A stretch of DNA of 44,527 nucleotides from Peptococcaceae bacterium (GTDB lineage Bacteria; Bacillota; Desulfitobacteriia; Desulfitobacteriales; Syntrophobotulaceae), in assembly GCA_009783315.1 (NCBI GenBank), contig WRHI01000010.1, positions 1 to 44,527 on the forward strand, given 5' to 3'. The notes under the pieces are model-generated. The model was not told the origin of the DNA. It made no database searches and saw only the letters and a program-made list of their open reading frames with translations. How positions within the stretch are numbered: position 1 is the stretch's first letter; each line of letters starts with the position of its first letter. Position numbers and translations under genes: made by a program. Positions 1 through 44,527 of the stretch are shown piece by piece.

Positions 1-1257
1 CCGGGTAAGGTGGGGGCACAGGGACCGGCGGGACCGGAAGGTCCGGCAGGCCCCAGCGGGCCCGTCGGCCCCCAGGGGCCCATAGGCCCGGAAGGTCCGG
101 CCGGGCCTTCCGGTCCCATGGGCCCGGAAGGCCCCATGGGATGTCAGGGCCCCCAAGGAGAACAAGGACCTCAAGGCGACCAAGGACCCCAAGGCAATCA
201 GGGCATTGTCGGCCCCACCGGTCCCATCGGCTCAGGGGACACCGGACCCACCGGGCCTACAGGAATCGCCGGGGCTACCGGCTCTACCGGCCCGGCGGGA
301 TTCGGAGACACCGGCCCCACCGGGCCCGTAGGAGCCGTTGGAGCCATCGGACCTACAGGGCCCACAGGGCCCGCAGGATCCGGAGATACCGGCCCCACAG
401 GGCCTACAGGGGCCACCGGACCCACCGGAGCCGCCGGAACTATCGGAACTACCGGCCCCACAGGCTCGCCGGGTCCTGTCGGAGCCACCGGTCCCACGGG
501 CCCCACCGGAACCACCGGAAACGCCGGGGCCACCGGACCAACCGGCCCCACCGGAACCGCCGGAGCTGTCGGCTCTACCGGCCCCACCGGACCTGCGGGA
601 ACTGCCGGAGCGACAGGCCCTACAGGACCTACAGGAACCACCGGAACAGTCGGGGCCACCGGACCTACCGGGGCCACCGGAACCGCAGGAACCACCGGAG
701 CCGCCGGGGCCACCGGACCCACCGGGCCCACCGGAATCGCCGGGATCCCCGGTACCACCGGACCCACCGGGCCCACCGGAATCGCCGGGACCCCCGGCGC
801 CACCGGGCCTACCGGTCCCACCGGAGCTACCGGAACCGTCGGCGCTACCGGCCTCACCGGGCCAACCGGGGCAGCCGGAACCACCGGTCCCACAGGCCCG
901 AACAGCCCTGGCGTTCATAATTATCCCACCACCGAGACCGCCACCGGGGGGTCATACAACAGCAAACCTATCTACCGTCGAACTTTTAATATCAACATTA
1001 CCGCCGCCGCCGCTACAACGAATAATCAAACCCTTATTTTAACACCCTATTATATTGACACAATCGTATCTTCCGGTGGCTCTTTCAGCACCGGATATTT
1101 GAATGAACATCTACCAGTCAATTTATATGCTGAGGGCCCCACGTATTCTTATGTAATTCTACAAAGCAACGACGCCTCTTTGCGTTTTATCAGCCTAACA
1201 ATAGGGGCAAGAAGCAGCGCACCTGCAACAATCTGGGTAGACTATACGAAAACGTAA
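1..1257 (+). CDS. Collagen-like Gly-X-Y repeat surface protein, 5' partial
   Basis: The reading frame is open from the first base (P-G-K-V-G-A-Q), and the paralogue just downstream has about 110 more residues before the matching point, so the true start lies outside the window and the GTG at base 10 is an internal valine. About 300 residues are uninterrupted Gly-X-Y triplets, first GPQ/GPE/GPA-type, then GPTGPTG and GATGPTG blocks rich in threonine, as in BclA-like bacterial collagens whose threonines are often glycosylated. A globular C-terminal domain of about 110 residues (from the [11 protein letters not shown] motif to IWVDYTK) resembles trimerising C-terminal domains of exosporium or phage-fibre collagens. 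Expected location is the cell or spore surface. The family assignment is secure; the function is inferred. Confidence 0.9.
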
Positions 1258-1313
1258 TTATATTTTATATTTTGATATCGGAAAACTAAAAAAAGCAACA
1301 AGGAGCGAGACAC

Positions 1314-2909
1314 ATGGCTAATGATAATAACACCAATACCGGTTGTAATCTATATCCCAAAGGCGACCCCGGCGTTGCCGGCCCGGCGGGGCCCCAAGGG
1401 CCCGCCGGACCTCAAGGGCCGCGTGGCCCCGTGGGACCAAGAGGCGAAAGAGGCGAAAAAGGTGATCCGGGCAGTCCCGGTCCCTACGGCCCCAGAGGAC
1501 CGGCGGGATCCCAAGGCGCCCGAGGCGCCCAGGGAGTTCGCGGTGACATAGGACCCCAAGGAGACCCGGGATGCCAAGGGTCACAAGGCGTTAAAGGCAA
1601 CCCCGGTCCCCAAGGGTCCGCCGGCCCTATGGGACCCATCGGGCCCAGGGGCGAACCGGGTAACGTGGGAGCACAGGGACCGGCGGGACCGGAAGGTCCG
1701 GCAGGCCCCAGCGGGCCCGTCGGCCCCCAGGGGCCCATAGGCCCGGACGGTCCGGCCGGGGCAACCGGTCCCATGGGACAGGAAGGCCCCATGGGATGTC
1801 AGGGCCCCCAAGGAGAACAAGGACCTCAAGGCGACCAAGGACCTCAAGGCAATCAGGGTATTGTCGGCCCCACCGGTCCCATCGGCTCCGGAGACACCGG
1901 ACCAACCGGGCCTACAGGAATCGCCGGGGCAACCGGCCCTACCGGCCCGGCGGGATTCGGAGACACCGGCCCCACCGGGCCCGTAGGAGCCGTTGGAGCC
2001 ATCGGACCTACAGGGCCCACCGGGCCCACAGGATCCGGAGATACTGGCCCCACAGGGCCTACAGGGGCCACTGGGCCCACCGGACCTATAGGAGCCGGAG
2101 GCACCGGCCCCACAGGCTCGCCGGGTCCTGTCGGAGCCACCGGTCCCACGGGCCCCACCGGAACCACCGGAAACGCCGGGGCCACCGGACCAACCGGCCC
2201 CACCGGAACCGCCGGAACCGTCGGCTCTACCGGCCCCGCCGGCCCCGCGGGAACTACCGGAGCGACAGGCCCTACAGGACCTACAGGAACCACCGGAACA
2301 GTCGGGGCCACCGGACCTACCGGGCCCACCGGAACCGCCGGAACCACCGGAGCCATCGGGGCCACCGGACCCACCGGGCCCACCGGAATCGCCGGGACCC
2401 CTGGCTCCACCGGGCCTGCCGGTCCCACCGGTATCGCCGGGATCGCCGGCGCCACCGGGCCTACCGGTCCCACCGGAGCTGCCGGAACCATCGGTGCTAC
2501 CGGCCCCACCGGGCCCGCAGGAACCACCGGAGCCACCGGGCCCACAGGCGCCAGCAGCTCAGGCGTTCAAAATTATCCCACCACCGAGACCGCGACCGGG
2601 GGAATATATAACAGCAAACCTATCTACCGTCGAACTTTTAATATCAACATTACCGCCGCCGCCGCTGCGACATCACAACAAAACCTTATTGCCACAGCAA
2701 ACTATGTTGATACGATGGTGGCCTCCGGTGGCTCTTTCAAAACCGGTAACAATAATGAAGTTCTACCAGTCAATTTATACGCTGAGGGCCCCACGTATTC
2801 TTATGTTGTTCTGCGAAGCAACGACGCTGTTTTGCTATTCGTCAGCCATACAACAGGGGCAAGAAGCAGCGCACCTGCAACAATCTGGGTAGACTATACA
2901 AAACAGTAG
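1314..2909 (+). CDS. Collagen-like Gly-X-Y repeat surface protein
   Basis: This is a complete 531-residue paralogue of the upstream gene. The ATG follows an AAGGAGCGAG ribosome binding site. A short N-terminus ([20 protein letters not shown]) has no obvious signal peptide. It is followed by a charged collagen section ([17 protein letters not shown]), then about 270 residues of GPTGPTG-rich triplets, then a roughly 110-residue C-terminal domain sharing [19 protein letters not shown] and the ending IWVDYTK with its neighbour. The triplet region is almost identical to the first gene at DNA level, while the C-terminal domains differ at scattered sites. That fits tandem duplication followed by divergence of the exposed end. 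Likely a trimeric surface or spore-coat fibre. Confidence 0.92.
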
Positions 2910-2933
2910 CAGGATAAAACTATCATCCGCTAC

Positions 2934-3040
2934 CAGTACTCTGTCAAGTCAAAATCACTTAAATGGAGTGCATGTATTCCAATGGTCAATATGATGCTCG
3001 GAAGAACCGACAACAGCTGATATCCTTCAGCTGAGTATAC
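2934..3040. repeat. Dispersed AGTACTC element, copy 1 (degenerate)
   Basis: The stretch begins CAGTACTCTGTCAAGTC followed by AAAATCACTTAAATGG, the same left end as copies at 13268, 29422 and 40025. Further in, bases 2999-3036 carry GGAAGAACCGAC next to CAGCTGATATC, which match copy 2 in reverse complement. This copy therefore looks rearranged. It begins directly after the collagen gene and a small hairpin at 2906-2933. No gene is visible from 2910 to 3643. Confidence 0.6.
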
Positions 3041-3218
3041 ACGGGGGTCTCTGCATCCTCCATCCGCCAAATGGGAAATCCTCAGAAGGATTTAATATGA
3101 TTCACGTTGTTTCGTTGTTTGATTTGCTCAGCAAAAGATATTTTAGACTGTGTGGTACAGCCGGCGCGCAAAAGAAATGAATTTCGCGCCGTCTGTGATC
3201 TTGCCGCCAGATATTGAA

Positions 3219-3359
3219 GGTCTGATAGGCAAGTATATACTGCCTGTCAGACCCTCCAGGAGTTATGCCCGCCAGCCGGCAGCGGGTCTTAGGCCTTGGA
3301 GCGGAAAAAAGCGCAGGCTGCCTTATTTGTGCTTTTCGCGTAAAGGCCTTAGACCCCGC
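3219..3359. other. Two consecutive long hairpins in a gene-free region
   Basis: Hairpin one pairs 3219-3231 with 3241-3253 (13 bp, one mismatch, 9-nt loop). Hairpin two pairs GCGGGTCTTAGGCCTT at 3282-3297 with 3343-3359, with one bulge and one or two mismatches, and the stem may extend inward through complementary A-rich and T-rich tracts. Neither is followed by a T-run, so they are not simple terminators. The inner part (3298-3325) recurs near the right window edge at 44418-44447. They could be a structured RNA or remains of a mobile element. Confidence 0.5.
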
Positions 3360-3396
3360 GCCGCCACGAAGAACGGCTCTACCCTGTGTCCCACCG

Positions 3397-3445
3397 CCCC
3401 CTCCTGCCCTTCGGCTGGGGTCTGATCGGTCTGACCGATAACACC
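3397..3445. repeat. Long-range inverted repeat, left member
   Basis: The segment containing GGCTGGGGTCTGATCGGTCTG is the reverse complement of 44283-44327 with a few mismatches. A second shared block, 3298-3325 and 44418-44447 (GGAGC-GAAAAA-GCGCA-GGCTGCCTTA), is in direct orientation, so the two loci share the same parts with one part inverted. This suggests a dispersed element that has rearranged. Confidence 0.6.
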
Positions 3446-3519
3446 TCAAGCAACCAACGTCGATTAATTTGCATTTTAGCGATTCTTTTTGATATGATAA
3501 CACAGATAAGGTAGCCCTG

Positions 3520-3545
3520 CGAACTGATGTCCCGAACTGATGTCC
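3520..3545 (+). repeat. Two direct repeats of CGAACTGATGTCC
   Basis: Two adjacent copies of a 13-bp unit lie about 25 bases upstream of the -35 element of the mecA-like promoter. The position would suit a regulator binding site, but no known operator is recognised. Confidence 0.4.
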
Positions 3546-3569
3546 GCAGAGGCGTCCGAAAAATTTTCG

Positions 3570-3597
3570 TTGGAAATTTTCCTGAATGTGATATAAT
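3570..3597 (+). promoter_or_regulatory. Sigma-A-type promoter for the mecA-like gene
   Basis: TTGGAA and TATAAT are separated by 16 bases, about 45 bases before the start codon, with a GGAGAGGAGGG ribosome binding site between. It is the only good promoter seen before the mecA-LCP gene run. Confidence 0.6.
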
Positions 3598-3643
3598 ATA
3601 AGGAGCCTTAACCAGTCTGTTAAGGAGAGGAGGGTGAAGAGTA

Positions 3644-4252
3644 ATGCGAATTCTTAAAGTCAATGATAACACTGTCAGGATTTTTATCTCGTTTTCGGAA
3701 CTAGCCGACCGGAATATTTCTCTGGTGGATTTCTTTCAGAAGACGGCGCGCACAGAGCAGTTTTTTTGGGAACTCATCTGCAAGGCGCGCGAGGAAGTTG
3801 ACTTTAGCCTGGATCAGCCCTTCTGTATCCATGCCACCGTCGTTTCCGATGATGAATTTGCCATTACTGTCATCAAGCAAGAAGAGTTCGGAGAGAAAGA
3901 GAATCACGCCTTAGAAGTTGAAGAGAGGCGGGTTCGCGCGCGGGTTTCTCAGCAGGGTGACTCGAAGTTTGCACCGAATCAGGAGTGGGTTTATGCCTTC
4001 CAGGATTTGGAAGACGTTTTACGGGTGATCTGGGCATTGCCGGATCTGGTGGTTACGTCTATGCTTTTTGAATTGGATGAAGAGTTCTATCTTGTTATCG
4101 GACCCATCAAAGGTCCGCGCAAAAGGAAAGCGGCTGAGGCCATTCTCGATGAATACGGCGACGCGATTTTGACAACTTCAGCTTATCTGCGCGAACATGC
4201 CCAATGCTTGATTGGTGAAAACGCATTGGAAAAACTTGCCATTGTTCGCTGA
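3644..4252 (+). CDS. mecA: MecA-like adaptor protein for ClpC
   Basis: The 202-residue protein has the MecA/YpbH layout. An N-terminal domain begins MRILKVNDNTVRIFISFSEL and contains the ARTEQFFWELICKAREEVDF segment typical of the substrate-binding half. An acidic linker follows, then a C-terminal ferredoxin-like half with FQDLEDVLRVIWAL and ELDEEFYLVIGP. In Bacillus, MecA delivers ComK, ComS and other targets to the ClpC protease. The start is fixed by a strong GGAGAGGAGGG site. A 66-base gap separates it from the first LCP gene. Length is close to Bacillus MecA. The family is confident; the targets in this organism are unknown. Confidence 0.82.
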   Translation: MRILKVNDNTVRIFISFSELADRNISLVDFFQKTARTEQFFWELICKAREEVDFSLDQPFCIHATVVSDDEFAITVIKQEEFGEKENHALEVEERRVRARVSQQGDSKFAPNQEWVYAFQDLEDVLRVIWALPDLVVTSMLFELDEEFYLVIGPIKGPRKRKAAEAILDEYGDAILTTSAYLREHAQCLIGENALEKLAIVR

Positions 4253-4318
4253 AATGGGTTTAGAGAGACAACGGCTTTCCGGTTTTATGCTCTTACAGGG
4301 ACGAAGGAGAACCATGAA

Positions 4319-5485
4319 ATGATGTCACAGAAAAGACTGGACGCTTTTAGAAGCTTTCTGATCATAGTTGGGGTCACGATGCTGGGAGTGGGCTTCGGCT
4401 CCGAATTGGGGCTGGCTTTGCATAGGTTTGCGCCTCTAGCGGCCAATGTACCGGTTCCGGAGAGTTCTTATACAGCGTCTGACGCTGTGGATGAATCGGA
4501 ACAAATAACGAAGCGTGTGACGTTTCTTTTGATCGGAACAGACCAAAGGCCCGAGGACAAACACTATCGTACAGACAGCCTTATTCTAGCCAGCGCCGAT
4601 CCGGAAACAAAGATTATTTCTTTGTTGTCTATTCCGCGGGACAGTATGGTTCTGGGAAATATTAAAATCAATGCAATACCTTTCTACTATGGTTACGATA
4701 TGGTGAAACTGGTCAGTGTCGTCAGTGATATAACAGGGGTCAAAATTGACGGATATGTGAAAACTAACTTTGATGGTTTCAAAGATATTGTTGACACCCT
4801 GGGAGGTGTCGATATTTACATTGAAACTGACATGAGGAAAAATCTTGGCGGCGCGGACAACATCAATTTGGTTAAAGGCATGCAGCATCTCGACGGGGAT
4901 AAGGCCTTGCAGTACGCCCGTTACCGCGAATATGTGCAAGGGGATATACACCGCACCGCTTGCCAGCAGAAATTGTTGATGGCGATAGCTCAGAAAGCTT
5001 TGCAGGCTGAGACGATACTGAAGATGCCCCAGCTTATCCCTCAGGTGAACAACGCGGTCGAAACGGATCTGAAACTGTCGGATTTGCTTAAACTGGCAGG
5101 CATGGCCAAGAATTTTAGAAGTGAGAATATGGTGTCGGCCACGTTGCCGGGGGTTTTTTACACAGCAGCGGATGGACAGAGTTTCTGGAGGATTGATGAG
5201 ACGGTTGCCAAGAAAGTAACGGCGAATCTGTTCAAAGGGATTACGAGCAATAAAGTAGTTTCAGGCCCGTCTGTTGATTTTAGGCCCAAAATGGAGCCGG
5301 AGCCGATGGACCCAAAGTCAGAAGAGCCGAATCCGCAAAAGCCGAAACCAGGAACAGACACTTCCAAAACCATGGGGGAGGAGGGAAAGCCTTCAAACAG
5401 CAACACTGATAAAACAGAAAAGGAAACAGACAAGCCGGATGCTAATCAGATAGAAATGAAGATAGAGAATGTGATTGAAAGATAG
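4319..5485 (+). CDS. LytR-CpsA-Psr (LCP) family wall glycopolymer ligase-type protein
   Basis: This 388-residue protein has one N-terminal membrane segment (about residues 11-33) and an extracellular LCP domain. Visible LCP landmarks are VTFLLIGTDQRP, the arginine-aspartate pair in YRTDSLILAS, SIPRDS, the DTLGGVDIYI strand and QYARYRE followed by RTACQQKLLMA. LCP enzymes transfer undecaprenyl-linked glycopolymers such as teichoic acids onto peptidoglycan or proteins. The C-terminal 80 residues are a low-complexity Pro/Lys/Glu/Thr tail, likely wall-spanning. The RBS GAAGGAGA precedes the start; an ATGAAATGA mini-frame overlaps the start codon. A related LCP gene follows after 22 bases. Confidence 0.9.
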   Translation: MMSQKRLDAFRSFLIIVGVTMLGVGFGSELGLALHRFAPLAANVPVPESSYTASDAVDESEQITKRVTFLLIGTDQRPEDKHYRTDSLILASADPETKIISLLSIPRDSMVLGNIKINAIPFYYGYDMVKLVSVVSDITGVKIDGYVKTNFDGFKDIVDTLGGVDIYIETDMRKNLGGADNINLVKGMQHLDGDKALQYARYREYVQGDIHRTACQQKLLMAIAQKALQAETILKMPQLIPQVNNAVETDLKLSDLLKLAGMAKNFRSENMVSATLPGVFYTAADGQSFWRIDETVAKKVTANLFKGITSNKVVSGPSVDFRPKMEPEPMDPKSEEPNPQKPKPGTDTSKTMGEEGKPSNSNTDKTEKETDKPDANQIEMKIENVIER

Positions 5486-5507
5486 CAGGAGAGAGGAGAT
5501 TGATACA

Positions 5508-6860
5508 ATGAACGGCAATTCTGATGATACCTTTTATGAGTCTGGCAGCGAAAGTAAAACGACAATCAGATCCAAACAACCACATATTCCGCAGCAGCAG
5601 CGCCAAAACAAGCAACATAAAGCAGGCAACACGGGAAGCATTGTCAAGAAGTCCCTGATTGTGTTGGGCGTGTCTTTATTAGGGCTCATACTCGGCTCCG
5701 GCGTGGGCATCGCCAGTTATATGGGCATGATTCCCAGTGTGGCGGGCGGTTCAGAGGTTTTCACCGGAGACCCGGGTTCAACAGAACAGCTGTCCAACCG
5801 GGTGACGTTTCTACTGATTGGGGTTGATCAGAGACCCGACCAAAAGCACCAAGGGTATCTCGCTGACAGCATTATTCTGGCCAGCGCCGATCCGGACACG
5901 AAGATAATTTCGCTAATGTCTATACCCCGTGACAGCGAGGTGTTGGGGCATGTTAAGATTAACTCAGTGCCGTCTACGAGGGGCATGGATACGATGGTTA
6001 ACCTTGTCAGCGAGATTACGGGGGTCAAAATTGACGGCTATATCAAGACCAACTTTGGCGGCTTCAAGGATATCATCGATATATTGGGCGGTATCGATAT
6101 CTATGTTGATAAGGATATGTACAAGCTGACAGGCGACGAAGAAGACGGTATTATTGATTTGAAGAAAGGCCAACAGCGTTTAGACGGAGATAGGGCCTTG
6201 CAATACGCCCGTTTTCGTTCTGATCCATTAGGCGATATTACCCGCACGGGCCGCCAGCAAAAGGTTATTATGGCTATGGCTAGAGAAGCTTTGAAACCAG
6301 GGCTCATCGGCAAGTTGCCTCAATTGGTGCCACAGGTTTTGAAGTCAGTGGAAACGAACTTGAAAACCGCCGAGTTGCTTAAATTGGCTGGTATGGCCAA
6401 GAACTTCAAGAGCGAGAATATGGTGTCGGCGACAATGCCCGGCTTTTTTTTGAACGATGAGTATAAAATCAGTTTTTGGAAGATTGATGAGGCTTCCGCG
6501 AAAAAGGTGGTGGCCAATCTTCTTAAGGGCATTACCACGAACAAAGTGGTCATTGGTGAGATTAATCAGGTGCCTGTAGAAGATGGTGATGACGATCTGC
6601 CGCCGCAGAAGCCGCCGGATGATCCGGACGATCCGGACGACCCTGGCGAAATGGTGATGAAGAATTATGTAGGCGAAGACTATAAGGGTGTTGAAGCGGA
6701 GTTAAGGGGACAAGGATTTAAAGTTACGTCTTCGCCCCAAGAATCCGAAGATCATCCGAAGGGCGCCATTATTAGTACCAACCCCGCCGCGGGTGCGAAA
6801 ATAACCACGAAAACGCCGATTACGATTATTTATTCCAATGGCCCGGGGACAGAGCCCTAA
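5508..6860 (+). CDS. LCP family protein with C-terminal PASTA domain
   Basis: The ATG at 5508 is chosen because AGGAGAGAGGAG lies 10 bases upstream; an in-frame TTG at 5475 overlaps the previous gene and lacks a site. The protein (450 residues) has a polar cytoplasmic tail of about 45 residues, a membrane segment (SLIVLGVSLLGLILGSGVGI), and an LCP domain with VTFLLIGVDQRP, SIPRDSEVLG, GGIDIYV and QYARFRSDPLGDITRTGRQQ. A Pro/Asp linker (DDPDDPDDPG) leads to about 65 residues with PASTA features (NYVGEDYKGVEAELRGQGF, STNPAAGAKI). PASTA modules bind muropeptides or the wall and are usual in PBPs and Ser/Thr kinases; their fusion to LCP is uncommon. It may have arisen from the upstream LCP gene by duplication. 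Confidence 0.9.
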   Translation: MNGNSDDTFYESGSESKTTIRSKQPHIPQQQRQNKQHKAGNTGSIVKKSLIVLGVSLLGLILGSGVGIASYMGMIPSVAGGSEVFTGDPGSTEQLSNRVTFLLIGVDQRPDQKHQGYLADSIILASADPDTKIISLMSIPRDSEVLGHVKINSVPSTRGMDTMVNLVSEITGVKIDGYIKTNFGGFKDIIDILGGIDIYVDKDMYKLTGDEEDGIIDLKKGQQRLDGDRALQYARFRSDPLGDITRTGRQQKVIMAMAREALKPGLIGKLPQLVPQVLKSVETNLKTAELLKLAGMAKNFKSENMVSATMPGFFLNDEYKISFWKIDEASAKKVVANLLKGITTNKVVIGEINQVPVEDGDDDLPPQKPPDDPDDPDDPGEMVMKNYVGEDYKGVEAELRGQGFKVTSSPQESEDHPKGAIISTNPAAGAKITTKTPITIIYSNGPGTEP

Positions 6861-6908
6861 TCTCAGGCTGGGGTTCGCTGGTCTGTGATTCGTGATACAG
6901 AGGGACCC

Positions 6909-6939
6909 TCGAACATCGAATATCGAATTATCGAAGTAG
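6909..6939. repeat. Heptanucleotide-type tandem repeat (CGAATAT)
   Basis: CGAACAT, CGAATAT, CGAATTAT and CGAAG follow each other just before the PHP gene start. Similar 7-base tandem repeats occur at about a dozen places in the window. Confidence 0.7.
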
Positions 6940-6950
6940 GGGGGTTGCTC

Positions 6951-7730
6951 TTGCTGGATTTGCATACGCATATTATGGGCCACATGGACAGACCGACCCA
7001 GGCCGGTTATATCCGGGAGTTTTTGGAACGCGCCAGAGTTGTCGGGTTGCTTGAGATTGGATTCAGCGACCACGATTACTATGAGCCCCATTTTGACTTT
7101 GCTCTTATCCGGGGGATAGCTCACGAATACCCTGATTTGCGTGTCCGCTTGGGAATTGAATTCGATTATGTTCCGGGGCGGGAAGAGCGCATTGCCGCTA
7201 TAATTGAGCGATACGATCCGGATTATGCCATAGGATCTGTTCATCAGATAAACGAATGGGCCTTTGATATGGACACCCATTCTGTTGAAGAGCACAACAA
7301 ACAGCCGCTGACCTTTGACGAAATATACCGCGCGTATTTTGGCCTTGTACGCCAGGCGGCGCAGAGCGGTCTGTTTCAAGTAATCGGCCATTTTGACCTG
7401 ATTAAGATAAACGGCATGCGCCCGGACAGCGATGTGCTAAAATTGGCTGACGGTGCTCTTCAGGCCATCACAGATCATGATTTGTGTGTTGAGATCAACA
7501 CAAACGGCCTGAACAAGCCTGTAAGGGAGTTCTATCCGGAAACCAGGCTGGTCAGCGCGCTAGCTTCCCGGGGCAGCGCCTTCACGCTGGGATCGGATGC
7601 CCACGAAGCCGGCAGGGTCGGAGAAAATATTGATGCAGCGGCGAACCTTCTGCGCTCTTGCGGTGTCCGGCATGTGTATAGTTTTGAACGGAAAAAGCGG
7701 ATCGGATACGCTATAACAATTGACAATTGA
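6951..7730 (+). CDS. PHP-domain phosphoesterase, histidinol-phosphatase-like
   Basis: The TTG at 6951 is chosen because a GTAGGGGGG site sits 6 bases upstream and the protein then begins MLDLHTH, the first metal-binding motif of the PHP fold; the longer GTG frame would translate the tandem repeat. Of 259 residues, the metal ligands visible in order are LHTH (H5, H7), SDHDYY, GIEFDY, GSVHQI, IGHFDLIK and LGSDAHE. This is the pattern of HisJ/HisK-type histidinol-phosphate phosphatases, which use two or three metal ions. No other histidine genes are nearby, so another phosphate monoester may be the substrate. It ends inside a short AATTGACAATTGACAA repeat. Confidence 0.82.
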   Translation: MLDLHTHIMGHMDRPTQAGYIREFLERARVVGLLEIGFSDHDYYEPHFDFALIRGIAHEYPDLRVRLGIEFDYVPGREERIAAIIERYDPDYAIGSVHQINEWAFDMDTHSVEEHNKQPLTFDEIYRAYFGLVRQAAQSGLFQVIGHFDLIKINGMRPDSDVLKLADGALQAITDHDLCVEINTNGLNKPVREFYPETRLVSALASRGSAFTLGSDAHEAGRVGENIDAAANLLRSCGVRHVYSFERKKRIGYAITIDN

Positions 7731-7830
7731 CAATAGAGAATTGTATAAGCCTTCAACTTTATGGACAAACTATGATCACCATAACAACGAACATGGTTTT
7801 GTTCGGAAAAACACAAAGGATGGTGATCCC

Positions 7831-7998
7831 ATGATAGAGAAATGCCGTTCTTGCGGACATGAACATGATGATTTATCTCGTGTGGTTTTTCGCCGCAATC
7901 ATGTAAGCAACAGGATGGTGCCATACTGTTCGTGTTGCTTGCGGCGGCTTTATCAGGTGCCGTATCGGCCCCAGGTTAATATTTCGGATATATCATAG
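7831..7998 (+). CDS. Small zinc-ribbon-like protein
   Basis: The 55-residue frame starts at an ATG 8 bases after AAGGATGG. It contains CRSCGHEHDD and, 23 residues later, YCSCCLRRLYQ: two CxxC pairs suited to bind one zinc ion. I do not recognise a named family. The upstream frame could extend back into the repeat after the PHP gene, but no site supports that. It may be a small nucleic-acid or protein-binding factor. Confidence 0.55.
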   Translation: MIEKCRSCGHEHDDLSRVVFRRNHVSNRMVPYCSCCLRRLYQVPYRPQVNISDIS

Positions 7999-8025
7999 CG
8001 CGGCTTACATTCGCGCGGCGCCAGA

Positions 8026-8055
8026 GATCAGAAGACAGAAGACAGAACAGGAATC
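8026..8055. repeat. Heptanucleotide tandem repeat (AGAAGAC)
   Basis: GATCAGAAGACAGAAGAC and a degenerate third unit lie in the 363-base gap between the zinc-ribbon gene and the next operon. The rest of that gap (to 8280) is T-rich on the plus strand with repeated TTCTGGCTTCTG-like words and shows no gene. Confidence 0.65.
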
Positions 8056-8280
8056 AGATGGCAGAATTCTTTGAAACACGGTATTGAATTGCATGATGAT
8101 TATACCGTTGTCTCAAGCTTCTGCTGTCCCTATTCTGGCTTCTGACTTTTGACTGCTCATTTCTGGTTCTGGCTAATGACTTCTCGTCGCCCCTTAGTTT
8201 TTCTTGTTTAAAGCCTTAAATTAATCCATGGTATTGGCTATATTATTGAGTTCGGGTTAGTTTTATAACGTTTATCTCAA

Positions 8281-8310
8281 TTGACATATCTTCGGGTGTC
8301 TTGATATAAT
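8281..8310 (+). promoter_or_regulatory. Strong sigma-A promoter
   Basis: Perfect TTGACA and TATAAT hexamers with an 18-base spacer lie about 50 bases before the first gene of the 8.36-9.6 kb pair. Confidence 0.8.
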
Positions 8311-8361
8311 GAGCCCGTAATCCTCGAAATAAGGATGCAAATTGTAGAATGGGGGAGAGAG

Positions 8362-8880
8362 ATGGTCAATATTAATGAGGTGGCTGGTACGGTTGCCAAG
8401 GCCTTGACAAGCAACCCAGATTTGCTGGATCGTTTCAAGAGTCATCCGCACGAGTCGATAGAGACAATATCCGGGATCAGCGGACTGACAGCTAAGGATA
8501 CAGGTGGTATTCTGAATGTTTTGCTGAGTGGCTCCGACAAGGGGAGCGGCTTGTTGGGCAGCTTGGCTGATTCTCTGCTCAGTGGCAAGCAAACCAAATC
8601 GGGAGACAAAAACATTATCGGTGATCTGATTACTCAGGCTGTCGGGAAAAAGGATTCTCAGAGCCTCATGAGTGCGGCTATTTCCGTAATACTCGGACAG
8701 GCCGCCGGCGGTTCGTCTAAGTCTTCGTCTTCATCCAAGTCTTCATCGTCCAAGACTTCGTCGTCCAATTCTTCATCATCTAGAACTTCGTCCAAAAATT
8801 CACAGAAAGAGCAGTCAAGTGATTTGATGGGGACCTTAAGCAATATTCTGGGATCCCTGTCAGATAAAAACAAAAAATAA
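8362..8880 (+). CDS. Uncharacterised protein with serine-rich linker
   Basis: The ATG at 8362 follows GGGGGAGAG; an in-frame ATG at 8335 is possible but has a poorly spaced site. The 172-residue product begins with a predicted helical module of about 50 residues (AKALTSNPDLLDRFKSHP, ISGLTAKDTGGILNVL), then a second helical part, then a 35-residue run of Ser with Lys, Thr and Arg, and ends with a short helix (DLMGTLSNILGSLSD) that resembles the middle segments. No signal peptide or membrane segment is seen. I do not recognise the family. It has a strong promoter and a membrane protein gene 20 bases downstream, so the two probably act together. Confidence 0.6.
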   Translation: MVNINEVAGTVAKALTSNPDLLDRFKSHPHESIETISGISGLTAKDTGGILNVLLSGSDKGSGLLGSLADSLLSGKQTKSGDKNIIGDLITQAVGKKDSQSLMSAAISVILGQAAGGSSKSSSSSKSSSSKTSSSNSSSSRTSSKNSQKEQSSDLMGTLSNILGSLSDKNKK

Positions 8881-8900
8881 TATCGTGGAGGTATGAGATC

Positions 8901-9605
8901 ATGGCCGAAAGCAAAACGTATGTGAAACCCAAAGGCAACCCCATGCTCTTAAGAGCGATCGCGGTGGTTCTGTGGGTTCTCGGTCTGGCCTGTGAGACGG
9001 CAGGCATATTAATCATTCTGCAGAAATTTACGCCGCCCAGCAACCCAATCGTATGGATTGTGATTGCACTGGTGCTGGATCTGATCTTGGTTGTTATTGG
9101 TTCGCTCCTATGGAAGAAGGCCAATAAAATTGATCCTCCTTCCGAAAAGAACAAGGTCGAATTCTTTATTAAGACCCAATTGGGCGCTATTGTTGCCGTT
9201 ATTGCTTTCTTCCCCATTTTGATCATTTTGTTGATGGATAAGAACATGGATAAGAAAGTGAAAACTTGGGTTTCCATCTTGGCGGGTATCTGCTTGGTGG
9301 TTGCTGTCGGTTTATCGATCGACTACGATCCGATCTCTCTGGAAGACCTTGAACAGATGCGGGCCAACACAGTATCCAGCGATTTTGGCAAAGGCGTCGT
9401 GCAATGGTCCAAAAACAGTAAGGTTTACCATACGTGGGGCTCTTGTTCTTCTTTGAAACGGATTCTAGAGGACAACCTGTCGGAAACCGATGTTGATGAA
9501 GCTTTTGAAAAGGGCAAAACCCGGATGTGCCGGTTCTGCGCCGGCAACTTCGGCATTACTGAAGGGGTCGATACCGGCAACACCAACGACGATGATACGG
9601 ATTAA
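8901..9605 (+). CDS. Membrane protein with C-terminal Cys/His motif
   Basis: The 234-residue protein has an RBS GGAGG 10-14 bases before its ATG. It has about four hydrophobic segments (residues 14-38, 47-70, 90-112 and 124-145). A soluble C-terminal part contains VYHTWGSCSSLK, then AFEKGKTRMCRFC. The spacing YH-x4-C ... A-x3-G-x3-C-x2-C is a metal-binding pattern seen at the ends of various secreted or membrane proteins in Gram-positive bacteria. Function is not known. It lies 20 bases after the Ser-rich gene and probably shares its promoter. Confidence 0.65.
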   Translation: MAESKTYVKPKGNPMLLRAIAVVLWVLGLACETAGILIILQKFTPPSNPIVWIVIALVLDLILVVIGSLLWKKANKIDPPSEKNKVEFFIKTQLGAIVAVIAFFPILIILLMDKNMDKKVKTWVSILAGICLVVAVGLSIDYDPISLEDLEQMRANTVSSDFGKGVVQWSKNSKVYHTWGSCSSLKRILEDNLSETDVDEAFEKGKTRMCRFCAGNFGITEGVDTGNTNDDDTD

Positions 9606-9667
9606 TGCGCCAAGCGATGCTCAATAGCATCGGTGGGTTATGGAATAAGCTGCGTTAAGAAAGGCGC

Positions 9668-9696
9668 TTGTTTTCCGCTGGATAATTTGTTATCAT
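9668..9696 (+). promoter_or_regulatory. Candidate promoter of the ferredoxin gene
   Basis: TTGTTT and TATCAT are separated by 17 bases, 26 bases before the ferredoxin start codon. Both are near-consensus. Confidence 0.5.
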
Positions 9697-9722
9697 TTTC
9701 ATTAAGAAGGAGGGGATTCGTC

Positions 9723-9890
9723 ATGTTTATCATCACGGACGCGTGTACAAACTGTGGAGACTGCGTGAGTGAATGCGCTGTTGACGCCATCAGCGCCGGC
9801 GATACACAGCATACCATTGATCCTGATGCTTGCGCGGAATGCGGTGCTTGTGTCAGCGCTTGTCCAAATGAAGCTATTATTGAAGAGTAA
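9723..9890 (+). CDS. 2[4Fe-4S] clostridial-type ferredoxin
   Basis: The 55-residue protein has two CxxCxxCxxxC clusters: CTNCGDCVSEC and CAECGACVSAC, the second followed by the usual proline (CPNEAI). In the first the usual proline after the last cysteine is alanine (CAVDAI). It is a small soluble electron carrier for anaerobic oxidoreductases such as pyruvate:ferredoxin oxidoreductase or hydrogenase. The ATG follows AAGAAGGAGGGG. A strong hairpin directly after the stop suggests a monocistronic transcript. Confidence 0.95.
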   Translation: MFIITDACTNCGDCVSECAVDAISAGDTQHTIDPDACAECGACVSACPNEAIIEE

Positions 9891-9895
9891 AAAAA

Positions 9896-9924
9896 AAGAG
9901 GAGAAGCCTTGGGCTTCTCCTCTT
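9896..9924. terminator. Hairpin terminator after the ferredoxin gene
   Basis: A perfect 13-bp stem (AAGAGGAGAAGCC with its complement) and a 3-base loop lie 5 bases after the stop. The A-run is on the 5' side and the 3' side is only weakly T-rich, so it would be a better intrinsic terminator for minus-strand transcription, but position supports a role in ending the ferredoxin transcript. Confidence 0.75.
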
Positions 9925-9960
9925 CGATTGTCGTGATTATTACCAACTGTCGAGGGTGTG

Positions 9961-12216
9961 ATGTTCAAACGGGCTACGGCTGGTCTGATTGTTCTGAGTC
10001 TTCTTGTCTGTGGTATCTGGATTTATTTTTGGCATAAGCCGCCGGGCACAGGCAAGGGGTATTTTGTGTCGTATCCTGTGAGGCAACCCTTGCATGCGGT
10101 CTGCGATTTAAGCGGTTTGTGGACGTCTTATGCCAGTGTGAGCGAGGCTTGGCAGCGTGAGAGCAGGAAACCTGGAGACGCGCAGGGTTTATTGCCTTCA
10201 CTGTCTTTTGTGCTTGAGCCGCGGCAGATCCTTTTGCCTTCCGACGAGGGGTTTGCAGTGGCCGCGAAAAGTTTTCAGATTCAGAGTGAGTGGAGCGCCA
10301 AACGTGTGACGCTGACCATCGGCGGCATTCGGGGGCGAGCGGAGGTTTATCTCAACGGCGCGGACGCAGCGCATAAGATTGGCGTGGTTGAGGGTGCCGG
10401 AACGTATTCTTTGTCGATAGAGTCGGCGCGTTTTCTTTATGGGCAAGAGAATATTCTCATCATACATATGACACAATCGGCGGCAATGGACAAGCAGATC
10501 TGGGGCGGCCGGCACGAGCAATTGGGTGTAACAGGCGCTTTGCTGTTGGAGGCTTTGCCGGAGGGGAGTCTGAGCCGCCATGGGATGAGCGCAGAATACC
10601 GGGCGGAGACCCAGGAGATTGTTTTAGCGGTGGAGGTGAGTTGTGCTCAGGAACAAGCCGGTGTCGGCGATATTCCGGGTGAATGCTGGTTGGAAGGGGA
10701 GCTGATTCGAGGCAGAACGGTCGAGGCCAAAGGAAACGTGCCGGTGCGCCGGGAGGGCGGCGGTATGTGTGTGTCCTTGCCCTTGACGCTGCAAGGGCAG
10801 CAGATTGAAATGTGGAGTCCTGAGAAGCCGGTGCTGTACGATTTGACGCTTTTTCTCAAAAACAGTCAGGGTGTTGTCGACAGTTTGCAGATGCCGCTGG
10901 GGTTTGCCCGGCCCGGTCTGGCGAGGGACGGAGGATGGGTGTTGAACGGTGAAGCTATGGCGGTGCGGGGTGTGGCCCTGACCCAGGAGCAGGCGGCGGT
11001 GCTGCAGAGCGCCAACGCGATTGAAATCTATTTGGGGATCCAAAAGGAGCAAGGCTTCAATGTGGTTTATTTGATCGAATATATCAATGAATATTGGCTT
11101 GACGCGGCTGATTTGACAGGGATAGGTCTTTGGTGCGAGTTGCCTGTGGCTATGACGGCATCGGACAAGTTGCCCGGGGATCAGGATCTGGAGGCGATGC
11201 TGAGTTTGGGGCGCAGGCATCCGTCGTTGCTGGCTTGGACGGTGCTGAAGGGTGGGGAAACGGGAAACGGCACGTCTGAATACCTTGACGCGGCGGCGCG
11301 CCTAGCGGTGCCGCGCCTTACCTATGATATCGCTTATCGTGCCTCCGCTGCCGCTTCAGGAGGCCGGCAAGATTTCCGTACGCTTGTTGTGACGGCCAAT
11401 CGCTTAACAGGACCCTGGGGAGAGATAACAGCGGCGGCGGACGAGGATATCCGAGCGGCGGCGGCCAATAGTGAAGAGGCTGTGAACCCGGGGCAGCCGC
11501 AGTCTCTGGATCACGAATCACGAACCACGAACCACGAACCCCGCCCATGGACTTGGGAGAAGGTTGCGGCGCCGCTCTGTTTTGTTTTTCTTTTGTTTGT
11601 AGAGGCGGCAAATTTGCGTGTACGCGAATTGTCTTATACCTATTTAATGACTGAGAAACATCTGAAACGTTGGACAGACGCGGTTGGCTGGATGCGGTTT
11701 ATGACCTTTGCGGGGGGTATGGCGGTGGCGGCGGCGTTATGCCTGCACGCTTTTTTGCTTATTCCTGGACGAGGGAATCCGTGGCTGGCGTATCCTTGGG
11801 GTTTTGTGGAGCGGGTGCAAAGTATGCCGCTTGTCCTGTTGTGGCTGACGCTGGGGTTGGTTTTTGTGGGGATGCGGCTTTTGCAGCTGGGTTTGGCGTC
11901 GCCGGGGTTCCGGCATTCTCCTGACGCACTCAAGATGGTTTGTTGGATTGAGCAAAGATGCAACTGGCGCTGGATTGCGGCTTTGGGCTGGGTTTGGGCC
12001 AGCTGGGGCGGGGTTTTGTGGGTGGCTTTCGCCCTTTATTTGGCGCCGGTGCTGGTCAGCTTACCGACCCGCTGGAAGGCATACCGCCGGGTTCAGGTGA
12101 AAAGAGGATTCATGTGGATTCTGCCGGTGGGGATTGTCGTTGGGGTTACGGTGTTTTTGCTGGTGCATGTCCGGGAGCTGATCTATGTATGGAAGGTGTT
12201 GGCAGTTGACAGTTGA
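9961..12216 (+). CDS. Membrane-anchored glycoside hydrolase family 2-like protein, probably non-catalytic
   Basis: The 751-residue protein starts with a membrane segment (AGLIVLSLLVCGIWIYFW). About residues 45-200 look like the GH2 sugar-binding domain (DLSGLWTSY, VYLNG, NILIIHMTQ, LGVTGALLLEALP), followed by an Ig-like domain, then a degenerate barrel (WVLNGEAMAVRGVAL, DAADLTGIGLWCELPV, RHPSLLAWTVL). In active GH2 enzymes the last motif reads HPS-x-x-x-W-x-x-x-NE with the acid/base glutamate; here it runs on as LKGGE. After an in-frame heptamer repeat (HESRTTNHEPRP), four or five membrane segments fill the last 215 residues. It may sense or bind a wall polysaccharide. A GTG at 9958 is an alternative start. 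Confidence 0.7.
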   Translation: MFKRATAGLIVLSLLVCGIWIYFWHKPPGTGKGYFVSYPVRQPLHAVCDLSGLWTSYASVSEAWQRESRKPGDAQGLLPSLSFVLEPRQILLPSDEGFAVAAKSFQIQSEWSAKRVTLTIGGIRGRAEVYLNGADAAHKIGVVEGAGTYSLSIESARFLYGQENILIIHMTQSAAMDKQIWGGRHEQLGVTGALLLEALPEGSLSRHGMSAEYRAETQEIVLAVEVSCAQEQAGVGDIPGECWLEGELIRGRTVEAKGNVPVRREGGGMCVSLPLTLQGQQIEMWSPEKPVLYDLTLFLKNSQGVVDSLQMPLGFARPGLARDGGWVLNGEAMAVRGVALTQEQAAVLQSANAIEIYLGIQKEQGFNVVYLIEYINEYWLDAADLTGIGLWCELPVAMTASDKLPGDQDLEAMLSLGRRHPSLLAWTVLKGGETGNGTSEYLDAAARLAVPRLTYDIAYRASAAASGGRQDFRTLVVTANRLTGPWGEITAAADEDIRAAAANSEEAVNPGQPQSLDHESRTTNHEPRPWTWEKVAAPLCFVFLLFVEAANLRVRELSYTYLMTEKHLKRWTDAVGWMRFMTFAGGMAVAAALCLHAFLLIPGRGNPWLAYPWGFVERVQSMPLVLLWLTLGLVFVGMRLLQLGLASPGFRHSPDALKMVCWIEQRCNWRWIAALGWVWASWGGVLWVAFALYLAPVLVSLPTRWKAYRRVQVKRGFMWILPVGIVVGVTVFLLVHVRELIYVWKVLAVDS
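11510..11543 (+). repeat. In-frame heptanucleotide repeat (CACGAAC)
   Basis: TCACGAA, TCACGAA, CCACGAA, CCACGAA repeat with period 7 inside the GH2-like gene, encoding HESRTTNHEPR between the extracellular part and the membrane part. It keeps the frame open. Confidence 0.85.
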
Positions 12217-12223
12217 CAGTTGG
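12203..12223 (+). repeat. Heptanucleotide repeat (GTTGACA) carrying a stop codon
   Basis: CAGTTGA repeats three times, and the TGA that ends the GH2-like gene lies inside it. The last residues VDS of that protein come from the repeat. Confidence 0.75.
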
Positions 12224-12230
12224 CGGCGGT

Positions 12231-12259
12231 TTGCTTTTGTGCATATTTTGTGTTATGAT
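12231..12259 (+). promoter_or_regulatory. Candidate promoter of a broken lipoprotein gene
   Basis: TTGCTT and TATGAT with a 17-base spacer lie about 40 bases before the lipoprotein start. Confidence 0.5.
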
Positions 12260-12296
12260 CCAGGTCGGAAAAATTGAAGAAAATGATAAAGATAGG

Positions 12297-12536
12297 ATGT
12301 TGAGGATGATGAGAAGATTTTATGCGATGATACTCGCTGTATCTTTGTTGATGTTAGGTTGTTCTTTTTTTGGTCAGCAAGATGAATCGTCATCAGGTGA
12401 TGTTGCAGGAACCGATGAAGTGATGGGAGATGTCTCGGATCCCTTTATCCTAAGGGATTGTGGGACAGCAATTCTTTGTAGTGGACCCGAAATTTCCGTT
12501 GGCGACACCGACAGGAAGCCCTTCTTCCGCTTGTAA
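12297..12536 (+). pseudogene. Lipoprotein 5' remnant, truncated
   Basis: The frame begins MLRMMRRFYAMILAVSLLMLGCSFF: a basic start, a hydrophobic core and the lipobox LMLGC, that is, a prolipoprotein signal with cysteine as first mature residue. An acidic Ser/Asp segment follows to about residue 48. From about base 12440 the sequence belongs to an oppositely oriented gene fragment, so the remaining 30 codons are read from its wrong strand. The original protein is therefore lost after its N-terminus. ATGs at 12306 and 12309 are equally possible starts. Confidence 0.6.
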
Positions 12537-12959
12537 GGCATAAATGAACGCGGTATTTGTGTTGCGGCCATAGATGCCGTCGCAGGGCATAATGCCGATA
12601 TAAGCTTCATATTTGCGATTCATTTCTTGCTGAAAAGCTCTGATGTCGGCGCTGCCGCCATAAGAGAGCAGCAATTGAAAGGCGTCCATCGAAAGAAGTG
12701 CCGCCATAAAATTGGTTGTAACAACCCCGTCGGGATTCACCAAACCGGCGTCCGTTTTCAGTTGTTTAACCGAATTCTCAATAGTCTCGTCAAAAACTCT
12801 TGAAAAACTGTTCCAAGGCCAGAGGGGACTCCCCATATAATGACCTGGATAACCTTTGCACCACAACGCGCCTTGCAGAATGCCATACATGTTGTGCTGA
12901 ACATTATCATTCCGGACAAGCGGGTTTGCGCCGTATAGGGCTCTTGATGATTTTTGATT
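12450..12959 (-). pseudogene. 3' fragment of a DUF1906-type (glycoside hydrolase-like) peptidoglycan-binding protein
   Basis: Read on the minus strand, the open frame (ALYGANPLVRNDN, then YGILQGALWCKGYPG, GLVNPDGVVTTNFMAALLSMDAF, IRAFQQEMNRKY, PCDGIYGRNTNTAFIYALQAEEGL and GVANGNFGSTTKN) matches the peptidoglycan-binding-like repeats of DUF1906 proteins, which normally carry at least one more such repeat upstream and a glycoside hydrolase-like domain. No RBS is seen upstream of the first methionine, the frame stops at a TAA at 12960-12962, and it stops early at CCPTIP. Both ends look cut, so I call it a remnant that replaced the end of the lipoprotein gene on the other strand. Confidence 0.6.
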
Positions 12960-12982
12960 TTAGATTCTGGGTGTGGATGGAT

Positions 12983-13011
12983 TTTACATTGTCTAGAACA
13001 AGTGCTATGAT
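12983..13011 (+). promoter_or_regulatory. Candidate promoter of the DUF1858 gene
   Basis: TTTACA and TATGAT with a 17-base spacer lie 54 bases before the DUF1858 start codon. Confidence 0.55.
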
Positions 13012-13065
13012 GTTTCGTGTAATTATTATAGGCAAACTCAACTTCAGAGTACAGGAGGATAAACA

Positions 13066-13266
13066 ATGATTACAAAAGACATGGTTATTGGTGATGTGTT
13101 GAGGCAGTACCCGCAGACAGCGGAGGTTTTCCTTAACCTGGGCATGCACTGCCTAGGTTGTCCGTCGGCGGTTATGGAGGATGTTCAAAGCGCTGCGGTA
13201 GTGCACGGGCATGATCCGGACGAGTTGGTGGCGGATTTGAACAAGGTGGTTGAGGCCGCCAAATAG
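13066..13266 (+). CDS. DUF1858 domain protein
   Basis: The 66-residue protein is entirely a DUF1858 domain: ITKDMVIGDVLRQYPQTAEVFLNLGMHCLGCPSA, with the conserved CxxC, and a helical end. Such domains occur alone or fused in ScdA/YtfE-type di-iron proteins and next to hybrid-cluster proteins, where the CxxC suggests metal or redox work. AGGAGG lies 8 bases before the ATG. It stands alone between gene debris and repeat elements. Confidence 0.88.
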   Translation: MITKDMVIGDVLRQYPQTAEVFLNLGMHCLGCPSAVMEDVQSAAVVHGHDPDELVADLNKVVEAAK

Positions 13267-13267
13267 G

Positions 13268-13452
13268 CTAGTACTCCGCAAAGCCAAAATCACTTAATGT
13301 CTTGCATCGTCTTACTGCTGAAAGATATCAGCTGTACACGCTGCTTCGTCAGATCCTCCTAGAAGACACCCGGTATGCGTCGTCGGTTCTTCCTTGCCTC
13401 GTGCCGAAATACTTGCAATCTATTAGGCGATTTGGGTGTGGTAGAGTACTAG
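13268..13452. repeat. Dispersed AGTACTC element, copy 2 (185 bp, with inverted ends)
   Basis: The element begins CTAGTACTCCGCAAAGCC and ends with the inverted GTAGAGTACTAG. Inside are AAAATCACTTAATGTCTTGC and CTGCTGAAAGATATCAGCTG, both repeated in copy 3 at 29422-29488. It starts 2 bases after the DUF1858 stop codon. It has no open frame of note and is best seen as a non-autonomous element. Confidence 0.7.
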
Positions 13453-13560
13453 GGAAACAGGTTTGTAAAAGCAATTGAAAAAACGCCGGTCTGGCTGTTG
13501 ATACGGGCATATCCGGCGCTTTTGATTCGGGGGAACTCAAAGAGCGGAAACGTCCTCAAT

Positions 13561-13700
13561 TCAATGAGGCACGATGTGCAGGTTGGGGGGCGGGAGACTC
13601 CAAGCGCATCACTGCCTGACGTATCCTTCTTAGGGCGGAAAAATTCACGGGCTTTTGGAGTCTCCCGCCCCCCAACCTGCACATCGGGACTGTTGCCAAC
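13561..13700 (-). repeat. Long-stem hairpin element, copy 1
   Basis: Arms at 13573-13603 and 13655-13685 are perfect 31-base inverted repeats around a 51-base loop. Read on the minus strand, the whole unit from GCAACAGTCCCGA to TCGTGCCTCATTGAA aligns with 37711-37846. The arms of the two copies differ at several positions, with matching changes on the other side. No coding sense is visible. It could be a mobile hairpin element or a structured RNA. Confidence 0.75.
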
Positions 13701-13748
13701 ACAACGTGACCACTCAAGGCACACGAGCCCACAAAAAAACGCTCCTCA

Positions 13749-13800
13749 GCAAGGATCAAGACTCAGCAAGGATCAAGACCTAACAAGGATCAAGACCCAA
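13749..13800. repeat. Three tandem copies of an 18-bp unit
   Basis: CAAGGATCAAGAC plus five variable bases repeats three times just downstream of gatB (the gene reads towards it). Apart from this and the two elements before it, the 557 bases from 13267 to 13823 hold nothing that looks like a gene. Confidence 0.8.
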
Positions 13801-13823
13801 TAAGTTTCGCGACCAAATGAGTA

Positions 13824-15281
13824 TCAAGAAAGGGCCTCATCAAGAAGCCGCTTGATCGTACCAGGATCGCCGTTGCCGCACAGCGTACGCATAGCCTGGC
13901 CAAAGAGAAAATCCTTGGCCTTAATCTTACCGCTTCTGTAATCCTCAACAGATTTAGCATTAGCGCTGATGACGTCACTGACGACTTGTTTAATCAAAGC
14001 ATCGTCGCTTTCATTAAGAAGGTTGTGCTTTTCGCTGTAGGCGGCAGGATCGGCGTTTTCCCAGTACATAGCGGCAAAGATTTTTTTGGCGTTCAGGCGG
14101 TTGACGCTGCCCCCAGCGACCATTTTGATCAGTTGGGCCAAACGAGGCGCGTCAATACGGGTGGCGTTATCGGCTTCATCCTTTTTCATCAGGGCGAGGA
14201 GTTCACCAATGATCCAATTGGCGATCTCTTTAGGTTCGGAATGGAGCGCGCAGGTTTCCTCAAAAAGGTTAGCCAAGTCTTTGTTGACCGCGATGAGGGC
14301 GCTGTCGTATTCGGAAAGGGCGTAGTCGGCCATGTATCTGGCTTTTTTGACGTCGGGCATTTCCGGTAGGGCGGCGCGGAGATCGGCGATCCATTCGTCG
14401 CTGATGTCAAGGGGGGGAATGTCGGGGTTAGGGAAGTAGAGGTAGTCGGTAGCGTTTTCCTTGGTGCGCATGGCAAAGCTGCGGTTCTGCAGATCGTCCC
14501 AGCGCCTGGTTTCTTGTACGAGCTCTTCGGTTCCCTGTTCGAGGGCGTCAACGTGACGGCGGTATTCGTATGTGATGGCCCGGGCGATAGCTCTAAGGGA
14601 GTTCATATTTTTGATTTCTGTGCGTGTGCCGAGGGTTGTGGCGCCGGGTTCGCGAATGGAGATGTTGATATCGGCGCGCATGGAGCCTTCTTCCATTTTG
14701 CAGTCGGAGACCCCGGCACAACGGAGGATTGAGCGCAGTTTTTCCAGATAGGCCAGGGCTTCTTCGGCGGAGCGGAAGTCGGGTTGGCTGACGATTTCGA
14801 TCAGGGGAACGCCGGCCCGGTTATAATCAATGAGGCTTTGGCCGGTGTTGGGGGTGTGGAGCAATTTGCCCGCGTCTTCTTCGATGTGGATCTGTTTGAT
14901 TCGGATGGTTTTGGTCGTGCCTGCAACGTTATTGTTTTCGCCGCCAGTGACATCGGTGCTGATGTCAATGTGGCCGTCCGTGCAGATGGGCGCGTAAAAC
15001 TGAGTAATTTGGTAGGATGTAGGCAGGTCGGGGTAGTAGTAGTTTTTCTTATCGAAGAGACTGCGGGGGTTGATATGACAATTGGTGACCAGGCCGGCGG
15101 TGATGGCAAGTTCAACAGCTTTTTTGTTGAGTACGGGCAGAAGTCCAGGCATACCGCTGCAGGCCGGACAGACGTTCTCGTTGGGGTCGGCGCCGAAAGC
15201 GGCGGAGCAGGTACAAAAGAGTTTGGATTGGGTGGCCATTTCAATATGGACTTCCAGGCCCATGACCAGTTCGTAACGCAT
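13824..15281 (-). CDS. gatB: Aspartyl/glutamyl-tRNA(Asn/Gln) amidotransferase subunit B
   Basis: GatB is the kinase/transamidase part of GatCAB, which turns Glu-tRNA(Gln) or Asp-tRNA(Asn) into Gln- or Asn-tRNA. The 485-residue product has the family landmarks in order: YELVMGLEVHIEM, zinc-site cysteines in FCTCSAAFG and CPACSG, KKNYYYPDLPTSYQITQ, IHIEEDAGKLLH, DYNRAGVPLIEIV, CKMEEGSMRADINISIR, ETRRWDD, and the C-terminal tRNA-binding YqeY-like domain. AAAGGAGA precedes the ATG. It looks fully functional and is last in the order gatC-gatA-gatB, which matters because its GatA partner has lost its catalytic residues. Confidence 0.97.
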   Translation of the reverse strand: MRYELVMGLEVHIEMATQSKLFCTCSAAFGADPNENVCPACSGMPGLLPVLNKKAVELAITAGLVTNCHINPRSLFDKKNYYYPDLPTSYQITQFYAPICTDGHIDISTDVTGGENNNVAGTTKTIRIKQIHIEEDAGKLLHTPNTGQSLIDYNRAGVPLIEIVSQPDFRSAEEALAYLEKLRSILRCAGVSDCKMEEGSMRADINISIREPGATTLGTRTEIKNMNSLRAIARAITYEYRRHVDALEQGTEELVQETRRWDDLQNRSFAMRTKENATDYLYFPNPDIPPLDISDEWIADLRAALPEMPDVKKARYMADYALSEYDSALIAVNKDLANLFEETCALHSEPKEIANWIIGELLALMKKDEADNATRIDAPRLAQLIKMVAGGSVNRLNAKKIFAAMYWENADPAAYSEKHNLLNESDDALIKQVVSDVISANAKSVEDYRSGKIKAKDFLFGQAMRTLCGNGDPGTIKRLLDEALS

Positions 15282-15370
15282 GGCGTGTCTCCTTTTCGTG
15301 ATGCGGTGTTCGGTAAATATCGGTGTCCGGTGCTCGTGATTTGGTGTTCACCGAATACAGGAGATTTTTA

Positions 15371-16753
15371 TTAGCCTGAGAGGGCGGCCCAGGCGTCGTA
15401 TAAGTGTTGTTCGCCGCGGCTGCCGGCAACAAGTTGGATGCCTGCGGTTCCGGCAACGGCGGGCAGGCCGGCCAGAGAAGCCGGTGCTGTACAGAGCATG
15501 TCCTTCAGACTGGGTTTCGCGCCGGCAGTAACGTCTTTTTGCCGGTCTAAGGTGGGGGAGACGGGCAGCAAGAGACAGTCGAACTGCTGCAGGGCTTCAG
15601 TCAAGTGTTGGTGAATCAGGCGGCGTATTTTGAGCGCTTGCAGATAGTATTTTTCATATTGTTGCTGCGCCAAGACATAAGAACCAAGCAGAATCGTTTT
15701 TTTGACTTCATACCCAAACCCTTCGCTGCGCGAGCCAAAGTAAATGTCGTCGAGGGAGGTGCCGGTTTGGGGTCTATGGCCGAATTTTAGACCGTCATAA
15801 CGTGAAAAGTTGTTGCAGCCTTCGGCCGCGGCAATGACGGTGAGTGCCAGAGGGCCCAGTTTCACAAGGTTTGCGTACCGCGGCGGCAGAGCGTATTCCT
15901 GAACTCTGGCGTCCAGTTCTGACAGATGGGTGCTGACCCTGCGCAAGGTGTCAGGTTGTTGTGACAATGTCCACCAGTCTGTGGCGATGCCAACGCGCAT
16001 TCCTGCCAAGCCGTTTCGCGATGTGAGTGTTATGGGAGGTTCGGAGGTATCGGGGAGGCTTGTGCCGTCTCGGGGGTCATGACCGGAAATTATGTTGAGC
16101 AGAGCCGCGGCGTCATGAATGTTGGCGGCAGCGGCACCGATTTGTTCGGCGGAGGGGACGTAGGCAATAAGTCCGAAACGGGAGACGCGGCCATAGGTGG
16201 GTTTGAGAAAGACGGTGCCGGTTAAGGCGGCATGTTTGCGTTGAGCGCCGATGCTGTCGCTGCAAAGGGCAAGTGGGACAAGCCGCGAGGCGATAGCGGC
16301 GGCGGCTCCGCCGGTTGTGGCGGCGGGATCGCGGGGGTTGGGGGTGGAACCGTGCCAACAGGTGTCGCCGCTGTTGCCGACCCCGAATTCGTCGGTGTTG
16401 GTGCGGCCGATGGGGATGAGACCGGCGGCGCGGATTTTTTCGATGACAGTGGCGCTGAAAGGGGCTTTAAAGGTGTCGAGCATGCGGGAACCGGCTGTGC
16501 AGCGGTCGCCGCGCACCAGAATTGTGTCGTCTATGGCGATGGGTACGCCTGCCAGGAGGGAAGGGCAGTCCCCGCGTTCCAGTTGGGCGTCTAGTGCCGT
16601 GGCGGCGTCCAAGGCGGTTTCCGGGGTGGTGTCCAGGAAGCAGTTGTTGGGGTCCGTGGTGATCCGTTCAAGGGTATGTTTGGTGACTTCAAGGGCCGTC
16701 AAGTCGCGCCGCCGGATTTTTTCCGCGAGTGTGAGGGCGTTGAGGGTGTGCAT
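15371..16753 (-). CDS. gatA: GatA-type amidase-signature protein with substituted catalytic triad
   Basis: GatA normally hydrolyses glutamine to give ammonia to GatB through a Lys / cis-Ser / Ser triad. This 460-residue protein aligns with GatA along its length (LAGVPIAI, IGRTNTDEFGVGNS, LKPTYGRVSRFGLIAYVPS, GFGYEVKKTILLGSYVLA), but IAIKDN is IAIDDT (Lys to Asp75), GGSSGGS is AATTGGA (cis-Ser to Thr146), and GSDTGGSIR is CSDSIGAQR (nucleophile to Ala170). I checked these codons in the DNA. The gene is intact, with an AGAAAGG site and normal operon position, so it is not simply decaying. It may be a structural GatA using free ammonia, or a partner may supply the amidase. Confidence 0.9.
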   Translation of the reverse strand: MHTLNALTLAEKIRRRDLTALEVTKHTLERITTDPNNCFLDTTPETALDAATALDAQLERGDCPSLLAGVPIAIDDTILVRGDRCTAGSRMLDTFKAPFSATVIEKIRAAGLIPIGRTNTDEFGVGNSGDTCWHGSTPNPRDPAATTGGAAAAIASRLVPLALCSDSIGAQRKHAALTGTVFLKPTYGRVSRFGLIAYVPSAEQIGAAAANIHDAAALLNIISGHDPRDGTSLPDTSEPPITLTSRNGLAGMRVGIATDWWTLSQQPDTLRRVSTHLSELDARVQEYALPPRYANLVKLGPLALTVIAAAEGCNNFSRYDGLKFGHRPQTGTSLDDIYFGSRSEGFGYEVKKTILLGSYVLAQQQYEKYYLQALKIRRLIHQHLTEALQQFDCLLLPVSPTLDRQKDVTAGAKPSLKDMLCTAPASLAGLPAVAGTAGIQLVAGSRGEQHLYDAWAALSG

Positions 16754-16795
16754 GTTTGATCAGCCTTTCTTATGTGAATGGGTTAGCCAAGGAGG

Positions 16796-17077
16796 CTATT
16801 CGAGGACTTTGGGCGCCACGAAACAACCTTGATCCTGTTCGGGAGCGTTGGCCAGAATTTCGTCGCGGTGTACCATGGGGACGACGGTGTCGGCGCGCAT
16901 GACTGTTCCTAGAGAATTAATCTGGATCATAGGTTCTACCTGACTTGTTTCGGCGTTGGCTAAGGGTTCCAAAGCGCTTAGCAACAAGGTAAAATCTTCA
17001 CAGAGAGCCAGATTTTCCTCAGGACTGAGACGCAGCTTGTTGAGGTTGGCGAGGGTGTTGAGCGTTTCGTCATTCAT
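16796..17077 (-). CDS. gatC: Aspartyl/glutamyl-tRNA amidotransferase subunit C
   Basis: GatC is a small belt-like subunit that holds GatA to GatB. The 93-residue frame MNDETLNTLANLNKLRLSPEE ... ANAPEQDQGCFVAPKVLE has the GatC start (LANLNKLRLS) and the conserved end (LANAPE ... VPKV-like). The ATG at 17077 fits the family start; a longer frame upstream has no homology. The ribosome binding site is modest (AAGAAAGG, 13 bases away). It is the first gene of gatCAB on this strand. Confidence 0.92.
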   Translation of the reverse strand: MNDETLNTLANLNKLRLSPEENLALCEDFTLLLSALEPLANAETSQVEPMIQINSLGTVMRADTVVPMVHRDEILANAPEQDQGCFVAPKVLE

Positions 17078-17241
17078 TTGGAAGATCAAACCTTTCTTGG
17101 ATAGCTGAATGATGGGTTGTAGGGATGAAGCCAAACCCAGAATAAGGATAGCAGTTTTTAACGGTCCTGTAAACCTGCTGCGATGATGTCGTGTTGTTAA
17201 CCTGCAATGATGTCGTTGAGCCGAGATCAGGGTCGTTCCCC

Positions 17242-18357
17242 TCATAACCCGTATTTAACAGCTTTTAGATAAAAATCTGTGATTTTGTCAACGACATCGA
17301 ACGCGTCATATCCACGGGCAACCACATACCGCCAGGCGGTTGGCTTCCGTTTGGGGGGGCGGCATAAATGGTCTTGCCAGACTTCCTCAGCTAACGGTAG
17401 AAACTGGACAAGTCCCGCGCCCATGTCTGCTGAACGGGGCACGCCTGTGGAAGCGAGACAGGGCAACCCGTTGGCTTGGGCTTCAACCACAGCTGTTCCT
17501 AACCCTTCGGCCAGCGAAGGAACAGCCAGGATATCCAGAGCGTTAAGGAGCTGGGAAATGTCATCGCGTTCGCCCCAGAACTGGACATAGGGCAAGAGAT
17601 GCAGTTCAGCAGCGAGGGCCTGCAAGGCGCCTATTTCTGAACCACAGCCGAAAAATACGAGGAGGGCGTCGGGCCGGCGCGCGTGCAGACGCGCGAAGAC
17701 ACGCAGCAAAAACTGCGGGTTTTTTATGGCTTCCAACCGCCCGACATAGCCGATAACATAAGCGTTGTCCCATCCGTGCCGCTTCCGTAGATATTGCCGG
17801 TAATCATCACGAAAAAGAAAATCGCGAACATTTACGGCGTCGGGGATGACCTGAACTTTGCGGGGTGGCCAGCCGAACAGCCAACGTGCTCCTTCTTTGG
17901 AACAGGCAGCGTAATGTGTTGCGTAGCGCCGGATAAACCAGCCCCAGGAGTATTTGTACAGGCGTGTTAAGGTGGCGCCTGTGGTTCTTTTGGCGTGACT
18001 GTGGGCAATGCGTATGGGGATGCCGGCGTCGTCGGCCGCGGCCAGGACTAGCCCGGACATACGGTCAAGGTGCGAATGGATGACGGGATAGGTAAACAAG
18101 GGCAGAGCATGAAAAAAGCCGCGGAGTTTGGCATAATACGCCTGCCCCGGCAGGGTAAACTTGGACGTTGTTTGGTAAGGGACGCGATAAACCCGTCCGC
18201 CCAGTAAGTCAATTTCCTCCTCATAAACACCAACCTGATCGGTTTGGACAAGAAAGTCAAACTGGAGCTGCGAACGGTTGACGCGTCGATAGACATTCAT
18301 CATCATATTCTCAACGCCGCCCCGATCCAATGAGTTGACAACATGGAGAACCCGCAT
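17242..18357 (-). CDS. GT4-family glycosyltransferase
   Basis: The 371-residue protein has the GT-B layout. The N-terminal domain begins MRVLHVVNSLDRGGVENMM, the acceptor side shows HSHLDRMSGL and HSHAKRT, and the C-terminal domain has IPDAVNVRDF, YVGRLEAIKNPQFLL and the donor-binding EGLGTAVVE (E-x7-E). It resembles EpsF/CapM-type enzymes that build exopolysaccharide or wall glycopolymer precursors at the inner membrane. The ATG at 18357 follows AAGGTGG at 8 bases; a GTG at 18369 overlaps that site. It is divergent from mraZ and about 165 bases upstream of gatC. Confidence 0.9.
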   Translation of the reverse strand: MRVLHVVNSLDRGGVENMMMNVYRRVNRSQLQFDFLVQTDQVGVYEEEIDLLGGRVYRVPYQTTSKFTLPGQAYYAKLRGFFHALPLFTYPVIHSHLDRMSGLVLAAADDAGIPIRIAHSHAKRTTGATLTRLYKYSWGWFIRRYATHYAACSKEGARWLFGWPPRKVQVIPDAVNVRDFLFRDDYRQYLRKRHGWDNAYVIGYVGRLEAIKNPQFLLRVFARLHARRPDALLVFFGCGSEIGALQALAAELHLLPYVQFWGERDDISQLLNALDILAVPSLAEGLGTAVVEAQANGLPCLASTGVPRSADMGAGLVQFLPLAEEVWQDHLCRPPKRKPTAWRYVVARGYDAFDVVDKITDFYLKAVKYGL

Positions 18358-18609
18358 AATTTCGACCACCTTGAATTATCCCGTTCTTCATCAAGGATCA
18401 GGATAAGGAGTATTTTCCAGAAATAGCATAACTGTACTAGTTTTTCAATTTTTGAGTCAATGCATACATTTTGCAGTGAATAAGTTTGATGTTGCGCTAT
18501 GGTTACGCAAGATAAAAGAGTCTGGGCGTTCAGGCAAATGCGCCGCGCAAAGAATTTATTTATATATTCCCAACATTCCGGCAGGAATCACTATGGTTAT
18601 GATAGAATA

Positions 18610-18649
18610 GTGGTAGAAAGTGGTGGCATGTGGTACAATAGGGTTTCCG
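18610..18649 (+). promoter_or_regulatory. Four 10-bp MraZ-type boxes upstream of mraZ
   Basis: GTGGTAGAAA, GTGGTGGCAT, GTGGTACAAT and AGGGTTTCCG follow with exact 10-base period, 28 bases before the mraZ start. MraZ proteins are known to bind three or four such G-rich direct repeats and repress their own dcw operon. TACAAT inside box three, or TATGAT at 18598-18603, may be the -10 of the dcw promoter; the -35 is weak. The rest of the 319-base divergent gap with the glycosyltransferase is AT-rich and gene-free. Confidence 0.75.
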
Positions 18650-18676
18650 ATGAATCATTGTGGGAGGGGAAGAGCC

Positions 18677-19108
18677 GTGTTCATGGGCGAGCATCTTCAT
18701 ACAGTCGATGACAAAGGTCGGATCATCATTCCGGCCAAATTTCGCGATGAGCTCGGGGAGCGGTTCGTGGTGACGAAGGGATTGGACAAGTGTCTGTTTG
18801 TCTTTCCTCACTCTGAATGGCTCAACTTCCAGAACAAACTCAAAACCTTGCCGATTTCCCAGCCCCAGGCCAGGGAATTTGTCCGCTTCTTCTGTGCCGG
18901 TGCCGCTGAATGTGACATTGACAAACAGGGCAGAGTTCTGTTGCCGGGTAATTTGAAGCAGCACGCACGTTTAGAGAAAGACGCCGTCGTTGTTGGTGTG
19001 ATGAACCGGGTGGAAATCTGGTCCCAGGGCTTGTGGGAGGCCTACTTGCAGGGTGCGGAAGAAAATAGTGATGAGAGGGCTCAGACTATGGCTGATCTTG
19101 GGATCTGA
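18677..19108 (+). CDS. mraZ: Transcriptional regulator MraZ
   Basis: The GTG at 18677 follows GGGAGGGGAAG and gives the family start MFMGEHLHTVDDKGRIIIPAKFRDELG. The 143-residue protein carries two SpoVT/AbrB-like swapped-hairpin domains, each with a DxKGR/DKQGR motif (DDKGRIIIPAKFR and DKQGRVLLPGNLK). MraZ is a ring-shaped DNA-binding repressor of the division and cell wall cluster it heads. Here it starts that cluster, two bases before rsmH. Confidence 0.96.
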   Translation: MFMGEHLHTVDDKGRIIIPAKFRDELGERFVVTKGLDKCLFVFPHSEWLNFQNKLKTLPISQPQAREFVRFFCAGAAECDIDKQGRVLLPGNLKQHARLEKDAVVVGVMNRVEIWSQGLWEAYLQGAEENSDERAQTMADLGI

Positions 19109-19110
19109 AT

Positions 19111-20100
19111 ATGATGACCACGACATTATTTCCCACAAGCGGATCTCAAAAACCCGGCGATTTTGTCCATGTCAGCGTTTTGCCTGCTGAAACCATTTCG
19201 CTGCTGCTGACAGATCCCCATGGAATCTATGTTGATTGTACCATAGGCGGGGCGGGTCACGCCGGCCTTCTGTTGGAACAGATGGCGCCCGAGGGCCGGC
19301 TGATCGGCATTGACCAGGACGCCGCCGCCATAGCTTGCGCCGAAAGGCGGTTAGGGCACGATGCGCGTGTAACGTTGGTGCAAAGCAATTTCTCCGACAT
19401 AACCGAACTCTTGTGTCAAATGAATATAGATAAGGTTAATGGGTTTTTGTTTGACTTAGGGGTTTCGTCGCCGCAGTTGGATGAGGGGGCTAGGGGGTTC
19501 AGCTACAATCATGACGCTTTGTTGGATATGAGGATGAACCAGGGGGAAGGCATGAGCGCCGCGGACATCCTCAATTCTGCCGATGTCAAAGAGCTTGCCG
19601 CCATTTTCGCTCAATACGGAGAAGAACGCTGGGCGTCGCGTATCGCGCAGTTTGTCGTTCAGCGGCGACAGCACCAACCTATTGCGACGACGGAAGAGTT
19701 GGTGGACATCGTCAAAGCGGCCATACCCGCGGCCGCGCGGCGCAGCGGGCCACATCCGGCCAAACGGGTTTTTCAGGCGTTGCGCATCGCGGTCAACAGA
19801 GAGTTAGAGGTTCTCGAAACGGCGTTGGATCAGGCTTTGACATGTTTGGCAGCCCAAGGTCGACTGGCTGTCATCACCTTCCATTCTTTGGAGGAAAAGA
19901 TACTGGCCGGCAAAATCCGCACGTGGCTGGGCCGCTGTGCTTGTCCTCCCGGGCTACCCGAGTGCCGTTGCGGCCACGTGCCGCGCATAGAGGTGGTGAC
20001 ACGCAAACCGGTGCTTCCCTCAGCCGCCGAAATTGAGCGCAATCCCCGGTCGCGCAGCGCCAAGCTGAGAGTTATTGCAAGAAAGGGTGAAGATCTATGA
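19111..20100 (+). CDS. rsmH: 16S rRNA (cytosine-1402-N4)-methyltransferase
   Basis: RsmH (MraW) methylates N4 of C1402 in the ribosomal decoding centre, using S-adenosylmethionine. The 329-residue protein has FVHVSVLPAETISLL, the SAM motif YVDCTIGGAGHAGLLLE, LFDLGVSSPQLDEGARGFSY, LDMRMNQ, and the C-terminal TFHSLEEKI and NPRSRSAKLRVI signatures. It follows mraZ by two bases, so translation is probably coupled; its own ribosome binding site is weak. Its stop overlaps ATGA of the next small frame. Confidence 0.96.
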   Translation: MMTTTLFPTSGSQKPGDFVHVSVLPAETISLLLTDPHGIYVDCTIGGAGHAGLLLEQMAPEGRLIGIDQDAAAIACAERRLGHDARVTLVQSNFSDITELLCQMNIDKVNGFLFDLGVSSPQLDEGARGFSYNHDALLDMRMNQGEGMSAADILNSADVKELAAIFAQYGEERWASRIAQFVVQRRQHQPIATTEELVDIVKAAIPAAARRSGPHPAKRVFQALRIAVNRELEVLETALDQALTCLAAQGRLAVITFHSLEEKILAGKIRTWLGRCACPPGLPECRCGHVPRIEVVTRKPVLPSAAEIERNPRSRSAKLRVIARKGEDL

Positions 20101-20339
20101 GAAAGATAACCATTATGGACGACAGTGTTCTCAACATTAACGACAGTGATGCTGTTGTTTCTATGACTATAGAGAGTTCGGAGTTTGGTTTCTGGGATGC
20201 GGAGCATGGGTTTCTTGATTCGGAGTTCGGCTTTTGGGATTTGAGCAACGAATGGCAAGGAACGAATGAGAAGCAAAGACTATCGAAGAGCGCATACCGA
20301 ACACAGAAAAGCGAATGCCGGACGTCGAGCAAGGTCTAG
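20097..20339 (+). CDS. Short frame between rsmH and ftsL, doubtful
   Basis: An 80-codon frame starts at an ATGA that overlaps the rsmH stop, an arrangement typical of coupled genes. The product (MRKITIMDDSVLNINDSDAV, then ESSEFGFWDAEHGFLDSEFGFWD) matches nothing I know. The middle is made of a direct repeat of TCGGAGTT-GG-TT-TGGGAT words, and the end contains repeat-like CGAATG words. It may be repeat-derived spacer rather than a true gene. Confidence 0.3.
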   Translation: MRKITIMDDSVLNINDSDAVVSMTIESSEFGFWDAEHGFLDSEFGFWDLSNEWQGTNEKQRLSKSAYRTQKSECRTSSKV

Positions 20340-20361
20340 AAAAGGATCGGAGGGAATATCT

Positions 20362-20949
20362 ATGGAGAAGAAACGTAAGTCAAAAGAGGTTTATCTGTTG
20401 GACGGCTGGTTTCCCACGGATAACACGAACACAGCTAGGCAGCTGGAAATTGAATATGATTTTGCCGAGCCTGCACCTCGGCCCACAACCAAAACCCGCA
20501 GCAAAAGCGCGGCCAGAAGGCGCCGGCAGAAGCAGCAGAAAATGGTTATACGCGCGCTGGTGACGTCGCTTGCTTTCATCGTTGTTTTTGGCGCTATTGC
20601 CGGCAAAGCTGCCGGTGTTCACCTCATCAAAGCCAATCAGGTTAATATCCTTGTTGATGAAATCCAAAAATTGAGTCTGGAAAACGAAGGTTTGAAAAGA
20701 AACGTTGACCTTATGAGCTCTGTCAAGCATATTGAACAAGCTGCCCTGGCGATGGGGATGGTGGAACCGGAAGGAAGATTGTACGTTGAGAACAATCTAT
20801 TGAGTTCACAGGCGGAAGCAGACGTGGAAGCGGAATCGAAGGGCAGCAAGTCTGAAAAGAACGCGGCGGATCAAGCGCAGGCGGCTGGAGAAAGAAGTCT
20901 GTTGGAAAAAGTATTCAGCGCGCTGATCACAGTTATTGCCAACCAGTAA
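20362..20949 (+). CDS. ftsL: FtsL-like septal protein
   Basis: The 195-residue protein starts at an ATG after CGGAGGG. It has a basic cytoplasmic part (TKTRSKSAARRRRQKQQK), one membrane segment (ALVTSLAFIVVFGAIAGKAAGV) and an extracellular coiled coil (LVDEIQKLSLENEGLKRNVDLM), the plan of FtsL. Sequence similarity in this family is low, so identification rests on topology and its place between rsmH and the PBP gene. FtsL joins FtsQ and FtsB to activate septal FtsW and PBP. The last 50 residues are a charged Ala/Glu/Lys tail, longer than usual. Confidence 0.85.
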   Translation: MEKKRKSKEVYLLDGWFPTDNTNTARQLEIEYDFAEPAPRPTTKTRSKSAARRRRQKQQKMVIRALVTSLAFIVVFGAIAGKAAGVHLIKANQVNILVDEIQKLSLENEGLKRNVDLMSSVKHIEQAALAMGMVEPEGRLYVENNLLSSQAEADVEAESKGSKSEKNAADQAQAAGERSLLEKVFSALITVIANQ

Positions 20950-21133
20950 ACAGTCAGTTGCTCGGCTGTCAGTTATGGATAGAAGAGAATCTGCTTCCGG
21001 TTTGCCGCGGTAAATCTACCACTGATGAAGAGCCCGTATCACCGATTCTTCGAGATTGGATTGACAAAAGGTCTTCCCAATATCGAAAACGGTGATGCCG
21101 GTTCAACGGCATAAGGGGGAGGCGGGTTTTTTT

Positions 21134-23185
21134 ATGGGTCAAACTGTCTTTCGGCATAGGCGTATTATGGTTGTGTTCTGCCTGTGCGCCATTTTTTTGG
21201 TGGCGCTGACGGTTCGTTTGGGCATTGTCCAGCTTCGCCAAGGCGATTATTTGAGCGATATTGCCGACGATTATCATTACCGAGGCGTGCCGGTGGCGCC
21301 GAAAAGAGGAAATATTGAAGATTCGGCGGGAAACATTTTGGCCATGAGCATCAGCGCCGAGACGGTTTACGCCGTTCCGGCGGAAGTGCGCAAGGCGGGC
21401 GATGAGCAGGCTCGGCGCAGCGCGGAGGCCCTGGCGGTCATCCTCGACATGGATCGAGACAAAGTCTATGAGAAAATGACCAAACGGACATCTATCGAAT
21501 ACATTAAGAAAAAAATCGCGCCGGAAGAGGCCCAACAGATCAGAAATGCTAATTTTCCCGGTGTTGGCATTACGGAAGACAGCGAGCGCATTTATCCCAA
21601 CGGGAGCCTAGCCGCCCATGTTCTTGGATTTGTCGGCATAGACGGTCAGGGGTTGGAAGGTATTGAGTATTCTCGTGATAAGGAGTTGGTGGGCGAAGCC
21701 GGAAGCACCCAGAGCGAGTACGGTGCCGATGGTATTAAACTGCCGGAGGCAGCTAGACGCTACCAGCCCCCGAGGAACGGTAATACGGTGCGGTTGTGCA
21801 TTGACCGCAATATTCAGGCTTTTGCCGAGCGAGAACTGAACAAGCTGATGTCCGGGCAGGGCGTCAACATGAATGGCAGTGTGCCCAGGAGCGCTTCGAT
21901 CTTGGCCATGGAGCCCAAAAGCGGCCGCATTCTGGCGATTGCCACCGCGCCGACTTTTGATCCTAACGATTATCAGGAGTATCCCAACGAAACCCGGCGC
22001 AATATCGCCGTACAAAACGCTTATGAACCTGGGTCGACTTTTAAAATTATTACGTTGGCTGGGGCGCTGGACAAAAACATCGTCAATATGAATGATGGGT
22101 TCTTTGATAAGGGATCTTATGATATCCTGGGGCGGCAGGTACGCTGCTGGAAGGCCGGTGGGCACGGCCAGCAGACCATGCAGGAGGTTGTACAGAATTC
22201 TTGCAATCCCGGGTTCGTTGAAATGGGGCAGCGTCTAAAAAAGGATAATTTTTATTATTATCTCGAAGCTTTCGGTTTTGGTCAAAAAACAGGCATTGAG
22301 ATGGCTGGAGAAGCGGTGGGGATTCTCGCTAACAAAGGCAAGGCCACAGATCTCGACCTGGCGACGATGTCGATTGGCCAGACAAACGCGGTGACACCGA
22401 TTCAGTTGTTGACAGCTGTCTGTGCTGTGGCTAACGGTGGTGTGCTGATGAAGCCGCAGTTGGTTCAGGAAATTGTGACGCCGGGCGGCACGGCGGTGAT
22501 GGCTTTCAAACCCCAAGAGGTGCGCCGGGTTATCAGCAGCGACGCGTCGCGCCTGGAGTGCGAGGTGCTGGAAAGTGTTGTCACTTGCGGAACGGGCCGG
22601 AGAGCTTTTTTGCCAGGATACCGCGTGGCGGGGAAAACGGGAACCGCTCAAATTGTTCGGGATGGTCATTACGTTCAAGGGGAGTATGTGGCTTCCTTCG
22701 TGGCTTTTGCGCCAGCCAATGATCCCAAGATTGCTCTATTGTGTGTGATTGATGGTGTGCCCTATTACGGTGGCGTTGTGGCGTGTCCCGTCGTCCAAAG
22801 CGTTATGCTTGATTCCCTCAAGTATATGAACGTCAAGCCGGATGTGAACGCGCCTCTGGCACCAACGCCCCCGCTGCCTGATCAGATTTTTCCACCGGTC
22901 AAGATTCCAGCTGTTGTTCCCTATGTTGTCGGCCAGACTTTGGAGGAGGCGACAACAACCTTAGAGAAAGCGAAACTTCAAATTATGACCGAGGGCAGCG
23001 GCTCCGTCGTTTTGGATCAGATTCCGTATGGCAGCGCTAAAGTTGAGGAAGGCAGTACGGTGCTTCTGTATTTGGGGGATGGAGAGGCGTCAGCGGCTCC
23101 GGCTATGTCGGACTGGTGGGAGACGGAGGATCCTGATATTGAGGCAATATTGTCTTTGCCGGGAAGAAAGCCGCTTGGCAAGTGA
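21134..23185 (+). CDS. SpoVD/FtsI-type class B penicillin-binding protein with PASTA domain
   Basis: The transpeptidase crosslinks septal or spore-cortex peptidoglycan made by the FtsW/SpoVE partner. The ATG at 21134 follows AAGGGGGAGGCGG; the longer frame lacks a site. The 683-residue product has a membrane segment (MVVFCLCAIFLVALTVRLGIV), a PBP dimerisation domain (VPAEVRK ... LGFVGIDGQGLEGIEYSRD), then the catalytic motifs SxxK in EPGSTFKI (Ser301), SxN in NSCNPGF and KTGT in VAGKTGTAQI, and one C-terminal PASTA domain (VPYVVGQTLEEATTTLEKAKL). A PASTA tail is typical of SpoVD or Bacillus PBP2b-like proteins; I cannot decide between sporulation and division from sequence. Confidence 0.93.
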   Translation: MGQTVFRHRRIMVVFCLCAIFLVALTVRLGIVQLRQGDYLSDIADDYHYRGVPVAPKRGNIEDSAGNILAMSISAETVYAVPAEVRKAGDEQARRSAEALAVILDMDRDKVYEKMTKRTSIEYIKKKIAPEEAQQIRNANFPGVGITEDSERIYPNGSLAAHVLGFVGIDGQGLEGIEYSRDKELVGEAGSTQSEYGADGIKLPEAARRYQPPRNGNTVRLCIDRNIQAFAERELNKLMSGQGVNMNGSVPRSASILAMEPKSGRILAIATAPTFDPNDYQEYPNETRRNIAVQNAYEPGSTFKIITLAGALDKNIVNMNDGFFDKGSYDILGRQVRCWKAGGHGQQTMQEVVQNSCNPGFVEMGQRLKKDNFYYYLEAFGFGQKTGIEMAGEAVGILANKGKATDLDLATMSIGQTNAVTPIQLLTAVCAVANGGVLMKPQLVQEIVTPGGTAVMAFKPQEVRRVISSDASRLECEVLESVVTCGTGRRAFLPGYRVAGKTGTAQIVRDGHYVQGEYVASFVAFAPANDPKIALLCVIDGVPYYGGVVACPVVQSVMLDSLKYMNVKPDVNAPLAPTPPLPDQIFPPVKIPAVVPYVVGQTLEEATTTLEKAKLQIMTEGSGSVVLDQIPYGSAKVEEGSTVLLYLGDGEASAAPAMSDWWETEDPDIEAILSLPGRKPLGK

Positions 23186-23199
23186 TAATAGGTGCGGGT

Positions 23200-23240
23200 G
23201 TCAGGGCTCAGTCCTCCTGATCCTCCGGCTGAGCTCTGAC
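23200..23240. other. Hairpin between the PBP gene and murE
   Basis: GTCAGGGCTCAG at 23200-23211 pairs with 23229-23240 (12 bp with one G-U) around a 17-base loop, 15 bases after the PBP stop. No T-run follows, so it may be a processing or weak termination site. Confidence 0.45.
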
Positions 23241-23268
23241 CTGTGGCGACAGTGGGAAGGGAAATGGA

Positions 23269-23304
23269 GAGGGGATTGGTGAGGGGATTGGTGAGGGGAT
23301 TGGA
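23269..23304. repeat. Three tandem copies of a 12-bp unit
   Basis: GAGGGGATTGGT repeats three times in the spacer upstream of murE. Confidence 0.85.
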
Positions 23305-23345
23305 AAAAGATGCTTGTATTGTTTCATTTTTGGTTGAGGTTTGTG

Positions 23346-23351
23346 TATAAT
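23346..23351 (+). promoter_or_regulatory. Possible promoter -10 upstream of murE
   Basis: A perfect TATAAT has only a weak -35 (TTTCAT, 18 bases upstream). It could give murE and later dcw genes an internal promoter. Confidence 0.35.
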
Positions 23352-23407
23352 AGGTAGGGGCAGGTGCGTGCCTCTGTAATCAGTAGCCTCGCCCCTCGTA
23401 CTTGGTG

Positions 23408-23444
23408 TCCCGAATTTCGAATTCTGAATTACGAATTATGAACA
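23408..23444. repeat. Heptanucleotide repeat (GAATTNC)
   Basis: CGAATTT, CGAATTC, TGAATTA, CGAATTA, TGAACAA repeat with period 7 just upstream of murE. Confidence 0.8.
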
Positions 23445-23512
23445 AGCGAATACTCGAGTAGGGGTTGGTTTAAATAGTTGTTAGCAAGACTGTTGCGGAG
23501 ATAGCGGATTTT

Positions 23513-25021
23513 TTGGGCGCGGAGACCAACGGGATAGGTCTGAATGCGCCTATTGTTGGGGTTTGTCAGGATTCGCGGCGTGTTTTGCCGGGTTCTCTGT
23601 TTGTTTGTGTTGTGGGAGAGAATGCTGACGGTCATGATTTTGCTCCTGTGGCTATTGAAGCAGGAGCCGGGGCCTTGTTGGTCGAAAGATATTTGCCGTG
23701 TGATTTTCCTCAGGTTATGGTTGATGAGGTTCGTGCTGTTGTGGGGGATTTGGCGGCTTTTCTTTATGATAAGCCGGCGCAGCGGCTGACCTTGGTGGGG
23801 GTAACCGGGACCAATGGCAAGACGACTGTGGTTAGTTTGATTGGGCGTGTTGCCGCTTGTTTGGGGAAGAAGGCGGGGATGATTGGGACTCTCGGTTTGG
23901 AGATTGATGGGTGTCTGACGCCGGGCAGCCATACAACGCCAGAAGCGGTCGATGTTCAGGCTTCCCTCCGCCGTATGGTGGATGAGGGTGTGGGGTTGGC
24001 GGCTATGGAGGTTTCATCTCATGCTTTGCATCAGGGCCGGATTAATGGCTGCGCTTTTGACGCAATGATTTTTACGAATCTGACCCAGGATCATTTGGAT
24101 TATCATAAAAGCATGGCGGACTATCTGGAGGCGAAGGCTTTGGCTTTTTCCCGCAGGGATTTCTATAAGAACGACAGGATTTCTCTTCTGAATGGAGATG
24201 ATCCCAGCTGCGCTTATTTGCTGGATAAGGCTGGATCCGCCGTTACCTACGGCATTGACGCGCTAGAATTGGATTACCGGGCTGCGAATATTGTGATGTC
24301 GGATGGGGGAGCTGGTTTTGATGTTCTGTGTGCCCGGAAGGGCGCTCAGTCGAGTGCTCAGAAGGGTGTTCCGGTGTGCCGTGCCCAGGTGCAGACCCCC
24401 GGCCGGTTTAGTGTTTATAATGCGCTGGCGGTTATTGCTTGGGCCAGGGAAAGCGGTTATGATGTGGAGGCGGTGTGCGATGTTTTAGCCGGGATTCCCG
24501 GGGTGCCCGGTCGGTTTGAGAGCGTGCGCTGCGGGCAGGATTTTCAGGTCATTGTTGATTATGCCCATACCCCGGATGGGTTGATTAATGTTTTGACGAC
24601 GGCGCGGGAAATTACAGCGGGCAGGCTGATTTGTGTTTTTGGCTGCGGCGGGGATCGGGATCGGACAAAGAGACCGCTGATGGGCCGGGCGGCCGCTTCT
24701 TTGAGCGATGTGGTTATTGTGACTTCTGATAACCCGCGGACTGAGGATCCGGCGGCTATTATTGACGATATTTTGCCGGGGTTGGCTCCGGAAGGTAGGG
24801 TTGAACCGGGCTCAAGTTATAAGATTGAGCAGGACTTGGAGGTGACCTGGATGATTGAGCCTGACCGATACAGCGCCATTGCGGCTGCGTGCCGGATGGC
24901 CCGTGCCGGAGATACGGTTATGATTGCCGGCAAGGGACATGAGGATTATCAGATCATCGGAAAGGATTCTATACATTTTGACGACCGTGAGGTGGCAGCG
25001 GAAATTCTTGCGGGTTTGTAG
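23513..25021 (+). CDS. murE: UDP-MurNAc-tripeptide synthetase (meso-diaminopimelate-adding)
   Basis: MurE adds the third stem residue to UDP-MurNAc-L-Ala-D-Glu. Landmarks are the nucleotide-sugar domain QDSRRVLPGSLFVCV, P-loop VTGTNGKTTVVSLI, TTPEAVDVQASLRRM, EVSSHALHQGR, FTNLTQDHLDYHKSM, VDYAHTPDGL and CGGDRDRTKRPLMG. DNPR in TSDNPRTED is the motif of meso-DAP enzymes. The first canonical start in frame is this TTG, but homology-like sequence (SKTVAEIADFLGAE) extends upstream to 23474, where only an ATA codon lies correctly spaced from GAGTAGGGG. The true start may be that rare codon, giving 13 more residues. Confidence 0.95.
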   Translation: MGAETNGIGLNAPIVGVCQDSRRVLPGSLFVCVVGENADGHDFAPVAIEAGAGALLVERYLPCDFPQVMVDEVRAVVGDLAAFLYDKPAQRLTLVGVTGTNGKTTVVSLIGRVAACLGKKAGMIGTLGLEIDGCLTPGSHTTPEAVDVQASLRRMVDEGVGLAAMEVSSHALHQGRINGCAFDAMIFTNLTQDHLDYHKSMADYLEAKALAFSRRDFYKNDRISLLNGDDPSCAYLLDKAGSAVTYGIDALELDYRAANIVMSDGGAGFDVLCARKGAQSSAQKGVPVCRAQVQTPGRFSVYNALAVIAWARESGYDVEAVCDVLAGIPGVPGRFESVRCGQDFQVIVDYAHTPDGLINVLTTAREITAGRLICVFGCGGDRDRTKRPLMGRAAASLSDVVIVTSDNPRTEDPAAIIDDILPGLAPEGRVEPGSSYKIEQDLEVTWMIEPDRYSAIAAACRMARAGDTVMIAGKGHEDYQIIGKDSIHFDDREVAAEILAGL

Positions 25022-25079
25022 GGATGATGGGCTAATCGATGAAGTAGACAAAGTTGTGAACCGAAGTTGGAGGTAAGTT

Positions 25080-26684
25080 ATGTGGAAAAGTGTTGAAGTG
25101 AGCGCGTTGGTTGACGGCAGGCTTTTTGGGCCCCAGGATAATTCGTTTGATAATTGTGTGGTTGATAGCCGTCAGGCGAGTGCTGGATCGCTGTTTTTTG
25201 CCATTCCAGGGCAGAGGTTGGATGGTCATGCCTTTATACGGCATGCTTGGGAAGCCGGAGCGACTATCGTTGTGGCGAGTGTGGAAGGGTATAAAAACCA
25301 TTTTTGCGCGCAGATTTCGCCTCTTACGGATAAGGATATTTATTTTACGGTACCGCCGGAAAAGACGTTGATTTTGGTTCCCGATGCTTTGGCGGCGCTG
25401 CAGAAGCTGGCTTATATTTGGCTTGATGAGTTGGACGCCTTGGTTGTCGCTGTAACGGGAAGCAATGGCAAAACAACGACGAAAGATATGATCGCGGCTG
25501 TTTTATCCGTGGGGTTCCAGGTACATAAAACCCCTGAGAATTTCAATACGGAAATTGGACTGCCTTTAAGTGTTTTGCAGGCGCCGCCGGGTACCGAGGT
25601 GTTTGTGCTGGAGATGGGTATGCGGGGGCCGGGGCAGATTACGCAGCTTTGTCAGATTTGCCGGCCTGATATTGGGGTGGTTACCAATATCGGCAATACC
25701 CATATTGAGCTTCTGGGTTCTCAGGAGGCTATTTCTCAGGCGAAGTGGGAACTGATCGCTTCTTTGCCCAAGGTGGGAATGGCGATTCTCAATGCTGATG
25801 ACGCCGAGAGCGCGGCGATGACAAAGCTGCGAGGAATGAATTGCCATAAGGTTTGTTTTGGCATGGAGGGCCGCTATGAGGATTTGCAGGTGCGGGCCTA
25901 TGATGTGGAGGTTTCCGGGGAAACGGGTACTCGCTTTAAGGTGGCTTGCGAGTTGGTTGAACGCAGCGTGATTCCACGGCGCGCTTGTGATCGCAACCCT
26001 GTTGTGGACGCAGGTATACAGAAGACGGACTGGAATATCGACCGGCGTCAGAGCCCGAACAAGGATCGCCGGCGGCTCAGCCATGAACCTTTGGAACCTA
26101 TTGTTGTGGAACTGCCGTTGCCCGGAAACCATAACGTGCTGAATGCTTTGGCGGCTTTGGCGGTGGGGCGTGCGCTCAATGTTCCTTTGCGGGAAGGCGC
26201 GCGGGCTTTGAACAGTCCGGGTCTTAGCAAAATGCGTTTGGAAATTGTATCGGGCATTGGCGGCAGTACGCTGATTAATGACGCCTATAACGCCAATCCG
26301 GCTTCAATGAAAGCCTCATTGGGTGTGCTTAAGGAGCGTGCAGATGGGGCGACGATTGCCGTGCTGGGTGATATGTTTGAATTGGGACAACTGGCCTTGA
26401 GCCAGCATCTGGTCGTGGGGGCGCTGGTGGCGTTTCTGGGTATTGATTATCTGGTCACACTGGGCTCTCTGGCGGAACAGATTGCCCGGGGCGCGGTTGA
26501 GAGCGGGTTTTCTGCCGACCGGGTTTTTCAGTGTCAGAGTCATGAGGAAGCGGTTCGTCGCACGCAGGAGCTGATTCACCAGGCTGGGCCGGGATGTTGG
26601 GTTCTGGTTAAGGCGTCCAGAGGGATGGCAATGGAGAGAATTGTCAATTTGATCGTTGACAATTCTCTAGGGGTTAGGGATTAG
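25080..26684 (+). CDS. murF: UDP-MurNAc-tripeptide--D-Ala-D-Ala ligase
   Basis: MurF adds D-Ala-D-Ala to complete the cytoplasmic pentapeptide precursor. Motifs: DSRQASAGSLFFAIPG, P-loop VTGSNGKTTTKDMIAAVL, KTPENFNTEIGLPLSVL, EMGMRGPGQI, NIGNTHIELLGS, LPGNHNVLNALAA, NDAYNANPASMKASL and LGDMFELGQ. At 534 residues it is roughly 70-80 longer than usual, mostly from a basic insert at about 25960-26095 (VIPRRACDRNPVV, DRRQSPNKDRRR) between the central strand and the C-terminal domain. Its last codons lie in a perfect 12-bp inverted repeat (GAGAATTGTCAA). GGAGGTAAGTT precedes the ATG. Confidence 0.95.
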   Translation: MWKSVEVSALVDGRLFGPQDNSFDNCVVDSRQASAGSLFFAIPGQRLDGHAFIRHAWEAGATIVVASVEGYKNHFCAQISPLTDKDIYFTVPPEKTLILVPDALAALQKLAYIWLDELDALVVAVTGSNGKTTTKDMIAAVLSVGFQVHKTPENFNTEIGLPLSVLQAPPGTEVFVLEMGMRGPGQITQLCQICRPDIGVVTNIGNTHIELLGSQEAISQAKWELIASLPKVGMAILNADDAESAAMTKLRGMNCHKVCFGMEGRYEDLQVRAYDVEVSGETGTRFKVACELVERSVIPRRACDRNPVVDAGIQKTDWNIDRRQSPNKDRRRLSHEPLEPIVVELPLPGNHNVLNALAALAVGRALNVPLREGARALNSPGLSKMRLEIVSGIGGSTLINDAYNANPASMKASLGVLKERADGATIAVLGDMFELGQLALSQHLVVGALVAFLGIDYLVTLGSLAEQIARGAVESGFSADRVFQCQSHEEAVRRTQELIHQAGPGCWVLVKASRGMAMERIVNLIVDNSLGVRD

Positions 26685-26736
26685 GGGTTAGAGGTTAGTT
26701 GGTGACGAGAATACCGAATATCGAATACCTCGAACA
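26668..26736. repeat. Two adjoining heptanucleotide repeats at the murF end
   Basis: AGGGGTT, AGGGATT, AGGGGTT, AGAGGTT run over the murF stop codon, then GAATACC, GAATATC, GAATACC lie just before the mraY ribosome binding site. Both have period 7. Confidence 0.85.
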
Positions 26737-26748
26737 GGGGGTGCAGCG

Positions 26749-27729
26749 ATGACTTATATGCTTATTTTGTCAACGGGGATTGCTTTGGTGGTTAGTTTGA
26801 TTATGGGTCCTCTGTTGATTCCCAAGCTTCATCAATGGAAGTTCGGTCAAAATATTCGTCTGGATGGCCCGCAGCATCATTTGCGTAAAGCGGGAACGCC
26901 TACTGTTGGCGGAATTATTATTTTAATTGCTGTGGTTGTCGCTGTTGGGGTCTGCGCTTTTCCTTTGAATATGCCGGTTCTGATCTGTTTGCTTTCTTTT
27001 GTTTTGTTTGGGGTTTTGGGCGGTCTCGATGATGTTATTAAAATTGTGAAGAAACGTAATTTAGGTCTGACCGCGAAACAGAAGCTGTTTGGGCAGTTTG
27101 TTTTGGTTGGGGTTATTTTGGCGTTGGCGGCTTGGGCCGGTCGCGGGACGGATATGGTGCTGCCTTTTGTGCAAGGCTCGTTTGAGATGGGTTGGCTTTA
27201 TTATCCTTTTACGGCTGTTCTGCTAGTGGGCATGATTAATGCTGTTAATTTGACGGATGGATTGGATGGGCTGGCTTCGGGCAGTGTAATTTTTTCGGCG
27301 TCAGCGTTCTATTGTATTGCTCTCATTCTGTGGACCCGGGGTGTGAATGAAGCGTGGGAGATCGCGATTTTTGCAGCTGCTTTGGTGGGAGCTTGTTTCG
27401 GCTTTCTTCGGTTTAACGCTTATCCGGCTCAGGTTTTTATGGGAGATTGCGGTTCTTTGGCTTTGGGGGGCGCTTTGGCGGCTCTGGCGGTGATGACACG
27501 CACAGAGATACTTTTTTTGCTGGTTGGGTTTATCTATGTCGTTGAACTTCTTTCGGTGGTTTTACAGGTTTTATCTTTTAAAGCCCGGGGTAAACGGATT
27601 TTTCGTATGAGTCCGTTGCATCATCATTTTGAGTTAGGTGGCTGGAGCGAGCAGAAGGTCGTGGCGGTGTTTTGGGGTTGTTCCTTTGTTGCCGCGACGG
27701 TTTCGGCGGTTGTTTTTTTCTTGGCGTAA
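26749..27729 (+). CDS. mraY: Phospho-N-acetylmuramoyl-pentapeptide transferase
   Basis: MraY moves phospho-MurNAc-pentapeptide onto undecaprenyl phosphate to make lipid I at the inner membrane. The 326-residue protein has about ten membrane segments and the family's signatures: KAGTPTVGGIIIL near the start, GGLDDVIKIVKKRNLGLTAKQK (Mg and substrate aspartates), NAVNLTDGLDGLASG, FMGDCGSLALGG and SPLHHHFELGGWSEQKVV. The ATG has a modest GGGGGTGCAG site. Confidence 0.97.
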   Translation: MTYMLILSTGIALVVSLIMGPLLIPKLHQWKFGQNIRLDGPQHHLRKAGTPTVGGIIILIAVVVAVGVCAFPLNMPVLICLLSFVLFGVLGGLDDVIKIVKKRNLGLTAKQKLFGQFVLVGVILALAAWAGRGTDMVLPFVQGSFEMGWLYYPFTAVLLVGMINAVNLTDGLDGLASGSVIFSASAFYCIALILWTRGVNEAWEIAIFAAALVGACFGFLRFNAYPAQVFMGDCGSLALGGALAALAVMTRTEILFLLVGFIYVVELLSVVLQVLSFKARGKRIFRMSPLHHHFELGGWSEQKVVAVFWGCSFVAATVSAVVFFLA

Positions 27730-27780
27730 ATTTTTTGCTGTGAGCATTGATTAAGTTAGTAAGGAGTTGTTGGGGCTGAT

Positions 27781-29142
27781 ATGAAAGTTGTGGTTGTGGG
27801 GGCTGGGATGAGTGGCGCGGCGGCAGCCGCTTTGCTGTATAATAGAGAAGATTTGGTTTATTTGATGGATACAAAGGAGGCGGCGGAGCTTCCTTTTGTT
27901 CGTGACTTAATTCTGCCGGAGGAGCAGAGGGTGTTTGGTCGGGAAATGACGTTGGCCAACGTGCCGGGGGGGGCGCCTGATCTCATGGTGTTGTCACCGG
28001 GGGTGCCGCCGAAGGCGAAGGTAGTTCAGGAAGCTTTGACTGAGGGGATTCCGATTTGGAGCGAAGTGGAGCTGGCCTTGACCGGGGACAGTGAGGGGGA
28101 TCTTGGCGCAGTCGTTGTGGGGGTAACGGGCAGCAACGGCAAGACAACGACAACAAGCTTGATTGGGGTTTTGGCGGGGAGTACGGGGAAGAGGTCGGTG
28201 GTGGCCGGAAATATTGGTCTGCCTTTAGCCGGCCTTTCGCCTGTTGAGTATGATTATGTTGTGGCCGAGCTGTCGAGTTTTCAGCTGGCTTTTTTGGATA
28301 GACTGAGGATTCCAATCGCGGTGCTGCTTAATGTGACGCCTGACCATTTGGATTGGCATGGGTCTTTTGAAGAGTACGCGGAGGCGAAAGGGCGGATTTT
28401 TCGGAATCAGCTGCCCGGTGATCTTTGTGTGATTAATTGGGATTGTCCCGTTTGCCGGCGTTTGTCTGAACAGGCGCAGTCTCGCCGGGTTTTTTTCAGT
28501 TCTACAGTGCTGCTGGATACGGGTTGGGGATTGGAAAAGGGATGGATTGTGCGTCGTTGTGATGGCAGGAGTCAGCCGGTGGTGGCGGTGGACGAGCTTC
28601 AACTTAAGGGGGCGCATAATTATGAGAATGTGATGGCGGCTCTGGCTGTGGGGGAGGAGTTGAGGTTGTCGGATGCGGATTTGGCCGGGATTGTGAGTGG
28701 TTTCGCGCCGGTGCGACATCGCCAGGAGGTTGTGGGGACTTTTGACGGGGTTCTTTTTGTTAATGATTCGAAAGCGACGAACCCTGATTCGGCTATTAAG
28801 GCGTTGGCTTCTTATGCCCAGCCTATTGTTTTGTTGGCGGGCGGTAAGAATAAAGGCCTTGATATGACGCAATTCATGGAGGCGGCGCGAGGTTGCTGTC
28901 GTTGTGTTGTGTTCTATGGCGAAGCCGCCGATGAGCTCCGGAGCGCGGCTGCGGCGGTTGGGATTCCCCGGATGATGTCGGTGGGCAGTTTTGCTGAAGC
29001 GGTGAAGGCAGCGATTGCCGTGGCTGAGGCAGGAGACGTGGTGCTGCTTTCACCGGGGTGCACGAGTTGGGATGCGTTTAAGAATTATGAGGAACGAGGG
29101 GCTTGTTTTCGGGAGCTGGTGCGAGAACATTTTTCCGGCTGA
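27781..29142 (+). CDS. murD: UDP-MurNAc-L-alanine--D-glutamate ligase
   Basis: MurD adds D-glutamate to UDP-MurNAc-L-Ala. The 453-residue protein has an N-terminal Rossmann part (KVVVVGAGMSGAAAAALL), LSPGVPPKAKVVQEA, P-loop VTGSNGKTTTTSLIGVL, GNIGLPL, ELSSFQL, LNVTPDHLDWHGSFEEY, ALAVGEE, FVNDSKATNPDSAIKAL, LLAGGKNKGLDM and LSPGCTSWDAFKNYEERG. AAGGAG lies upstream of the ATG. A 379-base gap with a hairpin and a repeat element separates it from ftsW. Confidence 0.97.
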   Translation: MKVVVVGAGMSGAAAAALLYNREDLVYLMDTKEAAELPFVRDLILPEEQRVFGREMTLANVPGGAPDLMVLSPGVPPKAKVVQEALTEGIPIWSEVELALTGDSEGDLGAVVVGVTGSNGKTTTTSLIGVLAGSTGKRSVVAGNIGLPLAGLSPVEYDYVVAELSSFQLAFLDRLRIPIAVLLNVTPDHLDWHGSFEEYAEAKGRIFRNQLPGDLCVINWDCPVCRRLSEQAQSRRVFFSSTVLLDTGWGLEKGWIVRRCDGRSQPVVAVDELQLKGAHNYENVMAALAVGEELRLSDADLAGIVSGFAPVRHRQEVVGTFDGVLFVNDSKATNPDSAIKALASYAQPIVLLAGGKNKGLDMTQFMEAARGCCRCVVFYGEAADELRSAAAAVGIPRMMSVGSFAEAVKAAIAVAEAGDVVLLSPGCTSWDAFKNYEERGACFRELVREHFSG

Positions 29143-29161
29143 ATCTCAGTGATAATAATAA

Positions 29162-29224
29162 AAGCTCACTGTCTTAACTAGCGGTAAAAATAACGGAAAT
29201 TACCTTGCTAAGACGGGTGAGCTT
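29162..29224. other. Long imperfect hairpin after murD
   Basis: AAGCTCAC ... GTCTTA ... GGTAA at 29162-29186 pairs with 29200-29224, with a few bulges and a 13-base A-rich loop. It lies 20 bases after the murD stop. No T-run follows, so it is not a classical terminator; it could be a transcript-processing site or an element end. Confidence 0.55.
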
Positions 29225-29421
29225 CATTGGTATTTTCCCCTTCTTCCACAAGAGGATTCGATGAAATTATTGCCTTTTGAACAAGTTTTAAGGGTTACTG
29301 AGCGTAAGTGTCGCGATTAGAAAATATTTTTCCATCTGAAGTTTATTTTGGTTTTGATGGTGCTTCAACATAACATTTTTAAGGAATACGCGCGTAAACA
29401 TATATAGATGACAATGAACAC

Positions 29422-29488
29422 CAGTACTCTGCCAAGCCAAAATCATTTAATGTCTTGCGTCGTCTTACTGCTGAAAGATATCAGCTGT
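29422..29488. repeat. Dispersed AGTACTC element, copy 3
   Basis: CAGTACTCTGCCAAGCC, AAAATCATTTAATGTCTTGC and TACTGCTGAAAGATATCAGC match copy 2 at 13268 over about 66 bases. The right end seen in copy 2 is missing. It ends about 34 bases before ftsW. The rest of the murD-ftsW gap holds no gene. Confidence 0.7.
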
Positions 29489-29521
29489 CTATTATGTCCC
29501 ATTGTCATGTGAGTTGTCCGT

Positions 29522-30634
29522 TTGGGGGTGTTTACGCTGAGAAGCAAGTTTGTCGACCTTAATATCGATTGGGGTCTATTGGTTGTTATCGCGGTGTTGG
29601 TTGTGCTTGGCATAGTTATGACGTACAGCTCAAGTGCGGTTAAGGGAATGCTCTACTATGATAACAAGTATCACTTCTTTTTTATGCAGTTGCTGTGGGT
29701 GACTCTGGGATCTGTGGCTATGACTGTCGCCGCCAGGGTAGATGTCCGGCTGCTTTGGCAATGGGCTAAGGTGCTATTTATTGTTTCACTGGTTCTTCTG
29801 TTGTTGGTGAAGGTGCCGGGGCTGGGACGCAGTGTGAACGGCGCCAACCGCTGGATTGGTTTGGGGCCTCTTTCGATTCAACCATCTGAGGTGATCAAGA
29901 TTGCGATGGTTCTTATTGTTGCCAAAGTGTTGACGCAGACGCGGGATTTTGGCTCGTTCCGTCGCGGTATGCTGCCGACTTTAGCGCTTATGGGATTGGT
30001 TTGCGGCTTGGTGATGCTGCAGCCGGATTTGGGAACGACGCTTGTGATTGCGGCCAGTGTCTGTATTATGCTTGTGGTGGCGGGAGCACGCGTCAAGCAT
30101 ATGGCTATGCTGGGCGGCGCGGGCGCGGCTTTGATGACAATGGCTATTCTGTCGGCGCCGTATAGGATGCGGCGGATTTTTGCCTTCATTGATCCCTGGG
30201 CCGATCCTTCGGGCAACGGTTATCAGACCATCCAAGCTCTGCTTGCTTTGGGGCCGGGTGGTTTATTCGGTTTGGGTTTGGGACAGAGCCGGCAAAAATT
30301 CCTCTATCTGCCGGAAAATCATACAGACTTCATCTTCGCAATGATTGGCGAAGAGCTGGGGTTCATCGGCGGTTGTTTTATCATTCTCTTGTTTTTCTTA
30401 TTCATCTGGCGGGGGTTTCGCGTGGCCATGCGTGTAAACGACCCGTTTTTGAGTCTCTTGGCTGCTGGGCTCACATCGCTGATCGGGGTTCAGGCGATGG
30501 TCAATATAGGCGTTGTTTCCGGCCTGTTGCCGGTGACAGGGATTACGCTGCCGTTTTTGAGTTATGGAGGGACATCACTGATTTTCACAATGATTGCCGC
30601 GGGGTTGCTGTTGAATGTTTCGCGGGAAACTTAG
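29522..30634 (+). CDS. ftsW: FtsW/SpoVE-type lipid II polymerase (SEDS family)
   Basis: SEDS proteins polymerise lipid II glycan strands with a class B PBP partner, here most likely the PBP encoded upstream. The 370-residue protein has about ten membrane segments and SEDS signatures: MTYSSSAVKG, NGANRWIGLGPLSIQPSEVIKIAMVL, MLQPDLGTTLVI, GNGYQTIQALLALGPGGLFGLGLGQS, YLPENHTDFIFAMIGEELGFIG, and PVTGITLPFLSYGGTSL. The TTG at 29522 or GTG at 29528 could be the start; the site before them is weak. The stop is followed at once by a heptamer repeat array. Confidence 0.95.
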   Translation: MGVFTLRSKFVDLNIDWGLLVVIAVLVVLGIVMTYSSSAVKGMLYYDNKYHFFFMQLLWVTLGSVAMTVAARVDVRLLWQWAKVLFIVSLVLLLLVKVPGLGRSVNGANRWIGLGPLSIQPSEVIKIAMVLIVAKVLTQTRDFGSFRRGMLPTLALMGLVCGLVMLQPDLGTTLVIAASVCIMLVVAGARVKHMAMLGGAGAALMTMAILSAPYRMRRIFAFIDPWADPSGNGYQTIQALLALGPGGLFGLGLGQSRQKFLYLPENHTDFIFAMIGEELGFIGGCFIILLFFLFIWRGFRVAMRVNDPFLSLLAAGLTSLIGVQAMVNIGVVSGLLPVTGITLPFLSYGGTSLIFTMIAAGLLLNVSRET

Positions 30635-30911
30635 GCAATGGACATAGGCAATGGACAATGGACATAGGCAATGGACAATGGACAATGGACAATGGACAAT
30701 GAGGATGTAGTTGGGTAGGGGCTTAATCCAAGGATTGGAATGGGATAATAAACAAAGAGTGATACAGGATACAGGATACAGGATACAGGATACAGAATAT
30801 AGAATACAGGAAGTAAGGAGATAAAATGGCGAATACATGATACAGAAGACAATTGATATCAGCCTTGTCCATTGTCCATTGTCCATTGTCATTGTCCATT
30901 GTCCATTGTCA
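30634..30911. repeat. Composite heptanucleotide repeat region between ftsW and murG
   Basis: Three arrays: 30634-30702 of GACAATG (with GACATAG variants), 30761-30810 of GATACAG, and 30865-30911 of CATTGTC, which is the reverse complement of the first. The outer arrays can pair as one long hairpin of about 45 bp with a 160-base loop holding the second array. The region has no gene and lies directly before the murG ribosome binding site. Confidence 0.9.
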
Positions 30912-30928
30912 GAAAGGTGGTTTTCTTT

Positions 30929-32038
30929 GTGCGTGTTATTGTTACGGGAGGCGGAACCGGTGGACATATTTACCCGGCTTTGGCGATTGCTGAGGGTATT
31001 CGCAAGGCTCAGCCCCAGGCGGAGATTCTTTATGTGGGGTTGAAGGAGGGTATGGAGGCGCGGCTGGTACCGGAAGCCGGGTGGGATTTTCAGGGGATTG
31101 CGGGACGGGGTTTGCCGCGCCGTTTGAGCTTGACGTTGTTGAAGACTGTGGGCAGCAATCTGAAGGCTCTTTGGCAGACGAAGAAGATTATGAAAGATTT
31201 TCATCCCGATCTTGTTGTGGGGACGGGGGGATTTGTTTCCGGTCCGGTGTTGCTGGTGGCTTCGTTGTTTGGGGTGCCGGCGCTGCTGCATGAGCAGAAT
31301 GTGTGGCCGGGGATGACCAATAAATTGTTGGCGCGTCGGGTGAAGAGGGTGATGCTGGCTTTTGCCGACGGACGCAGCCATTTTCCTGAGTCTTGCCCTG
31401 TGACGGTGGTGGGACAACCTGTGCGGCCTAGTGTTGGCCGGGTTGACCGGGAGGAAGCGTTAGGATTTTTTGGGTTGGAGCCGGGAAAGAAGGTTCTGCT
31501 GGTGACAGGGGGGAGCCGTGGCGCCCGCAGTATTAACCGGGCGATGGTTTCTATCGCGGAGAAACTGCGGGAGCGTGAAGATGTGCAGTTGATCTGGGCC
31601 ACGGGGACTTTGGATTATGAGGATTCTTTGGCGGAGTTGCGGCGGTTGGGGATTGAGCCCCAGAGGCCGGGGTGGCATGTCGCCGCTTATATCGAGAAGA
31701 TGCCTCACGCGCTGGCGGTGGCTGATTTGTGTGTCTGCCGGGCCGGAGCAACAACGTTGGCTGAGCTGTCGGCGGCGGGGCTGCCGAGCATCTTGATTCC
31801 TTATCCTTACGCGGCGGAGAATCATCAGGAGTTTAACGCCCGGGCTATGGTGGATGGCGGCGCGGCGCGCATGGTTTTGGATAAGGAGATGACGGGGGAG
31901 GGGCTATGGCAGGAAGTGGAGCGGTTATTGGGCAACGCTTTCGCGTTGAAGGAGATGGCGGCGCGGGCCGGGGAGGCGATGCGGCGTGATGCTTTGGAGA
32001 GTATTGTGGGGATTTGTTTGGAGACGGCTTGGCGGTGA
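30929..32038 (+). CDS. murG: UDP-N-acetylglucosamine:lipid I GlcNAc transferase
   Basis: MurG makes lipid II on the inner face of the membrane. The GTG at 30929 follows AAAGGTGG at 8 bases and yields the family start MRVIVTGGGTGGHIYPALAIAEG; the longer frame would translate the repeat array. The 369-residue GT-B protein also shows VVGTGGFVSGPVLL, LHEQNVWPGMTNKLLARRV, VGQPVRP, VTGGSRGARSINRA, VCRAGATTLAELSAAGLPSILIPYPYAAENHQ. After it, murC and murB would be expected in many Clostridia, but a 343-base gap and murA follow. Confidence 0.97.
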   Translation: MRVIVTGGGTGGHIYPALAIAEGIRKAQPQAEILYVGLKEGMEARLVPEAGWDFQGIAGRGLPRRLSLTLLKTVGSNLKALWQTKKIMKDFHPDLVVGTGGFVSGPVLLVASLFGVPALLHEQNVWPGMTNKLLARRVKRVMLAFADGRSHFPESCPVTVVGQPVRPSVGRVDREEALGFFGLEPGKKVLLVTGGSRGARSINRAMVSIAEKLREREDVQLIWATGTLDYEDSLAELRRLGIEPQRPGWHVAAYIEKMPHALAVADLCVCRAGATTLAELSAAGLPSILIPYPYAAENHQEFNARAMVDGGAARMVLDKEMTGEGLWQEVERLLGNAFALKEMAARAGEAMRRDALESIVGICLETAWR

Positions 32039-32266
32039 GGCGCCACAAAAGAAGCGGAAGAAATGAATTATTGGTTTGAAAAGAAAGAGGCGTTTCGCAT
32101 TGTGGGGGTGGTGTTTTCCTTTCAGCAAAGTCTTTGGACTGTGCTCGTAACCTTTTTTGCCGTTCGAACATAATATAAACAGCTGATACCTAAATAACAT
32201 ATTTATTCTGGTTCTCAAGGGTTCTGTCAGCAGTCGATCTACCTATGCCCATGTTTCTGCTTCTGC

Positions 32267-32293
32267 CTGATTATTGCCAATGGCAATGATCAG
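32267..32293. promoter_or_regulatory. Palindrome upstream of murA
   Basis: CTGATTATTGCC and its inverted partner GGCAATGATCAG flank a 3-base centre, one mismatch, about 90 bases before murA. It looks like an operator for a dimeric regulator, though I cannot name one. The surrounding 32039-32381 gap holds no gene; promoter hexamers nearby (TTGATT, TATGCT) are too closely spaced to be convincing. Confidence 0.45.
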
Positions 32294-32381
32294 CTATGTT
32301 GATTGTGTTATCAAACTGTTATGCTGACTCCTGTTTGTAAGCAAGATGAGGATAAACGACTTAGTTGGGGGGGGGAAAACA

Positions 32382-33632
32382 ATGAACCAGTATTTAATCA
32401 ACGGAGGGCAGCGACTGGAAGGCTGCATAACAGTCGGGGGCTCAAAAAACGCTTCCTTGCCTCTTCTGGCCGCGAGTTTGCTTGGCGAGGGCGAGAGCAC
32501 TCTGCATAATATCCCTCAGCTCAGCGACGTGCAACATATGGTGGAAGTGCTGGAAAGTCTCGGTGCAAAAACATATTCTGACGGTGATGCTTTGACCATC
32601 GAGGCCCAAACCATTACCGGTGTGTCGATTTCCGAGAACAGCATGCGCCAGATGAGGGCATCCAATCTTTTCCTCGGGCCGCTTTTGGCACGGCTGGGGA
32701 TGGCCAGAATACCTCTGCCGGGAGGATGCCGCATCGGCAGCAGGCCTATGGATCAACACCTCAAAGGCCTGGCGGCTCTTGGGGTCGATATTATTGAGCG
32801 CCACGGCTATATTGAGGCTAAATCTGCCGGCATGCGCGGAGCTGATATTTATTTTGACGTACCAAGTGTGGGGGCGACTGAGAACCTCATGATGGCCGCT
32901 GTGGCTGCTGAAGGAACGACGGTTTTGCGCAACGCCGCCCGGGAGCCGGAAATTGTTGATTTGCAGAATATGCTTAATGCAATGGGCGCCCAAATCGCCG
33001 GAGCGGGGACTTCGATGATTCGTGTTAACGGCCGAAGGCCGCTGCATGGTACGACCTACACTGTTGTTCCCGACCGGATCGAGGCGGGAACGCATATGCT
33101 GGCTGCGGTTATGACCCAAGGCGATTTGGAGATAAACGATGTTGTGCCGGAACATATGAGTCCTGTGATTGCCAAGATAAAACAATGCGGCGCCGAGGTG
33201 AGCGTGAAAGGAAATTCTGTTCGCGTCCGGCATGTCGGCGGTATTAAGCCGATGGAGATAAAAACCATGTCTTATCCGGGTTTCCCAACGGATATGCAAC
33301 CCCAGTTCCTAGCGTTGATGACTTTGGCGGATGGAACCAGCGTGATGACGGAAACAATTTTTGAAAACCGTTTTCAGCATGTGGACGAATTGCGGCGCAT
33401 GGGTGCCAAAATCATTGTTGAGGGCCGTTCGGCCATTATTCACGGAGTGAAGAAGTTGGAAGGGGCTTTTGTTGAGGCCAGCGATTTGCGGGCGGGCGCG
33501 GCTTTGTTTTTGGCCGCTTTGGCTGCGGAAGAAGCCAGCGTTTTGCGCAATATCGACTATATTTTCCGCGGGTATGAGCGACTTGAGGAAAAGTACCAGG
33601 CTGTCGGGGCCAAAGTTCAGCGGATGATATAA
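32382..33632 (+). CDS. murA: UDP-N-acetylglucosamine 1-carboxyvinyltransferase
   Basis: MurA adds enolpyruvate to UDP-GlcNAc, the first committed step of peptidoglycan synthesis. The ATG at 32382 follows a long G-run site (GGGGGGGGGA). The 416-residue protein begins [33 protein letters not shown] and contains the catalytic-loop cysteine in [20 protein letters not shown], the site alkylated by fosfomycin in this family. Further landmarks are [47 protein letters not shown] and [16 protein letters not shown]. It sits alone with its own likely upstream control. Confidence 0.97.
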
Positions 33633-33675
33633 TACCTGATCGAACCTAAGGTAAAAAATTCCTAGAAAAACCCCC

Positions 33676-33704
33676 TTGCAAGGACAGAAAAGACAAGGTA
33701 CAAT
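33676..33704 (+). promoter_or_regulatory. Candidate promoter of ftsQ-ftsZ
   Basis: TTGCAA and TACAAT with a 17-base spacer lie about 100 bases before ftsQ. It would allow ftsQ and ftsZ to be expressed apart from the wall precursor genes. Confidence 0.6.
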
Positions 33705-33806
33705 TTATTAAGGTTATTCTACGGGTTCATGGTAATTCTTTAGGAGGGAAAAGTCTGCTTAACGGTTGATATTTGTCCGTTGGCAGCTAGTGGATAGGGA
33801 AAAGGG

Positions 33807-34547
33807 TTGGACAAAGGCGTGAAAAAAAACACCGCTTCTTTACTACACAACACTTCTTTTCTTTGTGTTGTGTTTGCGGTCGTTCTCATTATGGCGGGCA
33901 TCCTGTTTGTCACCCAGTCGGGGTCTTTTACGGTGCGAGAGGTTAGGCCGGAGGGGTTGCAACTTATTGATGAAGGGGACATATTGGTGTTGTTGGGGGC
34001 CGTGCAGGGTGAAAACTTGTTTTTGCTTGACACCAACGCTTTGGCCCATAAGATTGAGCTTCATCCGCTGGTGGATAAGGCTTGGTTCGAGCGCCGGCTT
34101 CCCCATACGCTTATCCTCAAAGTGGTGGAGCGCACTCCCGTGGCGTTGATTCTGACAGGAGAGCAGCTGATTGAGGTGGACAGCCTTGGCACGGTGCTGC
34201 GGTGTTTTGACATGTGGCCGGACACACCTTGTCCTGTGTTGACCGGAATCCAGATTCAGAGCGCGGTTGGACCGGGGCAGGTGATTGAGCATGAGGCTCT
34301 CAGCAAAGCTTTAGGATGTTTGGCTGATGTCCCGCCGGAGTTGAAGATACGCATTAATGAGATTCATGTAGAGGCGGTGGGCGCCGTTAATCTTTATCTG
34401 GATACGCGGGCCGAGGTTAGATTGGGGATTAGGGACAGTTATGCAGGAAAACTACGGTTGCTTGCCGAACTGATCAAGGATGAGGCGGTTCAGTCTGCCC
34501 GTCATGTTGATCTGACTTCGGACAGGCACACTGTTATGCCGTGGTGA
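33807..34547 (+). CDS. ftsQ: FtsQ/DivIB-type division protein
   Basis: FtsQ/DivIB is a bitopic septal protein that recruits FtsL and FtsB. The 246-residue product has a short cytoplasmic start, one membrane segment (FLCVVFAVVLIMAGILFV), a POTRA domain (FTVREVRPEGLQLIDEGDILVLLG, NLFLLDTNALAHKIELHPLVDKAWFERRLPHTLILKVVERTPVAL) and the FtsQ beta domain (IEVDSLGTVL ... VNLYLDTRAEVRLG). The TTG at 33807 is 6 bases after TAGGGA; a GTG at 33819 is possible. ftsZ follows after 80 bases. Confidence 0.92.
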   Translation: MDKGVKKNTASLLHNTSFLCVVFAVVLIMAGILFVTQSGSFTVREVRPEGLQLIDEGDILVLLGAVQGENLFLLDTNALAHKIELHPLVDKAWFERRLPHTLILKVVERTPVALILTGEQLIEVDSLGTVLRCFDMWPDTPCPVLTGIQIQSAVGPGQVIEHEALSKALGCLADVPPELKIRINEIHVEAVGAVNLYLDTRAEVRLGIRDSYAGKLRLLAELIKDEAVQSARHVDLTSDRHTVMPW

Positions 34548-34627
34548 TGTGTGGTCGTTGCCGGTTGTGTGGCGTTATGATCAGAGACAATATTTGGGAA
34601 GAAATATAAAGGGAGGCAGGGAAAGAG

Positions 34628-35737
34628 ATGTTGGAGTTCGATACCGACGATAACCAGTTGGTAAGGATTAAGGTGGTTGGTGTGGGAGGCGGCGGCAGCA
34701 ACGCTGTCAACCGGATGATTTCTACTGGGCTCAGAGGTGTCGAGTTTATGAGCATTAACACCGACGCTCAGGCTCTGAATATGTCGCGAGCCAGCATTAA
34801 GGTTCAAATAGGCGCAAAATTAACGAAAGGGCTGGGCGCGGGAGCCAATCCGGAGGTTGGTTTGAGGGCAGCGGAAGAGAGTCGTGAAGAATTGGGCGGA
34901 CAGCTTGTGGGTTCTGATATGGTTTTCGTGGCCGCCGGTATGGGCGGAGGTACGGGAACTGGCGCCGCTCCTATTGTGGCGGAGGTGGCGAAGGAGCTGG
35001 GAGCTCTGACGATCGGCGTTGTGACAAGGCCGTTTACTTTCGAGGGGCGTAAAAGGGCTATGCAGGCGGAACGCGGCATCAATGAACTGCGCGACCGGGT
35101 GGACGCCCTGATTATTATTCCCAATGATCGTTTGTTGCAGGTGGTGGATAAGCATACGACACTGCAGGAAGCTTTTCAGATCGCCGACGATGTTTTGTTG
35201 AAAGGGGTTCAGGGGATTTCGGACGCGATTATTGTGCCGGGCATGATTAATGTGGATTTTGCCGATGTGAAGACCATTATGTCCAGTACCGGTTCCGCGC
35301 TGATGGGTATAGGGGAGTCCGAAGGCGAGGGCCGCGCCAAAGACGCGGCGAACAAGGCTATTTCCAGCCCGCTGCTGGAGACTTCTATCAACGGTGCGAT
35401 GGGCATCCTCTGCAATATTACCGGTGGCCATAATGTGACGATGTTCGAAGTCCATGAGGCGATGGAGATTATATCCGAGGCCGCCGATCCGGAAGCCAAT
35501 ATCATTTTTGGCGCGATTTTTGAGGAGGGCATGAACGATAAAATTAAAATTACGGTGATTGCCACGGGTTTTGATGGTAAATACAGGCGTCCTCAGCCGG
35601 CAGCAGCGATTGCGCAGCATCCAGAAATGAACATGGAAATGGAACCCGAAGAAGATGTTGAAGATGTGATGTCGACGCCTCCGTTTGGGAATACTGATAT
35701 TGAGATCCCCAGTTTTTTAAGATATAAGAAATTTTAG
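34628..35737 (+). CDS. ftsZ: Cell division GTPase FtsZ
   Basis: FtsZ is the tubulin-like GTPase of the division ring. The 369-residue protein shows [18 protein letters not shown], the NTDAQAL turn, the GTP-binding loop [26 protein letters not shown], the T7 catalytic loop [20 protein letters not shown] and the short C-terminal anchor peptide [11 protein letters not shown] that binds FtsA, SepF or ZapA-type partners. GGGAGGCAGG precedes the ATG. ftsA is not in the window, which is common in Clostridia using SepF. Confidence 0.98.
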
Positions 35738-35851
35738 GTAGATTGATGGGGGAGAATCCGTTTTGTTATAAGTGTTATGATCTGTCCGCGGCTTGTTGTT
35801 TGTCGTAGCTTGCAGACGTTATGGACGCTTGTTTTGGGTGCTGTCATTGGT

Positions 35852-36544
35852 TTACAAGAACAGTTCTTCAATGTCTCCTTTAGGGGCGCGTTTCATGATA
35901 TTCTCGGTTTTATCAAAGGCGACGAGGGTACCCTGGTTTAGCAGGGCTATGCGGTCGCAATTAATGGCTTCATCGATAACGTGGGTTGTGACGATCAGAG
36001 AAACGCCGCTATCGCGCAGGCGTCGCAATTGAAACCATACCGATTGTCTCAGTATGGGATCGATGCCAACGGTGGGTTCGTCCAGGAACAGGTAACGGGG
36101 ATTGTGTAACAGGACAATGGCCAGGGAAAGCCTTTTCTTCATACCGCCTGAATATTTGCGGACGAGTTTGTCTTTGTCGGGAAACAGGCCGAGCATTTGG
36201 AGCATGTCATGGGCTTTTTGGGTTAAATACGAACGATCTATTTTGTGCATGCTGCCGAAAAACATTAGGTTTTCCAAGCCGGTGAGGTCGTTATAGAGGG
36301 CGTGGTTTTGCGGCATGAAGCCTATCTGATGATAGAGATCCGAGGAGGGGACTTGGGTTTTGCCGATGGTGATTTCTCCGGAGTCGGCGTTCAGGGAGCC
36401 GGACATGAGTCTGAGCAGCGTGGTTTTGCCGGCGCCGGAAGGGCCAAACAGACAGACGATTTCGCCGATGCAGGCATGGAATGATATGTTTTTTAGAACG
36501 ACTTTGTTATTGAAGGTTTTCGAAACTTTGTGGACTGTGATCAT
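35852..36544 (-). CDS. ABC transporter ATP-binding protein, orphan
   Basis: The 230-residue ATPase has Walker A GPSGAGKTT (residues 34-42), Q-loop MPQNHALYNDLTG, signature YSGGMKKRLSLA, Walker B YLFLDEPTVGID and the switch histidine in VTTHVIDEA. It resembles the multidrug/ABC-2 type ATPases (NodI/DrrA-like). No permease gene lies beside it, so its partner must be elsewhere or lost. It converges on ftsZ and diverges from the CDF transporter gene; GGAGAA lies upstream of the ATG. Confidence 0.92.
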   Translation of the reverse strand: MITVHKVSKTFNNKVVLKNISFHACIGEIVCLFGPSGAGKTTLLRLMSGSLNADSGEITIGKTQVPSSDLYHQIGFMPQNHALYNDLTGLENLMFFGSMHKIDRSYLTQKAHDMLQMLGLFPDKDKLVRKYSGGMKKRLSLAIVLLHNPRYLFLDEPTVGIDPILRQSVWFQLRRLRDSGVSLIVTTHVIDEAINCDRIALLNQGTLVAFDKTENIMKRAPKGDIEELFL

Positions 36545-36622
36545 TGCTTATTCTCCTTTTATTGGTGTCATTATACGAGCTTTACGAAAGATATGCAAAT
36601 CTCCAAAAAGGAATGGTTAATT

Positions 36623-37555
36623 TTGAGTCAAACCGGCACAAGAGCCATCTTCGCGGCCCTGATGGCCAACCTTGGCATAGCGGCTACAAAATTTGTTGCC
36701 TGGCTGGTCACACATTCCAGCTCGATGTTAGCCGAGTCGGTGCATTCCGTTGCCGATTCCGCCAACCAGCTGCTGCTGCTTCTGGGTGGCAAAAGAGCCC
36801 AAAAGGCTGCTGACGCAAGGCATCCGTTCGGTTATGGGCGAAAACGTTATCTCTATGCTTTTATTGTGTCAATTGTGTTGTTTTCCCTGGGCGGGTTGTT
36901 TGCCATCTACGAGGCGTGGCATAAGTGGGCCGACCCGCAGCCTATCACAGGACAGTGGTGGTGGGTGCCGCTGGTAGTATTGGGTGTGGCGATTGGCCTG
37001 GAGTCAGTATCTCTGCGTACAGCGGTAAGGGAAACGTCGCCCCATCGTCGGGGTCAGTCCTGGTGGCGGTTCATCCACGCGTCGAAGTCTCCGGAACTGC
37101 CTGTTGTGTTGCTAGAAGACACGGGCGCTCTCGTCGGTTTGGTGCTCGCTTTGTTTGGCGTAGGGTTCACCCTGATCACCGGAGACGGACGTTGGGACGC
37201 TGCGGGCACGGCGGGTATTGGTCTTTTGCTCGTGGTGATCGCTGTGGTTTTAGCTCTGAAGATGAGTTCCTTGCTGGTTGGGGAGGGTGCCTCACCTGAG
37301 GTTGCTGAAGCCATTGAGGCGGCTTTGGTTGGTGGGCCGGTGCTTTCGCTTATCCATATGCGGACCCTGCACATAGGGCCCGAAGAATTGCTGGTCGCCG
37401 CGAAAGTGGAAATTCTTGAAGGCGATGCCGCTTCCATCGCGCAGGCGATCAATGACGCTGAGATTCGGGTGCGCGAGGTTGTTCCTGAAGCGTCTCTTAT
37501 ATATATTGAACCTGATTTGCGTGATGTTGCGGCTGAAAGCCGCACTGTGTTATGA
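36623..37555 (+). CDS. Cation diffusion facilitator family transporter
   Basis: CDF proteins export Zn2+, Fe2+, Mn2+ or Co2+ in exchange for protons. The protein (about 310 residues) shows GTRAIFAALMANLGIAATKFVAW, the metal-site helix ESVHSVADSANQLLLLLGGKRA (HxxxD), HPFGYGRKRYLYAF, a second site EDTGALVGL, and a C-terminal cytoplasmic domain (SLIHMRTLHIGPEELLVAAKVEI). The TTG at 36623 follows AAAAAGGAATGG; an in-frame ATG at 36593 is also possible but weaker. It diverges from the ABC ATPase gene. Confidence 0.9.
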   Translation: MSQTGTRAIFAALMANLGIAATKFVAWLVTHSSSMLAESVHSVADSANQLLLLLGGKRAQKAADARHPFGYGRKRYLYAFIVSIVLFSLGGLFAIYEAWHKWADPQPITGQWWWVPLVVLGVAIGLESVSLRTAVRETSPHRRGQSWWRFIHASKSPELPVVLLEDTGALVGLVLALFGVGFTLITGDGRWDAAGTAGIGLLLVVIAVVLALKMSSLLVGEGASPEVAEAIEAALVGGPVLSLIHMRTLHIGPEELLVAAKVEILEGDAASIAQAINDAEIRVREVVPEASLIYIEPDLRDVAAESRTVL

Positions 37556-37589
37556 TCTCATTGTCGCTTTCAGTTTGACGAAGGAAAGA

Positions 37590-37626
37590 AAGTAGAAAGT
37601 CGAAGTGGGAGGTAGGAAGTAGAGAG
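37590..37626. repeat. Heptanucleotide-type repeat (AGTAGAA)
   Basis: AGTAGAA, AGTCGAA, GTGGGAG, GTAGGAA, GTAGAGA follow with period 7, about 35 bases after the CDF stop codon. Confidence 0.65.
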
Positions 37627-37710
37627 GCGATTAATATGTATGACATCACCAGGGCTTTGTCCACAACTTGATGGGGAATGGAGGCTTCAGAGGGATACAA
37701 CGTAGTGTCG

Positions 37711-37846
37711 CAACAGTCCCGAGGTAGAGGTTGGGGAACGGGAGTATCCAAAAGCCCGCAGATTTTTTTCGCGCTTCGAGGGCTGCCTCAGGCAGAGATA
37801 CAATTGGATTCTCCCGTTCCCCAACCTCTACCTCGTGCCTCATTGA
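37711..37846 (+). repeat. Long-stem hairpin element, copy 2
   Basis: Arms at 37721-37751 and 37804-37834 are 31-base inverted repeats with one mismatch and a 52-base loop. Flanks GCAACAGTCCCGA and TCGTGCCTCATTGAA and parts of the loop (AAGCCCG, TCAGGCAG) match copy 1 at 13561-13700 in the opposite orientation. Arm differences between the copies are compensated on the partner strand. Confidence 0.75.
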
Positions 37847-37879
37847 ACAGTCTACATATGCCGTCTGAATACCCTCGAA

Positions 37880-37971
37880 TTGGAGGAAAGAAGGCCATAC
37901 GCAAAACATACTCGTTGTGGAGGATGACAAAGAAATCAGCCGGCTTATCCGTATGACTGCCTGTTTCTGAA
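37880..37971 (+). pseudogene. Response regulator 5' remnant
   Basis: After a GGAGGAAAGAAGG ribosome-binding-like site, the frame QNILVVEDDKEISRLIRMTAC is the first strand and helix of a response regulator receiver domain, with the acidic pair EDD. The expected ATG reads ATA and one A seems missing just after it. Downstream the frame ends at TGA and no receiver sequence continues. Only about 25 codons survive. Confidence 0.6.
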
Positions 37972-38003
37972 AAGAAAAATCTGGCAGCGAGTATGCCAGA
38001 TTT
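37965..38003 (-). terminator. Intrinsic terminator of the secreted-protein gene
   Basis: On the minus strand AAATCTGGC, a 9-base loop and GCCAGATTT form a 9-bp stem followed by TTTTTCTTTTC, about 57 bases after the stop of the 38060-38491 gene. Confidence 0.8.
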
Positions 38004-38059
38004 GATTAGAGATCCCAATTTGTGACAATGACTTCATCAAAGAAAGTCAACTGATCCTT

Positions 38060-38491
38060 TTAGGGATAAAACATGATTTGCACTTTGTTGAGATCAGGGG
38101 ATACAGGCTTAAACTTAAGTGTTATTGTGTGGCCATAGTAGTACGAACCGCTCCCCGTGTAATAAATGTCGTGTATATATGGGTACGTACTGCTGGCATT
38201 TGATCTTCTAACACTTCCTCCTTGTGACGCATCTTTATAGTAGGCTGAAGAAGTTGTGGCGCAATACAGGCTATAAGGTTTCTGCGTTCCATTCGTATAA
38301 CCAATATTGGTATACACGTTCGCAACACCAGTGTCTGTCTTTGGACCGGAAACGAGGCTTTGATTTTCGTTTGGGTAATACCAGCAGATTCCGGACCAAT
38401 AAAAGGATTGCCCCGGGCTTGCGAATACAGGAGCTGCCATACTCATACACAAAATCACCGTCAAAATCGCGAAAACAACTCTTTTCTTCAT
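38060..38491 (-). CDS. Small secreted protein of unknown function
   Basis: The 143-residue precursor has a clear signal peptide (MKKRVVFAILTVILCMSMAAPVFA, cleavage after VFA). The mature 119 residues are rich in Tyr, Ser, Thr, Gly and Asn (YWSGICWYYPNENQ, YSLYCATTSSAYYKDASQGG, YYTGSGSYYYGHTITLKF) with two cysteines that could form a disulphide, and look all-beta. It vaguely recalls DUF2712 or lactococcin-972-like small secreted proteins, but I cannot assign it. It has its own AGGAGG site, a palindrome upstream and a terminator, so it is a single-gene unit with tight regulation likely. Confidence 0.75.
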   Translation of the reverse strand: MKKRVVFAILTVILCMSMAAPVFASPGQSFYWSGICWYYPNENQSLVSGPKTDTGVANVYTNIGYTNGTQKPYSLYCATTSSAYYKDASQGGSVRRSNASSTYPYIHDIYYTGSGSYYYGHTITLKFKPVSPDLNKVQIMFYP

Positions 38492-38521
38492 GAGCGCCTC
38501 CTGAGAATTATTGATTTTATC

Positions 38522-38533
38522 GTATCCGGATAC
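38522..38533. promoter_or_regulatory. Perfect palindrome GTATCCGGATAC upstream of the secreted-protein gene
   Basis: The 12-bp palindrome lies 31-42 bases before the start codon and next to an AT-rich TAAAAT that could be a -10 on the minus strand. It is a plausible operator. From 38534 to 39119 the sequence is AT-rich, with runs of TTAA words and GGATTAGGATAAGG-type repeats, and no gene that I can support. Confidence 0.45.
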
Positions 38534-39119
38534 CTAACTCGCATCAGTACCCGGTTACTCCCTTTTAGCACAGCTCATCTTATCAACCATGAAAAAATTC
38601 TAGACATTCTTATGATATGGAAGGAAAAAGGAAGAAAATTGTTGATTTCGAGCACCATCTCAACCCCTTTCTTTCTTCCTTCGATATCCTGCCGCGACCA
38701 TGTCGATTCATCGGACAGGTTTCCGAGAGTTGCCCGTTAAGCGAGGTATCTTTGTAAACAGGTACAGGATACCACCATAATTATTAAAAAAGCCTTAATA
38801 TTCTATTAACAAATTATTAATTATGTTATTCCGACTGGTCCTTCTTGTTTTTAACCGAGATTAGGATCAATCATTAATCGAGGATTAGGATAAGGTTATT
38901 ATGCCGGGGGAAATTCCGCTTGCATAAGTTATCTTGATTGCAGGCGGAGACCCCTTTAGGTAAGTTGTTTCAACAGGTCGGTTATTAGTGAATACTAGAT
39001 TTCAGATTTGCACAATATGTATCTCATACTGTAAGTTGGCGAGTAAAGCCTGCAAAACGTGCCGCGAAACAGCGACGGATTCATGATGCTTCCAGCCAGC
39101 CATTTTGTACCCATACGCC

Positions 39120-39989
39120 CTACTTCTGTAAATACCTTTTGACGCCGATCCACAAAATCCCCTTTGTCAGTTCCTCGATATCAACAGGCTCAGTCAAAGG
39201 GAGCTTCTTTTCTAACTGTTTGATGCTGAAGCCCTCTTTTATAATCATGAATTTATACTTGCGGAGCATCAGAGCTTTCATCGGACAGCCATAGATGCAG
39301 TTTAAGCACATATGACATTTTTTCGCGTATTTTGGTTTTTTCATATCCATGGAAATGTTTCCCGACGAACAGTTTCTGGCGCACCATCCGCAGCCGTTGC
39401 AGGCCTCGGTGATTTCGACATATTTTCCGAAGGAATGCGCCCCGGGTTTTTCAAGCTCGCCCAATTTCGAAAAAAATCTGTCCAGCCATACCGGGGTGGT
39501 TTGGCTGTGGACCCCGGAGGCGATGGTTTTCACAATCTCCGCTACTTTGTCAGGAAGAACTTCCAGCAATTTCAGGGCTAAAAGCTCTTTGGTCGCTATC
39601 GCAAAATTGCTGGGCATAACCAGCATGTCGTCATAGATGATGTCGTAACCTTTTTTCTTGAGCCTCTTGATGCTGCTAACCTGGCTGGCCGTGTTCGGCA
39701 TCATTTTGCCGCCTCCCGATACAGAGATAACCACCGCGGGAATGTTGTCAACTGGTTTAAGTGTCTTGATCCACTGATACACACCTTCCGGAGCGTTGAA
39801 GGCATGAACAGGAAAAGCCAGCACAAGCAGGTCATGCAGCCCTGAACAGCCTGTTCTTTGAGACAGGTTGTAAGCTTCCCCCAGACCTCCGGCCCGGATG
39901 AGAGCGTCACAAAAACAGCGCGCTACCATGGCGGTGCAGCCGGTTCCGGAATAATAGGCGATTTCAAATCGTGATCCTTCAAGCAACAT
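39120..39989 (-). CDS. EFR1 family ferrodoxin (flavodoxin-like plus 2[4Fe-4S])
   Basis: The ATG at 39989 follows GGAGG at 8 bases. The 290-residue protein has an N-terminal flavodoxin-like fold with the FMN-phosphate loop YYSGTGCTAMVA and the AFPVHAFNAPEGVYQWI segment, SVSGGGKMMPN, then a helical middle part, then two cluster motifs CNGCGWCARNC and CHMCLNCIYGCP. EFR1 proteins are common in anaerobic Clostridia and are thought to pass electrons between a flavin and iron-sulphur partners. It stands alone next to a repeat element. Confidence 0.9.
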   Translation of the reverse strand: MLLEGSRFEIAYYSGTGCTAMVARCFCDALIRAGGLGEAYNLSQRTGCSGLHDLLVLAFPVHAFNAPEGVYQWIKTLKPVDNIPAVVISVSGGGKMMPNTASQVSSIKRLKKKGYDIIYDDMLVMPSNFAIATKELLALKLLEVLPDKVAEIVKTIASGVHSQTTPVWLDRFFSKLGELEKPGAHSFGKYVEITEACNGCGWCARNCSSGNISMDMKKPKYAKKCHMCLNCIYGCPMKALMLRKYKFMIIKEGFSIKQLEKKLPLTEPVDIEELTKGILWIGVKRYLQK

Positions 39990-40024
39990 AGGGAATCCTC
40001 CATTCTTAATCAGAACAGACGACG

Positions 40025-40093
40025 AGTACTCCGCCAAGCCCAATCACTTAAATGGGTCCAAGACATTAAGTATTTTTGGCTTGACGGAGTATT
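40025..40093. repeat. 69-bp TIR element, AGTACTC family copy 4
   Basis: AGTACTCCGCCAAGCC at 40025-40040 and its inverted form at 40078-40093 (two mismatches in 16) bound a 69-base element with the internal CAATCACTTAAATGG block of the family. Its right end forms the stop codon of the ABC transporter gene (TAA at 40094-40092 on the minus strand). It is the most compact copy and best defines the termini. Confidence 0.75.
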
Positions 40094-42137
40094 AGGCTGT
40101 TTCCTCAAACTGGCTGTTATACAGTTCCGCATAGAAGCCGCCTTTTTCCAGAAGCGCCTCATGGCTGCCGCTTTCATAGATATCCCCATCTTTGATGACC
40201 AGAATCAAGTCGGCGTTGCGTATGGTGGAAAGCCTGTGGGCGATGACGAAAGAGGTCCTGCCGGTGGAGAGTTTGTTCATAGCATCCTGAACGATGCGCT
40301 CAGTGCGGGTGTCGACGGAGCTGGTGGCTTCGTCGAGGATCAGCAGGGGCGCGTTTTGAATCATGGCCCGGGCGATGGTGAGAAGCTGTCTCTGACCGGC
40401 CGACATGTTGGCCTGGTCGTCCAGGAGAGTGTCATAGCCCTTGGGCAATGTGCGGATATAGTGGTGCAGCCCCACCGCTTTGCAGGCGGCGACGACTTCT
40501 TCATCAGTGATGTTTTGTTTGCTGTAGATGATATTTTCCTTGATCGTGCCTTCGAAAAGCCAAGTGTCCTGAAGCACCATCCCGAATTGTTCATGGACGG
40601 TTTCCCGGGTGACGGTATGGGTGGGAACACCGTCCAGCAGGATCTCGCCGCTGTCAATGTCATAAAAGCGCATGAGCAAATTGACAATGGTGGTTTTGCC
40701 GGCGCCGGTGGGTCCCACAATGGCGATTTTCTGGCCGGCTTTGATTTGAGCGGAAAAATTGTGGATAACGGGTTTGTCTTTATCGTAACCGAAATGAACG
40801 TTTTTGAATTCCACGTCGCCGTTAAGCTGGCCAAAGGTTTGGGTGAGACCACTTTCGTCGGACATTTCTGCTTCGCCGAAGAATTCGAAGACCCGCTCGC
40901 TGGCGGCAGCGCCTCTTTGGAGAGCCTGCATCGCCTGAGCCACTTGGGATAGAGGTTGGGTGAATAGGCGTACATACGCCATAAAGGCGATGATGACGCC
41001 AAAGGAAATGATGTTGCTCATGGTGAGGGCCGCGCCGACAACACAGACAGCTACATAGCCAAGGTTGCCCACAAAATTCATGATAGGCATCATCATTCCT
41101 GACAAGAATTGGGATTTCCAAGCGCTGTCGTAAAGGTTGGCGTTGATTTTCTCAAAGGTCGCTTTCGCTTCTTTACCACCGTTGTAAGCTTTGACAACGT
41201 TGTGGCCTGAATAGATTTCTTCAACATGGCCGTTGATGTCGCCGAGACCTTTTTGTTGGGCGGCAAAATATTTCTGAGATCTGGACATGATAACTGTCAT
41301 CAGGCCAAAACCGAGCAGGCTGGAGACAACAGCTGTCAGCGCCATAATCCAGTTGGTAATGAACATCATGAAGAGGGCGCCAAAAAACATGGTAACAGCC
41401 CTGACTACCATATCGAGGCTCTGATTCAGGGTCATGCCGATGGCGTCAACATCGTTGGTCACGCGGCTCAAAACGTCGCCATAACTGGTTTTGTCAAAAT
41501 ATTTCAGAGGCAGTTTGTTGATTTTGTCAGAGATGCCTGTGCGCAATTTTTTCGCAATTCTCGCCGATATGGTCGCCATGATGAAGTTTTCTGAAAAACT
41601 CAAGACCGCCGATAGAGAGAATAAGAAAACGAGCAACAGAGCAAGACCCACGACATAATCCATATCGATAGCGCCTTTGAAAGGATCGATACCTTTGGCC
41701 TGTAAGTCCTGAATCTCTTTTAGGACAAGCAAGGTCTTTTCGTCCAGTGTGGAGGGATCTATTTTGGTAAAGACCGTAGCCGGATCAATGCCTTCTTGAA
41801 TGTCGGACCAGAGTTGCTGCATGATTTCCGGATCCATCTGGGTTATGTCGACTTGTGGTTTCAACCCTTTCTCAATGCCTTCCGCCATTTGTTTCAGGAT
41901 ATCCGGCGCCACGATTACCATAACAGCGGACGCGCTGGCGATAATAAGGGCGATAATGATGACAGGTATATAGGAACGGCTATATTGGATGAGTTTGAGC
42001 CATGTTCTTTTGAAATCTTTGGGTTTTTCTGCCATGCCGTGTCCGCCGCCGAAACCGCGTCCACCACCGCCGAAACCGCGTCCGCCGGGTCTGCCGCCTG
42101 CGCTGCCGGTGGTTTGTTTCGAAGTGTTTTCACTCAT
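40092..42137 (-). CDS. ABC exporter half-transporter, catalytically complete subunit
   Basis: This 681-residue half-transporter has a Gly/Arg-rich N-terminus (GGRPGGRGFGGGGRGFGGG), six membrane segments with a large extracellular loop after the first (about residues 75-160), and a nucleotide-binding domain with Walker A GPTGAGKTT, signature MSAGQRQLLTIARAM, Walker B LLILDEATSSVD and switch VIAHRLSTI. The catalytic glutamate after the Walker B aspartate is present. Together with the next gene on this strand it fits heterodimeric multidrug/lipid exporters (TM287/288, BmrCD, EfrCD type). Its start overlaps the stop of a 30-codon minigene (ATGA), and its stop lies in a TIR element. Confidence 0.93.
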   Translation of the reverse strand: MSENTSKQTTGSAGGRPGGRGFGGGGRGFGGGHGMAEKPKDFKRTWLKLIQYSRSYIPVIIIALIIASASAVMVIVAPDILKQMAEGIEKGLKPQVDITQMDPEIMQQLWSDIQEGIDPATVFTKIDPSTLDEKTLLVLKEIQDLQAKGIDPFKGAIDMDYVVGLALLLVFLFSLSAVLSFSENFIMATISARIAKKLRTGISDKINKLPLKYFDKTSYGDVLSRVTNDVDAIGMTLNQSLDMVVRAVTMFFGALFMMFITNWIMALTAVVSSLLGFGLMTVIMSRSQKYFAAQQKGLGDINGHVEEIYSGHNVVKAYNGGKEAKATFEKINANLYDSAWKSQFLSGMMMPIMNFVGNLGYVAVCVVGAALTMSNIISFGVIIAFMAYVRLFTQPLSQVAQAMQALQRGAAASERVFEFFGEAEMSDESGLTQTFGQLNGDVEFKNVHFGYDKDKPVIHNFSAQIKAGQKIAIVGPTGAGKTTIVNLLMRFYDIDSGEILLDGVPTHTVTRETVHEQFGMVLQDTWLFEGTIKENIIYSKQNITDEEVVAACKAVGLHHYIRTLPKGYDTLLDDQANMSAGQRQLLTIARAMIQNAPLLILDEATSSVDTRTERIVQDAMNKLSTGRTSFVIAHRLSTIRNADLILVIKDGDIYESGSHEALLEKGGFYAELYNSQFEETA

Positions 42138-42226
42138 GATACGAGTTCCTCCTCACTAAGACTGCGTTGTCGCAGCTTTTCCCCATTGAGTTGCGTGTGT
42201 GATTCTACTCTGTTCATGCATGTCAT
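42134..42226 (-). CDS. 30-residue minigene 2 in the 89-bp tandem repeat
   Basis: The frame starts MTCMNRVESHTQLNGEKLR and ends SLSEEELVS. Its ATG overlaps the stop of minigene 1 (ATGA) and its stop overlaps the start of the downstream ABC gene (ATGA). GAGGAGG precedes its start. It differs from minigene 1 at two residues and shares its last nine with the C-terminus of the upstream ABC protein. Real expression is not proved; it may only couple translation. Confidence 0.4.
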   Translation of the reverse strand: MTCMNRVESHTQLNGEKLRQRSLSEEELVS

Positions 42227-42340
42227 GATACAAGTTCCTCCTCACTAAGGCTGCGTTGTCGCAGCTTTTCCCCATTGAGTTTCATGTGTGATTCTACTCT
42301 GTTCATGCATGTCATGATACAAGTTCCTCCTCACTAAGCT
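42135..42340 (-). repeat. 89-bp tandem duplication between two ABC transporter genes
   Basis: Two full copies (42135-42223 and 42224-42312) and a 28-base third start (42313-42340) follow with exact 89-base period and only a few substitutions. Each unit carries AGTGAGGAGGAACT-GTATCATGA, that is, a ribosome binding site and an overlapping stop/start. Confidence 0.92.
42223..42315 (-). CDS. 30-residue minigene 1 in the 89-bp tandem repeat
   Basis: The frame starts MTCMNRVESHMKLNGEKLR and ends SLSEEELVS. The ATG overlaps the stop codon of the upstream ABC gene as ATGA, with GAGGAGG 9-10 bases before it. The peptide is charged with no membrane segment. The DNA may once have been the end of the upstream ABC gene plus spacer, since the last nine residues equal that protein's last residues. 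Confidence 0.4.
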   Translation of the reverse strand: MTCMNRVESHMKLNGEKLRQRSLSEEELVS

Positions 42341-44072
42341 GCGACGTAGCAATCTCTTTGTACACGGCGCAGGTGCGCAGGAGGTCTTTGTGGGTACCTT
42401 CGCCGACGATATTACCTTCGTCTAGAACGATGATTTTATCAGCGTCCATTATGGTGCCGATGCGTTGAGCGACGATCATGCTGGTGATGCCGGCGGTTTC
42501 TTTTTTCAAGACGTTACGCAAAACCCGATCTGTTTTGTAGTCAAGAGCGGAAAATGAATCGTCAAAAATATAGACTTCAGGATTGCGGCAGACCGCCCGG
42601 GCGATGGCCAGGCGCTGTTTCTGACCGCCGGAAATGTTGGCGCCGCTTTGAGCAATATCGGCTTCATATGTGTTATCCATGTTTTCCACGAAGTCTGTGC
42701 TTTGGGCGATGCGAACGGCCCGTTTGACGTCTTCCTCGGTGAAGCCGTCGCTGCCGTTGTCTCCAAAAGCGACATTAGAGCTCACAGTGCCTTTGAAAAG
42801 GACGGCTTTTTGCGGAACATAGCCGATTTTATTGTACAGAGCTTCCAAAGTGTAATCCCGGACATTGACGCCGTCAATGAGGATTTCCCCTTCGGTGGCG
42901 TCAAAGAAGCGGGGGACGAGATTGATTAAGGTGGATTTCCCGCTGCCGGTCGAGCCGATAAAAGCGATGGTTTCGCCCTGCTTGACTGTGAAGTTGATGT
43001 CATGAAGTACGTATTCGGCAGCATCGGGGTATTTGAAGCTGACGTGTTTGAAAGTGATTTCACCCTTAAGGCCGGAGACGCCTTCGGTGGTACTGCCCTC
43101 GATGATGGCCGGTTTGGTATCCAGAACCTCGTTGATGCGTCTGGCTGAAACACTGGCTCTGGGCAGCATGATAAACATCATGACCAGCATCATGAAGGAC
43201 ATGATCACTTGCATAGCGTAAGCCGAGAAGACGACCATATTGGAAAAGATCGTTAATCTGTCCGCCATGCTCGCCGCGTCGAGCAGATAGGCGCCGATCC
43301 AGTAGATGACGAGGTTGAGCCCGTTCATGATAGTCATGACAATGGGCATCATGATGGCCATAGCACGGTTGGTGAAAAGTTGGGTGCCGGTCAAATCCGC
43401 GTTGGCGGTTTCGAATTTCTCTTTTTCGAAATCTTCGGCGTTGTAGGCGCGGACGACGCGCAACCCGGTAAGATTTTCACGGGTAACCCGGGTGACGTTG
43501 TCAATGAGTTTCTGCATCTTTCTGAATTTGGGCATGACAAAAACCATCACCAAGGCGAAGATGACAATTAGGATCGCCACGGCGGCGCCAGTGGCCATTG
43601 ACCACTCGAAGCCTTTGCCGGAGATCTTCATAATGGCCCAGACCGCCATAATGGGCGCTCTGATAACGACTTGCAAACCCATAGTCACAAGCAGCTGAAT
43701 CTGGGTGACGTCATTTGTTGACCGGGTGATGAGGCTGGCTGTGGAAAAACGGCTGATTTCTTCCATGCTGAAGGATTCCACTCTATTAAACTGCAGACTG
43801 CGCAGTCTCTGGGAAAAAGAAGCCGCCACACGGGAGGCAAGGAAGCCGACAACAAAAGCCGAGGCCAAACTGCCCAAAGCGCACAACAGCATCCAGCCGC
43901 CGTTGATCCAGATTTCACTCATAGCGCTGCCCGGTGTTTGCACCAATCTGGTAATCACATTCATGTAGTCCGGCAGTTTTAAGTCCAACCAAACCTGGCA
44001 GACAATGAAGACAAGACTACAAAGGATTTGCCGCCATTCGGCCCATTTGAGGTATTTGAATATCCTGAGCAT
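42312..44072 (-). CDS. ABC exporter half-transporter, subunit with degenerate catalytic site
   Basis: The ATG at 44072 follows GGGAGG at 6 bases; the longer frame would translate a heptamer repeat. The 586-residue protein has six membrane segments and a nucleotide-binding domain with Walker A GSTGSGKSTLINLV, signature ISGGQKQRLAIARAV and switch IVAQRIGTI, but Walker B reads YIFDDSFSALD, with Asp for the catalytic Glu and Gln for the switch His. That is the usual degenerate half of heterodimeric exporters. Its C-terminus (SQLSEEELVS) is copied in the following minigenes. It is the first gene of the exporter operon. Confidence 0.93.
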   Translation of the reverse strand: MLRIFKYLKWAEWRQILCSLVFIVCQVWLDLKLPDYMNVITRLVQTPGSAMSEIWINGGWMLLCALGSLASAFVVGFLASRVAASFSQRLRSLQFNRVESFSMEEISRFSTASLITRSTNDVTQIQLLVTMGLQVVIRAPIMAVWAIMKISGKGFEWSMATGAAVAILIVIFALVMVFVMPKFRKMQKLIDNVTRVTRENLTGLRVVRAYNAEDFEKEKFETANADLTGTQLFTNRAMAIMMPIVMTIMNGLNLVIYWIGAYLLDAASMADRLTIFSNMVVFSAYAMQVIMSFMMLVMMFIMLPRASVSARRINEVLDTKPAIIEGSTTEGVSGLKGEITFKHVSFKYPDAAEYVLHDINFTVKQGETIAFIGSTGSGKSTLINLVPRFFDATEGEILIDGVNVRDYTLEALYNKIGYVPQKAVLFKGTVSSNVAFGDNGSDGFTEEDVKRAVRIAQSTDFVENMDNTYEADIAQSGANISGGQKQRLAIARAVCRNPEVYIFDDSFSALDYKTDRVLRNVLKKETAGITSMIVAQRIGTIMDADKIIVLDEGNIVGEGTHKDLLRTCAVYKEIATSQLSEEELVS

Positions 44073-44091
44073 GAGAACCTCCCTTAATTCA

Positions 44092-44122
44092 ATTGACAAT
44101 GGACAATGGACAATGGACAATG
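44092..44122. repeat. Heptanucleotide repeat (GACAATG)
   Basis: TTGACAATGGACAATGGAC continues for four units upstream of the ABC exporter operon, the same unit as the array at 30634. Confidence 0.9.
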
Positions 44123-44282
44123 AAAAGAGGGAAAAACAGGGAGTCCGTGTCAAATTGGCAATATGTCATTATGATTGTACTGTTCTTTTATCAACTGGAG
44201 ATAAATAGGGCTGGTAGAATATGAAAAGTTAGCACTGTTTGATATTATATGCTTGCTAAGAGTTTTGTCAAGAAGCTCAATT

Positions 44283-44447
44283 GGTTACCGATCAGACCGA
44301 TCAGACCCCAGCCGGGGGGCAGGAGGGAGCGGCGCGGAGAGGGGGCGGAGGTTGGGCGGGGTGTGAGGCGCGTCCGCCAAGCCTTTGCGGGAGGGGCGGC
44401 AGCACCTCTTGGGCATCGGAGCAGAAAAAGAGCGCAAGGCTGCCTTA
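44283..44447. repeat. Rearranged partner of the 3.3 kb repeat
   Basis: 44283-44327 is the inverted copy of 3397-3445, and 44418-44447 a direct copy of 3298-3325; the part between is GC-rich and not shared. The second block ends exactly where group II intron sequence begins. No gene lies in 44123-44447. Confidence 0.6.
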
Positions 44448-44527
44448 GTCGAGTAGCCCGAAGGAGTTTCACCCTCAGGCTCTCACAGAACCGTACGTGA
44501 CACTCTCGCGTCATACGGCTCTTGTTA
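44448..44527 (-). mobile_element. Group II intron fragment (continues beyond window)
   Basis: On the minus strand AGAGCCGTATGACGCGAGAG, CACGTACGGTTCTGTGAG and CTGAGGGTGAAACTCC, ending GGGCTACTCGAC, is the conserved RNA segment found just before the reverse transcriptase gene in many bacterial group II introns. It is followed not by a reverse transcriptase frame but by repeat sequence, so this copy is probably cut at its 3' side. The 5' side is outside the window. Confidence 0.75.

Follow-up and report, generated by a model that had tools for sequence, protein, structure and literature searches.

The gatCAB locus

The window, the whole stretch of 44,527 nucleotides analysed here, encodes on its minus strand the three subunits of a GatCAB amidotransferase in the order gatC, gatA, gatB:

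gatC, 16796 to 17080, minus strand: conserved 94-residue part, in an ORF that is open up to 17245
gatA, 15371 to 16753, minus strand: 460 residues; putative pseudo-glutaminase with the amidase-signature fold, triad lost
gatB, 13824 to 15281, minus strand: 485 residues; kinase/transamidase site intact (E10, H12, E134, E162, S165, N206, S208)

The operon is flanked on one side by a glycosyltransferase gene (17242-18369), with mraZ-like and rsmH-like genes, named from their translations, on the plus strand from 18620, and on the other side by unrelated genes. A 752-residue protein with no Pfam match (window 9958-12216) is also kept beside gatCAB in a congeneric species, G002, at 61% identity. The window further contains a 531-residue ORF (1314-2909) consisting largely of collagen-type triple-helix repeats (PF01391) and, at its edge, a Group II intron domain (44448-44523, minus strand; RF00029, 63.9 bits). 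The three gat genes also lie together in both congeneric species, G001 and G002, which like the window genome (G000) are represented by fragmented draft assemblies that are 91-94% complete. A sequence-only reading of this DNA had described an otherwise intact operon with a gatA of normal frame and length; strand, frame and length proved to be as described, and gatC and gatB are both present.

GatA has lost its catalytic triad and both glutamine ligands

The gatA gene is an uninterrupted frame of 460 codons within the operon. Its product is GatA-like along its entire length (TIGR00132, 326.7 bits, E = 2.3e-97), a score below the curated cut-off of 481.1, as expected for a divergent member of the family, and its best matches in the PDB are GatA chains (E = 6.5e-82). 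The predicted structure, a model of medium confidence (mean pLDDT 72, shallow alignment), has the amidase fold and superimposes best on S. aureus GatA (2df4_A; Z 44.6, rmsd 3.0, 424 residues aligned). The positions that serve glutamine hydrolysis are nevertheless replaced:

codon 75, 16529 to 16531, minus strand: GAC (Asp) where the catalytic Lys is expected; the three species of the genus all have Asp, the 111 other GatAs all have Lys
codon 146, 16316 to 16318, minus strand: ACA (Thr) at the cis-Ser site; Leu in both congeners
codon 170, 16244 to 16246, minus strand: GCT (Ala) at the nucleophile Ser site; Ala in G002, Thr in G001
codon 353, 15695 to 15697, minus strand: Thr, where other GatAs have an Arg that contacts the carboxylate of glutamine; alignment column, role from yeast R334
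codon 419, 15497 to 15499, minus strand: Met in place of a glutamine-binding Asp; alignment column, role from yeast D418

Read from the raw sequence, the three triad motifs are ATC GCC ATA GAC GAC ACA (IAIDDT), GCC GCC ACA ACC GGC GGA GCC (AATTGGA) and TGC AGC GAC AGC ATC GGC GCT CAA CGC (CSDSIGAQR), so that the Lys/cis-Ser/Ser triad has become Asp75/Thr146/Ala170 and none of the three canonical positions is kept. These codons, together with an alignment of 114 GatAs, bear out the triad replacement claimed in the sequence-only reading, which left the loss of the two glutamine-binding residues unmentioned. In the yeast enzyme the substrate glutamine is bound by R334 and D418 (PMC4027206); through the surrounding conserved motifs we equated these two residues with the Arg of an EVKRR motif and the Asp of a GD-YT motif. 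With triad and ligands gone, this GatA would be unable to hydrolyse or even bind glutamine, a prediction that forms part of the broader reading of GatCAB which we consider probable (see below).

The alignment comprised the three congeners and 111 other GatAs from the same family, the same order and the Proteobacteria; the latter were gathered by similarity and are a sample rather than a survey of all bacteria. In all 111 the five columns read K, S, S, R and D, and a search among them for a comparable triad loss found none. In the window genome, G002 and G001 (in that order) the same columns read D/D/D, T/L/L, A/A/T, T/T/T and M/T/M. Both congeneric GatAs are full length, free of the stop codons that would have pointed to simple decay, and show the same kind of change, having Asp at the Lys site and no Ser at either Ser site. 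The three proteins are 61-67% identical to one another, and D75-D76-T77 of IAIDDT is unchanged in all of them. Sequencing error can be excluded as the cause, since the same kind of change is found in two other MAG assemblies. A second, intact GatA, which had been entertained earlier, is excluded by the genome search as well: the window genome (93.7% complete, 151 contigs) contains a single amidase-family locus. Among 61 genomes of the order, only G001 and G002 besides the window genome have a similarly divergent GatA as their sole full-length amidase gene.

gatA and gatB remain under purifying selection

Between the three species, dN is 0.23-0.29 and dS 1.1-1.5 for gatA (dN/dS ∼0.2), compared with 0.11-0.14 and 0.9-1.2 for gatB (dN/dS ∼0.1); both genes are thus constrained, gatA less so. 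All ATP- and Mg-binding residues of GatB named in PMC4027206 are kept, and the window species retains 102 of 119 near-invariant columns in GatB as against 86 of 142 in GatA. Residue 88 of GatB (window 15018-15020), which aligns with S. aureus Lys88 and is near-invariant elsewhere, is Thr in all three species. At residue 166 (14784-14786) the three species have Gln or His, where Glu166 is near-invariant elsewhere. These two changes might concern the ammonia path.

GatA has diverged faster than its partner. Across 310 species pairs with matching GatB identity (74-86%), GatA identity is 72 ± 4, compared with 61-67 within the genus, and root-to-tip distances are 2.4-2.7 for GatA (∼1.15 in relatives) and 1.9 for GatB (∼1.65 in relatives). 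Most of the excess GatA divergence lies on the stem branch, which is about twice its expected length, so GatA appears to have passed through one fast phase and to have been held afterwards. The long stem and the species-varying residues at the dead site could reflect relaxed selection. They also lend some credit to the view that GatCAB is vestigial, the GatA site having been lost first from an operon that is now disappearing, as does the presence of both GlnRS and AsnRS, with which the complex would be unneeded. Against this, the frames are intact in three species that have diverged to the extent given above, dN/dS is low for both genes, the GatB active site is wholly conserved and IAIDDT is the same in each species; we regard a vestigial complex as unlikely. 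Purifying selection on gatA, its full-length frames in three species and the intact GatB site support instead the suggestion, already made from the single sequence, that GatA is a maintained pseudo-glutaminase.

A maintained pseudoenzyme need not take part in amidation. GatA might have turned into a scaffold or regulator of a complex that no longer amidates, perhaps as a member of an AspRS-tRNA(Asn) transamidosome; such assemblies exist (4wj3 and 3kfu are among the PDB matches), and the invariance of D75-D76-T77 suggests a non-catalytic constraint. It is the catalytic residues of GatB that are conserved, however, and not its surfaces alone, which makes a purely scaffolding role quite improbable.

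Synthetases and routes to asparagine

A search for glnS and asnS, proposed in the sequence-only reading, showed that the genus has both GlnRS and AsnRS, in addition to GluRS and one AspRS, and GatCAB is therefore not strictly needed for translation. AsnA is absent from all 12 genomes searched, and AsnB, present in most relatives tested, is absent from the window genome and G002. The tRNA(Asn) carries the U1-A72 pair, which is required and recognised by GatCAB (PMC4206432). At a site occupied by Leu in E. coli, the AspRS shares a His with the P. aeruginosa enzyme, which the PDB names an Asp/Asn ligase, and its motif RPEG corresponds to RDEK in E. coli; these residues hint at a possibly relaxed specificity, as a non-discriminating enzyme would have. 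The same synthetase set is found in Bdellovibrio, in which a non-discriminating AspRS and GatCAB make asparagine and AsnA and AsnB are lacking (PMC4206432). The only AsnB-like protein in the three genomes is a 673-residue product of G001 (L194 1793-3811, minus strand), which starts MSGILGY, with Ser where the family has its nucleophile Cys. Either a genuine AsnB that depends on ammonia or a cyclase resembling AsnB could fit this sequence.

Glutaminases have been lost from unrelated amidotransferases

Since GatCAB is perhaps glutamine-free, the other amidotransferases of the genus were examined. In CarA the triad Cys269-His353-Glu355 (E. coli numbering, computed from the K-12 sequence) is replaced by Gly-Val-Asp in the window genome and by Gly-Val-Thr in G002, whereas CarA of three relatives (G004, G006 and G009) has Cys-His-Glu. 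No match to carA was found anywhere in G001, which retains carB directly behind purF; in this genome (L249 2159-6941) purF lies immediately upstream of carB, at the expected place of carA. GMP synthetase (GuaA) is encoded by ORFs of 334, 323 and 327 residues in the three species, compared with 512-531 in relatives; these comprise the ATP-pyrophosphatase and dimerisation part alone and lack the glutaminase (GATase) domain. No separate GATase subunit for GuaA was seen, a PF00117 search of the three genomes finding only CarA, PyrG and, in G001, TrpG/PabA. The ATP-pyrophosphatase part of GMP synthetase can by itself use external ammonia (PMC10526850).

The hisH gene, located between hisB and hisA in the relatives G003, G004 and G009, does not occur in the his operons of the genus. 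The hisB-hisA gap measures ∼110 bases in the window genome and ∼40 in G002, with hisF kept, and G001 has the order hisA-hisF-hisI and no hisH match. GlmS is absent from all three species (found in G003, G004, G006 and G009), in which GlmM and GlmU are present; NagB, not found in G006 or G009, is present in all three and might, running in reverse with ammonia, supply glucosamine-6-phosphate. Similarly, no full-length GltB was found in the three species (found in G004 and G009), all of which have an NADP-GDH that is 68-69% identical to that of E. coli in the searched segment and have kept GlnA. AmtB is absent from the three species, compared with two copies each in G006 and G009. NadE of the genus is the short, single-domain form (264-289 residues, versus 644-681 in G006 and G009), which is known to use ammonia (PMC3376133).

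Losses are not universal. CTP synthase (PyrG) keeps its Cys throughout, with the catalytic His changed to Phe in the window genome and G002 and the site intact in G001. In the window genome (L246, contig C20) and G002 (L253) this altered pyrG adjoins the GATase-less guaA. The glutaminase cysteines of PurF and PurL are present in all three species, TrpG/PabA is intact in G001, and GATase_6 proteins are confined to PurF and the AsnB-like protein of G001. We therefore rejected a loss of every glutaminase, and glutamine use does not appear to have been abolished in the genus. The retained enzymes also bear on the earlier proposal that GatCAB receives ammonia from another glutaminase, docked on GatA or GatB and feeding the tunnel with glutamine nitrogen. 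Separate glutaminase subunits serve many amidotransferases, as is well established; yet no candidate gene lies beside gatCAB, and the PF00117 and GATase_6 searches returned nothing beyond the proteins named above, so that we consider a docking partner very improbable.

The relatives tested have the canonical, glutamine-dependent forms. Short NadE, NagB and GDH are common in bacteria, and each loss could be dismissed alone; taken together, they occur in three species and arose by different routes (point mutation, loss of a domain, loss of a gene), which makes chance unlikely. In each loss the ammonia-using synthetase partner, where one exists, has been spared, a pattern that also speaks against a vestigial GatCAB. 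Gene absences in drafts of this completeness are weak evidence singly. Completeness has no bearing, however, on what was positively observed: the hisB-hisA junctions, the place where GuaA begins, and the residues of CarA and GatA.

A probable ammonia-fed GatCAB

Taken together, we infer that GatCAB of this genus is probably an ammonia-dependent Asp-tRNA(Asn) amidotransferase, part of a genus-wide shift from glutamine to free ammonia. The presumed non-discriminating AspRS would charge Asp onto tRNA(Asn), GatB would activate the side chain of this Asp by phosphorylation, and amidation to Asn-tRNA(Asn) would be completed by free NH3. GatA would be retained as a structural partner of GatB and GatC, probably forming the mouth of the ammonia path, where, more speculatively, Asp in place of Lys may favour ammonium. 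With neither AsnA nor AsnB in the window species and G002, GatCAB would be their sole visible route to asparagine. The parallel loss of glutaminases from unrelated amidotransferases of the genus strongly favours the use of free ammonia, one of the options raised in the sequence-only reading. Amidotransferases of this type can also work with NH4Cl if the glutaminase step is bypassed (PMC4027206). Against the ammonia reading we count that GatCAB is not strictly required for translation, the varying residues at the dead site and the long GatA stem, the AsnB-like protein of G001, the glutaminase cysteines kept in PurF and PurL and in PyrG and TrpG/PabA of G001, and the fragmented state of all three drafts.

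The habitat is consistent with an ammonia-fed complex. G001 and G002 correspond to MAGs Nt197P3bin37 and Nt197P3bin79 (both 'Peptococcaceae bacterium'), which come from one sample of Neocapritermes taracua, a humus-feeding termite, taken from its P3 hindgut (PMC7024585); the window genome presumably shares this habitat. Ammonia in termite guts is high, and the measured species range from 69 to 900 μmol per g dry weight (PMC4675541). An ammonia-rich hindgut would make the replacement of glutamine possible: NH3 would enter the cells without AmtB, which would serve no purpose at high ammonia, and would feed GatB, CarB, GuaA, HisF, NadE, NagB and GDH directly.

Canonical GatCAB (S. aureus 2df4, A. 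aeolicus 3h0l, P. aeruginosa 4wj3) resembles the complex described here in the GatA fold and the GatB active site, in being made of three subunits encoded in an operon, and in sequence over the full length; it differs in having the Lys/Ser/Ser triad and both glutamine ligands, which are replaced throughout this genus. The Bdellovibrio bacteriovorus type (PMC4206432) shares with G000 and G002 the gene set of AsnRS, GlnRS and GatCAB without AsnA or AsnB, U1-A72 and the presumed role in asparagine supply, but here glutamine could not serve as nitrogen donor through GatA, and the AspRS is only presumed to be non-discriminating. Single-domain NadE (PMC3376133) is likewise a synthetase family that uses free ammonia in vivo without a glutaminase; it is, however, one widespread family and the proposed ancestral form, whereas here several unrelated enzymes have lost an ancestral glutaminase. 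In glutaminase-impaired forms of yeast mitochondrial GatFAB, too, NH4Cl can drive transamidation with the glutaminase bypassed (PMC4027206). Those are laboratory mutants, whereas the state in this genus is natural and fixed. The open-access literature searched contains no published precedent for a natural GatA triad loss or a genome-wide loss of glutaminases.

On balance, we lean towards the view that nitrogen transfer from glutamine has been largely dismantled in the genus, with tRNA amidation and the synthesis of carbamoyl phosphate, GMP, histidine, amino sugars, NAD and, in part, CTP running on free ammonia. It would have got there by point mutation of GatA, CarA and PyrG, deletion of the GuaA glutaminase domain and loss of HisH, GlmS and GltB, with NagB and NADP-GDH used instead, leaving GatA and CarA as pseudo-glutaminases with a possible part in binding or admitting ammonium. 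The textbook view holds that cells pay for glutamine and have ammonia channels because free ammonia is scarce inside the cell. A lineage that has shed many glutaminases singly and kept the synthetases would be a natural experiment on the reasons for which glutaminases and ammonia tunnels persist. It would also offer enzymology natural 'synthetase-only' forms of GatCAB, carbamoyl-phosphate synthetase and GMP synthetase, and the joint losses would serve as a signature, readable in the genome, of living with much ammonia.
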